From: Bacteroidaceae bacterium
Lineage (GTDB): Bacteria > Bacteroidota > Bacteroidia > Bacteroidales > Bacteroidaceae
Reading direction: 5' to 3'
Length of the DNA: 51,420 bases
Assembly: GCA_017445925.1 (NCBI GenBank)
Contig: JAFSRW010000056.1
Span: forward strand, 1-51,420
Numbering within the stretch: the stretch's first letter is position 1; each line of letters starts with the position of its first letter. The notes under the pieces are model-generated. The model was not told the origin of the DNA. It searched no databases and was given only the letters and a program-made list of their open reading frames with translations. Positions 1 to 51,420 of the stretch are shown in pieces. The translations under genes and the position numbers were made by a program.

Positions 1-104
1 ATCCTCATATACGCGATTTTGGGCTTAGTGTGGTCTCATAAAGCAGAAATCATGAAAAATGCAGCATAGAGACAACGATATTTACAAAACTGACAAGTTT
101 AAAC

Positions 105-139
105 AAAAAAAGAGGATGTGCCTATTTTGACACACCCTC
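105..139 (-). terminator. Rho-independent terminator after tdh
   Basis: Read on the minus strand, a 9-bp stem (GAGGGTGTG with CACATCCTC, one mismatch) is followed by a run of T. It lies a few bases after the tdh stop codon, so it probably ends the kbl-tdh transcript. Bases 1-104 hold nothing else I can support. Confidence 0.75.
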
Positions 140-145
140 ATTATT

Positions 146-1096
146 TTACTTTAATAACTTGATTTTGAGGTTTTTTATCATATCTTCCGTCATGCGGTCG
201 AGATCGTACTCAGGTTTCCAACCCCATTCCTCACGTGCGCAGGAATCGTCCATCTTGTTGGGCCAGCTATCGGCAATGGCTTGCTTGATGGGCTCTGGCT
301 TGTAAATCATCTTAAAGTTGGGATAGAACTTCTGGATGGCGTGATAGATAATCTCGGGGTCGAAACTCATGGCTGTGATGTTAAAGCTGTTGCGATGCTT
401 GAGCTTGCTGGGGTCAGCCTCCATGATGTCAATCATAGCCTTTTGGGCATCGGGCATGTACATCATATCCATGTAGGTGCCTTGCTTAAGGGGACAGGCA
501 AAGGTTTCGCCTTTAACGGCTGCATAGTAGATTTCTACGGCGTAGTCGGTAGTTCCGCCACCAGGCAGACTAAGGTGACTGATAAGGCCAGGGAAACGTA
601 CGGAGCGGGTATCTACACCAAAACGGGTGAAATAGTAGTCGGAGAGCAACTCACCTGTGACTTTGGTAACACCGTAGATGGTGTTGGGACGCTGGATGGT
701 GTCCTGAGGGGTATTGTCGTGCGGTGTGCTGGGACCAAAGGCTCCAATAGAGCTGGGGGTGAAGACAGCACAGCCAAAGAGACGGGCTACCTCCAGACAG
801 TTCACCAACGAGCCGATACCTACGTTCCAACCAAGCATAGGATTGAGCTCTGCTGTGGCGCTGAGGATGGCTGCCAGATTGTAAATGGTGTCGATGTTGT
901 ACTTCTTTACGGCCTCTGCTATCTGCATAATCTGTGTGGAGTCTATGCGCTCAACTGGGCCGCGGTCGTAAATCTCGCCCTTGAGGGGACGAAGGTCTGA
1001 AGCAACAACGTTGGCATCGCCATAGATATCCCTAAGATTGCGGGTGAGCTCAGAACCTATCTGACCTCCGGCTCCCACAATGAGAATTCTTTTCAT
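146..1096 (-). CDS. tdh: L-threonine 3-dehydrogenase, SDR (epimerase-like) type
   Basis: This 316-residue protein is an extended short-chain dehydrogenase. It has an N-terminal NAD-binding glycine motif GAGGQIG at residues 8-14 and the catalytic pair Y141-GVT-K145, with Ser115/116 placed as the usual third residue. The NAD-sugar epimerase fold is shared with UDP-galactose epimerases, but in Bacteroidetes this subtype oxidises L-threonine to 2-amino-3-ketobutyrate. The call rests on the gene directly upstream, kbl, which encodes the next enzyme; the two are 58 bp apart on the same strand and together turn threonine into glycine and acetyl-CoA in the cytoplasm. The start ATG at 1096 directly precedes the KRILIVGAGG strand. 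A sugar-nucleotide epimerase is possible but less likely given the neighbour. Confidence 0.88.
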   Translation of the reverse strand: MKRILIVGAGGQIGSELTRNLRDIYGDANVVASDLRPLKGEIYDRGPVERIDSTQIMQIAEAVKKYNIDTIYNLAAILSATAELNPMLGWNVGIGSLVNCLEVARLFGCAVFTPSSIGAFGPSTPHDNTPQDTIQRPNTIYGVTKVTGELLSDYYFTRFGVDTRSVRFPGLISHLSLPGGGTTDYAVEIYYAAVKGETFACPLKQGTYMDMMYMPDAQKAMIDIMEADPSKLKHRNSFNITAMSFDPEIIYHAIQKFYPNFKMIYKPEPIKQAIADSWPNKMDDSCAREEWGWKPEYDLDRMTEDMIKNLKIKLLK

Positions 1097-1115
1097 ATCC
1101 TAAATATATTAGTTA

Positions 1116-1151
1116 AGCCCTCCCCATAAAAGGGGAGCGGGGAGAGGGGCT
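1116..1151. repeat. C/G-rich palindromic repeat (REP-like) between kbl and tdh
   Basis: The element reads AGCCCTCCCC, a short A/T loop, GGGGAG, then CGGGGAGAGGGGCT, and folds into a hairpin. It nearly fills the kbl-tdh spacer. Related copies occur at 32074, 32172, 38665, 44226 and, as an inverted pair, 48309-48462. It may attenuate or stabilise the kbl-tdh message, but that is inference. Confidence 0.75.
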
Positions 1152-1154
1152 TTT

Positions 1155-2336
1155 TTATTTTTCTATTTCGTTTCTTACTTTCTTGAATGCCTCGATGCAT
1201 TTGTCGAGATGCTCACGTTCGTGAGCGGCACTAATCTGAACGCGGATACGAGCTTGACCCTTTGGTACTACGGGATAGTAGAAGCCTGTAACGAAGATGC
1301 CTTCTTCCTGCATCTTGGCAGCGTACTGCTGGCTCTTGGCAGCGTCGTAAATCATAACGGCGCAGATGGCACTCTCGGAGGGCTTGCAGTCGAAACCTTC
1401 CTCGTGCATACGACGCAAGAAATAGTCGGTGTTGGCGTGCAACTTGTCTTGTAACTCGTTGGTTTCACTCATCATCTCGAACATACGGATACCTGCGGCA
1501 ACCAAGCCGGGAGCCATAGAGTTAGAGAAGAGGTAGGGACGACTACGCTGGCGCAGCATATCGATGATTTCCTTTTTACCTGTTGTGAAGCCACCCATGG
1601 CTCCACCGAAGGCCTTACCCAAGGTGCCGGTAAGAATCTCTATTTTGCCACGCAGGTTGTAACGCTCGGTAACTCCACGACCCGTCTTACCTACAACGCC
1701 GGCACTGTGACTCTCGTCCACCATTACCATAGCATCGTACTTCTGAGCCAGCTCATAAATCTTGTCCAAGGGGCATACATTGCCGTCCATAGAGAACACG
1801 CCGTCTGTTACGATAATACGGAAGCGGTTCTTCTGGGCTGTTTTCAACTGCTCCTCAAGGTCGGCCATATCAGCATTGGCATAACGATAGCGCTGAGCTT
1901 TGCAAAGGCGAACACCGTCGATGATACTGGCATGGTTCAGGGCATCTGAGATGATGGCATCCTCGTCGGTAAGCAGAGGCTCGAAAACACCGCCGTTAGC
2001 ATCGAAACAAGCAGCATAAAGGATAGTATCTTCTGTGCCGAAGAACTCGCTGATCTTCTGCTCCAGTTTCTTGTGAAGGTCCTGACAGCCACAGATGAAA
2101 CGTACGCTGGCCATACCAAAGCCACGTGCATCCATACCCTTCTTGGCAGCCTCGATAAGTTCTTTGTTACCAGCTAAGCCCAAATAGTTGTTGGCGCAGA
2201 AGTTAAGACACTTCTTACCCTTTACCAGAATCTCTGCACCCTGAGGGCTTTCAATGATACGCTCGTTCTTGTACAGACCAGCTGCCTCAATTTCAGCCAG
2301 TTCCTTCTTCAGATGTTCTTGAAATTTTGTATACAT
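1155..2336 (-). CDS. kbl: 2-amino-3-ketobutyrate CoA ligase (glycine C-acetyltransferase)
   Basis: A 393-residue PLP enzyme of the alpha-oxoamine synthase family. It cleaves 2-amino-3-ketobutyrate with CoA to glycine and acetyl-CoA. The PLP lysine is K241 in GTLGKAFGG, the cofactor-stacking His is in DALNHASIIDG (about residue 135), and the pyridine-nitrogen Asp is D207 in VDESHSAG. The length is normal for the family. Pairing with tdh downstream separates it from the related BioF and serine palmitoyltransferase. A TAnnTTTG promoter lies about 75 bp upstream of the ATG. Confidence 0.93.
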   Translation of the reverse strand: MYTKFQEHLKKELAEIEAAGLYKNERIIESPQGAEILVKGKKCLNFCANNYLGLAGNKELIEAAKKGMDARGFGMASVRFICGCQDLHKKLEQKISEFFGTEDTILYAACFDANGGVFEPLLTDEDAIISDALNHASIIDGVRLCKAQRYRYANADMADLEEQLKTAQKNRFRIIVTDGVFSMDGNVCPLDKIYELAQKYDAMVMVDESHSAGVVGKTGRGVTERYNLRGKIEILTGTLGKAFGGAMGGFTTGKKEIIDMLRQRSRPYLFSNSMAPGLVAAGIRMFEMMSETNELQDKLHANTDYFLRRMHEEGFDCKPSESAICAVMIYDAAKSQQYAAKMQEEGIFVTGFYYPVVPKGQARIRVQISAAHEREHLDKCIEAFKKVRNEIEK

Positions 2337-2409
2337 AATTATATGTTTTAAAAGTTATTCCCTACAGTATAAACCTATGTTTTCCCATTAGTTGGTTAGT
2401 TCAGGCATG

Positions 2410-2417
2410 CAAAGTTA
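2410..2417 (-). promoter_or_regulatory. Bacteroidetes -7 element for kbl-tdh
   Basis: On the minus strand this is TAACTTTG followed by C, matching TAnnTTTG. It sits in the gap between uvrA and kbl, so kbl-tdh can be transcribed independently of uvrA. I did not find a clear -33 TTTG. Confidence 0.55.
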
Positions 2418-2443
2418 CGCTTTTTCTGAATACGTTGTTATCA

Positions 2444-5281
2444 TTATGATAACTTTTTTTCTTTTTTTAGATATTTTCCTGTGTAGCTCTGCTTGCATTT
2501 TGCTATTTCTTCGGGTGTTCCGCATGCAACAATGTAGCCTCCGGCCTCTCCTCCTTCTGGCCCAAGGTCGATGACATAGTCGGCACACTTGATGACCTCC
2601 ATGTTATGCTCTATAATAATTATGGTATGTCCGCGTTCTATCAGCGCATCAAAGGAAGCCAGTAGTTTCTTGATGTCGTGGAAGTGCAGTCCTGTGGTGG
2701 GCTCATCAAAGATGAAGATGGTGGGTTGCTGTTTTTCCATGCCTAAATAATATGCCAACTTCACACGCTGGTTTTCGCCACCTGATAGGGTAGAAGACGA
2801 CTGCCCCAACTTGATATATCCCAGGCCTACATCCTGCAGGGGTTTCAGCAGGGCAATGATTTTCTTCTGCTTGTGCTCAGTGAAGAATTCTATGGCTTGA
2901 TTGATGGTCATGTTAAGCACATCATTCACATTCTGTCCTTCGTAGCGAACCTCTAAGATGTCGTGCTTGAAGCGTTGGCCATGACAACTCTCGCACTCCA
3001 GTACGAGGTCGGCCATAAACTGCATCTCAACGGTAATGGTGCCTTCGCCCTTACACTCCTCGCATCTTCCGCCATCGGTATTGAAACTAAAGAAAGCTGG
3101 AGTGTAGCCCATCTGCTTGGCAAGGGGCTGGTTGGCAAAGAGCTTTCTGATTTCGTCCCACGCCTTGACATAGGTAACTGGATTGGAGCGTGTGCTCTTG
3201 CCAATGGGGTTTTGGTCTACAAACTCTATATGCCGTACCATATCCATATCGCCCTTCAGCTCAAGGAATTCACCTGGACGTTCTGCCACCTCGTCGAAGT
3301 GGCGTTTCATGGCGTTGTAGAAGATGTCGCGCACAAGTGAACTCTTTCCGCTTCCGCTGACACCCGTAACACATGTGAGCACATTCAGCGGGAATCGCAC
3401 ATCTATGCCCTTAAGGTTGTTGGCTCGAGCGCCTTTAACCTCTATATAATTATTCCAAGGACGGCGGGAGGCGGGTACCTCTATTCGGTCTTCTCCACAA
3501 AGGAATGCCAGCGTATGGGATAAATTATTGAATTTTGATTCGTTCTTGTTCCCGTTTATCGAATCCGGTTCCCCTTGCCATACAATGTTTCCCCCAAGGC
3601 GTCCAGCCTCTGGACCTATATCTATAATCCAATCAGCTGCACGCATAATGTCCTCATCGTGCTCCACCACAATTACTGTGTTTCCTAAATCACGCAATTC
3701 CTTCAGGACGTAAATCAAACGGTCTGTATCTCTGCAGTGAAGTCCAATGCTGGGTTCATCCAAGATATAAAGACTGCCCACCAGACTGCTACCAAGAGAG
3801 GTTGCCAGATTAATACGTTGGCTCTCTCCTCCGGAAAGTGAGTTGGAAAGGCGATTCATGGTAAGGTAACCCAAACCAACATCCAAGAGGAAGTGCAGGC
3901 GATTCTTAATCTCAGTAAGAATACGATTGGCAATCTGCTGCTCGTGCTCTGTAAGTTGCAGGTTCTCTATCCAAGGAAGCAACTCTGTAACGGGCATTTC
4001 TACCAGTTCGGAAATATTCTTGCCACAAATTTTGACGTAGCCAGCTTCAGGTTTCAGACGTGTGCCATGACACTTGGGGCACGTGGTCTTGCCTCTGTAG
4101 CGGGCCAGCATCACACGGTTCTGAATCTTGTATTGCCCCTGACGGAGCATCTCAAAGAACTCATCTATGCAGAGCATTCCCCATTCCTTTTCCTCAGGAG
4201 TAAGTTTCCATTCCTTTGGAATCTGAATGCCATCTTTGCCCTTGGGCTCGTGCTGAATAGGACTTCCGTGCCAAAGCCAGTCCTTCTCGTCCTGCGTCAA
4301 CTCAAAGTAAGGCTTAAAGATAGGAAAACCGCGTTCTGAATTAAAGCGGATAAACCAATTCTTCCATTCTGCCATCTTCTCGCCGCGCCAACAGACAACG
4401 GCACCATCATAAACGCTGAGGGCGCTGTTAGGGATGACCAAATGCTCGTCTATGCCCATAATTCTGCCAAATCCCTCGCACTCGGGACAGGCTCCGGCGG
4501 GTGAGTTAAAGGCAAAGAGATTATCGGATGGTTCCTCAAAGGTCATACCATCGGCCTCGAAACGTGTACAGAATTGCACTATTTCGTTATCGGGCAAATA
4601 TTGTAGCATCATTTCGCCGCCACCTTCGTAGAAGGCTGTCTCTGCAGAATCAACCAATCTGCTTATAACATCCTTCTCATTCTTGGCGGAAAGACGGTCT
4701 ACTATCAGATAAACCTCGTCTTTATCTTTAGGTTGGTATTCGTCAATCCTAACCACCTCACCATTCACCAGCAATCGACTGAATCCCTGTTGGGTGAGAA
4801 CGCTCACGTTGGATTTAGGCTTGCAAAGCACCATAAGTTTTGTACCTTCTTCGTGAGCCAACATACTCTGGACAACATTCTCGGTGGTATGCTTTTTGAC
4901 TTCTGAGCCGCTGATAGGACTAAAAGTGCGACCTATTCTGGCGTACAATAGGCGCAGGTATTCATAAACCTCTGTACTGGTGCCGACCGTACTGCGGGGG
5001 TTACGGCTGGTCACCTTCTGCTCTATAGCTATAGCAGGAGGGATACCCTTGATGTAATCACATTCGGGTTTGTTCATACGACCCAGGAACTGACGGGCGT
5101 AAGCTGAGAGACTCTCCACATAGCGACGCTGTCCCTCGGCATATAGCGTATCAAAAGCAAGGCTGCTCTTGCCGCTTCCGCTCAAGCCGGTAATGACCAC
5201 CAACTTGCCGCGTGGTATTTCCAAGTCGATGTTCTTCAGGTTGTTAACCCTTGCTCCCTTTATCTTAATGCAATTTTCCAT
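2444..5281 (-). CDS. uvrA: Excinuclease ABC subunit A
   Basis: A 945-residue UvrA, the damage-scanning ATPase of nucleotide excision repair. It has two ABC ATPase modules: Walker A GLSGSGKSS at residues 32-40 and GVSGSGKSS in the second half. Each half has its signature (LSGGESQRINLA and LSGGENQRVKLA). Zinc-finger cysteine pairs are visible: CPECEGFG, CPKCHGTR, CEECKGEG and CESCHGQR. Length and order are standard. The start ATG at 5281 begins MENCIKIKGARVNNLKNI, the canonical first strand. Downstream is the kbl promoter; upstream is a 50-bp spacer of short tandem repeats. Confidence 0.97.
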   Translation of the reverse strand: MENCIKIKGARVNNLKNIDLEIPRGKLVVITGLSGSGKSSLAFDTLYAEGQRRYVESLSAYARQFLGRMNKPECDYIKGIPPAIAIEQKVTSRNPRSTVGTSTEVYEYLRLLYARIGRTFSPISGSEVKKHTTENVVQSMLAHEEGTKLMVLCKPKSNVSVLTQQGFSRLLVNGEVVRIDEYQPKDKDEVYLIVDRLSAKNEKDVISRLVDSAETAFYEGGGEMMLQYLPDNEIVQFCTRFEADGMTFEEPSDNLFAFNSPAGACPECEGFGRIMGIDEHLVIPNSALSVYDGAVVCWRGEKMAEWKNWFIRFNSERGFPIFKPYFELTQDEKDWLWHGSPIQHEPKGKDGIQIPKEWKLTPEEKEWGMLCIDEFFEMLRQGQYKIQNRVMLARYRGKTTCPKCHGTRLKPEAGYVKICGKNISELVEMPVTELLPWIENLQLTEHEQQIANRILTEIKNRLHFLLDVGLGYLTMNRLSNSLSGGESQRINLATSLGSSLVGSLYILDEPSIGLHCRDTDRLIYVLKELRDLGNTVIVVEHDEDIMRAADWIIDIGPEAGRLGGNIVWQGEPDSINGNKNESKFNNLSHTLAFLCGEDRIEVPASRRPWNNYIEVKGARANNLKGIDVRFPLNVLTCVTGVSGSGKSSLVRDIFYNAMKRHFDEVAERPGEFLELKGDMDMVRHIEFVDQNPIGKSTRSNPVTYVKAWDEIRKLFANQPLAKQMGYTPAFFSFNTDGGRCEECKGEGTITVEMQFMADLVLECESCHGQRFKHDILEVRYEGQNVNDVLNMTINQAIEFFTEHKQKKIIALLKPLQDVGLGYIKLGQSSSTLSGGENQRVKLAYYLGMEKQQPTIFIFDEPTTGLHFHDIKKLLASFDALIERGHTIIIIEHNMEVIKCADYVIDLGPEGGEAGGYIVACGTPEEIAKCKQSYTGKYLKKEKKLS

Positions 5282-5289
5282 TATCAGTT

Positions 5290-5333
5290 CTAATCCCTAA
5301 TCTCTAATCTTTCAACTCTCAACTCTCAACTTT
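5290..5333. repeat. Heptamer-phased tandem tract between ansA and uvrA
   Basis: The spacer has degenerate units (CTAATCC, CTAATCT, then CAACTCT repeated) with a 7-base period. It is one of many tracts of the same period but different sequence in this window. I see no promoter here. Confidence 0.7.
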
Positions 5334-6378
5334 ATTTAGTAATTTCCCCACACAGATTGCTATTCATCATCTCCTGAATCTTTTCCTTAGGCAGTTTGTG
5401 CCCCAATAGGAACATTAGTTTGGTAATAGCACATTCAGGTGTACTGTCGTAACCACTCACCACACCGGCCTCCAAAAGGGGCAGGCTGGTTTCATAAAGT
5501 CCCATGTGAACACTTCCGGCTTGACACTGGGTTATATTCACTAACAGAAGTCCTCGGCTGTTGGCATCACGCAGTTCCTCTTTGAACCATTTGAGTTGAG
5601 GAGCATTTCCTGCACCAAAGGTTCTGATAACCACCGCTTTCAGACCGGGAATATTCAGCACGGAATGTACTAGGCTGCGTTGAATGCCTGGGAAGAGCGT
5701 GAGCACCACCACGTTTGGATCTACCAGATAATGCGGTTTAAAGGGTTTGCTGGGGTCGGGCTTACGGATAGCTGTCTCGTTGAACTTTATCTGCATACCT
5801 GCCGTAGCCAAATCAGGATAATTGAACGAGCGGAAGGCATTGAACTGCTCAGCATTAATCTTGGTTGTTCTGTTGCCTCGCATGAGTTTCTCTTTAAAAT
5901 AAATGCAGACCTCTGGCACTATGGGAGTGCCGTCTTCATGCTGTGCAGCAGCAATCTCGATGGCTGTAATAAGATTCTCTTTTCCGTCGGTCCGTATTTT
6001 TCCTATGGGCAGTTGGGAGCCGGTGAGAATAACGGGTTTCCCCAGATTCTCTAACATAAAACTCAGTGCAGAAGCCGTATAGGCCATTGTGTCTGTTCCG
6101 TGCAGAATAACAAATCCGTCAAAAAGATTGTAATTGCCGTCTATTATCTTTACCAAACGCGACCAATGTTCCAATCCCATATCACTGGAGTCAATGGGAG
6201 GGTCGAAAGTGAAGGCATGTATTTTATAATCAAAGCGCTTCAGTTCTGGAACTTCATCCAAGAGAAGATGGAAGTTGAAATTCTCCAAAGCGCCCGTCTC
6301 TGCATTCTCTCTCATACCTATAGTACCTCCTGTATATATAAGGAGAACGCTGGGTCTATGTGTCTTGATAGTGCTCAT
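5332..6378 (-). CDS. ansA: Type I (cytoplasmic) L-asparaginase
   Basis: A 348-residue asparaginase that hydrolyses L-asparagine to aspartate and ammonia. The N-terminal YTGGTIGM (residues 15-22) carries the nucleophilic threonine, and HGTDTM (93-98) supplies the second Thr-Asp pair. No signal peptide is visible, which fits the type I cytoplasmic group. The stop lies at the edge of the heptamer tract before uvrA. A TAnnTTTG element 19 bp upstream of the ATG makes it divergent from the GHL10 gene, with an 85-bp shared promoter region. Confidence 0.93.
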   Translation of the reverse strand: MSTIKTHRPSVLLIYTGGTIGMRENAETGALENFNFHLLLDEVPELKRFDYKIHAFTFDPPIDSSDMGLEHWSRLVKIIDGNYNLFDGFVILHGTDTMAYTASALSFMLENLGKPVILTGSQLPIGKIRTDGKENLITAIEIAAAQHEDGTPIVPEVCIYFKEKLMRGNRTTKINAEQFNAFRSFNYPDLATAGMQIKFNETAIRKPDPSKPFKPHYLVDPNVVVLTLFPGIQRSLVHSVLNIPGLKAVVIRTFGAGNAPQLKWFKEELRDANSRGLLLVNITQCQAGSVHMGLYETSLPLLEAGVVSGYDSTPECAITKLMFLLGHKLPKEKIQEMMNSNLCGEITK

Positions 6379-6396
6379 AGGCTATAAAAATTTGGA

Positions 6397-6404
6397 CAAA
6401 AATA
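6397..6404 (-). promoter_or_regulatory. -7 element for ansA
   Basis: The minus strand reads TATTTTTG, a match to TAnnTTTG, 19 bp from the ansA ATG. It is back to back with the promoter at 6449. Confidence 0.6.
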
Positions 6405-6448
6405 TAAAAAAGAATGCGTATTATTAGGAGATGTATAGATTTTTTTTG

Positions 6449-6456
6449 TATTTTTG
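6449..6456 (+). promoter_or_regulatory. -7 element for the GHL10 gene
   Basis: TATTTTTG ends only 7 bases before the chosen ATG at 6464. The predicted transcription start is at or beside the start codon, suggesting a leaderless or near-leaderless mRNA. This also argues against the upstream in-frame ATG at 6431, which lies before the promoter. Confidence 0.6.
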
Positions 6457-6463
6457 TACCGAT

Positions 6464-7945
6464 ATGAAGAACAAATGGTTTATTCTGCTGCTTTTTATAG
6501 CAGTATCAGCAGTTGCTCAGAACCCCAAAAGGGAGTTCAGAGGAGCTTGGATTCAGAGTGTTAATGGACAGTTTCAGGGCATGGGGCGTGACCGCATGCA
6601 GCAGGTGTTGACAAGTCAACTGAATGATCTCCAGAAAGATGGTATTAACGCTATTTTCTTTCAAGTAAGATGTGAGGGTGATGCCTTGTATCCCAGCGAG
6701 ATAGAGCCTTGGAGCCGCTATCTGACTGGTCAGCAGGGTACACCTCCCAATCCTTATTGGGATCCTCTGCAATGGATGGTTGAGCAGTGCCATGCCAGAA
6801 ATATGGAACTGCATGCTTGGATAAACCCCTACCGTGCTAAAACCAAGGGTACTACGGCTTTGGCCAATACTCATGAGTATTTCCGTCATCCCAATCATTT
6901 CTTTGATTATGACGGACTGATGCTCTTCGACCCTGGTTATCCAGAGAACCGTAACTATATTTGTCAGGTGGCTTGTGATATTGTTCGTCGGTACGATGTT
7001 GATGGCATCCATATTGACGACTATTTCTATCCTTACCCTGTAGCCGGTGTTGCTATTCCTGATGATAACTCATACGCACTTTACGGTAAGGGAATGGACC
7101 GTTCTGAGTGGCGTAGGCAGAATGTGAACCAGTTTATTCAGCAGATGTGTCGTCAGATTAGAGAAGTAAAGCCGTGGGTTAAGTTTGGTGTATCTCCTTT
7201 CGGTATTTATCGTAACCAGGCGAACGACCCCAATGGAAGTGCCACCAATGGCTTGCAGAATTATGACGACCTTTATGCCGATGTGCTTGCCTGGGTTGAG
7301 AATGGCTGGGTTGATTACAATCTTCCTCAGCTTTATTGGGAAATTGGTCATAAGACGGCAGATTATGAGACATTGATTAACTGGTGGAGTGCTCATGCTG
7401 GTAAGCGTCCTCTTTATATAGGACAAGATGTACTTCGTACCGTAAAATCTCCCGACCCGCAGAATCCTGCCTCTCATCAGATGCCTCGTAAGTATATGCT
7501 TCAGCGCAGTTTGCCCGGTATCTTTGGCAGTTGTCAATGGTATGCTGCTGCATTATGCGAGAATCCAGGAAATTACCAAACGATGCTTCGTCAGGTTTAT
7601 CACAGCACACCAGCACTTCAGCCTAAGATGCCATGGATTGATAAAAAGGCTCCTGGTAAACCCAAAAAGGCGGCTATTGTGTGGACAGAGGATGGACCTC
7701 TCCTTTTTTGGACAGCCCCTAAGGCCAAGACCATTATGGATGAGGCTATACAGTATGTGGTATACCGTTTCAAAAAAGGCGAGAAGATAAACTTAGAGGA
7801 TCCTTCTCATATTTTTTGTTTTACCCGTGAGACGAACCTTCCTCTCACATTTCAAAACGGAAGTGCACCTTACGTTTACGTAATAACAGCTCTGGATCAT
7901 TTGCAAAACGAATCTAAGGGCGTAAAGAAGAAAGTTAAATTATGA
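6464..7945 (+). CDS. GHL10 (DUF187) family glycoside-hydrolase-like secreted protein
   Basis: From ATG 6464 the product is 493 residues and starts with a Sec signal peptide (KNKWFILLLFIAVSAVAQ). The body matches the GHL10/DUF187 TIM-barrel family: FRGAWIQSVNG at the start of the barrel, FFQVRCEGDALYPS, LHAWINPYRAK, and VDGIHIDDYFYPYP, which carries acidic residues in the usual catalytic strand. Members are thought to act on glycans, possibly peptidoglycan-related, but the substrate is not known from sequence. The last about 100 residues look like a C-terminal beta domain. It overlaps the DUF4738 lipoprotein gene by 4 bp (ATGA), so the two are probably translated together. Confidence 0.85.
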   Translation: MKNKWFILLLFIAVSAVAQNPKREFRGAWIQSVNGQFQGMGRDRMQQVLTSQLNDLQKDGINAIFFQVRCEGDALYPSEIEPWSRYLTGQQGTPPNPYWDPLQWMVEQCHARNMELHAWINPYRAKTKGTTALANTHEYFRHPNHFFDYDGLMLFDPGYPENRNYICQVACDIVRRYDVDGIHIDDYFYPYPVAGVAIPDDNSYALYGKGMDRSEWRRQNVNQFIQQMCRQIREVKPWVKFGVSPFGIYRNQANDPNGSATNGLQNYDDLYADVLAWVENGWVDYNLPQLYWEIGHKTADYETLINWWSAHAGKRPLYIGQDVLRTVKSPDPQNPASHQMPRKYMLQRSLPGIFGSCQWYAAALCENPGNYQTMLRQVYHSTPALQPKMPWIDKKAPGKPKKAAIVWTEDGPLLFWTAPKAKTIMDEAIQYVVYRFKKGEKINLEDPSHIFCFTRETNLPLTFQNGSAPYVYVITALDHLQNESKGVKKKVKL

Positions 7946-8484
7946 AAACAAGAAAACTATTATATTTCAGTCTCTTGATATCTGTTTTCTGCTCTTGTGG
8001 CGACAATAAGGAGCAGAAAAATGGGCAGAATGCAATAACTACAGAACAGCAGGCTAGTGTGCACAGAATGAAGGATTATGACCTTACTGACAGTGTAACA
8101 ATGGGAAGCCATTTATTTATCTACACCATTCATCGTGAAGCAGATGATTCGCTGAAAGCTGTGGTCGATGAGAATGGCGATAAGTATGTGGATAATTATT
8201 ACGACCTAACTGTCCTCCGTGATGGTGTAAATTTCTTCCGTCGCCGTTTTACCAAACTTTCTTTTGGCTCTCAGTTGGATGAAAGTTTCCGCAAGAACGG
8301 AATCCTTGATGGTTTCCGATTTATGTCGGTAAAGGAGGGGAAACTTACCTTTGGTGTTTGCGTAAGTTTCCCAGAGAGTGATATGTCAGAGCCCTTCGTG
8401 CTGACTATCGGTTCAGACGGAAGTTTTACCTTGGAGCCTGACACAACTCCAGATATAGAGGAAATAGAAGATACGTCAGTCTGA
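7942..8484 (+). CDS. DUF4738 family lipoprotein
   Basis: A 180-residue protein with an N-terminal lipobox region (SLLISVFCSC, Cys at about residue 18-20), so probably a lipoprotein. The rest has the features of the DUF4738 family of Bacteroidales, whose function is unknown: a conserved YDLTVLRDGVNFFRRRFTK core and an acidic tail. It is coupled by a 4-bp overlap to the GHL10 gene, so a joint role in envelope glycan processing is a reasonable guess. Its 3' end overlaps the convergent HAD gene by 9 bp. Confidence 0.8.
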   Translation: MKTRKLLYFSLLISVFCSCGDNKEQKNGQNAITTEQQASVHRMKDYDLTDSVTMGSHLFIYTIHREADDSLKAVVDENGDKYVDNYYDLTVLRDGVNFFRRRFTKLSFGSQLDESFRKNGILDGFRFMSVKEGKLTFGVCVSFPESDMSEPFVLTIGSDGSFTLEPDTTPDIEEIEDTSV

Positions 8485-9162
8485 AAAGAATTTGGCAACA
8501 TCCATCATGCCGGGCAGTACAATATCTGCGCCGGCATTTTTTAACACCTCATCTGCCAAAGGTCCTGTATTGGCTGCTATGGTGAAGATGCCAGCAGCGT
8601 GGCCAGCCTGAACGCCTAATGGGGCATTCTCTACGACAATGCCTTCTTCTGCTTTTATGCCAGCCTTTTGTAATCCTTTCAGATAAGGTTCGGGGTAAGG
8701 CTTCCCCAACTTAACATCAAAGCCTGTTACCATTAAGTCTTGGTGAAAGAACCCTGGGTAACTTCTTTCCAATTTGTCCAATAGAGACGTCTGAGCACTA
8801 CCCGTTACCAAAACAATCTTCAGTCCTTTTGCCTTAACTGCTTGTAGGGTCTCCAAGGCACCAGGCATTGGTTCGGCCTCGGGGCAGGTATTAAAGACCT
8901 TGCTCTTAGCCTCATAGATAAGTTGTTTTTCTTCTTCTGTGGCATCACGTCCCCAAAAGCGCTGTGCCAGCATATTGATGGTGGCGCTACCTGTTCGGCC
9001 TTCGTTCATGTACACCTCCTCATGAGTCATTGCCAGACCGTATTCCGTCATAGCATGACTCCAGGCGTAAGCATGATTTGGCATACTGTCAAACAGCACA
9101 CCATCCATATCAAACAGGACGGCCTTAAGCCGTCCTGTTAGTCCTTCTTTATAATTAACCAT
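8476..9162 (-). CDS. HAD-superfamily hydrolase, beta-phosphoglucomutase-like
   Basis: From the ATG at 9162 the product is 228 residues. Motif I is [14 protein letters not shown] (nucleophile Asp and DxD), motif II is VLVTGSAQ, the motif III lysine is in [11 protein letters not shown], and motif IV acids are near [10 protein letters not shown]. The helical cap after motif I places it with phosphoglucomutase/phosphatase-like HAD proteins; the exact phosphosugar substrate cannot be read. A longer frame to 9249 exists but covers the end of pgi; the shorter start overlaps the pgi stop by 8 bp, typical of coupling. Co-transcription with pgi hints at sugar-phosphate metabolism. Confidence 0.85.
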
Positions 9163-10492
9163 TAAGCCTTGCTTTAATGGCTTCTGTTTCTTTCTCGTAT
9201 CCAGGTTTGCCAAGCAGAGCAAACATATTCTTCTTGTAAGCCTCAACACCAGGCTGGTTGAATGGGTTCACGCCCAATACCAAGCCGCTGATACCACAAG
9301 CCTTCTCGAAAAAGTAAATCATTTGTCCCAGATTATACTCGTCCAAACGGGGAACAATAAGACGCATATTGGGAACACCACCATCAACGTGAGCCAACTG
9401 AGTACCCAACTCTGCCATCTTGTTTACCTCATCAACACGTTTGCCAGCCAAGAAGTTCAGACCGTCCAAATTCTCCTCATCGCTGGGGAACAGCAACTTG
9501 TGTTCAGGTTCCTCAATACTTACCACTGTTTCAAAGATGCTGCGCTCACCTTCCTGAATCCACTGACCCATAGAGTGGAGGTCGGTACTGAAATCAACAG
9601 CTGCGGTAAAGATACCCTTACCGTCCTTACCCTCAGACTCTCCGTAGAGCTGCTTCCACCATTCGTTCATGAAGTGAAGTTTTGGTTGGAAGTTTACCAT
9701 AATCTCTATCTTCTTACCTTCCTGATACAGCGCATTACGAACGGCTGCATACTGGGCACAAATATTCTTGTTGAAGGGAACATCAGCAGCAGTAGCCAGT
9801 TCCATATCGGCAGCACCCTTTACCAACTTGGCAATATCGAAACCTGCAATAGCAATGGGTAACAGACCTACTGGAGTCAGCACGCTGAAACGTCCACCAA
9901 CATTGTCAGGAATGATGAAGCTAGTGTAACCTTCCTTGTCAGCACAGGTGCGGGCTGCGCCACGCTTGGCATCAGTGATAGCTACGATAACTTTACGGGC
10001 CATCTCCTTGCCGCGTTGCTCTTCGCACTGCTTCTTCAGCAGACGGAAAGCTAAAGCTGTCTCTGTGGTAGTACCGCTCTTGCTGATGTTGAGAACGCCA
10101 AACTTCTTGTCCTTCAGGTATTCTGTCAGTTCATACAGGTAATCCTCGCTGATGTTGTTTCCTGCAAACAGGATGGTGGGGTTCTCTCCGTTGTTTGTCA
10201 GCCACTGGAAGCTGTTGCTCAATGCTTCGATTACAGCACGGGAACCTAAGTATGAACCACCGATACCAGCAACAACAACGGTATCGCAGTTCTCGCGCAG
10301 AGTTTGAGCACACTCCTGCAGTTCAGTCATAAATTCTGCACTGATGCTGCTGGGCAGATGTAACCAACCCACATAATCATTACCGGCACATGTTCCATTC
10401 TCCAAAGCCTGCTGAGCTTCTGTTACTTTGCCTTCGAAGGCTGCTACTTTTTCGGCACTAACTAATGCCTTTGAAATGTCTAACTTAATCAT
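9155..10492 (-). CDS. pgi: Glucose-6-phosphate isomerase
   Basis: A 445-residue phosphoglucose isomerase interconverting glucose-6-phosphate and fructose-6-phosphate. The first SIS phosphate-binding loop is seen as [11 protein letters not shown] (residues 77-87), the second as [15 protein letters not shown], followed by VGGRFSVLT and the C-terminal [14 protein letters not shown]. The length matches the short bacterial form. It lies in a minus-strand series lysS-gpsA-pgi-HAD; the 54-bp gap to gpsA has no terminator I can see. Confidence 0.96.
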
Positions 10493-10546
10493 AATATGTT
10501 ACCTTTTTAACCTTTGTTTATACCTTATATATTTATTAGAGAGGCG

Positions 10547-11542
10547 TTAGCTTAACACCTCACATAGTTTCTTTATCTCTTTGTCCGGACGGGCCCGCTC
10601 ATACAGGATGTTGTACACAGCATCTACAATGGGCATATCTACGCCCACGTGGTGTATGATGTCCTTCATACATTTACAGCCATAGTATCCTTCGGCCACC
10701 ATTTCCATTTCCAACTGAGCGCTTTTTACACTGTAGCCCTGTCCAATCATCGTACCAAAGACACGGTTACGGCTAAAATGAGAATAGCCTGTGACTAGAA
10801 GGTCGCCCATATACACCGTGTTGGTGATATTCCGTTCAATGGGGTAGATGGTATTAAGGAAACTCTTCATCTCACGTGCTGCATTGCTCATGAGAACGGC
10901 CTGAAAGTTGTCACCGTACTTCAACCCATGACAGATACCGGCTGCTATAGCAAATACATTCTTCAGAACCGAAGCGTACTCAATTCCTATAACATCGTTG
11001 CTGGTGCTGGTCTTTACGTAATCGCTTGCCATCATCTGGGCAAAATCCTGAGCCTTCTTCTGGTCGGCACACCCAATAGTCAGATAGGTTAAGCGGTTCA
11101 TGGCGACCTCTTCTGCGTGGCTAGGGCCACCTATTACAGCAAGATTCTCCTCAGGTACATTATATACTTGATTGAAATAATCTGAGCATATTACATTTTC
11201 ATCCGGAACAATACCCTTGATGGCTGTAACAATGAATTTGTTATCCATTCGGGTATAGAGTTTCCTCAGATGGCCTTTCAAATAAGGTGATGGAGTGACA
11301 AAGATAAGCGTATCAGCCCTTTCCACCACCTCGTTAATATCACTGCTGAAGTGAATCCTGTTTATGTCAAACAGAACACTTGTCAAGTAGGCTGGGTTAT
11401 GCTTAAGACGTTTGAAATCCTCTATACGGTCGTCTCTGCGCAGATACCACCAAATGCTGTCGTTTTTCTCCAACAGCATCTTGGCAATAGCAGTTGCCCA
11501 GCTACCTCCACCTAATACGGCTATTTTTCCTAAACTGTCCAA
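10547..11542 (-). CDS. gpsA: NAD(P)H-dependent glycerol-3-phosphate dehydrogenase
   Basis: A 331-residue enzyme that reduces dihydroxyacetone phosphate to sn-glycerol-3-phosphate for phospholipid synthesis. The Rossmann motif is AVLGGGSWATAIAK (residues 8-21). The catalytic lysine is in EYASVLKNVFAIAAG and the substrate loop in VIGGPSHAEEV. Length is normal. Its start overlaps the lysS 3' end by 13 bp, so translation is probably coupled. Confidence 0.95.
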   Translation of the reverse strand: MDSLGKIAVLGGGSWATAIAKMLLEKNDSIWWYLRRDDRIEDFKRLKHNPAYLTSVLFDINRIHFSSDINEVVERADTLIFVTPSPYLKGHLRKLYTRMDNKFIVTAIKGIVPDENVICSDYFNQVYNVPEENLAVIGGPSHAEEVAMNRLTYLTIGCADQKKAQDFAQMMASDYVKTSTSNDVIGIEYASVLKNVFAIAAGICHGLKYGDNFQAVLMSNAAREMKSFLNTIYPIERNITNTVYMGDLLVTGYSHFSRNRVFGTMIGQGYSVKSAQLEMEMVAEGYYGCKCMKDIIHHVGVDMPIVDAVYNILYERARPDKEIKKLCEVLS

Positions 11543-13305
11543 GTCGCTATCGTTTCTTGGCTGGGTTTCTCAACTTCCAGCTTATATTTCTTAACTATTT
11601 CTATTATCTGCTGCTGAATCTTGGCTGGAGCTACACCTTGTAGTGTGGCCACCAGATTATATCCGGCTTTGCGCAGAATGGGAATAATCTCTGCGGGAAT
11701 ACCTTTATCCAAGAAAAGCTCGTCCTTATCGCGAGGAGCTTTCACCTCGGGTTTCATTTGGGGAAAGAGCATTACTTCGCCAATCTGGAACTTACCAGTC
11801 AGAAGCATTACCAGACGGTCTATACCGATACCAATTCCGAAGGTGGGAGGCATACCGTATTGCAGGGCACGCAGGAAATCCTGATCAATAATCATCGCCT
11901 CATCATCGCCCTTCTCAGATAGGCGCATCTGTTCCTTGAAGCGCTCCTCCTGATCGATAGGGTCGTTCAACTCCGAGTAAGCGTTTGCCAATTCCTTGCC
12001 ATTAACCATCAACTCAAAGCGCTCTGTCAGTCCGGGCTTAGAGCGGTGCATTTTCGTCAGAGGCGACATCTCAACGGGATAGTCTGTAATGAAGGTAGGC
12101 TGGATGAATGTTCCTTCGCAGGTCTCGCCAAAGATTTCATCAATCAGCTTGCCTTTGCCCATGGTATCATCCACCTCTATGTTCAGTTTCTTGGCCACTT
12201 CGCGAATCTCTTCCTCATTCATGGGATAGAGGTCGTAGCCTGTCTTCTCCTTGATGGCATCCAGGATAGGAAGACGGCGGAAAGGAGCCTTGAACGAAAT
12301 CACCTTGCCGTCAATCTCCACCTCGGGCTTACCGTTTACGGCTGTGCAAATCTGCTCAAGCATATTCTCGGTAAAGCCCATGCCCCAGTTCAGGTCCTTG
12401 TAGCTGATATACAACTCCATGCAAGTAAACTCGGGGTTGTGGGTCTTGTCCATACCCTCGTTGCGGAAGTTCTTGCCCATTTCGTATACGCCCTCAAAGC
12501 CACCCACAATCAGGCGCTTCAGGTACAATTCCGTAGCGATACGCATATACATATCTTGGTTCAGCGCATTGAAGTGCGTCATGAAGGGTCGGGCTGTAGC
12601 ACCACCGGGGATGTTCTGCAGGATGGGAGTGTCTACTTCTGTATAACCGGCATCGTCCAGAATCTTACGCATGGTGCGGATGATGGTAGCACGCTTCAGG
12701 AAGGTTTCCTTTACGCCTGCATTTACAATCAGGTCCACATATCGCTGGCGATATCTGAGTTCGGGATCATCAAATGAGTCGAACACATTTCCCTCAGCAT
12801 CTGTCTTAACAATGGGTAGTGGCTTCAAACTTTTGCTCAGTACCGTCATCTCCATCACGTGAACGCTTATTTCACCCGTTTTGGTACGGAAAACATAACC
12901 TTTTACACCGATGAAGTCGCCCAAGTCGAGGCACTTCTTAAATACGATATTATAAAGGTCTTTGTTTTCGTCAGGGCAGATAGCATCGCGCTGCACATAC
13001 ACCTGAATACGGCCCTTAGAGTCTTGCAACTCAGCAAAAGCAGCCTTACCCATGATGCGCTTGCTCATGATACGGCCCGCTACACTTACTACGGGGCTGT
13101 TCTCTGGTGTTGCTGTCTCGCGTACATCATTACCTTCTTCATCTTTGCCGATGATGGGAAGGTCTACAAAGTCCTTAACGATGTCTGTGCTCCATGCTGT
13201 TACAGGATATTCTGCTGCGGGGTAGGGATTGATGCCCAGGTCGCGCAACTGCTGCAAATTATTTCTTCGAACAATCTCTTGTTCGCTCAGTTCCAATATG
13301 TTCAT
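11530..13305 (-). CDS. lysS: Lysyl-tRNA synthetase, class II
   Basis: A 591-residue class II LysRS. The N-terminal OB anticodon-binding domain includes VSVAGRIMSKRIMGKAAFAE (about 80-100). The class II motifs follow: YRQRYVDLI (motif 1), FRNEGMDKTHNPEFTCME (motif 2) and GIGIGIDRLVMLL (motif 3). About 80 residues follow motif 3, ending in a predicted helical segment (QQQIIEIVKKYKLEVEK); such a tail is common in Bacteroidetes LysRS as far as I recall. The promoter is 84 bp upstream. It heads the lysS-gpsA-pgi-HAD series. Confidence 0.96.
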   Translation of the reverse strand: MNILELSEQEIVRRNNLQQLRDLGINPYPAAEYPVTAWSTDIVKDFVDLPIIGKDEEGNDVRETATPENSPVVSVAGRIMSKRIMGKAAFAELQDSKGRIQVYVQRDAICPDENKDLYNIVFKKCLDLGDFIGVKGYVFRTKTGEISVHVMEMTVLSKSLKPLPIVKTDAEGNVFDSFDDPELRYRQRYVDLIVNAGVKETFLKRATIIRTMRKILDDAGYTEVDTPILQNIPGGATARPFMTHFNALNQDMYMRIATELYLKRLIVGGFEGVYEMGKNFRNEGMDKTHNPEFTCMELYISYKDLNWGMGFTENMLEQICTAVNGKPEVEIDGKVISFKAPFRRLPILDAIKEKTGYDLYPMNEEEIREVAKKLNIEVDDTMGKGKLIDEIFGETCEGTFIQPTFITDYPVEMSPLTKMHRSKPGLTERFELMVNGKELANAYSELNDPIDQEERFKEQMRLSEKGDDEAMIIDQDFLRALQYGMPPTFGIGIGIDRLVMLLTGKFQIGEVMLFPQMKPEVKAPRDKDELFLDKGIPAEIIPILRKAGYNLVATLQGVAPAKIQQQIIEIVKKYKLEVEKPSQETIATWTV

Positions 13306-13312
13306 TATCCTT

Positions 13313-13377
13313 ATTCAAAATTATAAATTCAAAATTCAAAAGTGGCTAATGCCTAACGTCTAAAGTCTAACGTCTCT
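13313..13377. repeat. Two heptamer-phased tracts upstream of lysS
   Basis: Units of the type ATTCAAA (13313-13342) are followed by CTAACGT/CTAAAGT units (13352-13377), both with a 7-base period. They would lie in the lysS 5' leader, between the promoter at 13389 and the ATG. Confidence 0.65.
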
Positions 13378-13388
13378 TTTTGCGGCTG

Positions 13389-13396
13389 CAAAGGTA
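13389..13396 (-). promoter_or_regulatory. -7 element for lysS
   Basis: The minus strand reads TACCTTTG followed by CAGCC, the most frequent form of the Bacteroidetes -7 box in this window. It places an approximately 75-80 nt leader before lysS. Confidence 0.6.
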
Positions 13397-13411
13397 CAAC
13401 ATTTCTTGCAA

Positions 13412-13433
13412 ATCCCCAACTTTGTTGGGGGAA
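13412..13433 (-). terminator. Hairpin terminator after the C10 peptidase gene
   Basis: CCCCAAC, loop TTTG, GTTGGGG forms a compact stem just past the peptidase stop at 13438, with A/T-rich flanks. It separates the peptidase transcript from the lysS promoter. Confidence 0.6.
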
Positions 13434-13437
13434 AATC

Positions 13438-15915
13438 TTATTTTACCACCTTCTTGTTACCAACAACGTAAATACCCTTCTTTAGTTGAGAGTTGAGAGT
13501 TGAGGGTTGAGAGTTAACTTTTCGTCCGCTAAGGTCGTAGATTCCGTTCCCGTTATCGTTGACGTTATCGTTGACGTTTCTAATGCCATCAGTATCCACC
13601 TTGTACATTTTCTTATTCATGATGATGAAGTCAAAGTTCAGGTCTTCATTCATACTTGCAATGCCTCCGTTTTGCAGAACCCATCCTCTGATAGGGCTCC
13701 ATCCTTGGTATCCGTTTTGCTTGGCAGCAATTTTTACGGTATAATGGCCATCTTCCAACTCTTTGGACAAATGGCCACTGAAATCGTATGATATGTTGGG
13801 TAGCCAAGATAAATACTTAAGTACTGTGCCTACTCTCTGGGTCTCTCCAAATTCGGTTATCAGTTGGCCCATTTCATCATAGACAACCATAGAGAACACA
13901 CCATTGAATGGTGTATCTCCCAAATTAAGGACGTTGACCATTTGCATATTTATGTGCCTAGTATCAGGGTCGAAAGCCGTTACCTGCATATCCGTAACCT
14001 GAATATTGGCATAGAATTCGGGCAAGGGTGTAGGGTAGATAACCTTACCATCTTCTAGCCTGAAAGGGATGAATAAATCTTCCCCCTGGTATCCAGTTAC
14101 GATTCCCCACTCCAAGTACCCGTTTTGGTTAGCAACCAAATATAGGCGATATGCACCGTCGTTCAAATAGTCGGGCAATTGCCCTTCAAAAGTGATGGCG
14201 TAAGGTTGATAGTACCCTTGTTCCAAACCGTCGATGTAGTATACATTGCCAAAATGTTGCAGGATATTACCTTCTTCATCAGCTACTGCCATTTTTAGCC
14301 ATCCGGTAAAAGGCTTTTTTGCAGCGTTTTTTGGTTCTGTGACGCGCAGTGCCATAGACCGACCATTCTCCTCCTCTCCAACATTGCTAAATTCGTTCAC
14401 CTGCATTTGGGGTGTATATTTTTCGGTAATAGTGCTAACTGTAAGGACTTTGGGTGACGAATATGTCACAGTTTCATACTTATTGCTGTCATCTGCCTTG
14501 CTTCGTATAATTAAAGTATAGTCACCCTCTGCAATTTCGTTAGGTAAGGTTCCATCCACGTTGAGAGTTCTCAGACCATAGCAAAACGACACATTGTCCA
14601 GTCCTTGTGATCCTACCAGTATTTCCTTTTGGTTAGCGTCTCGCAGATAAAAATATATTCTGCCAACAAATGCTTTGTAGCTATAGTTATACATGTTGTT
14701 CACAGTTATAGTGAACTTGTGTGTATTTTTGGGATTTATTCTGGCTGGGTTCAGAATCACTTCTTTTGCCTGCCAGTAGAATTCAGAGTCTTTTACACCA
14801 TTGTCAGGCTTTATTCCGATTATGGCTTCGTGTTCTTGGGAGTATTCGTCACCATCAGCCTCCAAGGCACTCAGTTTGTAATAATCATCAAAGTTCCCTT
14901 CCCATCCCCAGTTCACGTGGTAGAAGGGATAACCTTCTTCATCGGCTTTATAGCCATCAATGATAAAAGAGTGTCCTCCCACCTGTGGCGAAACCGCAGC
15001 GTAGATAAGGGGACGTTCATTGTTCAACTCGTTTAGCATCAGCGCCTGCCACTCGTTATAGGCCATATAATCCCTATGTATGATAGCGATATCGGTGTCG
15101 TACCCAAAGTTATCCACCAACGCCTTCACCTGATTGGTACTGGTGGCAGAACTCTCTTTCAGGCCGAAATTCATCTGTACGGCAGCAGCACAGCAATATA
15201 CCAGGTCGGCTACCGCCTCGCATTCTTTTACCATAGCTCCGTATTTGTAGGAGCTTTTAATAAAAGGCCAGTTGAATGTAAAGGTCGACAGATCCTCCTG
15301 GATAGGAATCTGGTTAGTAGTTGAAACATAATTCACCATTCCCTGAGCTGATTCAGGGTACTGATAATAATACAATGTCTGGGCGGTACTGATAGCTATG
15401 CACCCTGTTACGCAGTGTTCTCCTCTTAGCTCGGGGCATCTGTTATTATAAGGTACGTTCTGTCCCCATTGAGTTATGAACAGAGGTCCTACCTGTTCCT
15501 TCACTCCTTCAATCTTGCGCTTGACTGGCCTCATGGGCTTTCCGCTTGTTAACGCTTCATATTCACGGGTGTAGCAGTCCAGTAGTTCCTGTAGTGCAGC
15601 TGGTATGTTTGCTGGATCAAAGTCTCTGCTTTGTGAAAAGCCCAATACGGGAGTCATCCGTTCGTCAGCGGAGATAATGGCATAGCCCTCGTTACCAGCT
15701 TCGCAGATATAGAAAGCATCTGGTTTATTGCTCAGCACCTCAGATGCAGCAATCACGCTACGTGTTTTCACAGCCTTTGCTTTCTTCCCAAATCTAGTGG
15801 GACGATTCAGAATGGAATCGGCAATGTGTTGCACATCCGACAACTTTCGCTGTTGTGCCATGCTGGGGACTAATCCCAGTAACCAGCATGATAGTATAAG
15901 GATAGTTTTTTTCAT
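13438..15915 (-). CDS. Secreted C10-family (streptopain/PrtT-like) cysteine peptidase with T9SS-type tail
   Basis: From ATG 15915 the product is 825 residues; an upstream ATG at 15942 would add nine residues before the signal peptide and fits less well. Order: signal peptide (KKTILILSCWLLGLVPSMA, 1-20), a Spi-like inhibitory propeptide (about 25-145), then the peptidase core with catalytic Cys172 in GCIAISTAQ and His315 in GGHSFIIDGY, and NWGWEG near 336-340. Large beta domains follow, then a C-terminal segment with YDLSGRKV and KKGIYVVGNKKVVK, the pattern of type IX secretion sorting tails. That tail is interrupted by two blocks made of chromosome-wide repeats (13485-13516 and 13545-13578). 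Probably an exported, cell-surface or released protease. Confidence 0.88.
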   Translation of the reverse strand: MKKTILILSCWLLGLVPSMAQQRKLSDVQHIADSILNRPTRFGKKAKAVKTRSVIAASEVLSNKPDAFYICEAGNEGYAIISADERMTPVLGFSQSRDFDPANIPAALQELLDCYTREYEALTSGKPMRPVKRKIEGVKEQVGPLFITQWGQNVPYNNRCPELRGEHCVTGCIAISTAQTLYYYQYPESAQGMVNYVSTTNQIPIQEDLSTFTFNWPFIKSSYKYGAMVKECEAVADLVYCCAAAVQMNFGLKESSATSTNQVKALVDNFGYDTDIAIIHRDYMAYNEWQALMLNELNNERPLIYAAVSPQVGGHSFIIDGYKADEEGYPFYHVNWGWEGNFDDYYKLSALEADGDEYSQEHEAIIGIKPDNGVKDSEFYWQAKEVILNPARINPKNTHKFTITVNNMYNYSYKAFVGRIYFYLRDANQKEILVGSQGLDNVSFCYGLRTLNVDGTLPNEIAEGDYTLIIRSKADDSNKYETVTYSSPKVLTVSTITEKYTPQMQVNEFSNVGEEENGRSMALRVTEPKNAAKKPFTGWLKMAVADEEGNILQHFGNVYYIDGLEQGYYQPYAITFEGQLPDYLNDGAYRLYLVANQNGYLEWGIVTGYQGEDLFIPFRLEDGKVIYPTPLPEFYANIQVTDMQVTAFDPDTRHINMQMVNVLNLGDTPFNGVFSMVVYDEMGQLITEFGETQRVGTVLKYLSWLPNISYDFSGHLSKELEDGHYTVKIAAKQNGYQGWSPIRGWVLQNGGIASMNEDLNFDFIIMNKKMYKVDTDGIRNVNDNVNDNGNGIYDLSGRKVNSQPSTLNSQLKKGIYVVGNKKVVK
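13485..13516. repeat. Heptamer tract inside the C10 peptidase coding region
   Basis: About four units of GTTGAGA (complement TCTCAAC) lie within the T9SS tail and encode NSQPSTLNSQ. The same heptamer, TCAACTC, forms the spacer at 5311-5333. Confidence 0.75.
13545..13578. repeat. Hexamer tract inside the C10 peptidase coding region
   Basis: Units CGTTAT/CGTTGA/CGTTCC with a 6-base period encode NVNDNVNDNGNG just before the YDLSGRKV strand. Related tracts lie at 38621, 44299, 44355 and 47816. Confidence 0.75.
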
Positions 15916-15966
15916 GACACTAGATTTTAGGCATTTTTTCATTCTTTCATTCTTTCATTTTCCCTC

Positions 15967-16929
15967 TCACACGCTCCCAGAGTTTACAATAGGTTGTGCA
16001 GGCTCATCGCTGCAGAGAACCACCAGCAGGTTGCTGACCATAGAAGCCTTTTTCTCCTCGGTCAGGTTCACAATGCTTTCTTCTGACAACTTATCCAGCG
16101 CCATCTTCACCATGCTGACAGCTCCGTCCACAATTTTTTCACGAGCGGTGATGATAGCAGCGGCTTGCTGTCTACGCAACATAACGGCAGCAATCTCAGG
16201 AGCGTAAGCTAAGTAGTTGATACGGGCTTCTGTAACCTCCAGACCAGCCATTGCCAAACGTTCGTTCAGTTTGTCGGTCAGTACATCGTTAATCTCTGCA
16301 GCGCCGCTACGCAAGGTTATCATCTCGTTTTCCTTAGTGTCTTCATTGTCGTAGGCATACATTCCAGCCACTTCACGTAAGGCTGAGTCACTCTGCACTG
16401 CCACAAACTTCTCAAACTTGTTCATACGGGCTGTAGCCGAATTGCCAACTTGGGCACCAGCAGCGTTAGATACGTCGGTATCAATATCAAAGATAGCTTT
16501 GTATGTATCTTTCAGTTTCCAAACTACTACCAATCCAATGAGGATGGGATTACCCGTTTTGTCGTTCACCTTTATGGGTTCTGCATTCAGGTTGCGGGCA
16601 CGCAGGCTGACATTCTTGACACTCATGAAGGGGTTTAGCCAGTAGAAGCCCGTCTTGCGGAAAGTTCCCACATACTTGCCAAAGAATGTCATCACTTTAG
16701 CCTGATTGGGTTCCAGCATACTGAATCCACAGCAACAGATAATGCTTGCAATCAGTAACACTACGCTCAGGATAATCCATATTGCAATGGGACGGCCAAG
16801 ATCGCCTTCCACAATACTTAATATAAAACAGAAGAAAGTGGTGCACCACAGCAGTATATCCAGAAAAATCATCAAGAAACCATTCAGATAACCACCTTTA
16901 AACTCAAATTCTTTGTTCATTGTTTCCAT
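15967..16929 (-). CDS. SPFH/band 7 domain membrane protein
   Basis: A 320-residue protein with two N-terminal transmembrane helices (about residues 13-40 and 48-70), followed by an SPFH domain beginning near AKVMTFFGKYVGTFRKTGFY. The typical strand MVNEAVSLRARNLNAEP-like region and the AGLEVTEARINYLAYAPEIA segment are present. Such proteins oligomerise on membranes and often guard proteases or organise microdomains; the partner here is unknown. The C-terminus is helical. An alternative ATG three codons downstream is possible. The spacer to the C10 gene holds a TCATTCTT-type tandem (15935-15960). Confidence 0.85.
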   Translation of the reverse strand: METMNKEFEFKGGYLNGFLMIFLDILLWCTTFFCFILSIVEGDLGRPIAIWIILSVVLLIASIICCCGFSMLEPNQAKVMTFFGKYVGTFRKTGFYWLNPFMSVKNVSLRARNLNAEPIKVNDKTGNPILIGLVVVWKLKDTYKAIFDIDTDVSNAAGAQVGNSATARMNKFEKFVAVQSDSALREVAGMYAYDNEDTKENEMITLRSGAAEINDVLTDKLNERLAMAGLEVTEARINYLAYAPEIAAVMLRRQQAAAIITAREKIVDGAVSMVKMALDKLSEESIVNLTEEKKASMVSNLLVVLCSDEPAQPIVNSGSV

Positions 16930-16945
16930 TGTTATTCTTTTTCAA

Positions 16946-16967
16946 AAATTAGACGTTAGACGTTAGT
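16946..16967. repeat. Heptamer tract upstream of the SPFH gene
   Basis: TTAGACG units repeated with a 7-base period lie between the promoter and ATG of the SPFH gene, in its likely 5' leader. Confidence 0.6.
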
Positions 16968-16983
16968 CTCTTTGTTTTCTAAA

Positions 16984-16991
16984 CAAAAATA
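16984..16991 (-). promoter_or_regulatory. -7 element for the SPFH gene
   Basis: The minus strand reads TATTTTTG, 55 bp upstream of the SPFH ATG and divergent from the promoter at 17100. Confidence 0.55.
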
Positions 16992-17063
16992 CAGAAAATC
17001 TTTCAATTGTCAGCCCTCTTTCCTCCCCCTTTAACAGAATTTTAACGTTTTGATGTAAATTTT

Positions 17064-17090
17064 GAATTTTGAATTATGAATTTTGAATTC
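17064..17090. repeat. GAATTTT/GAATTAT heptamer tract
   Basis: Alternating GAATTTT and GAATTAT units with a 7-base period. An almost identical tract contains the ilvB start codon at 30354-30380. Confidence 0.8.
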
Positions 17091-17099
17091 AAAAAAGTG

Positions 17100-17107
17100 T
17101 ACTTTTG
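17100..17107 (+). promoter_or_regulatory. -7 element for the YgjP-like gene
   Basis: TACTTTTG followed by CATTCG lies 9 bases before ATG 17117. The predicted transcript starts at or just before the ATG. A TTG start at 17105 would fall inside the promoter and is rejected. Confidence 0.6.
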
Positions 17108-17116
17108 CATTCGATT

Positions 17117-17686
17117 ATGCTAAAAGATAGTTTTATAGAGGATGCTGAATTGGGGCGCATCATGCTGCGATGCAATAGCAGGGCTCGACGTTTTACCTTT
17201 CGTTGTACGCCGGAAGGATTGCTCTGTACCGTTCCTCCAAGGGCTCGACAGTCCGACCTGTTGCGTGCTTTAGCAGAGTTGCGGCCCAGATTGAAGGCAA
17301 TGATACAGCGAACAGAGTCGCGGATTAAAGATCAGCACCAACTCACGCCTCAGGAGGTGGACGCACTTCGTAAACAAGCCAAGCAACTTCTTCCCCCACG
17401 CTTGCAAGCCCTTGCCTCAGCCCGAGGTTTGCGGTACCAAAAGGTAAGCATTCATAAGAGTCGTACCCGCTGGGGCAGTTGCAGTAGTAAGGGGAATATC
17501 AGCCTCAGTCTGTACCTCATGCTTCTTCCTTCTTATCTGCAGGACTATGTTATGCAGCATGAACTTACTCACCTCGTTGAGATGAATCACAGTCCCCGCT
17601 TCTGGGCTTTACTTGATGAGGCGACTGGCGGCAATGCGCTTCAGTTCAGGAAAGAAATAAGAAACTATCACCTCCCTATCTTATAA
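17117..17686 (+). CDS. YgjP-like (M48/DUF45) metallopeptidase-fold protein
   Basis: A 189-residue protein of the YgjP/DUF45 family. The zinc site is HELTHLVEMNHSPRFW near residues 150-165: HExxH plus the following N-H-S that is diagnostic of the family. SRTRWGSCSSKGNISLS and the N-terminal NSRARRFTFRC strands are also typical. The cellular role is poorly defined; some relatives lie next to type I restriction systems, but no such genes are here. The gene is 3 bp upstream of the endonuclease/exonuclease/phosphatase gene and probably in one operon with it. Confidence 0.88.
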   Translation: MLKDSFIEDAELGRIMLRCNSRARRFTFRCTPEGLLCTVPPRARQSDLLRALAELRPRLKAMIQRTESRIKDQHQLTPQEVDALRKQAKQLLPPRLQALASARGLRYQKVSIHKSRTRWGSCSSKGNISLSLYLMLLPSYLQDYVMQHELTHLVEMNHSPRFWALLDEATGGNALQFRKEIRNYHLPIL

Positions 17687-17689
17687 ACC

Positions 17690-18640
17690 ATGAATGTGTT
17701 AAAGCGTCTTTTTCTTTTCCTCCTATTCCTCAGCTCGACAACTTTGAGCCTTTGGGCAGATAGAATCGTCTGGTACAATGTGGAGAATTTATTTGATGTC
17801 CGGCATGATTCCTTAAAGAACGACTTTGATTTCCTTCCGGAAGGGAGCTATCATTGGACACCATGGAGATATTGGAGAAAGCTTGACAACGTTTCTCGTG
17901 TCATAGCCGCTGTAGCCGAGCAGGATGGGTGGCTTATATTGGTGGGGATGTGTGAGATTGAGAATGACACAGTTCTCCGCGATTTGACTCTTAGGTCTCC
18001 GCTTAGGGCTGCCAAGTATCAATATGTTCATCATGAGGGACCTGACCTTCGTGGTGTGGATTGCTGTCTGCTTTATCAGCCATCACACTTCTGCCTTTTG
18101 GGCTCCGAAGCCATCAGAATCCCTTCTGCCGAGCAGGGATTGCGTCCAACACGTGACATCCTGCATGTCTGGGGCAGGATGGTACGTACGGATTCCATGT
18201 TGCATGTCTTTGTACTTCACTTCCCCAGTCGGGCTGGAGGGAATAAGGCTAGTACAGAAAACAGAATGTTAGCCGCTCAGACCCTGTGTCAAGAGCTTGA
18301 TAAGTTGCAGGGGCAGCGTATATTGGTGATGGGCGATTTTAACGCAGAGCCCAAGGATCCCATCTTTCAACCCATCCTGCAACGCCTTGTCAGTCTCATT
18401 CCACAGCGCCGTAAAGAGCTCAAAAAGGCCCAAGGCTCCTATTTCTATCAAGGTCTTTGGGGATATATCGACCACATGCTCATATCACCCTCCATGCAGT
18501 CATGCTGCGAGAAGCGTGTTCACGTTGGAAAGTTTCCCTTCCTGCTTACAGAAAAGGGAACCCCGTGGCGTACTTTTCAGGGTCCAGCCTATAAAGGAGG
18601 TTTTTCAGACCACCTTCCCTTGTATGTAGATGTGTGGTAA
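17690..18640 (+). CDS. Exported endonuclease/exonuclease/phosphatase family protein
   Basis: A 316-residue protein with a signal peptide (LKRLFLFLLFLSSTTLSLWA) and an EEP (DNase I-like) fold. Catalytic signatures in order: WYNVENLFD, GMCEIEND (metal-binding Glu), LHFPSRAGG (His), VMGDFNAEPKD (Asp/Asn) and GGFSDHLPLY (terminal Asp-His pair). It is predicted to cut a phosphodiester in the periplasm or outside; the substrate (nucleic acid or phospho-lipid/sugar) is not evident. Bacteroidales have many such single-domain exported EEP proteins. It follows the YgjP-like gene by 3 bp. Confidence 0.88.
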   Translation: MNVLKRLFLFLLFLSSTTLSLWADRIVWYNVENLFDVRHDSLKNDFDFLPEGSYHWTPWRYWRKLDNVSRVIAAVAEQDGWLILVGMCEIENDTVLRDLTLRSPLRAAKYQYVHHEGPDLRGVDCCLLYQPSHFCLLGSEAIRIPSAEQGLRPTRDILHVWGRMVRTDSMLHVFVLHFPSRAGGNKASTENRMLAAQTLCQELDKLQGQRILVMGDFNAEPKDPIFQPILQRLVSLIPQRRKELKKAQGSYFYQGLWGYIDHMLISPSMQSCCEKRVHVGKFPFLLTEKGTPWRTFQGPAYKGGFSDHLPLYVDVW

Positions 18641-18733
18641 GCGGTACAAAAAAGTTTTTTCTTTTTCTTTCTGTACACAATCTCCTCTAAGCGTGTAAAT
18701 ATTTTTCCAAACACCTTTAAGCGTGCCCCTTTT

Positions 18734-18793
18734 CTGCCACGTTAGGAAAAACTTTCTCCCTAGTTAGAGAATTTTTACCGCCTAACGTGGCAG
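18734..18793. repeat. 13-bp perfect inverted repeat with imperfect inner stem
   Basis: CTGCCACGTTAGG at 18734-18746 is perfectly complementary to CCTAACGTGGCAG at 18781-18793. The 34-base interior also partly pairs (TTCTC with GAGAA). It is 94 bp past the EEP gene and could terminate its message or belong to a mobile palindromic element. Confidence 0.85.
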
Positions 18794-18869
18794 TAAAAAT
18801 TCTTATGCTAAAGAGCATGTTTTGATATTTTGGCGAGTTTGGGTAATGTCAAAATATTTCTATTTCAGC

Positions 18870-18987
18870 TATCTCAGTTATCTCAGATCTCAGTTTTATT
18901 TTGGCCCAAATTTGGTATACTGTATACTGTATACCAGGCCAACACCGTTTCTGGATAATGAAACTGAGATCTGAGATAACTGAGATA
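18870..18987. repeat. 27-bp perfect inverted repeat enclosing a second palindrome
   Basis: The arms are 18870-18896 and 18961-18987 and contain TATCTCAG repeats plus AGATCT. Inside, TTGGCC (18901-18906) pairs with GGCCAA (18937-18942) around a near-palindromic GTATACTGTATACTGTATAC core. It could form a long cruciform or RNA hairpin. I cannot assign it to a named family. Confidence 0.85.
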
Positions 18988-19032
18988 ACCACTTAAACTA
19001 TTTAAAATCTTGATCATTTCTTCCCTCATCCT

Positions 19033-19111
19033 CCAATTATCAATTGTCAATTATCCATTGTCAATTGTCAACTTTCAATCGTCAATAACCAATAACCTAT
19101 AACCAATAACC
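19033..19111. repeat. Long heptamer-phased tract upstream of the MNT-HEPN pair
   Basis: About eleven degenerate units drift from GTCAATT through GTCAACT and GTCAATA to ACCAATA and ACCTATA, keeping a strict 7-base period over nearly 80 bp. It is the longest tract in the window. Confidence 0.8.
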
Positions 19112-19193
19112 TTTATTTTTTTCCCGTTAAGGTTAACGTTTGGATTTCCGTAAGTCCGTAACTCCGTTTTTCGCAAGAAAAACACCCATTTTC

Positions 19194-19224
19194 TTTGTGC
19201 GTATTAGAATAATCGTTATTTTTG
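19194..19224 (+). promoter_or_regulatory. Bacteroidetes promoter for the MNT-HEPN operon
   Basis: A -33 TTTG (19194-19197) is separated by 19 bp from a -7 TATTTTTG (19217-19224). This fits the Bacteroidetes consensus well and leaves a leader of roughly 25 nt before ATG 19255. Confidence 0.7.
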
Positions 19225-19254
19225 CAAAATGATTAGACTTATTTTCAAAGCGTT

Positions 19255-19575
19255 ATGACAGCAGAAGAAGAGAAAATAATCCAGATGATTCGAGAGACAG
19301 GCCGTAAGGTTGTCCCACCAGACGGACAGGTTTGGCTCTATGGCTCCCGTGCCCGTGGCGATGCCCATGAGGGTTCGGACTGGGATATACTAATTCTGCT
19401 GAATAAGCCTAAGCTGGAAGCCAGTGATTATGACGTCACCTATCCTTTTCGTGAACTAGGCTGGGAGATAGGTGAGGAGATTAGTCCTCATATATATACC
19501 AAAAAACAGTGGGACGAGTGGACTTTCTTACCATATAGAAAAAATGTGGAACGTGATAAATATGTATTGCAATGA
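19255..19575 (+). CDS. MNT-type minimal nucleotidyltransferase (antitoxin of MNT-HEPN pair)
   Basis: A 106-residue single-domain protein of the DNA polymerase beta superfamily. The signature GSRARGDAHEGSDWD (residues 30-44) gives G30-S31 and the metal-binding D42 and D44, exactly the GSx10DxD pattern. In characterised MNT-HEPN (MntA-HepT) modules the nucleotidyltransferase neutralises the HEPN RNase by attaching AMP to it; by analogy this is the antitoxin. The stop overlaps the HEPN start by 4 bp (ATGA). A good promoter is directly upstream. Confidence 0.88.
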   Translation: MTAEEEKIIQMIRETGRKVVPPDGQVWLYGSRARGDAHEGSDWDILILLNKPKLEASDYDVTYPFRELGWEIGEEISPHIYTKKQWDEWTFLPYRKNVERDKYVLQ

Positions 19576-19970
19576 GTATGACAGATGAAGAACGTGCGAC
19601 CTTGGTCACATTGGAGTTAAAGAAAGCTCATGAGACCTTTGAAGAGATAGGTATTCTAACGGCAGCTAACAAATGGAGTGGTGCGGCAAATCGTCTCTAT
19701 TATTCTGTTTTCCATGCCATAAGTGCCCTTCTTCTTCATGATGGCCACTCAGTGAATACTCATAATGGCTCACACGCATTTTTCCATTTACATTATATAA
19801 AAACAGGTATCCTGCCTGTCGAATATGGTCGTCTATATAATCAACTTCAGACAATGAGAGAAGAGAGCGACTATAATTGTGTATATGATGTTAATCCTGA
19901 CGAGTTAAAGGATAGGATTGGACCAGCTCATAATTTGATTGAAAAGATAGAAGAAATAATAAACAGTTAA
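19572..19970 (+). CDS. HEPN domain protein (toxin of MNT-HEPN pair)
   Basis: A 132-residue all-helical HEPN/UPF0332-type protein. ANRLYYSVFHAISALLL gives a candidate RNase motif RX6H with R41 and H48; the helical SHAFFHLHYIKTGILP region is also usual for the family. HEPN toxins cleave RNA (often tRNA) as dimers. Here it is translationally coupled to the MNT antitoxin, so a toxin-antitoxin or phage-defence role is likely, though not proven. MNT-HEPN pairs are common on accessory islands, which suits this location. Confidence 0.87.
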   Translation: MSMTDEERATLVTLELKKAHETFEEIGILTAANKWSGAANRLYYSVFHAISALLLHDGHSVNTHNGSHAFFHLHYIKTGILPVEYGRLYNQLQTMREESDYNCVYDVNPDELKDRIGPAHNLIEKIEEIINS

Positions 19971-20033
19971 CAGTAAAGTGTCAACTTCAACTTAATAAAA
20001 GATGCCTATGAGCTAAATAAATAAGGTTAAGAC

Positions 20034-20222
20034 ATAAAGACAAATAGCGTCCGCTTGGATTCTTGTTCTATCGAAATCGGCAAAATTTCAAAGAGCAGCA
20101 GGAGAAAAAGTTCGGATGCTCACGCTATGGCGTGGGCTTTTATTCGAATATGCTGCATAGGTGTTTGCCGATACCTGATAGAACGTAGACGAATGAAGTC
20201 CACGTTTTTTTTGTGTCTTTAT
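20034..20222. other. 189-bp long-hairpin element (structured RNA or MITE-like repeat)
   Basis: Terminal inverted repeats ATAAAGACA (20034-20042) and TGTCTTTAT (20214-20222) bound a nested set of stems: TAGCGTCCGCTTGGATTC pairs imperfectly with GAATGAAGTCCACG; GTTCTATC with GATAGAAC and CGGCAAA with TTTGCCG (20065-20084 with 20164-20184); GCAGCA (20095) with TGCTGC (20151); and a terminal GCTCACGC-TATG-GCGTGGGC hairpin (20118-20137). No ORF runs through it. It ends 43 bp before the T9SS-tail gene, so it may be a cis-regulatory leader, a small RNA, or a non-autonomous mobile element. Confidence 0.75.
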
Positions 20223-20265
20223 TGAAAAATCACTTAATTAACAATCACCATAAAAAACAAAACTT

Positions 20266-20757
20266 ATGCGAAAACATCTCCTATTATTATTGTTTGTTCT
20301 GAGGTTGATACCTTTGCAAGCTGACGAGTATGATTATCTGTGCTTGCATAGCCCTAAAGCGTCTAATACCTGCTTTTATTCTGTTAATGACTTGCAAAAG
20401 ATAACATTCGGTAATGATGCCATGAAAGTTTATTTGAAAAGCCAGTCAGCTCCAGTAACATGGACGTATTCCAACTTGTGGAAGATGACCTTCGAAGCAG
20501 AAGACGAGACATCTATCCAGAGTGTTCAGAAGGTAACAGACCTTTCCATTATCCAAACCATGTATGAGATCCGTGTGAAAAGCCTTTCTCCTTTGAAGTC
20601 TGTAACCATCTACAATCTACAGGGCAGTCGTCTTGCCATTATCGGACAGGGTGAAACCACCGTTTCCTATTCTCCGGATGCGCTGCCTGCGGGCATCTAT
20701 GTTGTCCGTGCTGAGAATGCAGAGCACAGCCAAACTCTCAAATTTATCAAACGCTAA
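20266..20757 (+). CDS. Small secreted protein with T9SS type A-like sorting tail
   Basis: 163 residues: signal peptide (KHLLLLLFVLRLIPLQA, about 1-19), a short middle with two strands of the YSVNDLQKITF/YSNLWKMTF kind often seen at the start of Prevotella surface proteins, then a C-terminal beta domain (about 95-163) with VTIYNLQGSRL, LPAGIYVV and the final LKFIKR. That last domain matches type IX secretion sorting domains. Almost no cargo lies between signal and tail, so it may be a remnant, a carrier or a partner of the next gene, which starts only 14 bp downstream. No specific function can be given. Confidence 0.78.
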   Translation: MRKHLLLLLFVLRLIPLQADEYDYLCLHSPKASNTCFYSVNDLQKITFGNDAMKVYLKSQSAPVTWTYSNLWKMTFEAEDETSIQSVQKVTDLSIIQTMYEIRVKSLSPLKSVTIYNLQGSRLAIIGQGETTVSYSPDALPAGIYVVRAENAEHSQTLKFIKR

Positions 20758-20771
20758 ATACAACATCTATT

Positions 20772-22793
20772 ATGAAAAAGAAAATATTCCTCATTCTTGT
20801 AATGGCTCTAATGACTGTTACTTCAGCTTTTGCCCAAACTCGTGAGTTGCAAATCTACAAAGGCGGTAGCCTAATCCAATCATTCCCCGTCGGAAACATT
20901 GATAGTATCAAAGTGGGATATGCGTTCAATGCACCTGGCAATGTCACTGCACGATTATCCAACAAAAGCATCGTTGTTACATGGTCAACTGTAAGTGGTG
21001 CGCGGTCTTATCAGCTTTACCGTAGTGGAGACAACAAGAATTTTACCCTCTTAGCAGGAAATCTTACTACTACGACTTATACAGATAACTCTCCGCTTAA
21101 GGGGACCAACTATTATAAGGTAAAAGCCATAGGGGTGGGAAAAGAAAGTGCAATGAGTGAAAGCACTGCTACAGCTACTTTGCCTGGCTCTGGAATGGAA
21201 AGTGGATTATACCTCGGTGTTATGGGCTTCAACCAAGTTCTCACTACCAAGCCCATCTCTATCCTCAAAGCAGAAACAAAATCCTCTTATGACACCTTCA
21301 TTGATGCCATGACGATGAAGAACGGCACCATACTCTGTTATTCTGTGGACCAAGCTATCAATGCCTTACAAAAGGCTACCCTTCCTGATGATATTTTCAA
21401 TGTGGCTATTGTAACCTTCACCGATGGACTTGACCAAGGCTCCCTGATGATGGATGACCGTTTCGAAAACGATGATGATTTCCTTGCCGCTATCAAAAAA
21501 AGAATTACGGAAGAAACGGTTGCAGGTCAGTCCATCTTTGCTTATTCCATCGGTCTGAGAGGGCGCGACATTACTTCTGCTTCTGATATTGCCAAATTTC
21601 AATCTACGCTGAAACAACTTGCTTCAACTAATGCCAATGCCAAAGAAGTTACGAGTATGGCAGAGGTAAATGCCAAATTTCAAGAGATTGCAGAACAACT
21701 GAACTCCACCAGCTATCTTCAAACTATTTCACTGAAGATTCCTGGTCTATCCAATGGTACGCGTGTCCGCTTCACCTTTGACAATGTAACAGCGGCTGCC
21801 AATTCAAAAGTATATATTGAGGGAACCTTCAATCTTCGTACCCGTTCACTGACAGATGTGGTGTATAAAGGTATGACCTCTACTTCTGGAACAACTATAA
21901 ATGGCACTACAGAAGGTATTTTTATCACATTTAAGTTTGATGGGATTCGTACGGAGAATGGCAAATTGCTTTCCAAAGAGTACATTGATGAGTGGTATCT
22001 GACCAGTTCCAATTCATGGCAAATCAACTCCGAGTTTGACAAATATGAAAACTCAGATGTGATTAATGAGAAAAAATCTGCCGCCATCATGCTGGTGCTT
22101 GACTGTTCCAGCTCACTTGACAAACAGTTCTCCACGATGCAGGCAAATGCCAAGTCATTTGTAAACACACTTTTTCAATCAACTAAGGATGCCGATACAA
22201 ATGGCCATGAGTATGTAGATTTAGGCTTGCCGAGTGGTACGTTGTGGGCAACCTGTAATGTTGGTGCCAGCAAACCTGAGGAGTACGGTGACTATTTTGC
22301 TTGGGGTGAGACAAAATCAAAAAGCAATTACTCTTGGAGTACATACAAATACTGCAAAGGCTCCAGTACCACCATGACAAAGTATTGCACAAGCAGCGAT
22401 TACGGAACTGTAGATAACAAGACAGAACTTGAGCCTGCCGACGATGCAGCAACAGCCAATTGGGGTTCGGGCTGGCAGATGCCGAGTCTGGCTCAGCAAC
22501 AAGAACTAATCAACACAAGTTATACAACAACAACATGGACCACACAAAATGGTGTATATGGCCGTAAGATAATAAGCAAGAGCAACGGCAATAGCATTTT
22601 CTTGCCTGCTGCAGGCTATCGCAGCGATACGTCTCTCAACAACGCTGGCTCGTACGGCCACTATTGGTCGCGTTCGCTCGATGCGAGCGATTCTCGCTTC
22701 GGGTACTACCTGGGCTTCTTTTCTAGTGATATCCGCGCGAGCTACGGCCGCCGCTACAATGGTCTGAGTGTCCGTCCTGTGCGTGTTCGGTAA
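20772..22793 (+). CDS. Secreted FN3 / vWA-like / FISUMP protein, candidate DGR target
   Basis: 673 residues. Signal peptide 1-22 (ends SAFAQ); FNVGNIDSIKV-like leader strand (about 38-48); fibronectin III domain (about 52-137, APGNVTARLSNKSIVVTW to TATATL); a vWA-like region (about 145-320) with TFTDGLDQG where the metal-site loop is expected but GFNQ instead of DxSxS in the first strand; a beta segment (about 320-420); then AAIMLVLDCSSSLD (437-450), a clear DxSxS MIDAS strand, directly followed by a FISUMP domain (about 479-673: EYVDLGLPSGTLWATCNVGA, YFAWGE, WQMPSLAQQQEL, LPAAGYR, GLSVRPVRV). FISUMP is a C-type-lectin-like fold found in large paralogous families of Fibrobacter and Bacteroidales. 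Its end has the composition of a DGR variable region. Probable surface binding protein; probably cotranscribed with the upstream T9SS-tail gene. Confidence 0.85.
   Translation: MKKKIFLILVMALMTVTSAFAQTRELQIYKGGSLIQSFPVGNIDSIKVGYAFNAPGNVTARLSNKSIVVTWSTVSGARSYQLYRSGDNKNFTLLAGNLTTTTYTDNSPLKGTNYYKVKAIGVGKESAMSESTATATLPGSGMESGLYLGVMGFNQVLTTKPISILKAETKSSYDTFIDAMTMKNGTILCYSVDQAINALQKATLPDDIFNVAIVTFTDGLDQGSLMMDDRFENDDDFLAAIKKRITEETVAGQSIFAYSIGLRGRDITSASDIAKFQSTLKQLASTNANAKEVTSMAEVNAKFQEIAEQLNSTSYLQTISLKIPGLSNGTRVRFTFDNVTAAANSKVYIEGTFNLRTRSLTDVVYKGMTSTSGTTINGTTEGIFITFKFDGIRTENGKLLSKEYIDEWYLTSSNSWQINSEFDKYENSDVINEKKSAAIMLVLDCSSSLDKQFSTMQANAKSFVNTLFQSTKDADTNGHEYVDLGLPSGTLWATCNVGASKPEEYGDYFAWGETKSKSNYSWSTYKYCKGSSTTMTKYCTSSDYGTVDNKTELEPADDAATANWGSGWQMPSLAQQQELINTSYTTTTWTTQNGVYGRKIISKSNGNSIFLPAAGYRSDTSLNNAGSYGHYWSRSLDASDSRFGYYLGFFSSDIRASYGRRYNGLSVRPVRVR
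22640..22792 (+). other. Candidate DGR variable region (VR) at the 3' end of the FISUMP gene
   Basis: The segment from G626-S627 to the terminal VRPVRVR is visibly more GC-rich than the rest of the gene. Between N624 (AAC) and N663 (AAT) there is no Asn codon. The sites aligned with the Asn-rich stretch of ordinary FISUMP proteins are CAC, GAT, AGC, GAT, CGC, TTC, TAC, GGC, TTT, AGT, GAT, CGC, AGC, TAC, GGC and CGC: all NNC or NNT. GCG occurs twice where ACG would fit. This is what adenine-directed mutagenesis of a template rich in AAC/AAT codons leaves. No matching template repeat or reverse transcriptase is in the window. Confidence 0.6.
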
Positions 22794-23001
22794 TGAATCA
22801 TTAAAAAACATAACGAACTTTTATTTCAGGTAAATCTTATATTACGATAAATAACGCGATTATTGTGCAAGAAGCCCTTATTCATCAGGGATATCAACCA
22901 TGTGCTGAACTTTCTTCAATGACGTTGGTTGTAGGATAGCTGTTAAGAGACTTCAAAGAGACAATTTCGTTTTTTGTCTTATTCATTTGTGGGGAGTAAG
23001 A

Positions 23002-23050
23002 AGCCCGAATTCGAGGAGTATTTAGGCTTCAAACTCCTTGAATTCAGGCT
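23002..23050. repeat. 18-bp inverted repeat (hairpin)
   Basis: AGCCCGAATTCGAGGAGT (23002-23019) pairs with ACTCCTTGAATTCAGGCT (23033-23050) with two mismatches that G-U pairing could cover. There is no T-run after it, so a simple intrinsic terminator is doubtful. Confidence 0.8.
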
Positions 23051-23093
23051 CCAAACTCACACTAAATGACCTTTGATTTATTCCCCTTATCTT

Positions 23094-23212
23094 AACGATT
23101 CATTCAGATATGGGGAACGATTCATTCAGATAATCCCTTATCCCTATAAAGTCCTATCTGAATGAGTCGTGGAGATAGGCTGAATGCCCCATGGAGATTA
23201 TCTGAATGAAGC
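23094..23212. repeat. Cluster of direct and inverted 15-17 bp repeats
   Basis: AACGATTCATTCAGATA occurs at 23094-23110 and 23116-23132. Inverted partners TATCTGAATGAGTCGT (23155-23170) and TTATCTGAATGAAGC (23198-23212) follow, with a degenerate third (GATAGGCTGAATGCC, about 23174). Two nested hairpins or a cloverleaf are possible. Confidence 0.8.
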
Positions 23213-23365
23213 AAAGGTGACATTGCCAATTTTGCAGCTTATTTGTGATAATTATCTAAGTTAATTCCGAGCAAAAAGTAGCTTAAATAAAAATTTTTCT
23301 AGGTTGATTTTTCCTCCTCCAGAATAAAGCCGAATTTGTGTCTGTGACTTTTTTTGAAAGATTTG

Positions 23366-23397
23366 TTTGGAGATTACAGAATAACTTCCTACCTTTG
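23366..23397 (+). promoter_or_regulatory. Promoter for the DUF6722 gene
   Basis: A -33 TTTG (23366-23369), a 20-bp spacer and a -7 TACCTTTG (23390-23397). The ATG at 23403 is 5 bases after the box, so the transcript is predicted to be leaderless. Confidence 0.72.
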
Positions 23398-23402
23398 CAC
23401 TG

Positions 23403-23612
23403 ATGAATAGGAAAAGACAAGAAAAATTTGCAGATTTATTGCTTGATATAGCAAAATATATAATAACTGCCGTTTTATTGGCAACATGGTTTAGTGACGT
23501 ACGCGATTGGGAATGGTATTCTTACCTTATACCAGTTGTCGTTGTGGTAACAATAACAATAGGTGGACTACTTTTATATAAGGAAGATAATCAGAAAAAA
23601 CAAAATAAATAA
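23403..23612 (+). CDS. DUF6722-like small membrane protein
   Basis: 69 residues: a basic N-terminus (NRKRQEKFADLLLDIAKY), two predicted transmembrane helices (about 16-32 and 39-57), and a polar lysine-rich tail. The KFADLLLDIAKYIITAVLLATWF segment resembles the DUF6722 family of Bacteroidales; function unknown. It sits 5 bp before a second tiny membrane gene, with a strong promoter before and a terminator after, so the pair is a self-contained transcription unit. Confidence 0.75.
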   Translation: MNRKRQEKFADLLLDIAKYIITAVLLATWFSDVRDWEWYSYLIPVVVVVTITIGGLLLYKEDNQKKQNK

Positions 23613-23617
23613 CAACT

Positions 23618-23719
23618 ATGGCAGCAAACATTATGTTAATAACAGTGCTTGTAATGGCAATTGTTGGAGTGTCTTATTTCTTGAGAGAAGATAAGAAGGC
23701 GCATAAATTATCAAATTAG
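23618..23719 (+). CDS. 33-residue single-span membrane peptide
   Basis: The frame starts ATG GCA GCA AAC at 23618 and ends TAG at 23717-23719. It encodes an N-terminal hydrophobic helix (IMLITVLVMAIVGVSYFL, about residues 5-22) and a charged tail (REDKKAHKLSN). Evidence for a real gene: tight 5-bp spacing after the DUF6722 gene, a good helix followed by positive residues, and an intrinsic terminator 27 bp after the stop. The REDKK tail echoes YKEDNQKK at the end of its neighbour. Function unknown. Confidence 0.6.
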   Translation: MAANIMLITVLVMAIVGVSYFLREDKKAHKLSN

Positions 23720-23745
23720 GATATTTATTATTTCTCCCCCTTAAT

Positions 23746-23783
23746 AACGTCCCTACTTTATTTAGTTTGGGACGTTTTTATTT
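23746..23783 (+). terminator. Intrinsic terminator of the small-membrane-protein unit
   Basis: AACGTCCC (23746-23753) pairs perfectly with GGGACGTT (23769-23776), followed by TTTATTTT. Confidence 0.8.
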
Positions 23784-23901
23784 TGAACATTCGAAAAGTA
23801 TTCAGTACACGTCAGAGTTTTTCTAAGCCTTCGTTGCTTCAAAATTTGGTTGTGTTCCTTTTTAATCGTATCTTTACACCCACAAACAATAATAGGAACC
23901 T

Positions 23902-24480
23902 ATGAACATAGCCATTTTTGTATCCGGAAACGGTTCTAACTGCGAGAATCTGATAAAGTATTTTGAACATTCAGACCAGATACATTGCGCTCTGGTGGTC
24001 AGCAATAAGCCCGAGGCATACGCTCTGGTTCGCGCTGAGCGTTTGGGCGTACCTACTAAAGTTATTAACAAGGCCCAGTTGAATGATTCTGATGTGATGA
24101 TGCCTTTATTACAGGAGTACGAAATAAACTTTATTGTACTGGCGGGCTTTCTGCCCCTGATCCCTGACTTTATGGTGGAAGCCTATCCGCGTAGAATCAT
24201 CAATATACATCCTGCTCTGCTACCTAAGTACGGTGGAAAGGGTATGTGGGGACATCATGTGCATGAGGCAGTGAAGGCAGCAGGAGAGACGGAAACGGGT
24301 ATGACGGTGCATTACGTAACGCCTGTCTGCGATTCGGGTGAGATTATTGCCCAGTATCGTGTGGCCCTCACTCCTGATGATACTGCCGACGATATTGCCG
24401 AGAAGGAGCATCAACTGGAGATGGAATACTTCCCCAAGGTGGTGGAAGAGGTGGTAATGTCCTATAAAGTTGACAGTTGA
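23902..24480 (+). CDS. purN: Phosphoribosylglycinamide formyltransferase 1
   Basis: A 192-residue GAR transformylase, transferring a formyl group from 10-formyl-THF in purine synthesis. The N-terminal phosphate loop is FVSGNGSNCENL (about 6-17); the catalytic Asn-His pair is in INIHPALLPKYGG; and GMTVHYVTPVCDSGEIIAQ carries the catalytic Asp. Length is typical. The last codons (KVDS, stop) are encoded by a TGACAGT heptamer tract that runs past the stop, so the repeat now forms the protein terminus. A weak TATCTTTA box lies about 25 bp upstream of the ATG. Confidence 0.95.
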   Translation: MNIAIFVSGNGSNCENLIKYFEHSDQIHCALVVSNKPEAYALVRAERLGVPTKVINKAQLNDSDVMMPLLQEYEINFIVLAGFLPLIPDFMVEAYPRRIINIHPALLPKYGGKGMWGHHVHEAVKAAGETETGMTVHYVTPVCDSGEIIAQYRVALTPDDTADDIAEKEHQLEMEYFPKVVEEVVMSYKVDS

Positions 24481-24545
24481 CAGTTGAAAGAAAACGTGAA
24501 CGTCAGCATCTTGAACTCTTGAACTTTTTGAACTTTTTGAACTTT
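24469..24545. repeat. Tandem tracts spanning the purN stop codon
   Basis: GTTGACA units (24469-24487, period 7) encode the last residues and stop of purN. They are followed by TGAACTTTT units of period 8-10 (about 24511-24545). Confidence 0.7.
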
Positions 24546-24577
24546 TGAAAATTATTGCTAAATAATTAGGGAACAAT

Positions 24578-25432
24578 ATGATAAAGAGAGGTTTTGCTTT
24601 ATGTCTGCTTGCCGGCCTATATGCTATTTGCACTATGGCGCAGATGGATAAGGATGGGTGGAAACTTGTCTGGAACGATGAGTTTGATGTGGATGGAAGG
24701 CCCGATGCTCAGAAATGGGACTACGAACGGGGCTTTGTTCGTAACTATGAGTTGCAATGGTATGCGCCTGAGAATGCTTTTCAGCGTGACGGAAAACTGG
24801 TGATAGAGGCCCGTCCTGCCGACTTTCCCTGTCCAGCCTATCGCGAGGGTAACAAAAACTGGCGCAATAGCCGCGAGAAAGTAGAATGGACAAGTGCCGC
24901 ACTGATTACCAAGGGTAAATATACTTTCCAATACGGACGTCTGGAGGTTCGTGCCCGTATCCCTGTCTGCAAAGGAGCTTGGCCTGCTATCTGGCTTTTG
25001 GGGACGCTGCATTCCTGGCCTGCAAATGGCGAGATAGATGTGCTGGAGTATTATCAGCATAAGGGTGTGCCAACTATTTTAGCAAATGCCTGCTGGGCTG
25101 GCGATACGACGGATGATGCAGAGTGGGATTCTTCTTACACGCCACTGACACATTTTACAGAACGTGACCCTGCGTGGGCAGAGCGTTTCCATGTTTGGCA
25201 CATGGACTGGGATAAGGACTTCATACGCCTGTATCTGGATGATGAACTGCTGAACGAGATAGACCTGAAGCGTACCATCAATGGAAAGGCTGGTGGAACG
25301 GGCATTAATCCATTCCATTACCAACAATATCTGCTGCTGAACCTGGCATTAGACACCCGTGTAAAGGAACTGAATCCGGCTGACTTCCCCATAAAATATG
25401 AAATTGACTATGTACGCGTCTTTCAAAAATAA
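24578..25432 (+). CDS. Secreted glycoside hydrolase family 16 (laminarinase-like)
   Basis: 284 residues with a signal peptide (KRGFALCLLAGLYAICTMAQ) and one GH16 jelly-roll. The catalytic signature ExDxxE is GEIDVLEYY, with E152, D154 and E157. VWNDEFD near residue 32, TSAALITKGKYTFQYGRLEVRA-like sheet strands (split around 106-127) and WHMDWDKDFIRLYLD are typical of beta-1,3- or mixed-linkage glucanases. The closest type by eye is laminarinase/lichenase. No carbohydrate-binding module or sorting tail is present and no polysaccharide-utilisation genes surround it. Confidence 0.9.
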   Translation: MIKRGFALCLLAGLYAICTMAQMDKDGWKLVWNDEFDVDGRPDAQKWDYERGFVRNYELQWYAPENAFQRDGKLVIEARPADFPCPAYREGNKNWRNSREKVEWTSAALITKGKYTFQYGRLEVRARIPVCKGAWPAIWLLGTLHSWPANGEIDVLEYYQHKGVPTILANACWAGDTTDDAEWDSSYTPLTHFTERDPAWAERFHVWHMDWDKDFIRLYLDDELLNEIDLKRTINGKAGGTGINPFHYQQYLLLNLALDTRVKELNPADFPIKYEIDYVRVFQK

Positions 25433-25567
25433 AAAATGAAAATTTTTCCAAAAAAGTGTAGCAAATAGGATGTGTTTGCGTCAAAGGAGTAAAAAGTGAA
25501 AAATGAAAAGTGAAAAATTTGCTACCGCTGTAACAACTGTCAACTATCAACTGTCAACTAAATAAGG
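25433..25567. repeat. Tandem tracts upstream of the sigma factor gene
   Basis: GTGAAAAAT-type repeats at about 25490-25518 and CAACTGT/CAACTAT heptamers at 25534-25560. The latter run to within 8 bp of the sigma factor ATG. Confidence 0.65.
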
Positions 25568-26041
25568 ATGGATATAAAAGAACAAGAATTCTCGCGGATG
25601 GTCAGGGAGCATAAGAACACCATTTACACGGTGTGCTACATGTTCTCGAACGATGAAGACGAGGTGAGCGACCTCTTCCAAGAGACGCTTATAAACCTTT
25701 GGAAAGGTTTTGAATCTTTCCGCCATGAGAGCAAACTGAGCACATGGATTTACCGCGTGGCTATGAATACCTGCATCTCGGCCGACCGCAAGAAACGCAA
25801 GCAGGGAACTAAGGTGCCGCTGTCGATGGACATCAGCTTGTATAATGACGAGGACCACGAAACCAAGCAGGTTCGGCAACTACATGAACGCATACAACGA
25901 CTGGACTTGATAGATCGTGCTTTGGTGATGATGTGGCTGGAAGGTATGAACTACGATGAGATAGCCGAAGTGATAGGTATCAGCGTAAAGAATGTAGGCG
26001 TTAAGCTGGTTAGAATTAAAGAAAAATTAAAGCAGAAGTAA
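25568..26041 (+). CDS. RNA polymerase sigma-70 factor, ECF type
   Basis: 157 residues with sigma region 2 (EFSRMVREHKNTIYTVCYMF, DEVSDLFQETLINLWKGFESF, KLSTWIYRVAMNTCIS) and region 4 (IQRLDLIDRALVMMWLEGMNYDEIAEVIGISVKNVGVKLVRIKEKL, in the window near residues 105-155). It would direct transcription of an unknown regulon. The gene 3 bp downstream encodes a membrane protein that may act as its anti-sigma factor. No cognate promoter or TonB-type receptor is nearby. Confidence 0.92.
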   Translation: MDIKEQEFSRMVREHKNTIYTVCYMFSNDEDEVSDLFQETLINLWKGFESFRHESKLSTWIYRVAMNTCISADRKKRKQGTKVPLSMDISLYNDEDHETKQVRQLHERIQRLDLIDRALVMMWLEGMNYDEIAEVIGISVKNVGVKLVRIKEKLKQK

Positions 26042-26044
26042 TAT

Positions 26045-26629
26045 ATGGAAGAATTGAACTTTGATGAGATGCGTGATCAGATTACGCTACTCAAACAAAA
26101 ACTGGACCGTCAGGAGATTGTCAACGACTCCTTGCTCCGTGAAGCCATGCGTGGCAAGATGGGAGCCATCAACTGGACGAAATATAAATCTTATATCTGT
26201 GTTGTTTTATGTATTATATTCTATCCTGTAATGTCGTGGGCGGGTGTATTTAGTAATGCCTTTGTGTTTGCAACCTGTGCTATGATGCTTTTCTGTGCTT
26301 ACGGTACATATTATGTGCACAGACCCGTGGACCGTATGGATTTGATGACAGATGATTTGGCTACCGTTGCTAAGGTGATGGCTAAGTTCCGCAAACAGTA
26401 CAACCAGTGGCTATTTTACGTTACCCCAGCCCTGTTGATTCCCTGGTTGAGTTGGGCTTTGTATGAATATGCATGGAAGAATGCTCCGGATGGTGTGAGC
26501 CATTGGATGCTGGCATTGCCCATCCTGATTGGTGCCGCAATAGGCGGACTCATAGGCTACCATTGGCATTGCAAGGCAGTAGATGCTGCTGATAAGATTA
26601 TCAAGCAGATAGAGGAAGAAGAAAACTGA
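26045..26629 (+). CDS. Four-helix membrane protein, possible anti-sigma factor
   Basis: 194 residues. A charged, coiled-coil-prone N-terminus (EELNFDEMRDQITLLKQKLDRQEI, about 2-25) precedes four predicted transmembrane helices (about 52-68, 71-88, 121-138, 150-168) and an acidic helix at the end. The gene is 3 bp after an ECF sigma gene, and the cytoplasmic N-terminal helix would suit sigma binding, so an anti-sigma role is plausible. There is no recognisable zinc anti-sigma motif or FecR domain. I do not know a named family. Confidence 0.7.
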   Translation: MEELNFDEMRDQITLLKQKLDRQEIVNDSLLREAMRGKMGAINWTKYKSYICVVLCIIFYPVMSWAGVFSNAFVFATCAMMLFCAYGTYYVHRPVDRMDLMTDDLATVAKVMAKFRKQYNQWLFYVTPALLIPWLSWALYEYAWKNAPDGVSHWMLALPILIGAAIGGLIGYHWHCKAVDAADKIIKQIEEEEN

Positions 26630-26634
26630 TTATC

Positions 26635-27711
26635 TTAAATGGTTTTAGCTTGTTGAAGCAGATAGGCATCCAAAATGGTAATGGCTGCCATAGCTTCAAC
26701 AACAGGAACAGCACGAGGTAAGACGCAAGCATCATGTCTGCCACGTGCTGTTAGTTTTGTGGCTTCTCCGTTCTTGTTGACTGTATCCTGCTCCATCAGC
26801 AGAGTGGCAACGGGCTTGAAGGCTACACGGAAATAGATATCCTCACCATTGGATATGCCACCTTGTATGCCTCCACTGCGATTGGTGGCAAAACCTATCT
26901 TACCATCGGGTAGGGGAATCATTACATCATTTTGCTGACTGCCACGCTCCGTAACACCAGCAAAACCTTGGCCGTACTCAAACCCTTTCACAGCATTGAT
27001 ACTGAGCATGGCATGACCCAAAAGTGCATGAAGCTTATCGAAGGCAGGCTCCCCCAAACCTACAGGACAGCCTTTGATAACACAGGCTATAACACCGCCT
27101 ATTGTATCACCCTCGGCCTTAACCTCTGTAATAAGCTGGGCCATTTTTTCGGCATATGCAGCATCAGGGCAACGTACATCGTTATTCTCTGTTAAGGAAA
27201 GATCATAATCTTTATATGTTCCTGGCAATGCGATGCTTCCTACTTGCTGTGTATAGGCTTGAATACTAACACCAAGTTGCTGGAGTGCTAATTTGGCAAA
27301 AGCACCTGCAACAACCCTGCTGATGGTCTCACGGGCAGAGCTTCTGCCTCCGCCGCGATGATCACGGATGCCATATTTCTGGGTATAAGTATAGTCGGCA
27401 TGACTGGGACGGAAAACATCTCGCATATTCTCGTAATCCTGACTGTGCTGGTTGGTGTTACGTACAATAAAGCCTATGGGCTGTCCTGTGGTTTTACCCT
27501 CAAAAATGCCGCTAAGCAACTCCACCTTATCAGCTTCGTTACGGGCTGTGGTAAGTTTGCTCTGACCAGGACGACGACGGTCCAATTCCTTTTGAATGAA
27601 GTCCTCATCTACCAGAATGCCTGCCGGCATACCGTCAATGACTCCACCTATGGCTGCTCCGTGGCTCTCGCCAAAGGTGGTTATGCGAAATATTTGTCCG
27701 AATGAATTCAT
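26635..27711 (-). CDS. aroC: Chorismate synthase
   Basis: 358 residues from ATG 27711, converting EPSP to chorismate with reduced FMN. The N-terminal [18 protein letters not shown] is the family signature; [13 protein letters not shown], the HADYTY region, [14 protein letters not shown] and [14 protein letters not shown] follow in order. The frame stays open 93 bp further upstream, but that stretch is the antisense of the cysteine-rich tail of slyD, so ATG 27711 is preferred. It overlaps the slyD stop by 4 bp (ATGA), implying coupling. Confidence 0.96.
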
Positions 27712-28298
27712 TTGCAACCTCCTTCGCAACCACCTTCTCCACAGCTGCCACTGTCGCAACCACCACAGTTGCCGCCGCTGCATCCTCCACAGCCGCCAGA
27801 GCAACCGCCTGTCATTACGTTCAGGGCATCCTGAATCTCCTGGTTGGTAGCCTCTCTGCTTTCAATAACCTTGCCTACAAAATTCAGTTCCTTGCCTGCA
27901 AGGGGATGGTTCAGATCGACCGTAATTTCCTTTTCCGTAATCTCTGTGATGGTGCCGTTGAAGCGTTCGCCATCAGCATTCTGCAGAGGCACTACCGCGC
28001 CTTCGTAGATGTAGCGCGAATCAATTTTGCCGTTAATCTTGAAGATGTCGGCTGATACCTTCTGGACAGCCTCAGGAACAAAAGGGCCGTAAGCCTCTTC
28101 GGTGCTCAGTTTTATGTCAAATTCAGCTCCAGGAGCCAAAGGCGCAATCTGAGCCTCGAAAGCATCCAGCGTCATGCCAAGGGCTGAGATAAACTGGAAG
28201 GGACGCTCTACGGTTGCTTCCTCGATAAGTTCACGTTCGTTGTCCTGCATGGGAGCAAACAGCTGATAAGCTACAGTAATGTATTTGTTTTCTGCCAT
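27708..28298 (-). CDS. slyD: SlyD-like FKBP peptidyl-prolyl isomerase with Cys-rich tail
   Basis: 196 residues from ATG 28298. The FKBP core is split by an insert-in-flap domain: ITVAYQLFA, the [20 protein letters not shown] flap, [13 protein letters not shown], then [26 protein letters not shown]. The end (about 162-196) is a Gly-rich stretch with eight cysteines (166, 170, 173, 178, 181, 186, 191, 195), a probable nickel/zinc-binding tail as in SlyD. An in-frame ATG at 28382 would lie upstream of the promoter at 28332 and is encoded by an intergenic heptamer tract, so it is rejected. Coupled to aroC by an ATGA overlap. Confidence 0.9.
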
Positions 28299-28331
28299 TG
28301 TATTTGTACTATTTGTGATAATTTGTGGGAG

Positions 28332-28339
28332 CAAAGGTA
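28332..28339 (-). promoter_or_regulatory. -7 element for slyD-aroC
   Basis: The minus strand reads TACCTTTG followed by CTCC, 33 bp before ATG 28298. Confidence 0.62.
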
Positions 28340-28348
28340 TAAAAAAAT

Positions 28349-28384
28349 GTTCAATGTTCAATGTCGAATGTTCAAAGTTCAATG
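28349..28384. repeat. TTCAATG heptamer tract
   Basis: Five units of TTCAATG and variants with a 7-base period lie just upstream of the slyD promoter. The tract at 47757-47803 is built from the same family on the other strand (CATTGAA). Confidence 0.78.
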
Positions 28385-28433
28385 CTTTTAGTGTTAATTT
28401 GTCACCAAAAGAGGATAATTATCTTGTAAAACG

Positions 28434-28464
28434 TTGCATAAAAGAAGGAATTTGATTAATTTTG
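28434..28464 (+). promoter_or_regulatory. Promoter for the ilv cluster
   Basis: TTG at 28434-28436, about 20 bp, then TAATTTTG at 28457-28464. A purine-rich AAGGTAAGGAG lies about 9 bp before the ilvD ATG, one of the few Shine-Dalgarno-like sequences here. I see no leader peptide with branched-chain codons. Confidence 0.6.
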
Positions 28465-28498
28465 CGGCTTCATTATAATAAGGTAAGGAGAAAAAGAA

Positions 28499-30349
28499 AT
28501 GAAACATCAACTGAGGAGTGCCGTTTGTACTGAGGGTCGTCGCATGGCGGGAGCCCGTGCCCTATGGGTGGCAAACGGAATGAAACGCGAGCAGTTTGGC
28601 AAACCTATCATTGCCATAGTGAACTCATTTACACAGTTTGTGCCTGGTCATACGCATTTGCATGAGATTGGTCAGATTGTGAAAGCCGAGATAGAAGCTC
28701 TTGGTTGTTATGCAGCTGAGTTCAATACCATTGCCGTAGACGACGGAATTGCCATGGGGCACGATGGTATGTTGTACTCATTGCCTTCGCGTGACATTAT
28801 TGCCGACTCGGTAGAATATATGGTGAATGCACATAAGGCCGATGCTATGGTGTGCATCAGTAACTGTGATAAGGTTACGCCTGGTATGCTGATGGCTGCC
28901 ATGCGACTGAATATCCCAGCTGTGTTTGTATCAGGAGGCCCTATGGAGTCGCATAAGTTGAACGGTGAGAATGCCGACTTGATTACCGCTATGGTAAAAG
29001 GTGGTGACCCAACAGTATCTGACGAAGAACTGGCTGAGGTGGAGAGTATGGCATGTCCTGGTTGTGGAGCCTGTTCAGGTATGTTCACGGCAAACTCCAT
29101 GAATTCGCTGACTGAGGCTATCGGCCTGTCACTACCAGGAAATGGCTCTATTCTGGCAACACACAAGAACAGGATAAACCTCTTCAAGAAGGCTGCCCAG
29201 ATAATTGTGAAAAATGCGCTGGCATACTATGAGGACGGCGACGAGAGCGTTTTGCCAAGAAGCATCGCCACACGTGCTGCCTTCCTGAATGCTATGACGC
29301 TGGACATCGCCATGGGTGCTTCTACCAATACTGTGCTTCATCTGTTGGCTGTGGCTCAGGAGGGTGGTGTCGACTTTAAGATGAGTGATATAGATGCACT
29401 CTCGCGCAAGGTGCCTTTCCTTTGCAAACTGGCTCCTAACTGGCAGAAATACTCTATTCAGGAGGAAAACAGGGCTGGCGGAATACTCGGCATTCTGGGT
29501 GAATTGGCAAAGGGTAACCTGCTCGACCTCTCTTGCAAGCGTGTAAACGGTGCTACGCTGGGTGAGGATATACAGAAATACTCTATCACAGGCCTGAAAC
29601 TGAATGCTGACGGCACATGGAGCAACAATCCTATGGCTGTGGTAACAAAAGAAGTAGGCGATATCTACGGCTGTGCTCCTGGTGGAAAATTCTCCAATGT
29701 TATGGGCTCTCAGGAGACATATTGGGACGAACTTGATACCGATAGGGAGAACGGTTGTATTCGTGATATAGAACATGCTTACACCAAGGATGGCGGTATG
29801 GCCGTTTTGTTTGGAAACATTGCACAGGATGGCTGTGTGGTTAAGACCGCTGGCGTGGCACCTGAACTTTGGCATTTCGAAGGTCCTGCCGTTTGTTTCG
29901 ACTCTCAGGAGGATGCCTGCGAGGGAATCTTGGGTGGTAAGGTAAAGAAGGGCGACTGCGTAGTTATCACGCACGAAGGTCCTAAGGGTGGTCCTGGTAT
30001 GCAGGAGATGCTTTATCCTACATCATACATTAAGAGTATGCACATGGGTAAGGAATGCGCCCTGATTACAGACGGTCGTTTCTCTGGTGGAACAAGCGGC
30101 CTGAGTATCGGACACATCTCTCCAGAAGCTGCCAGTGGTGGTAATATCGGAAAGATTAAGGATGGTGACATCATCGTAATTGATATTCCCAGTCGTTCTA
30201 TCAACGTGAAACTTACTGACGAAGAGTTGGCTGCACGTCCCCAGCAACCGCTGAAGCGTAAGAGAGTAGTTTCAAAAGCCTTGAGAGCTTATGCACAGTC
30301 GGTAGCGAGTGCCGATAAGGGTGGTGTAAGGCTTCTATCCGATGTTTAA
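28499..30349 (+). CDS. ilvD: Dihydroxy-acid dehydratase
   Basis: 616 residues; dehydrates 2,3-dihydroxy-isovalerate and -methylvalerate to the 2-oxo acids of valine and isoleucine synthesis. Iron-sulfur cysteines are in [12 protein letters not shown] and [28 protein letters not shown] and [15 protein letters not shown] near the end are diagnostic. Length matches the long (E. coli-like) form. First gene of ilvD-ilvB-ilvN-thioesterase-ilvC; only a heptamer tract separates it from ilvB. Confidence 0.97.
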
Positions 30350-30353
30350 TTTT

Positions 30354-30380
30354 GAATTATGAATTTTGAATTATGAATTC
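30354..30380. repeat. GAATTAT/GAATTTT heptamer tract holding the ilvB start codon
   Basis: The 23-bp ilvD-ilvB spacer consists almost wholly of 7-base units, and the ilvB ATG (30373) is part of one unit (GAATTATGAATTC). The same sequence is found intergenically at 17064. Confidence 0.8.
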
Positions 30381-32073
30381 TAACACTATATCTGGTGCAG
30401 AGGCAATGATGCGCAGCTTGGAGAATCAGGGAGTAGATGTACTCTTTGGTTATCCTGGTGGTGCTATTATGCCTACGTATGATGCACTCTATGATCATAA
30501 AGAAAAGTTACATCACATTCTGGTACGTCACGAACAGGCTGCCGTACATGCAGCTCAGGGCTATGCCCGCGTGAGTGGCAAGGTGGGATGTGCCATCGTT
30601 ACCAGCGGTCCTGGTGCCATGAACACTATTACGGGTGTGGCTGATGCCCTGATGGACTCTACTCCTCTGGTGGTTATCTGCGGACAGGTGGGTGCTGCTA
30701 TGCTGGGTACAGATGCCTTTCAGGAGGTGGACGTAGTAGGTGTAACACAACCTATCACCAAGTGGAACTATCAGATTCGTCGTGCTGAGGATATTGCGTG
30801 GGCTGTGGCTCGTGCTTTCTTCATTGCCAGTAGTGGTCGTCCTGGTCCCGTGGTATTGGATTTTACCAAGAATGCTCAGACGGCAATGATAGAATATCAG
30901 CCTCAGACTATCGACTTCATTCGTAGCTATAACCCTAATCCCCAGCCTGCTGAGGGAACTATAGAGAAGGCTGCTCAGATGATTAACGAGAGTGTGAAGC
31001 CTTTTATGCTGGTGGGACAGGGAGTTGAACTGGCCGATGCCAACAAGGAACTTCTTGCCTTGTGTGAGAAGGCGCAGATTCCCTTCGGTACGACTTTCTT
31101 GGGGCTTTCTGCTGCACCCTCTGAACATCCGCTGAATATGGGTCGTTTGGGTATGCACGGCAATTTGGGCCCCAATGTAATGACTAATCAGTGCGACCTG
31201 CTGATTGCCGTTGGTATGCGTTTTGACGACCGTGTGACGGGTAATCTGAAGAACTATGCCAAGCAGGCTAAGATTATTCACTTAGAGATTGACCCCAGCG
31301 AGGTGGACAAGAATGTGAAGGTGGATTTGCCTGTTTTGGGCGACTGCAAACAGACCTTGCCTGCTATTACCAAGTTGGTGGACAAGGCCAAGCATCAGTC
31401 GTGGATTGACGGATTCAAGCCTTACGACGAGAAAGAATATAATAAGGTAATAGAGCCTGCCTTGCATCCTACCGAAGGTCCGCTCTTGATGGGTGAGATA
31501 GTACGCAAGGTAAGCGATGCTGCCAACAGCGAGGCTATCATGGTAACGGATGTGGGCCAGAACCAGATGTTCGGCTGTCGTTACTTCAAGTTCACCAAGC
31601 CCCGTTCTGTTGTTACAAGCGGTGGTTGTGGTACTATGGGATTTGGTATTCCTGCTGCCATAGGTGCTGCCTTTGGTGCTCCTGACAGAACGGTTTGTCT
31701 GTTCTGTGGTGATGGCGGATTCCAGATGACTATCCAGGAATTGGGTACCATTATGGAACAGCGTTGCCCCGTTAAGATGGTGCTGCTCAACAACAACTAC
31801 TTAGGTAATGTTCGTCAGTGGCAGTATATGTTCTTCAATAAGCGTTATTCCTTTACCCCCATGCTGAATCCCGATTACGAGAAGATTGCTGCTGGTTATG
31901 GTATTCCTTGCAAGACGGTTATCGACAGAAAGGATTTGGATGTTGCCATCGCAGAGATGTTGAGCACCGATGGCCCATACATCCTGCAGTGTGCTGTAAA
32001 GGAGGAGGACAATGTATTGCCTATGACACCTCCAGGAGGTAATGTAGATGAAATGCTTTTAGAAGTGAAATAA
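30373..32073 (+). CDS. ilvB: Acetolactate synthase large subunit
   Basis: 566 residues; TPP- and FAD-dependent condensation of pyruvate with pyruvate or 2-oxobutyrate. The N-terminal domain has LFGYPGGAIMPTYDAL and the catalytic Glu in VRHEQAAVHAAQGYAR; the central FAD domain has VAVGMRFDDRVTGN-like sequence (AVGMRFDDRVTG); the C-terminal TPP motif is FCGDGGFQMTIQELG to LLNNNYLGNVRQWQ. Length is standard. The first codons come from the heptamer tract (MNSNTIS). It is followed by a palindromic repeat and ilvN. Confidence 0.97.
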   Translation: MNSNTISGAEAMMRSLENQGVDVLFGYPGGAIMPTYDALYDHKEKLHHILVRHEQAAVHAAQGYARVSGKVGCAIVTSGPGAMNTITGVADALMDSTPLVVICGQVGAAMLGTDAFQEVDVVGVTQPITKWNYQIRRAEDIAWAVARAFFIASSGRPGPVVLDFTKNAQTAMIEYQPQTIDFIRSYNPNPQPAEGTIEKAAQMINESVKPFMLVGQGVELADANKELLALCEKAQIPFGTTFLGLSAAPSEHPLNMGRLGMHGNLGPNVMTNQCDLLIAVGMRFDDRVTGNLKNYAKQAKIIHLEIDPSEVDKNVKVDLPVLGDCKQTLPAITKLVDKAKHQSWIDGFKPYDEKEYNKVIEPALHPTEGPLLMGEIVRKVSDAANSEAIMVTDVGQNQMFGCRYFKFTKPRSVVTSGGCGTMGFGIPAAIGAAFGAPDRTVCLFCGDGGFQMTIQELGTIMEQRCPVKMVLLNNNYLGNVRQWQYMFFNKRYSFTPMLNPDYEKIAAGYGIPCKTVIDRKDLDVAIAEMLSTDGPYILQCAVKEEDNVLPMTPPGGNVDEMLLEVK

Positions 32074-32112
32074 CGCCCCTCTCCCCAGCCCTCCCCCAAA
32101 TGGGAGGGGGGA
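32074..32112. repeat. C/G-rich palindromic repeat between ilvB and ilvN
   Basis: It starts directly after the ilvB stop: GCCCCTCTCCCCAGCC, then CTCCCCC-AAATG-GGAGGGGG. A stable hairpin in the spacer could limit or tune ilvN expression or protect the upstream RNA. A second, truncated copy lies 60 bp downstream inside ilvN. Confidence 0.78.
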
Positions 32113-32144
32113 GTAGAACGGATAAAATATAAGGAAATAAACAG

Positions 32145-33002
32145 ATGAAATCAAATAATAAAGGAAAAAAATCCTCCCCCTCGGGGGAGTTAGAGAGGGG
32201 CCGTTATGGTGCTGCTGAGTGTGGCGACTGCAACTCATGCGGAAAGTGCGACGATACAAGCGTAACGGAGTCTTTTGATGCCGCAGTCAGGGCTGCAGCC
32301 TCTATCGACCGCGATTCATACGAGAAGAATCTGGCTCGTCAGCGTCAGGCCACTTTGGCAGATGACGTAAAGAGCGACGGCCAGTATGAAACATTTACCC
32401 GCAATGCTGTGGCACGTCGGTCAACAGCAGGCAAGGAAGGCTCTTTGCTTAACCACAAAGGCCTTACGCTTTACACGCTGATTATTTATTCAGAAAACTA
32501 TGCTGGTGTACTGAACCAGATTACGGCAGTCTTTACCCGTCGTCAGGTGAACATCGAGTCGTTGAACGTTTGCTCATCCAGTACCCCAGGTGTGCACAAA
32601 TACACTATTACCTGTTTTTGTAAGCAGGAGATGGCCGAGATGCTTTGCAAGCAGATAGAGAAGAAGATAGACGTCTTACAGGCCAACTGTTTCCTGGAGG
32701 ACGAGATTTTCATTCTGGAAACATCCTTGCTGAAACTCTCTACTCCCATCGTACTGGCTAATCCTGAGATTTCTCGTATTGTGCGTAGGTTCGATGCCCG
32801 TATTGTAGAAGTGAATCCCACTTACACGACAGTAGAGAAGACGGGTGTGACCAGCGATGTACTGGAACACTTCAAGTGCCTGGACGACTTGGGCTGTGTT
32901 CTTCAGTTTGTCCGTTCTGGTCGTATTGCTATCACCAAGTCTTGCGTGGAGCGTTTGGATCAATATATTGCAAAGCGCGAGGAAGAAAGGGAAAACGCAT
33001 AG
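32145..33002 (+). CDS. ilvN: Acetolactate synthase small (regulatory) subunit with N-terminal extension
   Basis: 285 residues as drawn. The conserved subunit begins near residue 108 (LYTLIIYSENYAGVLNQITAVF) with an ACT domain that would bind valine for feedback inhibition, followed by the C-terminal ALS activation domain. The first about 105 residues are unusual: residues 10-20 are encoded by a palindromic repeat, residues 26-35 are a CxxCxxCxxC ladder (C26, C29, C32, C35), and 40-100 are polar helix-like sequence. There is no in-frame ATG between 32145 and the ACT domain, so either the extension is real or a TTG/GTG start is used (for example TTG at about 32445). The stop is 3 bp before the thioesterase ATG. 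Confidence 0.85.
   Translation: MKSNNKGKKSSPSGELERGRYGAAECGDCNSCGKCDDTSVTESFDAAVRAAASIDRDSYEKNLARQRQATLADDVKSDGQYETFTRNAVARRSTAGKEGSLLNHKGLTLYTLIIYSENYAGVLNQITAVFTRRQVNIESLNVCSSSTPGVHKYTITCFCKQEMAEMLCKQIEKKIDVLQANCFLEDEIFILETSLLKLSTPIVLANPEISRIVRRFDARIVEVNPTYTTVEKTGVTSDVLEHFKCLDDLGCVLQFVRSGRIAITKSCVERLDQYIAKREEERENA
32172..32202. repeat. C/G-rich palindromic repeat inside the ilvN N-terminus
   Basis: CCTCCCCCTCGGGGGAGTT then AGAGAGGGGCC, the same family as the copy at 32074. In frame it encodes SSPSGELERG. Confidence 0.75.
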
Positions 33003-33005
33003 AAG

Positions 33006-33758
33006 ATGAACGTACAGGAGAAAATAGAGTCTTATCCTATATATGTAGAGCCCTTCCATGTCGACTTCACTGGTCGCATCTTCATGGGCATCTTAGGCAA
33101 TCACCTCCTGAATGCTGCAGGAAACCACAGCCAGAGAAGAGGGTGGGGCATAGGAGCGCTCAACGAGCACCATTATACATGGGTGCTGAGTCGTTTGAGC
33201 ATCGAGATGGAGGAGCTGCCTCGCCAGTATGAGCATGCTGAGGTGAAGACGTGGGTGGAGAGCGTAATGAAGTTGTTCACCAACCGTAACTTTGCTATCC
33301 TCCGCCCCGATGGAACCGCTTACGGCTATGCCCGTAGCGTTTGGGCCATGATAGATATGGATACGCGTAAGCCCTGTGATTTGCTGAGTCTTTATGATGG
33401 CGATATCCTGAACTATATTGTAGAGCCAGATGAGAATGTCTGCCCCATAGCCGGACACGGACGTTTCCGCTTTAAGGATGCTCAGTTGGTTCGTACCATA
33501 GATACGTATTACAGCGATGTGGACATTAACGGACACATCAACAGCATCAAGTACATAGAGCACATCCTGGACCTCTTTCCTCGTGAAAGATATGAGCAGC
33601 AGCACATTCGCAGATTCGAGATTGCCTACAAGGCAGAATCATATATGGGCGACCGGTTGAGTTTCTACATTCAGCCTGTTGACGAAAACGAGACAGACGT
33701 AGAGGTCAGGAAAAATGACAGCGAGGTGGTATGCCAAGCAAAAATTTGTTTCAGATAG
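33006..33758 (+). CDS. Acyl-ACP thioesterase
   Basis: 250 residues forming a double hot-dog fold of the FatA/FatB-like acyl-ACP thioesterase family. The first hot-dog has FHVDFTGRIFMGILGNHLLNAAG and YTWVLSRLSIEMEELP; the second carries the active-site segment YYSDVDINGHINSIKYIEHIL (Asn and His of the catalytic set, near residues 168-188). It would release free fatty acids from ACP in the cytoplasm. It lies 3 bp after ilvN and 42 bp before ilvC, an arrangement I recall from other Bacteroidales. A link to branched-chain fatty acids made from the valine/leucine pathway is an attractive inference. Confidence 0.88.
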   Translation: MNVQEKIESYPIYVEPFHVDFTGRIFMGILGNHLLNAAGNHSQRRGWGIGALNEHHYTWVLSRLSIEMEELPRQYEHAEVKTWVESVMKLFTNRNFAILRPDGTAYGYARSVWAMIDMDTRKPCDLLSLYDGDILNYIVEPDENVCPIAGHGRFRFKDAQLVRTIDTYYSDVDINGHINSIKYIEHILDLFPRERYEQQHIRRFEIAYKAESYMGDRLSFYIQPVDENETDVEVRKNDSEVVCQAKICFR

Positions 33759-33800
33759 TGTTATTTCAATAATTATAATCCACATTAAAAAATCAAAAAA

Positions 33801-34844
33801 ATGGCAAAAATGAATTTTGGCGGTGTTATTGAAGAAGTAATGACCCGCGAAGAGTTTCCTTTGGAGAAAGCTCGTGAGATTTTGAAAGATGAGACCATCG
33901 CCGTTATCGGTTATGGTGTACAGGGTCCTGGCCAGGCATGTAACTTGCGTGACAATGGTTTTAACGTAATCGTTGGTCAGCGTCAGGGTAAGACCTTCGA
34001 GAAGGCAATTGCCGACGGTTGGGTACCTGGCGAAACTCTCTTCTCTATCGAGGAGGCTGCTACCAAGGGTACTATCGTTATGTGTCTGCTTTCCGATGCA
34101 GCCGTAATGTCTGTATGGCCTACGCTTAAGAGTTGCCTGCAGCCAGGTAATGCTCTTTACTTCTCTCATGGCTTTGCTATCACTTGGAACGACCGCACCG
34201 GTTGCGTTCCTCAGAAGGATATCGATGTTATCATGGTTGCTCCTATGGGTTCTGGTACCTCATTGCGTACTATGTTCCTCGAGGGTCGTGGCTTGAACAG
34301 CTCATACGCTGTTTACCAGGATGCTACAGGCAAGGCTTTGGAGCGTACTTTGGCTTTGGGTATCGGTATTGGTTCTGGTTACCTGTTCGAGACAACCTTC
34401 CAGCGTGAGGCTACTTCTGACCTTACCGGTGAGCGTGGTTCTCTGATGGGTGCTATTCAGGGTCTGCTCTTGGCTCAGTACGAGGTATTGCGCGAGAATG
34501 GTCACACTCCTTCTGAGGCCTTCAACGAGACCGTTGAGGAGTTGACACAGTCTCTGATGCCTCTGTTCGCTCAGAAGGGTATGGACTGGATGTATGCCAA
34601 CTGCTCTACCACAGCTCAGCGTGGTGCCCTCGACTGGATGGGCCCCTTCCACGATGCTATCAAGCCCGTTGTAGAGAAGCTTTATGCAAGTGTTAAGAGT
34701 GGTCATGAGGCTCAAATCAGTATCGATGCCAACTCTAAGCCCGACTACCGCGTAGGTTTGGAGAAGGAGCTTGCAGCACTTCATGACAGCGAAATGTGGC
34801 GTACAGCCGAGGTAGTTCGTAAACTTCGTCCTGAGAACAACTAA
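33801..34844 (+). CDS. ilvC: Ketol-acid reductoisomerase (NADP+)
   Basis: 347 residues, class I KARI. NADPH site GYGVQGPGQACNLRDNG (about 38-54); metal-binding acids in the LTGERGSLMGAIQGLLLAQ region and the C-terminal knotted domain. It converts acetolactate to dihydroxyisovalerate, the step between ilvBN and ilvD. Last gene of the cluster, followed by a strong terminator. Codon use is markedly biased toward the GGT/GCT/CGT-type codons expected of a highly expressed gene. Confidence 0.97.
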   Translation: MAKMNFGGVIEEVMTREEFPLEKAREILKDETIAVIGYGVQGPGQACNLRDNGFNVIVGQRQGKTFEKAIADGWVPGETLFSIEEAATKGTIVMCLLSDAAVMSVWPTLKSCLQPGNALYFSHGFAITWNDRTGCVPQKDIDVIMVAPMGSGTSLRTMFLEGRGLNSSYAVYQDATGKALERTLALGIGIGSGYLFETTFQREATSDLTGERGSLMGAIQGLLLAQYEVLRENGHTPSEAFNETVEELTQSLMPLFAQKGMDWMYANCSTTAQRGALDWMGPFHDAIKPVVEKLYASVKSGHEAQISIDANSKPDYRVGLEKELAALHDSEMWRTAEVVRKLRPENN

Positions 34845-34865
34845 TCCTCAGAGATAATATAACGC

Positions 34866-34908
34866 AAAAAGAGAGGGGCAACCTATTGGCTGCCCCTCTC
34901 TTTTTGCT
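34866..34908. terminator. Bidirectional terminator between ilvC and the PpiD-like gene
   Basis: AAAAAGAGAGGGGCA pairs with TGCCCCTCTCTTTTT around a short loop. It serves both convergent genes. Confidence 0.9.
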
Positions 34909-34926
34909 GTTCTTATCTATCTCTTA

Positions 34927-37077
34927 TTAATAGAAGAGGTAACGCTTGTCCTGAACATCAGCCTTCAGGTAAAGTTCGTTGGTGAAAGCACTGAGGGCAC
35001 GCATGCTCATCTGAGCAGCCTGCTGCTTCTCCTGCTTAGCATCGAACTTGGCGTCAGTCTTGGTCTGGTTGAGAACCTGATATGCGTAAACAGCACCGTT
35101 GCCCTTAAGGCCTGACTTGAAGTCGCCCTTCTTGGCTGTGCTTACAGAACCGCTCAGAACGGGCTCGCTGTTACCAACCTTAGAAATGAAGGCGTTGCTT
35201 GCAAAGTTAATGTGCTTAACAGTATCGGTTACTGCACCTTCCATCTTAGCTACGTCGGCAATGCTCTTGACAGCCTGCATCTTCTCCTGAAGTTTAGCGG
35301 CCTTCTTGTCCTTCTGAACCTCGCTGGTCAGGTAAGCCTTAACCTGCTCGTCATCCCAGTTCATGTAACCTTTGGGGTGGATGCCTGTAAGCATTACAAC
35401 CAGAAGATGGTCGTTATCGCCACACTCATAGAGGGGAGAAACATCACCAACCTTGGTCTTTTCGTCAAAGATCCAACGCAGGGTTTCACGAGTGCTGTGA
35501 ACACCAGCAACGGTATGCTCTGTGCTGGACATTGTACGAGTCTGAACGGTGTAACCTGCCTTTGAAGCATTAGCCTCAATGTCCTCGGCCTTGGGATTTC
35601 CGGCAAGGAAACTGCTGAAGTCGTTAAATGCCTTGTTATAGGTATCTTTGCTGAAGTCCATAGCGCGCTTGATAACAGCTACGTTGTACTTGTTAATCAT
35701 GTTGCGCTTGTCTGTAACCTGTGCAATGATAACACCCTGACCATCCAGAACAATCTTGTTGTTAGAGCCTACGGCAGCGGTAGAAAGAGTGTTGATGAAT
35801 TTGCGGTTGTTCTCGTCCAACATCTGACCCTCATACTGAGCGCTTACAATCCAATTCTTCTCTGCGGGTTGGTTGTACTTCTTGGCAATAGAATCGAAGT
35901 TTGCACCTGCAGCAAGAGCGTTCATGATAGAATCTGCAGTCTTTTCAGCTGCTTCCATGTCCTTGCCAGGAGCTGCAATCTGACGAACCTCAACAGAGTC
36001 TGGACGGCTTACCTTATCGATAAGACGGACAATGTTGATGGTGTTGTCATGCTCGTGTACGAAAGGACCAACCTGTGAACCTACGGCCATTGAATCCAGC
36101 AGTTCTGCTACATCGTGGGGCAGAGTCTTGCTGCTGATGGGAAGAGCGCTGTAAGAAACTTGGCTTGCAGCCTCACGAACGGTCTTTGCTGGGTCAGCAC
36201 CTTCGTTCAAAGCCTGAGCATAGCCTTCCATTTCCTTCTTCAGAGCATCCTTGTCTGCTTGACTTGCAACAACAGGGATGTCGATGTACTTGAAGTCGCG
36301 AGTTTCCTGGGTAGTGCGGAAAATCTCCTTCATCTCATTGTATTTAGCCTTCAGGTCAGCATCCTCAACGGTAATATCGGCATCTTTAACGCTGGTGTAG
36401 GGCAGAGCAGCCAAGAGAATCTCACTCTCATTGTTGCGAGCCTCGAAACCTGCCTTGGCAGCAATGGGATTGCTGATGATGGTACCAGCCAACAGAGCCT
36501 GATACTTCTGGGCCAGTGTTTGCTGACGGATGTTCTTCTCAACAAACTTCCAGTAGTTGTACATCTGCATGTACTGCTCCTTAACCTCTGAACCCATATC
36601 TGCGCTGTTCATCACCTCGTCCTTTTGGCTCAGGAACTGCTTGAGCTGATTGAAGTCGAAAGCGCCTTGCTGATTACGGAAGGGAGTCTGTGCCAGCATG
36701 GGGTTCTTGCCTGTGCTAATGATGTTCTGCAATTCAGCATCAGTAACAGTCAGACCCAGCTTATCGCATTCGTGCTCGATAATCTGCTGGTTTACATAAT
36801 TCTGCCAAACCTGATCACGGATGGAAGACAACTGATCGTCTGTCAGCGTGGTCAGTCCGTTTGTAAACTTAATAACGTCTGTGTACTCGTCAACCAAGGC
36901 ATTGAAGTCCTGCACGTTGACATTGTCGCCATATATTTTGCCAATTCTCTGGTGTCTCTCTGTCTGTGTATATGAGAGAGAACGTACAAATTCCTCGGCA
37001 ATGAAGGCGAACAGGGCAAGGCCTACGACGCCAATGAGGAACTTACCCTTGTTACGAATTTTTTGTAATGTTGCCAT
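34927..37077 (-). CDS. PpiD/SurA-like membrane-anchored peptidyl-prolyl isomerase
   Basis: 716 residues. One N-terminal transmembrane helix (GKFLIGVVGLALFAFIAEE, about 12-31) anchors it in the inner membrane with the rest periplasmic. A SurA_N-like chaperone region follows (about 40-240), then parvulin-type rotamase domains (about 300-480), one of which is recognisable from VEVRQIAAPGKDMEAAEKTADSIMNAL-like sequence, and a C-terminal region. It is predicted to help fold exported proteins. It has its own promoter at 37124 and is the last gene of the envelope block. Confidence 0.88.
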   Translation of the reverse strand: MATLQKIRNKGKFLIGVVGLALFAFIAEEFVRSLSYTQTERHQRIGKIYGDNVNVQDFNALVDEYTDVIKFTNGLTTLTDDQLSSIRDQVWQNYVNQQIIEHECDKLGLTVTDAELQNIISTGKNPMLAQTPFRNQQGAFDFNQLKQFLSQKDEVMNSADMGSEVKEQYMQMYNYWKFVEKNIRQQTLAQKYQALLAGTIISNPIAAKAGFEARNNESEILLAALPYTSVKDADITVEDADLKAKYNEMKEIFRTTQETRDFKYIDIPVVASQADKDALKKEMEGYAQALNEGADPAKTVREAASQVSYSALPISSKTLPHDVAELLDSMAVGSQVGPFVHEHDNTINIVRLIDKVSRPDSVEVRQIAAPGKDMEAAEKTADSIMNALAAGANFDSIAKKYNQPAEKNWIVSAQYEGQMLDENNRKFINTLSTAAVGSNNKIVLDGQGVIIAQVTDKRNMINKYNVAVIKRAMDFSKDTYNKAFNDFSSFLAGNPKAEDIEANASKAGYTVQTRTMSSTEHTVAGVHSTRETLRWIFDEKTKVGDVSPLYECGDNDHLLVVMLTGIHPKGYMNWDDEQVKAYLTSEVQKDKKAAKLQEKMQAVKSIADVAKMEGAVTDTVKHINFASNAFISKVGNSEPVLSGSVSTAKKGDFKSGLKGNGAVYAYQVLNQTKTDAKFDAKQEKQQAAQMSMRALSAFTNELYLKADVQDKRYLFY

Positions 37078-37123
37078 TTGCTTTTTTTGTTATTTTATTG
37101 TTGATATTTTCATATTTAGCGCA

Positions 37124-37131
37124 CAAAGGTA
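37124..37131 (-). promoter_or_regulatory. -7 element for the PpiD-like gene
   Basis: The minus strand reads TACCTTTG followed by TGCGC, 46 bp before the ATG, in the 100-bp gap after the CNNM gene. Confidence 0.6.
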
Positions 37132-37177
37132 TGAAAAAAAATCTATACATCTCTTATTTAATAGGGAAAAAGTGATG

Positions 37178-38479
37178 TTAATTGAGAACTTTCAGTCTTA
37201 CAAGCTCTATTTTGGTGGTTGTGTTCTGTAAGATTTTGAACTCATACTGGCCAAATTTCACCACTTCGTTCAATTTTGGGAAACTCTGATACTCATGCAG
37301 AATGAGTCCTCCAACAGTCAAATATTCATCACTTTCCGGAAGGTCGAGTCCTAACAATTCATTAGCTTTTGCTATCTCTATTCGGGCAGAGAGCAGATAC
37401 TCGTTATTGCCTAAGTCGCGAGCCACATAATTGGTGCTGTCATGCTCGTCTTCTATCTCTCCAAAGATTTCTTCTACCAAATCTTCCAGCGTAACTATGC
37501 CGCTTGTTCCTCCAAACTCGTCAACGATTACGGCAATAGACTTCTTCTGTGCTGTGAATATGCTCAGGAGCTTCTGGGCATTCATGGTTTCGGGAACGAT
37601 AGGGATTTCCTTGATGCTTTTTCGCCAGTCGTCATCTTCTGTCAGTCGGAACATCTCGGCTGTATGTATGTAACCGGTAATGTTGTCGATATCACCTTTG
37701 TAGACAATAATTTTGGAATGCCCGCTTTCTATGAAGTGCCCCCTCAGTATTCGCAGCTCTGTATCTTCATCTACTGCATCTATTTCAGTACGTGGCACAA
37801 TGCAGTCTCTGACCTTTACATTGCTGAATCCCAGTGCATTCTGGAAGATTTTGATTTCTTCCTCTATCTCTTTTTCGTCCTCAATATTTTCTATGTTGCT
37901 TTGGATAAGATAGTCCAGGTCTACCTTGGTGAAGGTCTTTTCTTTCTCAGCTTTCTTTACCTTCTGTCCCAGAATCCTGAGCAATAATTTGCTGATGGTA
38001 GAAGTAAACTTGCTGATAGGCCACAGAATAATATAGAAGATATAGGCAGGAACGGCAAAGACGTTCATCATTCTGTTAGGGTTCAACTTGAAAAGCGTCT
38101 TGGGCAGAAATTCACCTGTTACCAGAACTACCAATGTACTCAAGATGGTTTGGGTAAGAAGGCAAACGACCTCGTTGGGACAATCACCCATCTCTTGGTG
38201 AATACCTATGGGAATAAGAATAAATGTGTTAATAAGCCTTGCCATCAGTATGCCGTAGATGACCAGAGCTATGTTGTTTCCTACCAGCAGTGTAGATATA
38301 AAACTGTTGGGGTGATGATAGAATGTGTCTATGAGTCGTGAGGTAAAGCCCCTTTGTTCGCGTTCCATCTCAAAGCGTAACTTGCTACTGGAAATAAAGG
38401 CTATTTCCATTCCGGAAAAGAATGCCGAGAACAGTAGGGCAATCAGGGTTTCTATGATGAGAGTACTTTCGGTGTACAT
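37178..38479 (-). CDS. CNNM/CBS/CorC_HlyC family membrane protein (hemolysin-like, GldE-type)
   Basis: 433 residues. An N-terminal CNNM (DUF21) domain with four membrane segments (about 5-25, 62-85, 97-125, 130-150), a CBS pair (about 215-335; CIVPRTEIDAVDE, FTAQKKSIAVIVDEFGGTSGIVTLEDLVEEIFGEI in the second) and a C-terminal CorC_HlyC domain (about 345-430, GLILHEYQSFPKLNEVV). Family members are linked to magnesium/cobalt efflux or, as GldE, to gliding and lipoprotein biogenesis in Bacteroidetes. The exact role here is not determined. It is 31 bp after lptC. Confidence 0.88.
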   Translation of the reverse strand: MYTESTLIIETLIALLFSAFFSGMEIAFISSSKLRFEMEREQRGFTSRLIDTFYHHPNSFISTLLVGNNIALVIYGILMARLINTFILIPIGIHQEMGDCPNEVVCLLTQTILSTLVVLVTGEFLPKTLFKLNPNRMMNVFAVPAYIFYIILWPISKFTSTISKLLLRILGQKVKKAEKEKTFTKVDLDYLIQSNIENIEDEKEIEEEIKIFQNALGFSNVKVRDCIVPRTEIDAVDEDTELRILRGHFIESGHSKIIVYKGDIDNITGYIHTAEMFRLTEDDDWRKSIKEIPIVPETMNAQKLLSIFTAQKKSIAVIVDEFGGTSGIVTLEDLVEEIFGEIEDEHDSTNYVARDLGNNEYLLSARIEIAKANELLGLDLPESDEYLTVGGLILHEYQSFPKLNEVVKFGQYEFKILQNTTTKIELVRLKVLN

Positions 38480-38510
38480 TGTTTTCTTGTATATATCTGT
38501 TTAGGCGGAT

Positions 38511-39269
38511 TTATTCTTTTAGTGGAACTCTTTTTCCGGGAGCAGGCAGGAACCTCATCTGTTTGGCATGAGGCTTGCTATTATCATTTGTAACGACAGA
38601 ATCTTTCTTATTCTCCTTCTCGTTGACGTTTTCGTTGACGTTGACGTTCCCTTCAGGGTTCTTGTTCCCCTCGTCCTCGGGAGAGGGGTTAGGGGTGAGG
38701 CTGCTGCTATCTTTCTCTTCTATGGGGAAGGCGCCTAAAGAATTGCTCACAGAGTATTGTGTCATTTGTTCGTTGCTGTGGAATTCTGTTCCTTCCAACT
38801 CACGCTCTGGTGTTACAATACGTATGTATTTATAGCTCCACATTTCATGCTTATTCAAGTCCCAGAAGAGTTCTTCTGTGCGGAATACGTCGCCTTGGAC
38901 GTTTCTTACCACCACCCGTCCTCTCAGTTCCCACAGATGCTGTTCATGCAGCCAGGCTGTGTCGGACTGGATGTACAGATCAATATGGAAATTCTCATCA
39001 TAACGTTCCATTAGCAATCCTTTGTAGAAATTCCATGTGGGTGCCTTCCCGCTTGTTCCGTTGTAGATATCCCATTCTTCAGCCACCATGTGGTAACGCA
39101 TAACGCCAGAGTCTGATATAAAAGTGTTCACCCCTCTTACATGCATAAAGAGGAGTGAGTCGGATTCGCTCAGGGCTTCTGCTACATGTTCCACTCTGGG
39201 ACTGCATGAGAAGGTGATACCGACTGCGGTAATCAGGCTACAGACAATTATGATTCTACGTAAATTCAA
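38511..39269 (-). CDS. lptC: LPS-export protein LptC-like lipoprotein
   Basis: 252 residues. N-terminal signal with a lipobox-like GITFSC, then the LptC/OstA-like beta region: GVMRYHMVAEEWDIY, GLLMERYDENFHIDLYIQSDTAWLHEQHLWELRGRVVVRN (residues about 55-120, read in pieces) and TEELFWDLNKHEMWSYKYIRI. It would bridge the LptBFG transporter and LptA. The C-terminal about 60 residues are a low-complexity linker made of dispersed repeats: TPNPSPEDEG (38665-38700) and NVNVNENVNE (38621-38650). It lies between the outer-membrane protein gene and the CNNM gene with gaps of 17 and 31 bp. Confidence 0.84.
   Translation of the reverse strand: MNLRRIIIVCSLITAVGITFSCSPRVEHVAEALSESDSLLFMHVRGVNTFISDSGVMRYHMVAEEWDIYNGTSGKAPTWNFYKGLLMERYDENFHIDLYIQSDTAWLHEQHLWELRGRVVVRNVQGDVFRTEELFWDLNKHEMWSYKYIRIVTPERELEGTEFHSNEQMTQYSVSNSLGAFPIEEKDSSSLTPNPSPEDEGNKNPEGNVNVNENVNEKENKKDSVVTNDNSKPHAKQMRFLPAPGKRVPLKE
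38621..38650. repeat. GTTGAC-type hexamer tract inside lptC
   Basis: CGTTGACGTT units with a 6-base period; in frame they encode NVNVNENVNE. The same family is found at 13545, 44299, 44355 and 47816. Confidence 0.75.
38665..38700. repeat. C/G-rich palindromic repeat inside lptC
   Basis: On the coding strand CCTCACCCCTAACCCC, TCTCC, CGAGGACGAGGGG encodes SLTPNPSPEDEG. I recall similar TPNPSPxxEG peptides as the translation of this repeat class in other bacteria. Confidence 0.72.
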
Positions 39270-39286
39270 TATCTGTATGAACTAAG

Positions 39287-40624
39287 TTATCGAATCTTGT
39301 ATTTCATGAACCAAGGCTCGTTGAATGTGATGCCAAAGTTTAGCATGAAGTAGTTTTCTGTAATCTGGTTAGAAACACTGGGTGTGCGTTTGAGCCATTC
39401 AAAACCTACGTTCATCATGGTTTTGATGCCTAAGGACCTTTTTGAGAATGGGATGGGAAGACCGAATCCTGCAGTCAGAGAATATTCCTTAGGTCCGTTA
39501 ACCCCATTTACTTTCAGGTATGGTGAAGAGTAGTTGGCACCAATTCGATACTGAATACGTTTCCAGTAGCGATTGGCAAACATGTCGGGGGTGTACTGGG
39601 CTCCTGCTGCAATAATAAATCTGTTCTTGTATGAACCCGTTTGGGAAACAAATTTGGGAATACCTCCTACTGAAATCATTTGTGGCGAACAACAGTTCCC
39701 CCACATTTCCTGTTTGAAATCCACTCCTACTATCCACTTGTCCTTATGTTTCCAGGTCGCACCGATACCATAGGTGTACGGTAAGTCGAAAGCATTGTAT
39801 ACGGTGTCTTCCGAAATGTTCTCGGTCTGCTCATCAGTAAATCTGAGCATGGTGGCATCGCTCTTAATCTTGTGTCCGAAACTTGCAGTGGCACCAATAG
39901 TCAGCTCGTCGTCTTTTGTCAGTCTAAAAGGGTATTGGAGACCCAAATCCAGTTTCCATGTTCTTATTTCGGCTCCCTGAATAGAGTTGAGACCGTTATA
40001 AGTTGTTGATGTAGAACTACCCGAGTAGTAGGTTTGCAACACGGTGTGTTGGTAATCGCCCCATATCAGACTGGCGTTAGCACCTACTGACAATCCTTTG
40101 AACACCTTGTACCCTAAACCCAGATAAGCTTGGTGTAAACCTCCATCGCCACTGTAGTTGGCGATACTGGTGATGGTTTGCAGTGTGTTAGGGTCATTGG
40201 CAACTTTTCCTGAGGTGGAAAAGTCGTATCCAATGGTGGTGTATGGCATAAAACCTGCTGATAATCCCAAGTTTCGGTATAGTCTCAGGCCAATGTTTAC
40301 ATAATCCAGTTTGCACTGGTAAATGTTAACGCTACTGCCGTTCTGCTTCATATTGCCAAAGCCTGCAGTCATACCTGCGTCCAACAAAATGGTGATGGAG
40401 TCTATGGCTGAATATGAGGCAGGGTTTAGTGTGTTTATACGGTCGCCTGCTCGGAAGCCAAGCCCTACACCACCCATGCTCTTGTTAAAGCCTTGGGCTT
40501 GGTTTTCTAAGGTACCCAAACCGAAGCGTGAGTATGAAGAGCTGCTTCCGTTACTTTGTGCCCAAGCGTTTGTACACATGGTGCAAACCAGAATGAAGCC
40601 TACTATTTTACCAAATTTTATCAT
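39287..40624 (-). CDS. Outer-membrane beta-barrel protein, FadL/OmpP1-like
   Basis: 445 residues with a signal peptide (ends CTNAWAQ) and alternating amphipathic strands throughout. NGSSSSYSRFGLGTLENQAQGFNKSMGGVGLGFRAGDRINTLNPASYSAID-type start (read in pieces, residues 24-75) resembles FadL/OmpP1-like hydrophobic-compound porins. The C-terminus ends in strand sequence INFNEPWFMKYKI with aromatic residues. It overlaps coaX by 19 bp upstream and sits in the envelope block with lptC; cargo unknown. Confidence 0.78.
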   Translation of the reverse strand: MIKFGKIVGFILVCTMCTNAWAQSNGSSSSYSRFGLGTLENQAQGFNKSMGGVGLGFRAGDRINTLNPASYSAIDSITILLDAGMTAGFGNMKQNGSSVNIYQCKLDYVNIGLRLYRNLGLSAGFMPYTTIGYDFSTSGKVANDPNTLQTITSIANYSGDGGLHQAYLGLGYKVFKGLSVGANASLIWGDYQHTVLQTYYSGSSTSTTYNGLNSIQGAEIRTWKLDLGLQYPFRLTKDDELTIGATASFGHKIKSDATMLRFTDEQTENISEDTVYNAFDLPYTYGIGATWKHKDKWIVGVDFKQEMWGNCCSPQMISVGGIPKFVSQTGSYKNRFIIAAGAQYTPDMFANRYWKRIQYRIGANYSSPYLKVNGVNGPKEYSLTAGFGLPIPFSKRSLGIKTMMNVGFEWLKRTPSVSNQITENYFMLNFGITFNEPWFMKYKIR

Positions 40625-41342
40625 AATTGTAGTCTAATATCTTGTTGAGTCCTCTTGGAACTATGAATTTGTCTGCAAAGATGCTGTTCTTGATGTTTGT
40701 GTCGAAATTGATCTTGTCGCCTCCAGTGAGGAAAACCAGCAGATTGGGGTATTTGGCTCGCATGGACTTGATATATCCTTCAATTTCGTATTTCATGCCA
40801 CGAAGCACGCCTGAGCGGATAGCTGTTTCTGTGTCGTATCCCAAACCAGGCACTTCGCCTTCAGCTTGCACTAAGGGCAACCTTACCGTGTGTTCGTGCA
40901 GGGCATGAAGTCGCATCTGCATGCCAGGAGCTATATTACCACCCCAGTAGTTCTTCTTGGCATCTATCACATCGTATGTAATACAGGTTCCTGCATCTAT
41001 GATAAGGATGTCCTTTCCGGGTTTCAGGATACTGGCACCTACAGCTGCAGCCAGACGGTCGGAGCCCAAGGTGTATGGCGACTTGTACTTGTTGCAGATG
41101 GGGATGGGCGTGTCTGGTGTAAAGCGCAGGATGGGAAAAGGCATGCTTGTGAGCATCTCTTCCACTGTGTCAGGGATACCGATAACAGAACCCACAATGC
41201 CGCAATCAAAGTGATATTTGCTTGCAAACGCTGGCAAAGCAGCCAGTGTCTCATTACTCGTTTTTATCTCCTCTATGGGTTCTTCTCCCTCAAAGGCTAC
41301 CAGTTTGGCAACGGTGTTGCCTATATCAATTATTAATTTCAC
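40608..41342 (-). CDS. coaX: Type III pantothenate kinase (GTG start)
   Basis: 244 residues from GTG 41342, phosphorylating pantothenate in CoA synthesis. The ASKHA-fold phosphate loop is LIIDIGNTVAKL at the very N-terminus; YTLGSDRLAAAVGA and DAGTCITYDVID (adenosine/phosphate 2) and WGGNIAPGMQMR follow. A longer frame from TTG 41423 is open, but those residues precede the promoter at 41348 and lie outside the domain. The promoter box is only 5 bases before GTG, so the message is probably leaderless. The 3' end overlaps the outer-membrane protein gene. Confidence 0.92.
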   Translation of the reverse strand: MKLIIDIGNTVAKLVAFEGEEPIEEIKTSNETLAALPAFASKYHFDCGIVGSVIGIPDTVEEMLTSMPFPILRFTPDTPIPICNKYKSPYTLGSDRLAAAVGASILKPGKDILIIDAGTCITYDVIDAKKNYWGGNIAPGMQMRLHALHEHTVRLPLVQAEGEVPGLGYDTETAIRSGVLRGMKYEIEGYIKSMRAKYPNLLVFLTGGDKINFDTNIKNSIFADKFIVPRGLNKILDYNYDKIW

Positions 41343-41347
41343 GGGTG

Positions 41348-41355
41348 CAAAGGTA
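41348..41355 (-). promoter_or_regulatory. -7 element for coaX and the envelope block
   Basis: The minus strand reads TACCTTTG, then CACCC and the GTG start codon. This position decides the coaX start. Confidence 0.65.
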
Positions 41356-41450
41356 CATTTTTTAGTTGAGATTAGAAACAACAAAACTGAAAGTTTTACA
41401 TTCCTTAGCAAAAATATGCTCAAAAGATACCTCCTTTTACAAAAAAGACT

Positions 41451-41458
41451 TACTTTTG
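41451..41458 (+). promoter_or_regulatory. -7 element for the DUF4105 gene
   Basis: TACTTTTG, then TGCC and the ATG at 41463. The transcript is predicted to be leaderless. Confidence 0.65.
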
Positions 41459-41462
41459 TGCC

Positions 41463-42644
41463 ATGATTTTAAGACGAACGCTTTTATTTTTGTTAATATT
41501 CCCTTTTATGGTTTGGGGGAATGCGCAGCAGTTGGATAGTATTAGGGCCAGTTTGATTACATGTTCACCTGGTCAGGAGGTATATGCTCTGTATGGCCAT
41601 ACGGCACTTCGCCTTCAGAACTTTACAACAGGTGAGGACGTGGTTTTTAACTATGGAGTTTTTTCTTTCAAACAGCCTCATTTTATCTGGCGCTTTGTTC
41701 GTGGACAATGTGACTATATGGTAGTCCCCATCCCCTGGCAATATTTTACTCGTGAATATGAAGAGCGTGGTTCCTCTATTACAGCACAGGTGTTGAACCT
41801 AACTCCTCAGGAGGCCAACCGTTTGTATGCTAATATGGTGGAGGACTGTAAACCTGAGAACAGACAATATAGGTATAATTTTCTTTACAATAACTGTACT
41901 ACTAAGGTCAGGGATGCGATAGAAAGTTGCGTAGAAGGTCATGTGGTTTATCCTGACAGTGTCCCTCTATATTCTTATCGCCAAATGTTGCATCAGTACA
42001 CAAAAGAGCACCCTTGGGCTCAGGAAGGAAACGATATTCTTTTAGGAGTAGCTGTAGACACTTCACTAAGTGCCCGTGCCGCCATGTTTGCTCCTGAGTA
42101 TATGCTTAGATATGCTGAAAATGCTTCAATTTATACTGATAACAACGACAAGCGTCCTTTAGTTATTGAGAAAGAAATTCTTTTACAGAAGAAATCCCAA
42201 AAGGTGGAGCCCGAATTTCCTTTATCGCCTATACAGGCAATGTCAATTCTGTTGGCTTTTTCTGTACTTGTTTTACTCTTGGAGCGCTGGTTTAATTGGC
42301 AATTCTGGCTTTGGGATGCAGTGCTGTTGTTGGGGCAGGGTTTAGCCGGTTTGTTGTTACTTTTTATGTTCTTCTTCTCAGAGCATCCGGCGGTGAATAG
42401 TAACTGGCAGATATGGGTCTTGAATCCAATAGCGCTGGTTGCACTTCCAATGGTGATAAAAGCGGCATATAAACGTAAGAAGACCTTATGGCACGCAGTT
42501 TTTTTTGTAATTTTATCCACTTTTTTGGTATTTTCTCCTTGGATGCCACAAGAATTCGGAAAATTAGTTGTACCTTTGGCGCTAACTTTGCTCACAAGGC
42601 CTATAAGTTACTACTTATATTACCGTAAAAACAGTAAAAAATGA
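41463..42644 (+). CDS. DUF4105 (Lnb-like periplasmic domain) membrane protein
   Basis: 393 residues. Signal peptide (ILRRTLLFLLIFPFMVWGNA), then a periplasmic DUF4105/Lnb N-terminal-type domain (about 22-200) with CSPGQEVYALYGHTALRL (Cys and His) and FLYNNCTTKVRDAIE (NNC motif), candidate catalytic residues of this papain-like domain. The C-terminal half has five predicted membrane helices (about 260-280, 284-305, 315-335, 342-358, 365-385). It may act on lipoproteins or cell wall, but function is not established. It overlaps the next gene by 4 bp (ATGA). Confidence 0.86.
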   Translation: MILRRTLLFLLIFPFMVWGNAQQLDSIRASLITCSPGQEVYALYGHTALRLQNFTTGEDVVFNYGVFSFKQPHFIWRFVRGQCDYMVVPIPWQYFTREYEERGSSITAQVLNLTPQEANRLYANMVEDCKPENRQYRYNFLYNNCTTKVRDAIESCVEGHVVYPDSVPLYSYRQMLHQYTKEHPWAQEGNDILLGVAVDTSLSARAAMFAPEYMLRYAENASIYTDNNDKRPLVIEKEILLQKKSQKVEPEFPLSPIQAMSILLAFSVLVLLLERWFNWQFWLWDAVLLLGQGLAGLLLLFMFFFSEHPAVNSNWQIWVLNPIALVALPMVIKAAYKRKKTLWHAVFFVILSTFLVFSPWMPQEFGKLVVPLALTLLTRPISYYLYYRKNSKK

Positions 42645-44224
42645 CGCCAAAAGGGAATAGGTTCATAACGTCGCTCATGGCACTGCTTGCCATTATGGGA
42701 GCCGAGGCGCAAACAGCGTCTGAGGTGCCCAGCTTGGTAGTGAATGTCATGATAGACCAGTTGCGTTCTGATTATCTCGAAGCATTCTCGCCTCTTTATG
42801 GGCAGGGGGGCTTTGCCCGCCTAATGGAAAAGGGGCGTATGTACACGCAGGCCGAGTATCCTTTTGATGGGCCTGACGTGGCATCTTCTGTCGCTTGTTT
42901 TGTGACAGGAACCAGTCCATACGAAAACGGAATCATTGGTCAGCGCTGGTTGGACAGACAGACACTTCAGCCTGTTTTCTGTGTAGATGACAACAAATAC
43001 AACGGAATTTATACCTTAGATAAATCTTCGCCTCAGTATCTTGCTGTCTCAACCATAGGCGACGAACTGAAAGTTGCCAGCGAAGGTAAGAGCATAGTAC
43101 TCTCTATTGCCCCTTATCGTGATGCTGCCATCCTTTCTGCAGGTCATGCGGCAGACTGTGCCATTTGGCTTGATGACTGGACAGGCCGTGTTTCCGGTAC
43201 CTCTTATTATGGCGCTTTGCCCTCTTGGGCTTCGGATTTTGACAATAGCAATCCGCTTGCTTCACGCATCAGTAACATCGTCTGGAAACCGCTCAATGAC
43301 GAGGTGGTCAACTTCAGTTACTTTGTATTCGAAGGTAGCAAGAAACCATTCAGCCACAAGTTCTCAGGCGACAGAAAGTTTCGCCAGTTCAAGGCCAGTT
43401 CGTGTGTGAACGATGAGGTAAACTTGTTGGTTAAGGAACTTTTGGATAAAACCAGCATTGGTACCGACGGAGTACCTGATATGCTAAACCTTACCTATTA
43501 TGCAGGTGGGTTGGATCATGAGTCCGACTCCAAGTTCGCTATGGAGGTGCAGGATACTTACGCACGTCTGGATCGTCAGTTGGAGGAGCTTATCAATGCC
43601 GTAGAAAATAAGGTTGGAAAGAACAAGGCTCTCTTTGTGGTAACCAGTACGGGCTATTCCGATAGCGAGGATGCCAAGGATCTTAGCCTGTATCGTATTC
43701 CCACGGGCACCTTCTCTATCACTAAGGCTAGGCTCTTACTTAATATGTACCTCATTGCCGTTTACGGTCAGGGAGATTATGTTGAGACGGTGATGGGTAA
43801 TGAACTTTACCTGAACCTGAAGTTGATAGAGAGCAAGAACCTGAATCTTACCGAAGTGTTGGAGCGCAGTAGCGACTTTCTTATCCAACTCAGTGGCGTT
43901 AAGGATGTCTATTCCAGTCAACGTTTAGCCCTTGGAGCCTGGACACCTGGTATCAGCAAACTCCGCAATGCTTACAACCCCAAATGTTCTGGGGATATTA
44001 CCATACAAGTTTCACCAGGTTGGAATCTGAAGAACGAAGACACGCTGGAGCAGACCTTTGCCCGCGAATCTTATATGAGCTTCCCCCTTTTCCTCTTCGG
44101 ATGCGGCGTAGCTCCTGAGAAGGTAAACATTCCTGTTAGTATAGATAGGGTAGCGCCTACTATATCAAAAGCACTCAGAATACGTGCTCCGAACGGTTGT
44201 TCACAAGCACCGCTGAATTATTAA
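42641..44224 (+). CDS. Alkaline-phosphatase-fold protein lacking catalytic residues (predicted pseudoenzyme)
   Basis: 527 residues with a signal peptide (ends GAEAQ, about 24). The fold matches PafA/type I phosphodiesterase proteins: VVNVMIDQLRSDYLEAF with D39, CFVTGTSPYENGIIGQRW, YAGGLDHESDSKFAMEVQD, DTYARLDRQLEELI. But the active site is degraded: the nucleophilic Thr before the VTG motif is replaced (PDVASSVACFVTG), the metal-binding Asp-His of TADHG is TSTGY (335-339), and the late His of the xHGxxxxYD motif is missing (ESYMSFPLFLFG). Only D39 and perhaps H293 remain. It is translationally coupled to the DUF4105 gene and precedes secA. A non-catalytic role is inferred. Confidence 0.8.
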   Translation: MTPKGNRFITSLMALLAIMGAEAQTASEVPSLVVNVMIDQLRSDYLEAFSPLYGQGGFARLMEKGRMYTQAEYPFDGPDVASSVACFVTGTSPYENGIIGQRWLDRQTLQPVFCVDDNKYNGIYTLDKSSPQYLAVSTIGDELKVASEGKSIVLSIAPYRDAAILSAGHAADCAIWLDDWTGRVSGTSYYGALPSWASDFDNSNPLASRISNIVWKPLNDEVVNFSYFVFEGSKKPFSHKFSGDRKFRQFKASSCVNDEVNLLVKELLDKTSIGTDGVPDMLNLTYYAGGLDHESDSKFAMEVQDTYARLDRQLEELINAVENKVGKNKALFVVTSTGYSDSEDAKDLSLYRIPTGTFSITKARLLLNMYLIAVYGQGDYVETVMGNELYLNLKLIESKNLNLTEVLERSSDFLIQLSGVKDVYSSQRLALGAWTPGISKLRNAYNPKCSGDITIQVSPGWNLKNEDTLEQTFARESYMSFPLFLFGCGVAPEKVNIPVSIDRVAPTISKALRIRAPNGCSQAPLNY

Positions 44225-44225
44225 A

Positions 44226-44261
44226 AGACCCTCTCCGGCTCCCCCTTTATGGGGAGGGAAA
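44226..44261. repeat. C/G-rich palindromic repeat after the phosphatase-fold gene
   Basis: GACCCTCTCCGGCTCCCCCTT-type arm and GGGGAGGG around TTTAT, starting 2 bp after the stop codon. Same family as 1116 and 32074. Confidence 0.75.
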
Positions 44262-44298
44262 GTAAAAGATAATAGTAATAGAAATAAGATAAAAATTT

Positions 44299-44381
44299 GT
44301 TAACGTTCCCGTTAACGTTAACGTCGAAAAAAATAAAGTTGAAATAAAAAATCTGTTCCCGTTATCGTTAACGTTAACGTT
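44299..44381. repeat. Two GTTAACGTT hexamer tracts upstream of secA
   Basis: GTTAACGTTCCCGTTAACG... at 44299-44325 and GTTCCCGTTATCGTTAACG... at 44355-44381 are near copies with a 6-base period and similar A-rich flanks. GTTAAC is itself palindromic, so each tract can pair with itself. No TAnnTTTG promoter is visible between the phosphatase-fold gene and secA. Confidence 0.8.
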
Positions 44382-44395
44382 GAAAACAAAGAATT

Positions 44396-47300
44396 ATGGA
44401 TATAGCAAAGATATTAGTTAAGATTTTTGGCGACAAGAAGTCGCGCGACCTTAAGGCTTATCGCCCTCTGGTAGAGGATGTTCTGAAAATTTACCCTGAG
44501 ATTCAGGCACTCAGTAATGATGAACTGCGTGCCCGTTCCAATCAATTAAGAGAACGCGTTCAGGGTTCAGCCAGCGAGTTACGTGCCCAGATTCAGGAAC
44601 TCAAAGACCGTATTCCCAACACCGATATTCAGGATCGTGCTCCTATCTTCCATCAGATAGACAAATTGGAGAAAGATGTACTGGAGGTTTTGGAGAAAGC
44701 CCTTGATGAGGCTCGTGCTGAGGCTTTTGCCATTGTAAAGAGTACTGCTGAGCGTTTGGCTCATGCAGAAAATGGTGTGATAGAGGTAACAGCTAACGAT
44801 TTCGACCGTGAACTGGCTGCTACACATGATTTCGTTGAGATAGAAGGTGATAAGGCCATTTACCACAACCACTGGGTAGCTGGTGGTAACGATACGTTAT
44901 GGGATATGGTACACTTTGACGTTCAGCTTTTCGGAGGTACTGTATTGCATCAGGGTAAGATTGCCGAGATGTTTACGGGTGAAGGTAAAACCCTTACTGC
45001 TACGCTTCCCGTCTTCCTTAATGCCCTTACAGGCAATGGTGTTCATGTGGTAACCGTGAACGATTATCTGGCCAAGCGTGACTCTGAGTGGATGGGGCCC
45101 ATCTACATGTTCCATGGTTTGAGTGTTGACTGCATCGACAAGCACCAGCCTAACAGCGAAGCTCGCCGTAAGGCTTATATGGCAGATATTACCTTTGGTA
45201 CCAACAATGAGTTTGGCTTCGACTATCTGCGTGATAATATGGCGCAGGATCCCAGGGATTTGGTCCAGCGTTCTCATAATTATGCTATTGTGGATGAGGT
45301 GGACTCAGTCCTCATTGATGATGCCCGTACACCTCTTATTATTAGTGGTCCTGTTCCCAAGGGAGATGACCAGCAGTTCGAGGAGTATCAGCCCTTGGTA
45401 GAGCGTTTGGTAAATGTACAGCGTCAGTTGGCTACCCAGTATCTGGCAGATGCTAAGAAACTTATTGCAGAAGGTACAGAGCAGGGCGATAAGCAGAAGA
45501 CAACTGAGGGCTTCCTCTCGCTCTTCCGTTCTCACAAGGCGCTGCCCAAGAACAAGCCTCTTATCAAATTCCTCTCTGAGCCTGGTATCAAGGCCGGTAT
45601 GCTCAGCACCGAGGAGATTTATATGGAGAACAACAACCGTCGTATGCACGAGGCTACAGACCCCTTGTACTTCGTTGTGGACGAGAAGCAGAATAGCGTC
45701 GATCTTACGGATAAGGGTAACGAGTGGTTGGCTTCTCAGGTTAATGATGCCGACCTCTTCATCCTTCCTGACATAGGTTCTGAGATGCATAAGATAGATT
45801 CTACTAATCTGACTGCCGAGGAGAAGATAGAAGCTAAAGATAAGGTCTTCAATGATTATGCAGCCAAGAGCGAGCGTGTTCATACCATACAGCAGCTGTT
45901 GAAGGCATATACTATGTTCAACCTGAACGACGAATACGTTATTCAGGATGGCGAAATTAAGATTGTAGACGAGCAGACGGGTCGTATCATGGAAGGTCGT
46001 CGTTGGAGCGACGGTTTGCATCAGGCTGTTGAGGCTAAGGAGCACGTAAAGGTGCAGGCAGCCACGCAGACGTATGCTACCATCACTTTGCAGAACTACT
46101 TCCGTATGTACCACAAGTTGGCTGGTATGACGGGTACTGCTATTACCGAGGCAGGTGAGTTCTGGGATATCTACAAATTGGATGTTGTGGAGGTTCCCAC
46201 CAACCGCGAGGTGATACGTATCGATATGAACGACCGTGTTTATCGTACACAGCGCGAGAAGTACAAGGCTGTTATTCAGGAAGTTGAACTGATGCGTAAT
46301 AGCGGTCGCCCCGTCTTGGTAGGTACTACCAGCGTGGAGATTTCCGAGATGCTGAGCAAGATGCTCCAGATGCGCAAGATACCTCATCAGGTGCTGAATG
46401 CCAAGCTTCACCAGAAGGAGGCTGACATCGTAGCTAAGGCTGGTACCAGCACCCTCACAACAGTTATGGAGGACGGACAGCCCGTAGAGCGTATGTTAGG
46501 TACTGTTACCATTGCCACCAATTTGGCTGGTCGTGGTACGGATATCAAGCTGACACCCGAGGTGAAGGCCGCAGGCGGTTTGGCCATCATTGGTACAGAA
46601 CGTCATGAAAGCCGTCGTGTCGACCGTCAGTTACGTGGTCGTTCTGGTCGTCAGGGTGACCCAGGTAGCAGTGTATTCTTTGTTTCTATCGAGGATAAGT
46701 TGATGCGCCTCTTCGCCAGCGAACGTATAGCCCGTGTGATGGACCGCTTGGGCTTCAAGGAAGGCGAGATGATAGAGCACAGCATGATTACCCGCAGTAT
46801 CGAGAACGCCCAAAAGAAGGTGGAGGAGAACCACTTTGGTGTTCGTAAACGTCTGTTGGAGTATGACGATGTGATGAACAAGCAGCGTACCGTAATCTAT
46901 GAAAAGCGTCGTCACGCCCTGATGGGAGAGCGCTTGGGTATGGATATCAGCGATATGATATGGGACCGTGTATGCAACATCATGGAGAATAACGACTATG
47001 AAGGTTGCTGCCAATGCTTCCTCGAGATTATGGCTATGGAGTTCCCCCTCACGCAAGAGAAGTTCGAGGAGGGCAATATTCCTGCATTGGAGGAAGAAGT
47101 ATATCAGGATGTGCTGAAGCGTTTTGGCCAGAAGACGGAAATCATGGCTAACAATGCTTACAAGGTTGTGAAGATGGTTTACGAAGGTCCTCAGGGCCAA
47201 ATGTACGAGAATATGATGTTCCCTGTATTGGCTGGTAAGCGTCAGTACAATATTCCTTCTAACCTGAAGGAAGCTTATGACACTCAGGCCCGCAGCGTAG

Positions 47301-47755
47301 TAACATCTTTCCATAAGGCTCTTATTCTGCACACCATAGATGATGCGTGGAAAGAGAACCTGCGTCTGTTGGACGAGCTCAAGCACAGTGTGCACAATGC
47401 CAGCTACGAGCAGAAGGATCCTTTGCTTATCTTCAAACTGGAGAGTGTGAAACTCTTCGATGATATGGTCAACCGTATCAACGATCGCACCGTTTCTGTT
47501 ATCATGCGTGCTATGGTACCTGAGTTACAGATTCAGGAGGCTCCTCAGCAGGAGATGCCTCGTCGTGAACGTGTGCAGACTCAGGAGTCACGTGGTGAGC
47601 TTACAGATGCCAGTCAGCAGCAGGCAGCAGCTCGTGATACACGCGATCGCCAGCCTGTTCAGCCCATGCGTGCCGAGAAGCTGCCCGGACGTAATGATCC
47701 CTGCCCCTGTGGCTCTGGTCTGAAGTTCAAGAACTGTCACGGAAAGAACCTGTAA
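44396..47755 (+). CDS. secA: Preprotein translocase ATPase SecA
   Basis: 1119 residues, the long Bacteroidetes form. Walker A is [14 protein letters not shown] (about 196-209), preceded by [13 protein letters not shown]-type [50 protein letters not shown]; the [15 protein letters not shown] helicase motif. An insertion of about 100 residues follows the ARTPLIISG motif (about 315-430), which I recall in Bacteroidetes SecA. The end is Gln/Arg-rich and closes with a SEC-C zinc motif, [15 protein letters not shown]. It powers Sec export of the many signal-peptide proteins seen here. Confidence 0.97.
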
Positions 47756-47756
47756 A

Positions 47757-47803
47757 TTCATTGAACATTGAGCATTGAACATTGAGCATTGAACATTGAG
47801 CAT
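47757..47803. repeat. ATTGAAC/ATTGAGC heptamer tract after secA
   Basis: Six to seven alternating units of TTGAACA and TTGAGCA with an exact 7-base period begin right at the secA stop. Confidence 0.85.
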
Positions 47804-47815
47804 TTAAAAATATTA

Positions 47816-47842
47816 GTTAACGTTATCGTTATCGTTGACGTT
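47816..47842. repeat. GTTAACGTTATC hexamer tract
   Basis: GTTAAC, GTTATC, GTTATC, GTTGAC, GTT: a 6-base period, same family as the tracts before secA. secA is therefore bracketed by this repeat class. Confidence 0.8.
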
Positions 47843-47862
47843 AAAAATTAAAGCAAAACTCC

Positions 47863-48306
47863 ATGAAAGCTTCACAACAAACCATTCAGCAGATTGAGCG
47901 AACGCTCAGGAAGGTTATGGCAAAGTTTCCGCAGGATGCCGATCCTTTGATGACCGACATACACCTGCTGGTTAGTAATTATACGGGCGAAATTCGTACC
48001 TACAACGATGACGACGAAGAGTTAGATCGATGTGTTGTAGAGGAATGGATCAAGAGTAAGGAAGAGGATTTCTACGATCAGGTAGCTTCCATCCTGCGTA
48101 AGTGCATTCAGAATTTGCGTCCTGAGGTGGAACAGATGAGCATCTTGCAACCCTTCTCCTTTGTGCTGATCGACGAGGATCACGAGACTCTGCAGGACCT
48201 CGTCATCATAGACACAGAAGAAACGGTAGTCTTAGACCATCAGTTGTTGGAAGGCTTTGAGGAAGATCTGGATAAATTCTTCGAGGATCTGATGAAGGAG
48301 GAATAA
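47863..48306 (+). CDS. Conserved hypothetical acidic protein
   Basis: 147 residues, soluble and strongly acidic at the C-terminus (EGFEEDLDKFFEDLMKEE). The N-terminal half is helical with heptad-like spacing (QQTIQQIERTLRKVMAKF); the middle has LLVSNYTGEIRTYNDDDEEL and FSFVLIDEDHETLQDLVII. I believe orthologs are limited to Bacteroidales, but I do not recognise a named family and give no function. It is about 107 bp after secA across two repeat tracts, and ends 3 bp before the compound palindrome at 48309. Confidence 0.75.
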   Translation: MKASQQTIQQIERTLRKVMAKFPQDADPLMTDIHLLVSNYTGEIRTYNDDDEELDRCVVEEWIKSKEEDFYDQVASILRKCIQNLRPEVEQMSILQPFSFVLIDEDHETLQDLVIIDTEETVVLDHQLLEGFEEDLDKFFEDLMKEE

Positions 48307-48308
48307 AA

Positions 48309-48462
48309 AGCCCCCTTCCCGTCCCTCCCCCGAGGAGGAGGGGGATATTTCCTTGACATTTTTCTATATAAACGCAGAAAAGGTTAGACAATTGTCTAAC
48401 CTTTTCTGGTATAAGAAGCGCCTCTTACTCCCTCCTCCTCGGGGGAGGGACGGGGAGGGGGC
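48309..48462. repeat. Compound palindrome: inverted pair of C/G-rich repeats flanking a 32-bp palindrome
   Basis: The left arm (48309-48342) and right arm (48429-48462) are inverted copies of about 34 bp with one mismatch, each a C/G-rich repeat (AGCCCCC...CCCTCCCCCGAGGAGGAGGG). Between them lies a perfect palindrome at 48376-48407. The element fills the whole gap between two convergent genes; the DUF4923 stop codon TAG uses its last base. Confidence 0.88.
48376..48407. terminator. Perfect 32-bp palindrome, likely bidirectional terminator
   Basis: AGAAAAGGTTAGACAA and its exact complement. The A/T-rich ends give each convergent transcript a stem ending in CCTTTTCT. It would stop transcription from both sides. 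Confidence 0.7.
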
Positions 48463-49118
48463 TATTTCTTCGTAAATTTCAATCCCATATACATTCCCTT
48501 TACATTCTTGGTAAGGGTATTCAGAGTGCCTAATGTACTGTTAACGGTGCCAACCTTTGATGTGATGGCGTTTACCAGCGTCAGCAGCTTGTCGGACTTC
48601 ATTGCCAACTGAAGCTCGCCACCAGTGAGTTTTGCATTCATGGTAACGCCTTGATTAAGCAAGGGGAAAGTCAGTTTCAGATTTGTGCCATCTACAGCCC
48701 AGTTTATCTGTGCAGACTTGCCATTATACGTAACGGTACCCGTCTTGTCCTCTTTCAGTGTCATCACCACCTTTCCGCTGGTAAAGCCCACCTTGGTAAG
48801 ACCGTTCTTCATGGTCGATTCCACCTTGCTGCTTACCACACTGCTGCCCAGATTGGTCAGTACATTTTCACTCTCAAAGGCTACACCAGGCTGAGAATAC
48901 GTCCATGTCCCCACCAGGCTCTTTTCTGTTACGTTAGTGGTACCTATGAGGCTACCAAGCAGGTCGCCTGCTACTTTGCCGATGGTTGAATTACCTGTTG
49001 CTTGGTCTATAGCGTTGCCGGCAGCATTCTTCAGTATGTCGCTCAACTGTGCATTTGCATTAGTGCAAAGCATCATTCCAAAGGCCACGAAGGCCAGTTT
49101 CAAAAAGTTCTTTTTCAT
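48462..49118 (-). CDS. DUF4923 family secreted protein
   Basis: 218 residues with a signal peptide (KKNFLKLAFVAFGMMLCTNANAQ). The DUF4923 core begins at LSDILKNAAGNAIDQATG and has a lipocalin-like run of strands: LVGTWTYSQPGVAFESENVL, GKVVMTLKEDKTGTVTY, INWAVDGTNLKLTFPLL and LQLAMKSDKLLTLVNAI. Common in Prevotella and Bacteroides as secreted or periplasmic protein; function unknown. A promoter box is 33 bp upstream. Confidence 0.86.
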   Translation of the reverse strand: MKKNFLKLAFVAFGMMLCTNANAQLSDILKNAAGNAIDQATGNSTIGKVAGDLLGSLIGTTNVTEKSLVGTWTYSQPGVAFESENVLTNLGSSVVSSKVESTMKNGLTKVGFTSGKVVMTLKEDKTGTVTYNGKSAQINWAVDGTNLKLTFPLLNQGVTMNAKLTGGELQLAMKSDKLLTLVNAITSKVGTVNSTLGTLNTLTKNVKGMYMGLKFTKK

Positions 49119-49150
49119 CTTTTATCTGTTTTTAGATTAGTTTTATAATG

Positions 49151-49158
49151 CAAAAGTA
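49151..49158 (-). promoter_or_regulatory. -7 element for the DUF4923 gene
   Basis: The minus strand reads TACTTTTG followed by CATTATAA, 33 bp before the ATG. Confidence 0.6.
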
Positions 49159-49321
49159 CGGAAAAAACAGATTCCAAAGAAATTTTTTGCATAAAATGAA
49201 AAAAACCAGAGAAATGATATGTGATAATTTTCAATGCGATGATTCTCGCATGAAAAAGGGTTTTGGGGAACCTGCAACAAATTATCTAAACTATGATTAT
49301 CAAACTTTTGATAATTATTTC

Positions 49322-49352
49322 TTTGATAATTGAAGTATAATATTTATCTTTG
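49322..49352 (+). promoter_or_regulatory. Promoter for the AAA ATPase gene, with inverted TTTGATAAT words
   Basis: TTTG at 49322-49325, 19 bp, then TATCTTTG at 49345-49352, about 28 bp before the ATG. ATTATCAAA (49296-49304) and TTTGATAAT (49307-49315, repeated at 49322-49330) form an inverted pair that overlaps the -33 region and could be an operator. Confidence 0.65.
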
Positions 49353-49380
49353 CGCCAGAATAAGTTAAAAAATATGTATT

Positions 49381-50541
49381 ATGATTAATCCGTTTGTTAC
49401 AAAAGGCTATGCTGGCCCCGCTTATTTCTGCGATAGAGTGAAAGAAACCAAGGATATGGTACAATTACTCACAAATGAAAATAATCTGGCTCTGATTTCT
49501 CCTCGTCGTTTGGGAAAAACAGATTTGATACATCATTGCTTTGCCCAACCGGCTATTGTGAATAAGTATTATACATTCATTATTGATATTTATGCAACAA
49601 GTTCACTGGCAGACTTTGTTGATGTACTTGGACAAGCCATATTTGAAGAATTGAAACCCTTAGGCAAAAAAGTATGGGAACATTTCTACAATAGCCTACA
49701 CTCTGTACAACAACAGATATCGTTTGATATTAATGGCAACCCTGTGTGGGGGCTTGGTTTGGGGGCTTTCGTCAACCCATCCACCACATTAGATGAGATA
49801 TTCGGCTACCTTGCCACAGCAGACAAGCCCTGCCTTGTGGCTATTGACGAGTTTCAGAAAATAATAGACTATCCCAACGGACAAAATGTAGAGGCAGCAT
49901 TGCGCACGCACATTCAACGTTGCCCCAATGCCACATTTCTTTTTTCCGGCTCCAAACGTCATCTGATGAGCGAAATGTTTATGTCTCCGTCAAGACCTTT
50001 TTATCAGTCTGTCATCACTATGGGATTAAGTCCTATTCCAGAGGAGAAGTATTCAGAATTTGCGGAGCGTCTATTTAAGGAAAACGGGAAGGCATTAGCA
50101 TCCGATGTTGTGCCAGAAGTCTATTCGCGTTTTGATGGTGTAACCTTCTGTCTACAAAGAATAATGAATGTATTGTTTATGACTACAGCAAAGGGTGAGC
50201 TTTGCACTTCGTCTATGATTGATGATGCAATCAACTATATCCTTGACTTAGGCTCTGAACACTACGAGATGCTTTATAGTCAGATGTCCGAAAAACAGCG
50301 TGGCGCTTTTCTTGCAATTGCAACAGAACGAAGGGCTAAGGGTATTGCCAGTGGTAAGTTTGTACATAAGCACCGTCTTCAGTCTGTGAGTAGCGTTGTG
50401 TCGGCAGTTAAGGGATTGTTGGAGAAAGATTTCATCACAAAGGAAAACGAGGAATATTATGTTTACGACCATTTCTTCCTATTATGGCTTCAAAAGCAAA
50501 GAATCTTGAGTACTTTCCCTTGTCAGGATCCACTCTTTTGA
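49381..50541 (+). CDS. AAA-family ATPase (archaeal ATPase/STAND-like, ATPase_2)
   Basis: 386 residues. Walker A is ISPRRLGKTDLI (S40-T47, the PRRxGKT variant typical of this family), Walker B is CLVAIDEFQKI (about 160), sensor 1 is TFLFSGSKRHLM (about 180-192), followed by a winged-helix-like C-terminal region (about 300-380, QRGAFLAIATERRAKGIAS, SVSSVVSAVKGLLEKDFI). Bacteroidales carry many paralogs, often near islands; role unknown. It is a single-gene unit with its own promoter and a terminator downstream. Its A/T-rich upstream differs from neighbouring genes. Confidence 0.87.
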   Translation: MINPFVTKGYAGPAYFCDRVKETKDMVQLLTNENNLALISPRRLGKTDLIHHCFAQPAIVNKYYTFIIDIYATSSLADFVDVLGQAIFEELKPLGKKVWEHFYNSLHSVQQQISFDINGNPVWGLGLGAFVNPSTTLDEIFGYLATADKPCLVAIDEFQKIIDYPNGQNVEAALRTHIQRCPNATFLFSGSKRHLMSEMFMSPSRPFYQSVITMGLSPIPEEKYSEFAERLFKENGKALASDVVPEVYSRFDGVTFCLQRIMNVLFMTTAKGELCTSSMIDDAINYILDLGSEHYEMLYSQMSEKQRGAFLAIATERRAKGIASGKFVHKHRLQSVSSVVSAVKGLLEKDFITKENEEYYVYDHFFLLWLQKQRILSTFPCQDPLF

Positions 50542-50591
50542 TAATGTACATATAGTTGTCAGGTTTTCGGGTTAAGAATACGTTAGCATAT

Positions 50592-50636
50592 AAAACAAGC
50601 CTCTGTTTTGCGTTATGCTTAACAGAGGCTTGTTTT
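50592..50636. terminator. Bidirectional terminator between the ATPase and amidase genes
   Basis: AAAACAAGCCTCTGTT (50592-50607) pairs perfectly with AACAGAGGCTTGTTTT (50621-50636), leaving a 13-base loop. It lies between two convergent genes. Confidence 0.9.
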
Positions 50637-50642
50637 AGTTAG

Positions 50643-51077
50643 TTACTTGGCCTGGGGTTGCAGGTCGGTGTACTCTTTGCTGGCTGTATAACAGGGGCAT
50701 CTCTTGTGGACGTCAGGTAGTTCACAATGGCCCAGGATGCGGGCCGTCGGATAATCATGTACGAGGGCTTTCAGCAACTCGTAGAGGGCATGTTTCTGTT
50801 GCTCGGTACGAGTGTCGGCTGGCACGCCGTTTTCATTCAGACCTCCTTCATAGACTACGCCAAGGGAACAACTGTTATAACCTCTGGCATGGACACCCTG
50901 AACAGACTCCGGTAGCAGGGGGACAACCGTCCCGTCATAACGGACATAGTAGTGGTAGCTACACTGACCGTACTTTTCCATGCCACAGTTTATCAGTTTT
51001 TCCACGCTGAAGGGCTTGTTACACCTGTTAGCCACACAGTGAACGATAATGTACTTAACGGACTTTAGAATTTTCAC
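50643..51077 (-). CDS. N-acetylmuramoyl-L-alanine amidase (Amidase_2, T7-lysozyme type)
   Basis: 144 residues, single domain, no signal peptide. YIIVHCVANR gives the first zinc His (H13); YHYYVRYDGTVVPLLPE is the conserved strand; GVHARGYNSCSLGVVYEGG is the usual central motif; GHCELPDVHKRCPCY supplies the late His (H117) and Cys (C127). It would cleave between MurNAc and L-Ala in peptidoglycan. In Bacteroidales this short phage-lysozyme-like amidase typically follows a tiny smalltalk gene, as here (51165-51269). Confidence 0.9.
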   Translation of the reverse strand: MKILKSVKYIIVHCVANRCNKPFSVEKLINCGMEKYGQCSYHYYVRYDGTVVPLLPESVQGVHARGYNSCSLGVVYEGGLNENGVPADTRTEQQKHALYELLKALVHDYPTARILGHCELPDVHKRCPCYTASKEYTDLQPQAK

Positions 51078-51087
51078 CTTTTTTCCT

Positions 51088-51116
51088 GAATTAAGAATTA
51101 AGAGAGAAGAATTAAG
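51088..51116. repeat. AATTAAG heptamer tract
   Basis: GAATTAAG units with an AGAGAAG variant in the middle. A nearly identical 29-bp copy is at 51308-51340. Confidence 0.78.
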
Positions 51117-51164
51117 ATTTGAACAGTAAACCGTAAACGGTAAATAGTAAACTAAAAGACAACG

Positions 51165-51269
51165 TTAAGAGTGCATGCACGACTGTACGCAGAGGGTACC
51201 GACTACAGAGGTAAGGATGGTGATAATAATCTGAATAATCTTCTTGATTGTTGACCAGTTTATTTTCAT
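51165..51269 (-). CDS. Smalltalk-family small protein
   Basis: A 34-residue frame, ATG at 51267-51269 and TAA at 51165-51167. The peptide starts MKINWSTIKKIIQIIITILT and ends VGTLCVQSCMHS: a short basic start, one hydrophobic helix with Ile/Thr, and C-terminal cysteines. This matches the smalltalk protein family annotated in Bacteroidales, usually adjacent to an amidase as here. Function unknown. The 87-bp gap to the amidase holds heptamer repeats. Confidence 0.8.
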   Translation of the reverse strand: MKINWSTIKKIIQIIITILTSVVGTLCVQSCMHS

Positions 51270-51279
51270 AATTATTAAA

Positions 51280-51420
51280 GGTTATAGGTTATGGGTTATT
51301 GGTTATTGAATTAAGAATTAAGAGAGAAGAATTAAGAATTGATAACAAAAATAAAGGTTATAGGTTAAGGGCTCTTGGCGCTTGGCTATTCTATTAAGCT
51401 ACTAACCTACTAAACTCTAA
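51280..51420. repeat. Heptamer tracts at the right end of the window
   Basis: GGTTATA/GGTTATG/GGTTATT units (51280-51307), AATTAAG units (51308-51340), a second GGTTATA block (about 51355-51372), then looser CTACTAA-type repeats to the end. No gene is visible after 51270. Confidence 0.72.

Follow-up and report, generated by a model that had tools for sequence, protein, structure and literature searches.

A FISUMP-like gene ending in a probable, most likely orphaned, retroelement-type variable region in a Bacteroidaceae genome

The window, meaning the whole 51,420-nucleotide contig analysed here, carries a gene whose last codons resemble the variable region (VR) of a diversity-generating retroelement (DGR). 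In the list below, G154 is a genome from another genus of the same family, whose template repeat (TR) served as the reference, and L015 is the stretch around a second FISUMP-like locus (C62) of the window's own genome.

20772..22793, + strand: target gene, encoding a 673-aa protein (ORF translation)
20838..22187, + strand: stalk, related to proteins of 8 further genus genomes
22191..22790, + strand: FISUMP-like (Fib_succ_major-related) domain, the C-terminal 200 aa
22596..22790, + strand: DGR-type VR, aligning without gaps to 62 codons of the G154 template (over 22596-22781)
22623..22760, + strand: 19 codons facing template AAC (618, 623, 624, 628, 630, 637, 639, 640, 643, 646, 648, 650, 653, 657-660, 662 and 663), of which 16 are changed and 19/19 end in C/T
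22994-23057 and 23230-23327, + strand: intergenic stretches shared with L015 (3133-3070 and 3069-2973, respectively)

The N-terminus of the window protein is signal-peptide-like by eye and is followed by an Ig/fn3-like stretch, and a vWA-like stalk lies ahead of the C-terminal FISUMP-like domain. The protein itself (P0001) gave no vWA match; sub-threshold VWA/VWA_2 matches were found in its orthologs from G026, G018, G106 and G111. The FISUMP model TIGR02145 scored 16.6 bits over residues 563-670, below its curated cut-off of 41.65, and we therefore use the name FISUMP-like. The same model gave 16.5 bits for the DGR target of G154 and 28.6 bits for that of G063, a genome of the window's genus. 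A structural model of the domain, based on 33 aligned sequences, had a mean pLDDT of 92.8 and a pTM of 0.89 (range over five models, pLDDT 55.3-92.8). When this model was compared with the PDB by Foldseek, 458 matches were obtained at E <= 10 and none at E <= 0.001; the C-terminal domain of Legionella Lcl (8q4e) ranked sixth (E 0.74, probability 0.35, 43 columns, rmsd 2.8). A sequence search of the PDB with the domain returned three matches at E 0.15 or worse, and Pfam Lcl_C gave sub-threshold matches to both the target and the template peptide of G154. These comparisons did not confirm the C-type lectin-like fold that an earlier sequence-only reading had invoked. By analogy with known DGR targets, the domain may be displayed and bind ligands.

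We next describe the codons of the 3′ end. Beyond residue 560, asparagine occurs at positions 563, 581, 593, 605, 607, 623, 624 and 663. A sequence-only reading had singled out the interval between Asn 624 and Asn 663 as devoid of AAY codons, and we found that codons 625-662 indeed contain none, with 30 of the 38 ending in C or T. The segment had also been described as richer in GC than the gene around it and as lying at the gene's 3′ end. Both descriptions hold: the GC fraction is 0.588 at 22640-22792 versus 0.426 at 20772-22600, with a maximum of 0.523 among all 153-nt stretches upstream within the gene, and the diversified segment occupies 22596-22790 of a gene ending at 22793. The residues LPAAGYR, however, are not the ordinary flank they had been taken for. 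In G154 and G063 the identity of TR and VR begins at about FLPAAG or PAAG, which places the start of the window repeat at about 22596, upstream of the segment first proposed, and LPAAGYR within it. Codon 618 (AGC), likewise upstream of that segment, has changed as well. G154 and G063 also show where the identity of TR and VR stops on the 3′ side, and by comparison with G154 the repeat homology of the window extends past 22781 to about 22790, just short of the stop codon. As for two GCG codons supposed to stand opposite ACG, codon 638 does face ACG in the G154 template, but codon 656 faces AGG.

Since neither the genome of the window nor its genus supplied a fitting template, the adenine bias was measured against a template from another genus of the family, the best one found, which lies upstream of a DGR reverse transcriptase (RT) in G154. 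An exact pattern scan of genome contigs had given 36 stretches; an automatic rule kept 15 of them as templates, and the start of an RT was visible by eye in at least nine. A scan of 399 genomes of the family, allowing up to two mismatches, gave five places, with an exact match in one, G154. The records G154:C15 and L103 carry the same template on 45,787 bp and were taken as one contig, which is also CAMOWU010000015.1. This template encodes LFLPAAGYRNDTSLNNAGSNGNYWSRSLNTNNSDNAYNLNFNSGNIIRNNNNRNNGQSVRPV, in frame with the RT.

Against this other-genus template, the differences of the window VR are concentrated at adenines: 29/53 template A's differ, compared with 24/133 other bases, without gaps, and 16 of the 24 non-A differences sit at third positions. 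At codon positions 1 and 2 alone, 27/51 template A's differ versus 8/73 other bases (p = 3.9e-7). Sliding the window VR by 1-3 codons abolished the contrast, and swapping the roles of template and VR gave 3/27 differences at window A's versus 50/159 elsewhere. Sixteen of the 19 AAC-facing codons no longer encode asparagine; all 19 end in C/T, where codons 1-560 set a background of 0.600 (p = 6e-5). In 4 of the 16 altered codons the third base is also changed, from C to T. Furthermore, the VR framework departs from the template at 16/60 third positions, whereas those of the rest of the domain differ from the G154 target at 75/121 (p = 8e-6). Such a low difference is expected from recent copying of a related template. 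The spectrum at changed A's (G15/T11/C3) is similar to that of six same-genome VRs, namely five of the eight compared G063 copies and that of G154 (G72/T47/C7, p = 0.62). The bias at positions 1 and 2 against the G154 template also reached p < 0.001 in 26 of 30 genus copies, drifted ones included. The adenine sites fall in amino-acid-variable codons, so that plainly drifted copies score as A-biased as well. We therefore discarded these p-values as proof on their own and regard the third-base and framework results as the stronger evidence.

The genome of the window (G000) is a 3.32 Mb assembly of 100 contigs that is 83.72% complete. A tblastn search with the G154 RT (E <= 0.1) returned 0 matches in the window, in agreement with the earlier remark that no RT lies nearby. 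The same remark had pointed to a template beside a DGR-type RT elsewhere in the genome. Neither part of a complete cassette, an RT of this type or a same-genome TR, was found in the 84%-complete assembly: DNA and pattern searches gave no template repeat, and no P0002-type RT was matched. Because the assembly is 84% complete, the absence of the RT is unproven. Of 13 matches to the VR DNA in G000, those below E 0.1 were the window itself and C62, and the same two places were returned when the complete domain served as a protein query (E <= 1). Compared with its eight best templates, the C62 copy has 2-3 gaps and differs at 35-38% of non-A sites, and is thus a drifted copy or the copy of another template. 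About 160 nt of intergenic sequence, 84-86% identical, lies downstream of both FISUMP-like loci and is absent from the other G000 stretches compared. Clustered short repeats were also seen by eye downstream of each, of the ATTCATTCAGATA type at about 23098-23210 of the window and of the GGCTCGAGCC type at about 2870-2800 of L015.

Several candidate sources were examined and rejected. The single RVT_1 match of G000 at E <= 1, on contig C24, is part of a prophage-like DGR with a TR that encodes a different, unrelated sequence. In that element (L016, 6330-8252), the VR (about 6330-6460) is located where a phage-like protein of 2100 aa ends, the TR lies at about 6640-6765 and the RT at 6903-8252 (phrog_1423). 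Three sub-threshold bAvd (PF22296) matches in G000, none above the curated score, were read as small S23/IVP-like proteins rather than remnants of a cassette, and the surrounding stretches examined held no FISUMP-like template or RT. A YWSRSL-type template pattern with at most one mismatch was found in 0/139 genus genomes, G000 included; a slightly longer pattern with up to three mismatches gave four places in 3 genus genomes, each with 2-3 mismatches, which we read as VRs. IMG/VR had 0 matches to the exact pattern. Phage and plasmid collections yielded three records, each covering 12-13% of the VR query, short and chance-like.

FISUMP-type sets of TR, VR and RT that look recently active do occur in the genus and family. 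By profile, FISUMP-like templates beside RTs were found in the genus genomes G063, G010, G030 and G114, with a weak case in G003 and a cut-short form in G065. In G063 there are a TR, an RT and VRs spread over several contigs. Twelve matches were found there, of which one is the template and three were left out. The eight VR copies compared differ from their own TR at 20, 20, 30, 25, 17, 21, 17 and 35 of 51 A's and, in the same order, at 0, 44, 44, 5, 0, 4, 15 and 46 of 126 other bases. Thus the RT-adjacent VR has 20/51 A and 0/126 non-A changes, and a VR on another contig has 17/51 and 0/126. Same-genome pairs elsewhere gave 26/53 A and 2/133 non-A differences (G154), 14/42 and 1/123 (G030), and 33/51 and 27/123 with three gaps (G114). 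As to accessory genes, a bAvd-like gene lies beside FISUMP-type DGR RTs in L158 and, by eye, in L174 and L175 (the G063 protein matches PF22296 at 35.3 bits, below cut-off). A second small gene is present in FISUMP-type cassettes; its G063 product bears a weak resemblance to MutS domain I (PF01624, E 0.013). A script also identified adenine-type TR/VR pairs beside other RTs in G024, G026, G001 and G031 (L064, L065, L076 and L077).

The domain is far more widespread in the genus than this RT. At E <= 1e-10, the FISUMP-like domain was found in 107/139 genus genomes, that of the window included, with at least 24 matches in the richest. The G154-type RT was found in 12/139 at E <= 1e-20, all 12 among the domain-bearing genomes, so that 95 of the 107 had no match at this threshold. 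Among the 18 genomes that are at least 90% complete, one had the RT type and 13 the domain. Any RVT_1 match (E <= 0.001) was found in 42/139 genus genomes, and none was found in G016, G023, G052 or G128, despite at least 9 to at least 24 domain matches in each. Where traces of this RT were found, some are visibly decayed: in G065 the cut-short template continues directly into a later part of the RT, in G114 the template is followed by the last quarter of the RT only, and in G109 the RT is frameshifted and a VR-like stretch occupies the place of the template. In G050 the RT directly follows the VR of a target, and the 18 kb examined contain no other FISUMP-like stretch, an arrangement that VR-TR recombination could explain.

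At least four FISUMP-like domains are joined in single ORFs of 1057 aa (G023) and 861 aa (G052). The domains of these arrays (G023:C2, L078; G052:C142, L089) have VRs of their own, mostly internal rather than at the 3′ end of the gene. When 38 distinct copies, drawn from 41 domains with one further domain left out, were aligned by codon, they showed variable positions 1 and 2 and a third position that is mostly C/T, in many shared columns. By eye, 6 of 9 G023 copies have a common framework with column-fixed NNC/NNT codons. When within-genome pairs were filtered at <15% non-A difference, 13/36 passed in G023, 3/21 in G049, 2/105 in G052 and 0/3 in G128, which indicates that most copies there were not recently templated. 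In the 13 passing pairs of G023, A-sites differ by 42-62% and other sites by 6-14.5%, and third positions differ by 3-15% in the VR versus 25-42% upstream.

In a collection with one genome per species, we found eight orthologous VRs in four genome pairs, which differ by 0-4%. The VRs differ at 2/219, 0/219 and 0/234 in G035/G104 (surroundings 96.7% identical over 8.65 kb), 2/219 and 7/210 in G057/G093 (95.6%), 0/216 in G026/G030 (99.3%), and 0/231 and 8/210 in G091/G084 (96.2%). These orthologous VRs are frozen, differing no more than their surroundings. The G026/G030 pair is not RT-less, since G030 has the RT type and G026 another DGR, and its 99.3% identity may reflect transfer or contamination. 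In the more distant pair G035/G036 (85.3% identical), the VRs differ at 57/216, 33/219 and 27/234, the first of these exceeding the surroundings.

The stalk was found with different C-terminal domains. Its closest relative, 51% identical and encoded in G026, has an FGE-sulfatase domain at its C-terminus (PF03781, E = 3e-48) and adjoins a DGR, whose TR/VR pair differs at 17/40 A's and 5/97 other bases over 137 positions, with all five non-A differences at the two ends. Relatives in G018 (E = 1e-42), G106 (4e-45), G011 (2e-46) and G027 (4e-8) also end in FGE-sulfatase domains, and the relative in G050:C52 has a C-terminal FISUMP-like domain; in the stretches examined of two relatives in G111 and one in G092, neither domain was found. 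That one stalk bears different DGR-target domains across species supports the window gene as a carrier of a DGR target.

Together, these results indicate that the 3′ end of the window gene is very probably a VR written by a DGR. The proposal that the gene is a DGR target has gained from a same-framework template beside a DGR-type RT in another genus and from adenine-limited TR/VR pairs within its own genus. A DGR RT would have copied the RNA of a FISUMP-type template with misincorporation opposite adenines, and through mutagenic retrohoming the cDNA would have taken the place of the final ~190 bp of this gene, altering at least 16 residues of the C-terminal domain on the vWA-like stalk. The cassette would have acted in the window's lineage and would since have been lost, or would lie in the unassembled portion of the genome; the diversified domain would remain as an orphan. 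A history without any retroelement, in which ordinary point mutations were positively selected on a binding face, is a very improbable substitute. The variable codons are likely surface sites, and drifted copies differ there too, but selection on amino acids leaves third bases free, yet 19/19 AAC-facing codons end in C/T. The third positions of the framework are, moreover, more conserved than those of the rest of the domain, and the genus has same-genome TR/VR pairs with 0/126 non-A differences. The third-base evidence thus strongly disfavours plain positive selection.

Whether the gene is still being rewritten is a separate matter. A living DGR in the missing 16% of the genome or on an unbinned element may diversify it in trans, as would suit the gap-free fit of the window framework to a template, the 83.72% completeness of the assembly and the single G063 template that fits VRs on several contigs. 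We consider this rather unlikely: the RT type is found in 12/139 genomes (1/18 at >=90% completeness) against 107/139 (13/18) for the domain, the YWSRSL pattern in 0/139 and the exact pattern in none of IMG/VR, and the phage and plasmid matches look like chance. Distinctly less probable is that the gene or its end was acquired already diversified from a DGR-bearing relative, the DGR never having worked in this lineage. Near-identical FISUMP-like loci in different genomes (G035/G104, 96.7% over 8.65 kb) and the differing C-terminal domains on the stalk fit such transfer, but among the genus matches listed the closest other domains share 75-77% identity and the best stalk relative 51%, so that no recent donor is seen. 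An orphaned VR, its cassette lost or unassembled, is most likely. The sequence-only reading had offered action in trans and a fossil side by side; both parts of that suggestion still stand, and the failure to find a TR or matching RT in the 84%-complete assembly, the 95/107 domain-bearing genomes without a match to this RT at E <= 1e-20 and the frozen orthologous VRs favour the orphan or fossil over activity in trans. More tentatively, DGRs may serve this Bacteroidales genus as short-lived factories of repertoires: a DGR would enter a genome, diversify many FISUMP-like domains in trans and be lost, and the repertoire would be frozen, duplicated into tandem arrays that join several differently written VRs in a single protein, and swapped with FGE-sulfatase domains on the stalk.

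Related systems are described in the literature. Fib_succ_major and DUF1566 domains are reported as DGR targets in human microbiomes (PMC4159848). Like those described there, the window VR has adenine-directed differences and lies at the 3′ terminus of a gene encoding such a domain; unlike them, no RT or TR of the type was found in its assembly, and the domain is below the FISUMP cut-off. In partial DGRs of DUSEL4 Nanoarchaeota, an adenine-mutated VR without an RT was read as a fossil or as remotely diversified (PMC4372165), which resembles the target gene and VR without RT of the window. That account concerns two loci of one genome, whereas here the family is bacterial and genus-wide, with at least 24 matches in the richest genome and multi-domain ORFs. 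Cyanobacteria have remote variable proteins together with a degraded cassette (PMC7517822). As here, variable paralogs lie away from the RT and a C-terminal variable domain is carried on differing N-terminal parts; the cyanobacterial proteins, however, are tied by TR identity to a DGR of the same genome, whereas the best template for the window is in another genus. The G154 DGR is like the window in its VR framework, which aligns gap-free, and in its mutation spectrum, and differs in that its target is closely followed by the TR and RT and has another N-terminal part (DUF4114 and sub-threshold LruC). Broken RTs and multiple VRs (PMC3521204) and targets possibly diversified in trans (PMC10907252) have also been described, and a large RT-anchored survey states that remote targets would escape detection (PMC8144416). 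FISUMP-like targets and RT-less VRs are already published, and the genus-wide scale seems new; no description of the genus-wide pattern was found in the literature examined, a limited set.

The number of domains without the fitting RT, their arrangement in tandem and the swapping of target domains on a single stalk deserve the attention of specialists. With 95/107 domain-bearing genomes showing no match to the fitting RT, retroelement-diversified domains may be much commoner than counts of DGRs suggest. If the repertoire-factory reading is true, RT-anchored surveys would miss nearly all diversified domains. Near-identical VRs across species make it testable whether a repertoire is kept without its generator, and the non-A difference from the template offers a rough clock since the last rewriting, the G063 copies spanning 0 to 46/126. 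Two G063 VRs on different contigs (L158 11101 and L164 10922) have the same ~50 nt past the stop codon, which may be an element acting in cis in retrohoming or may stem from duplication of a gene end.
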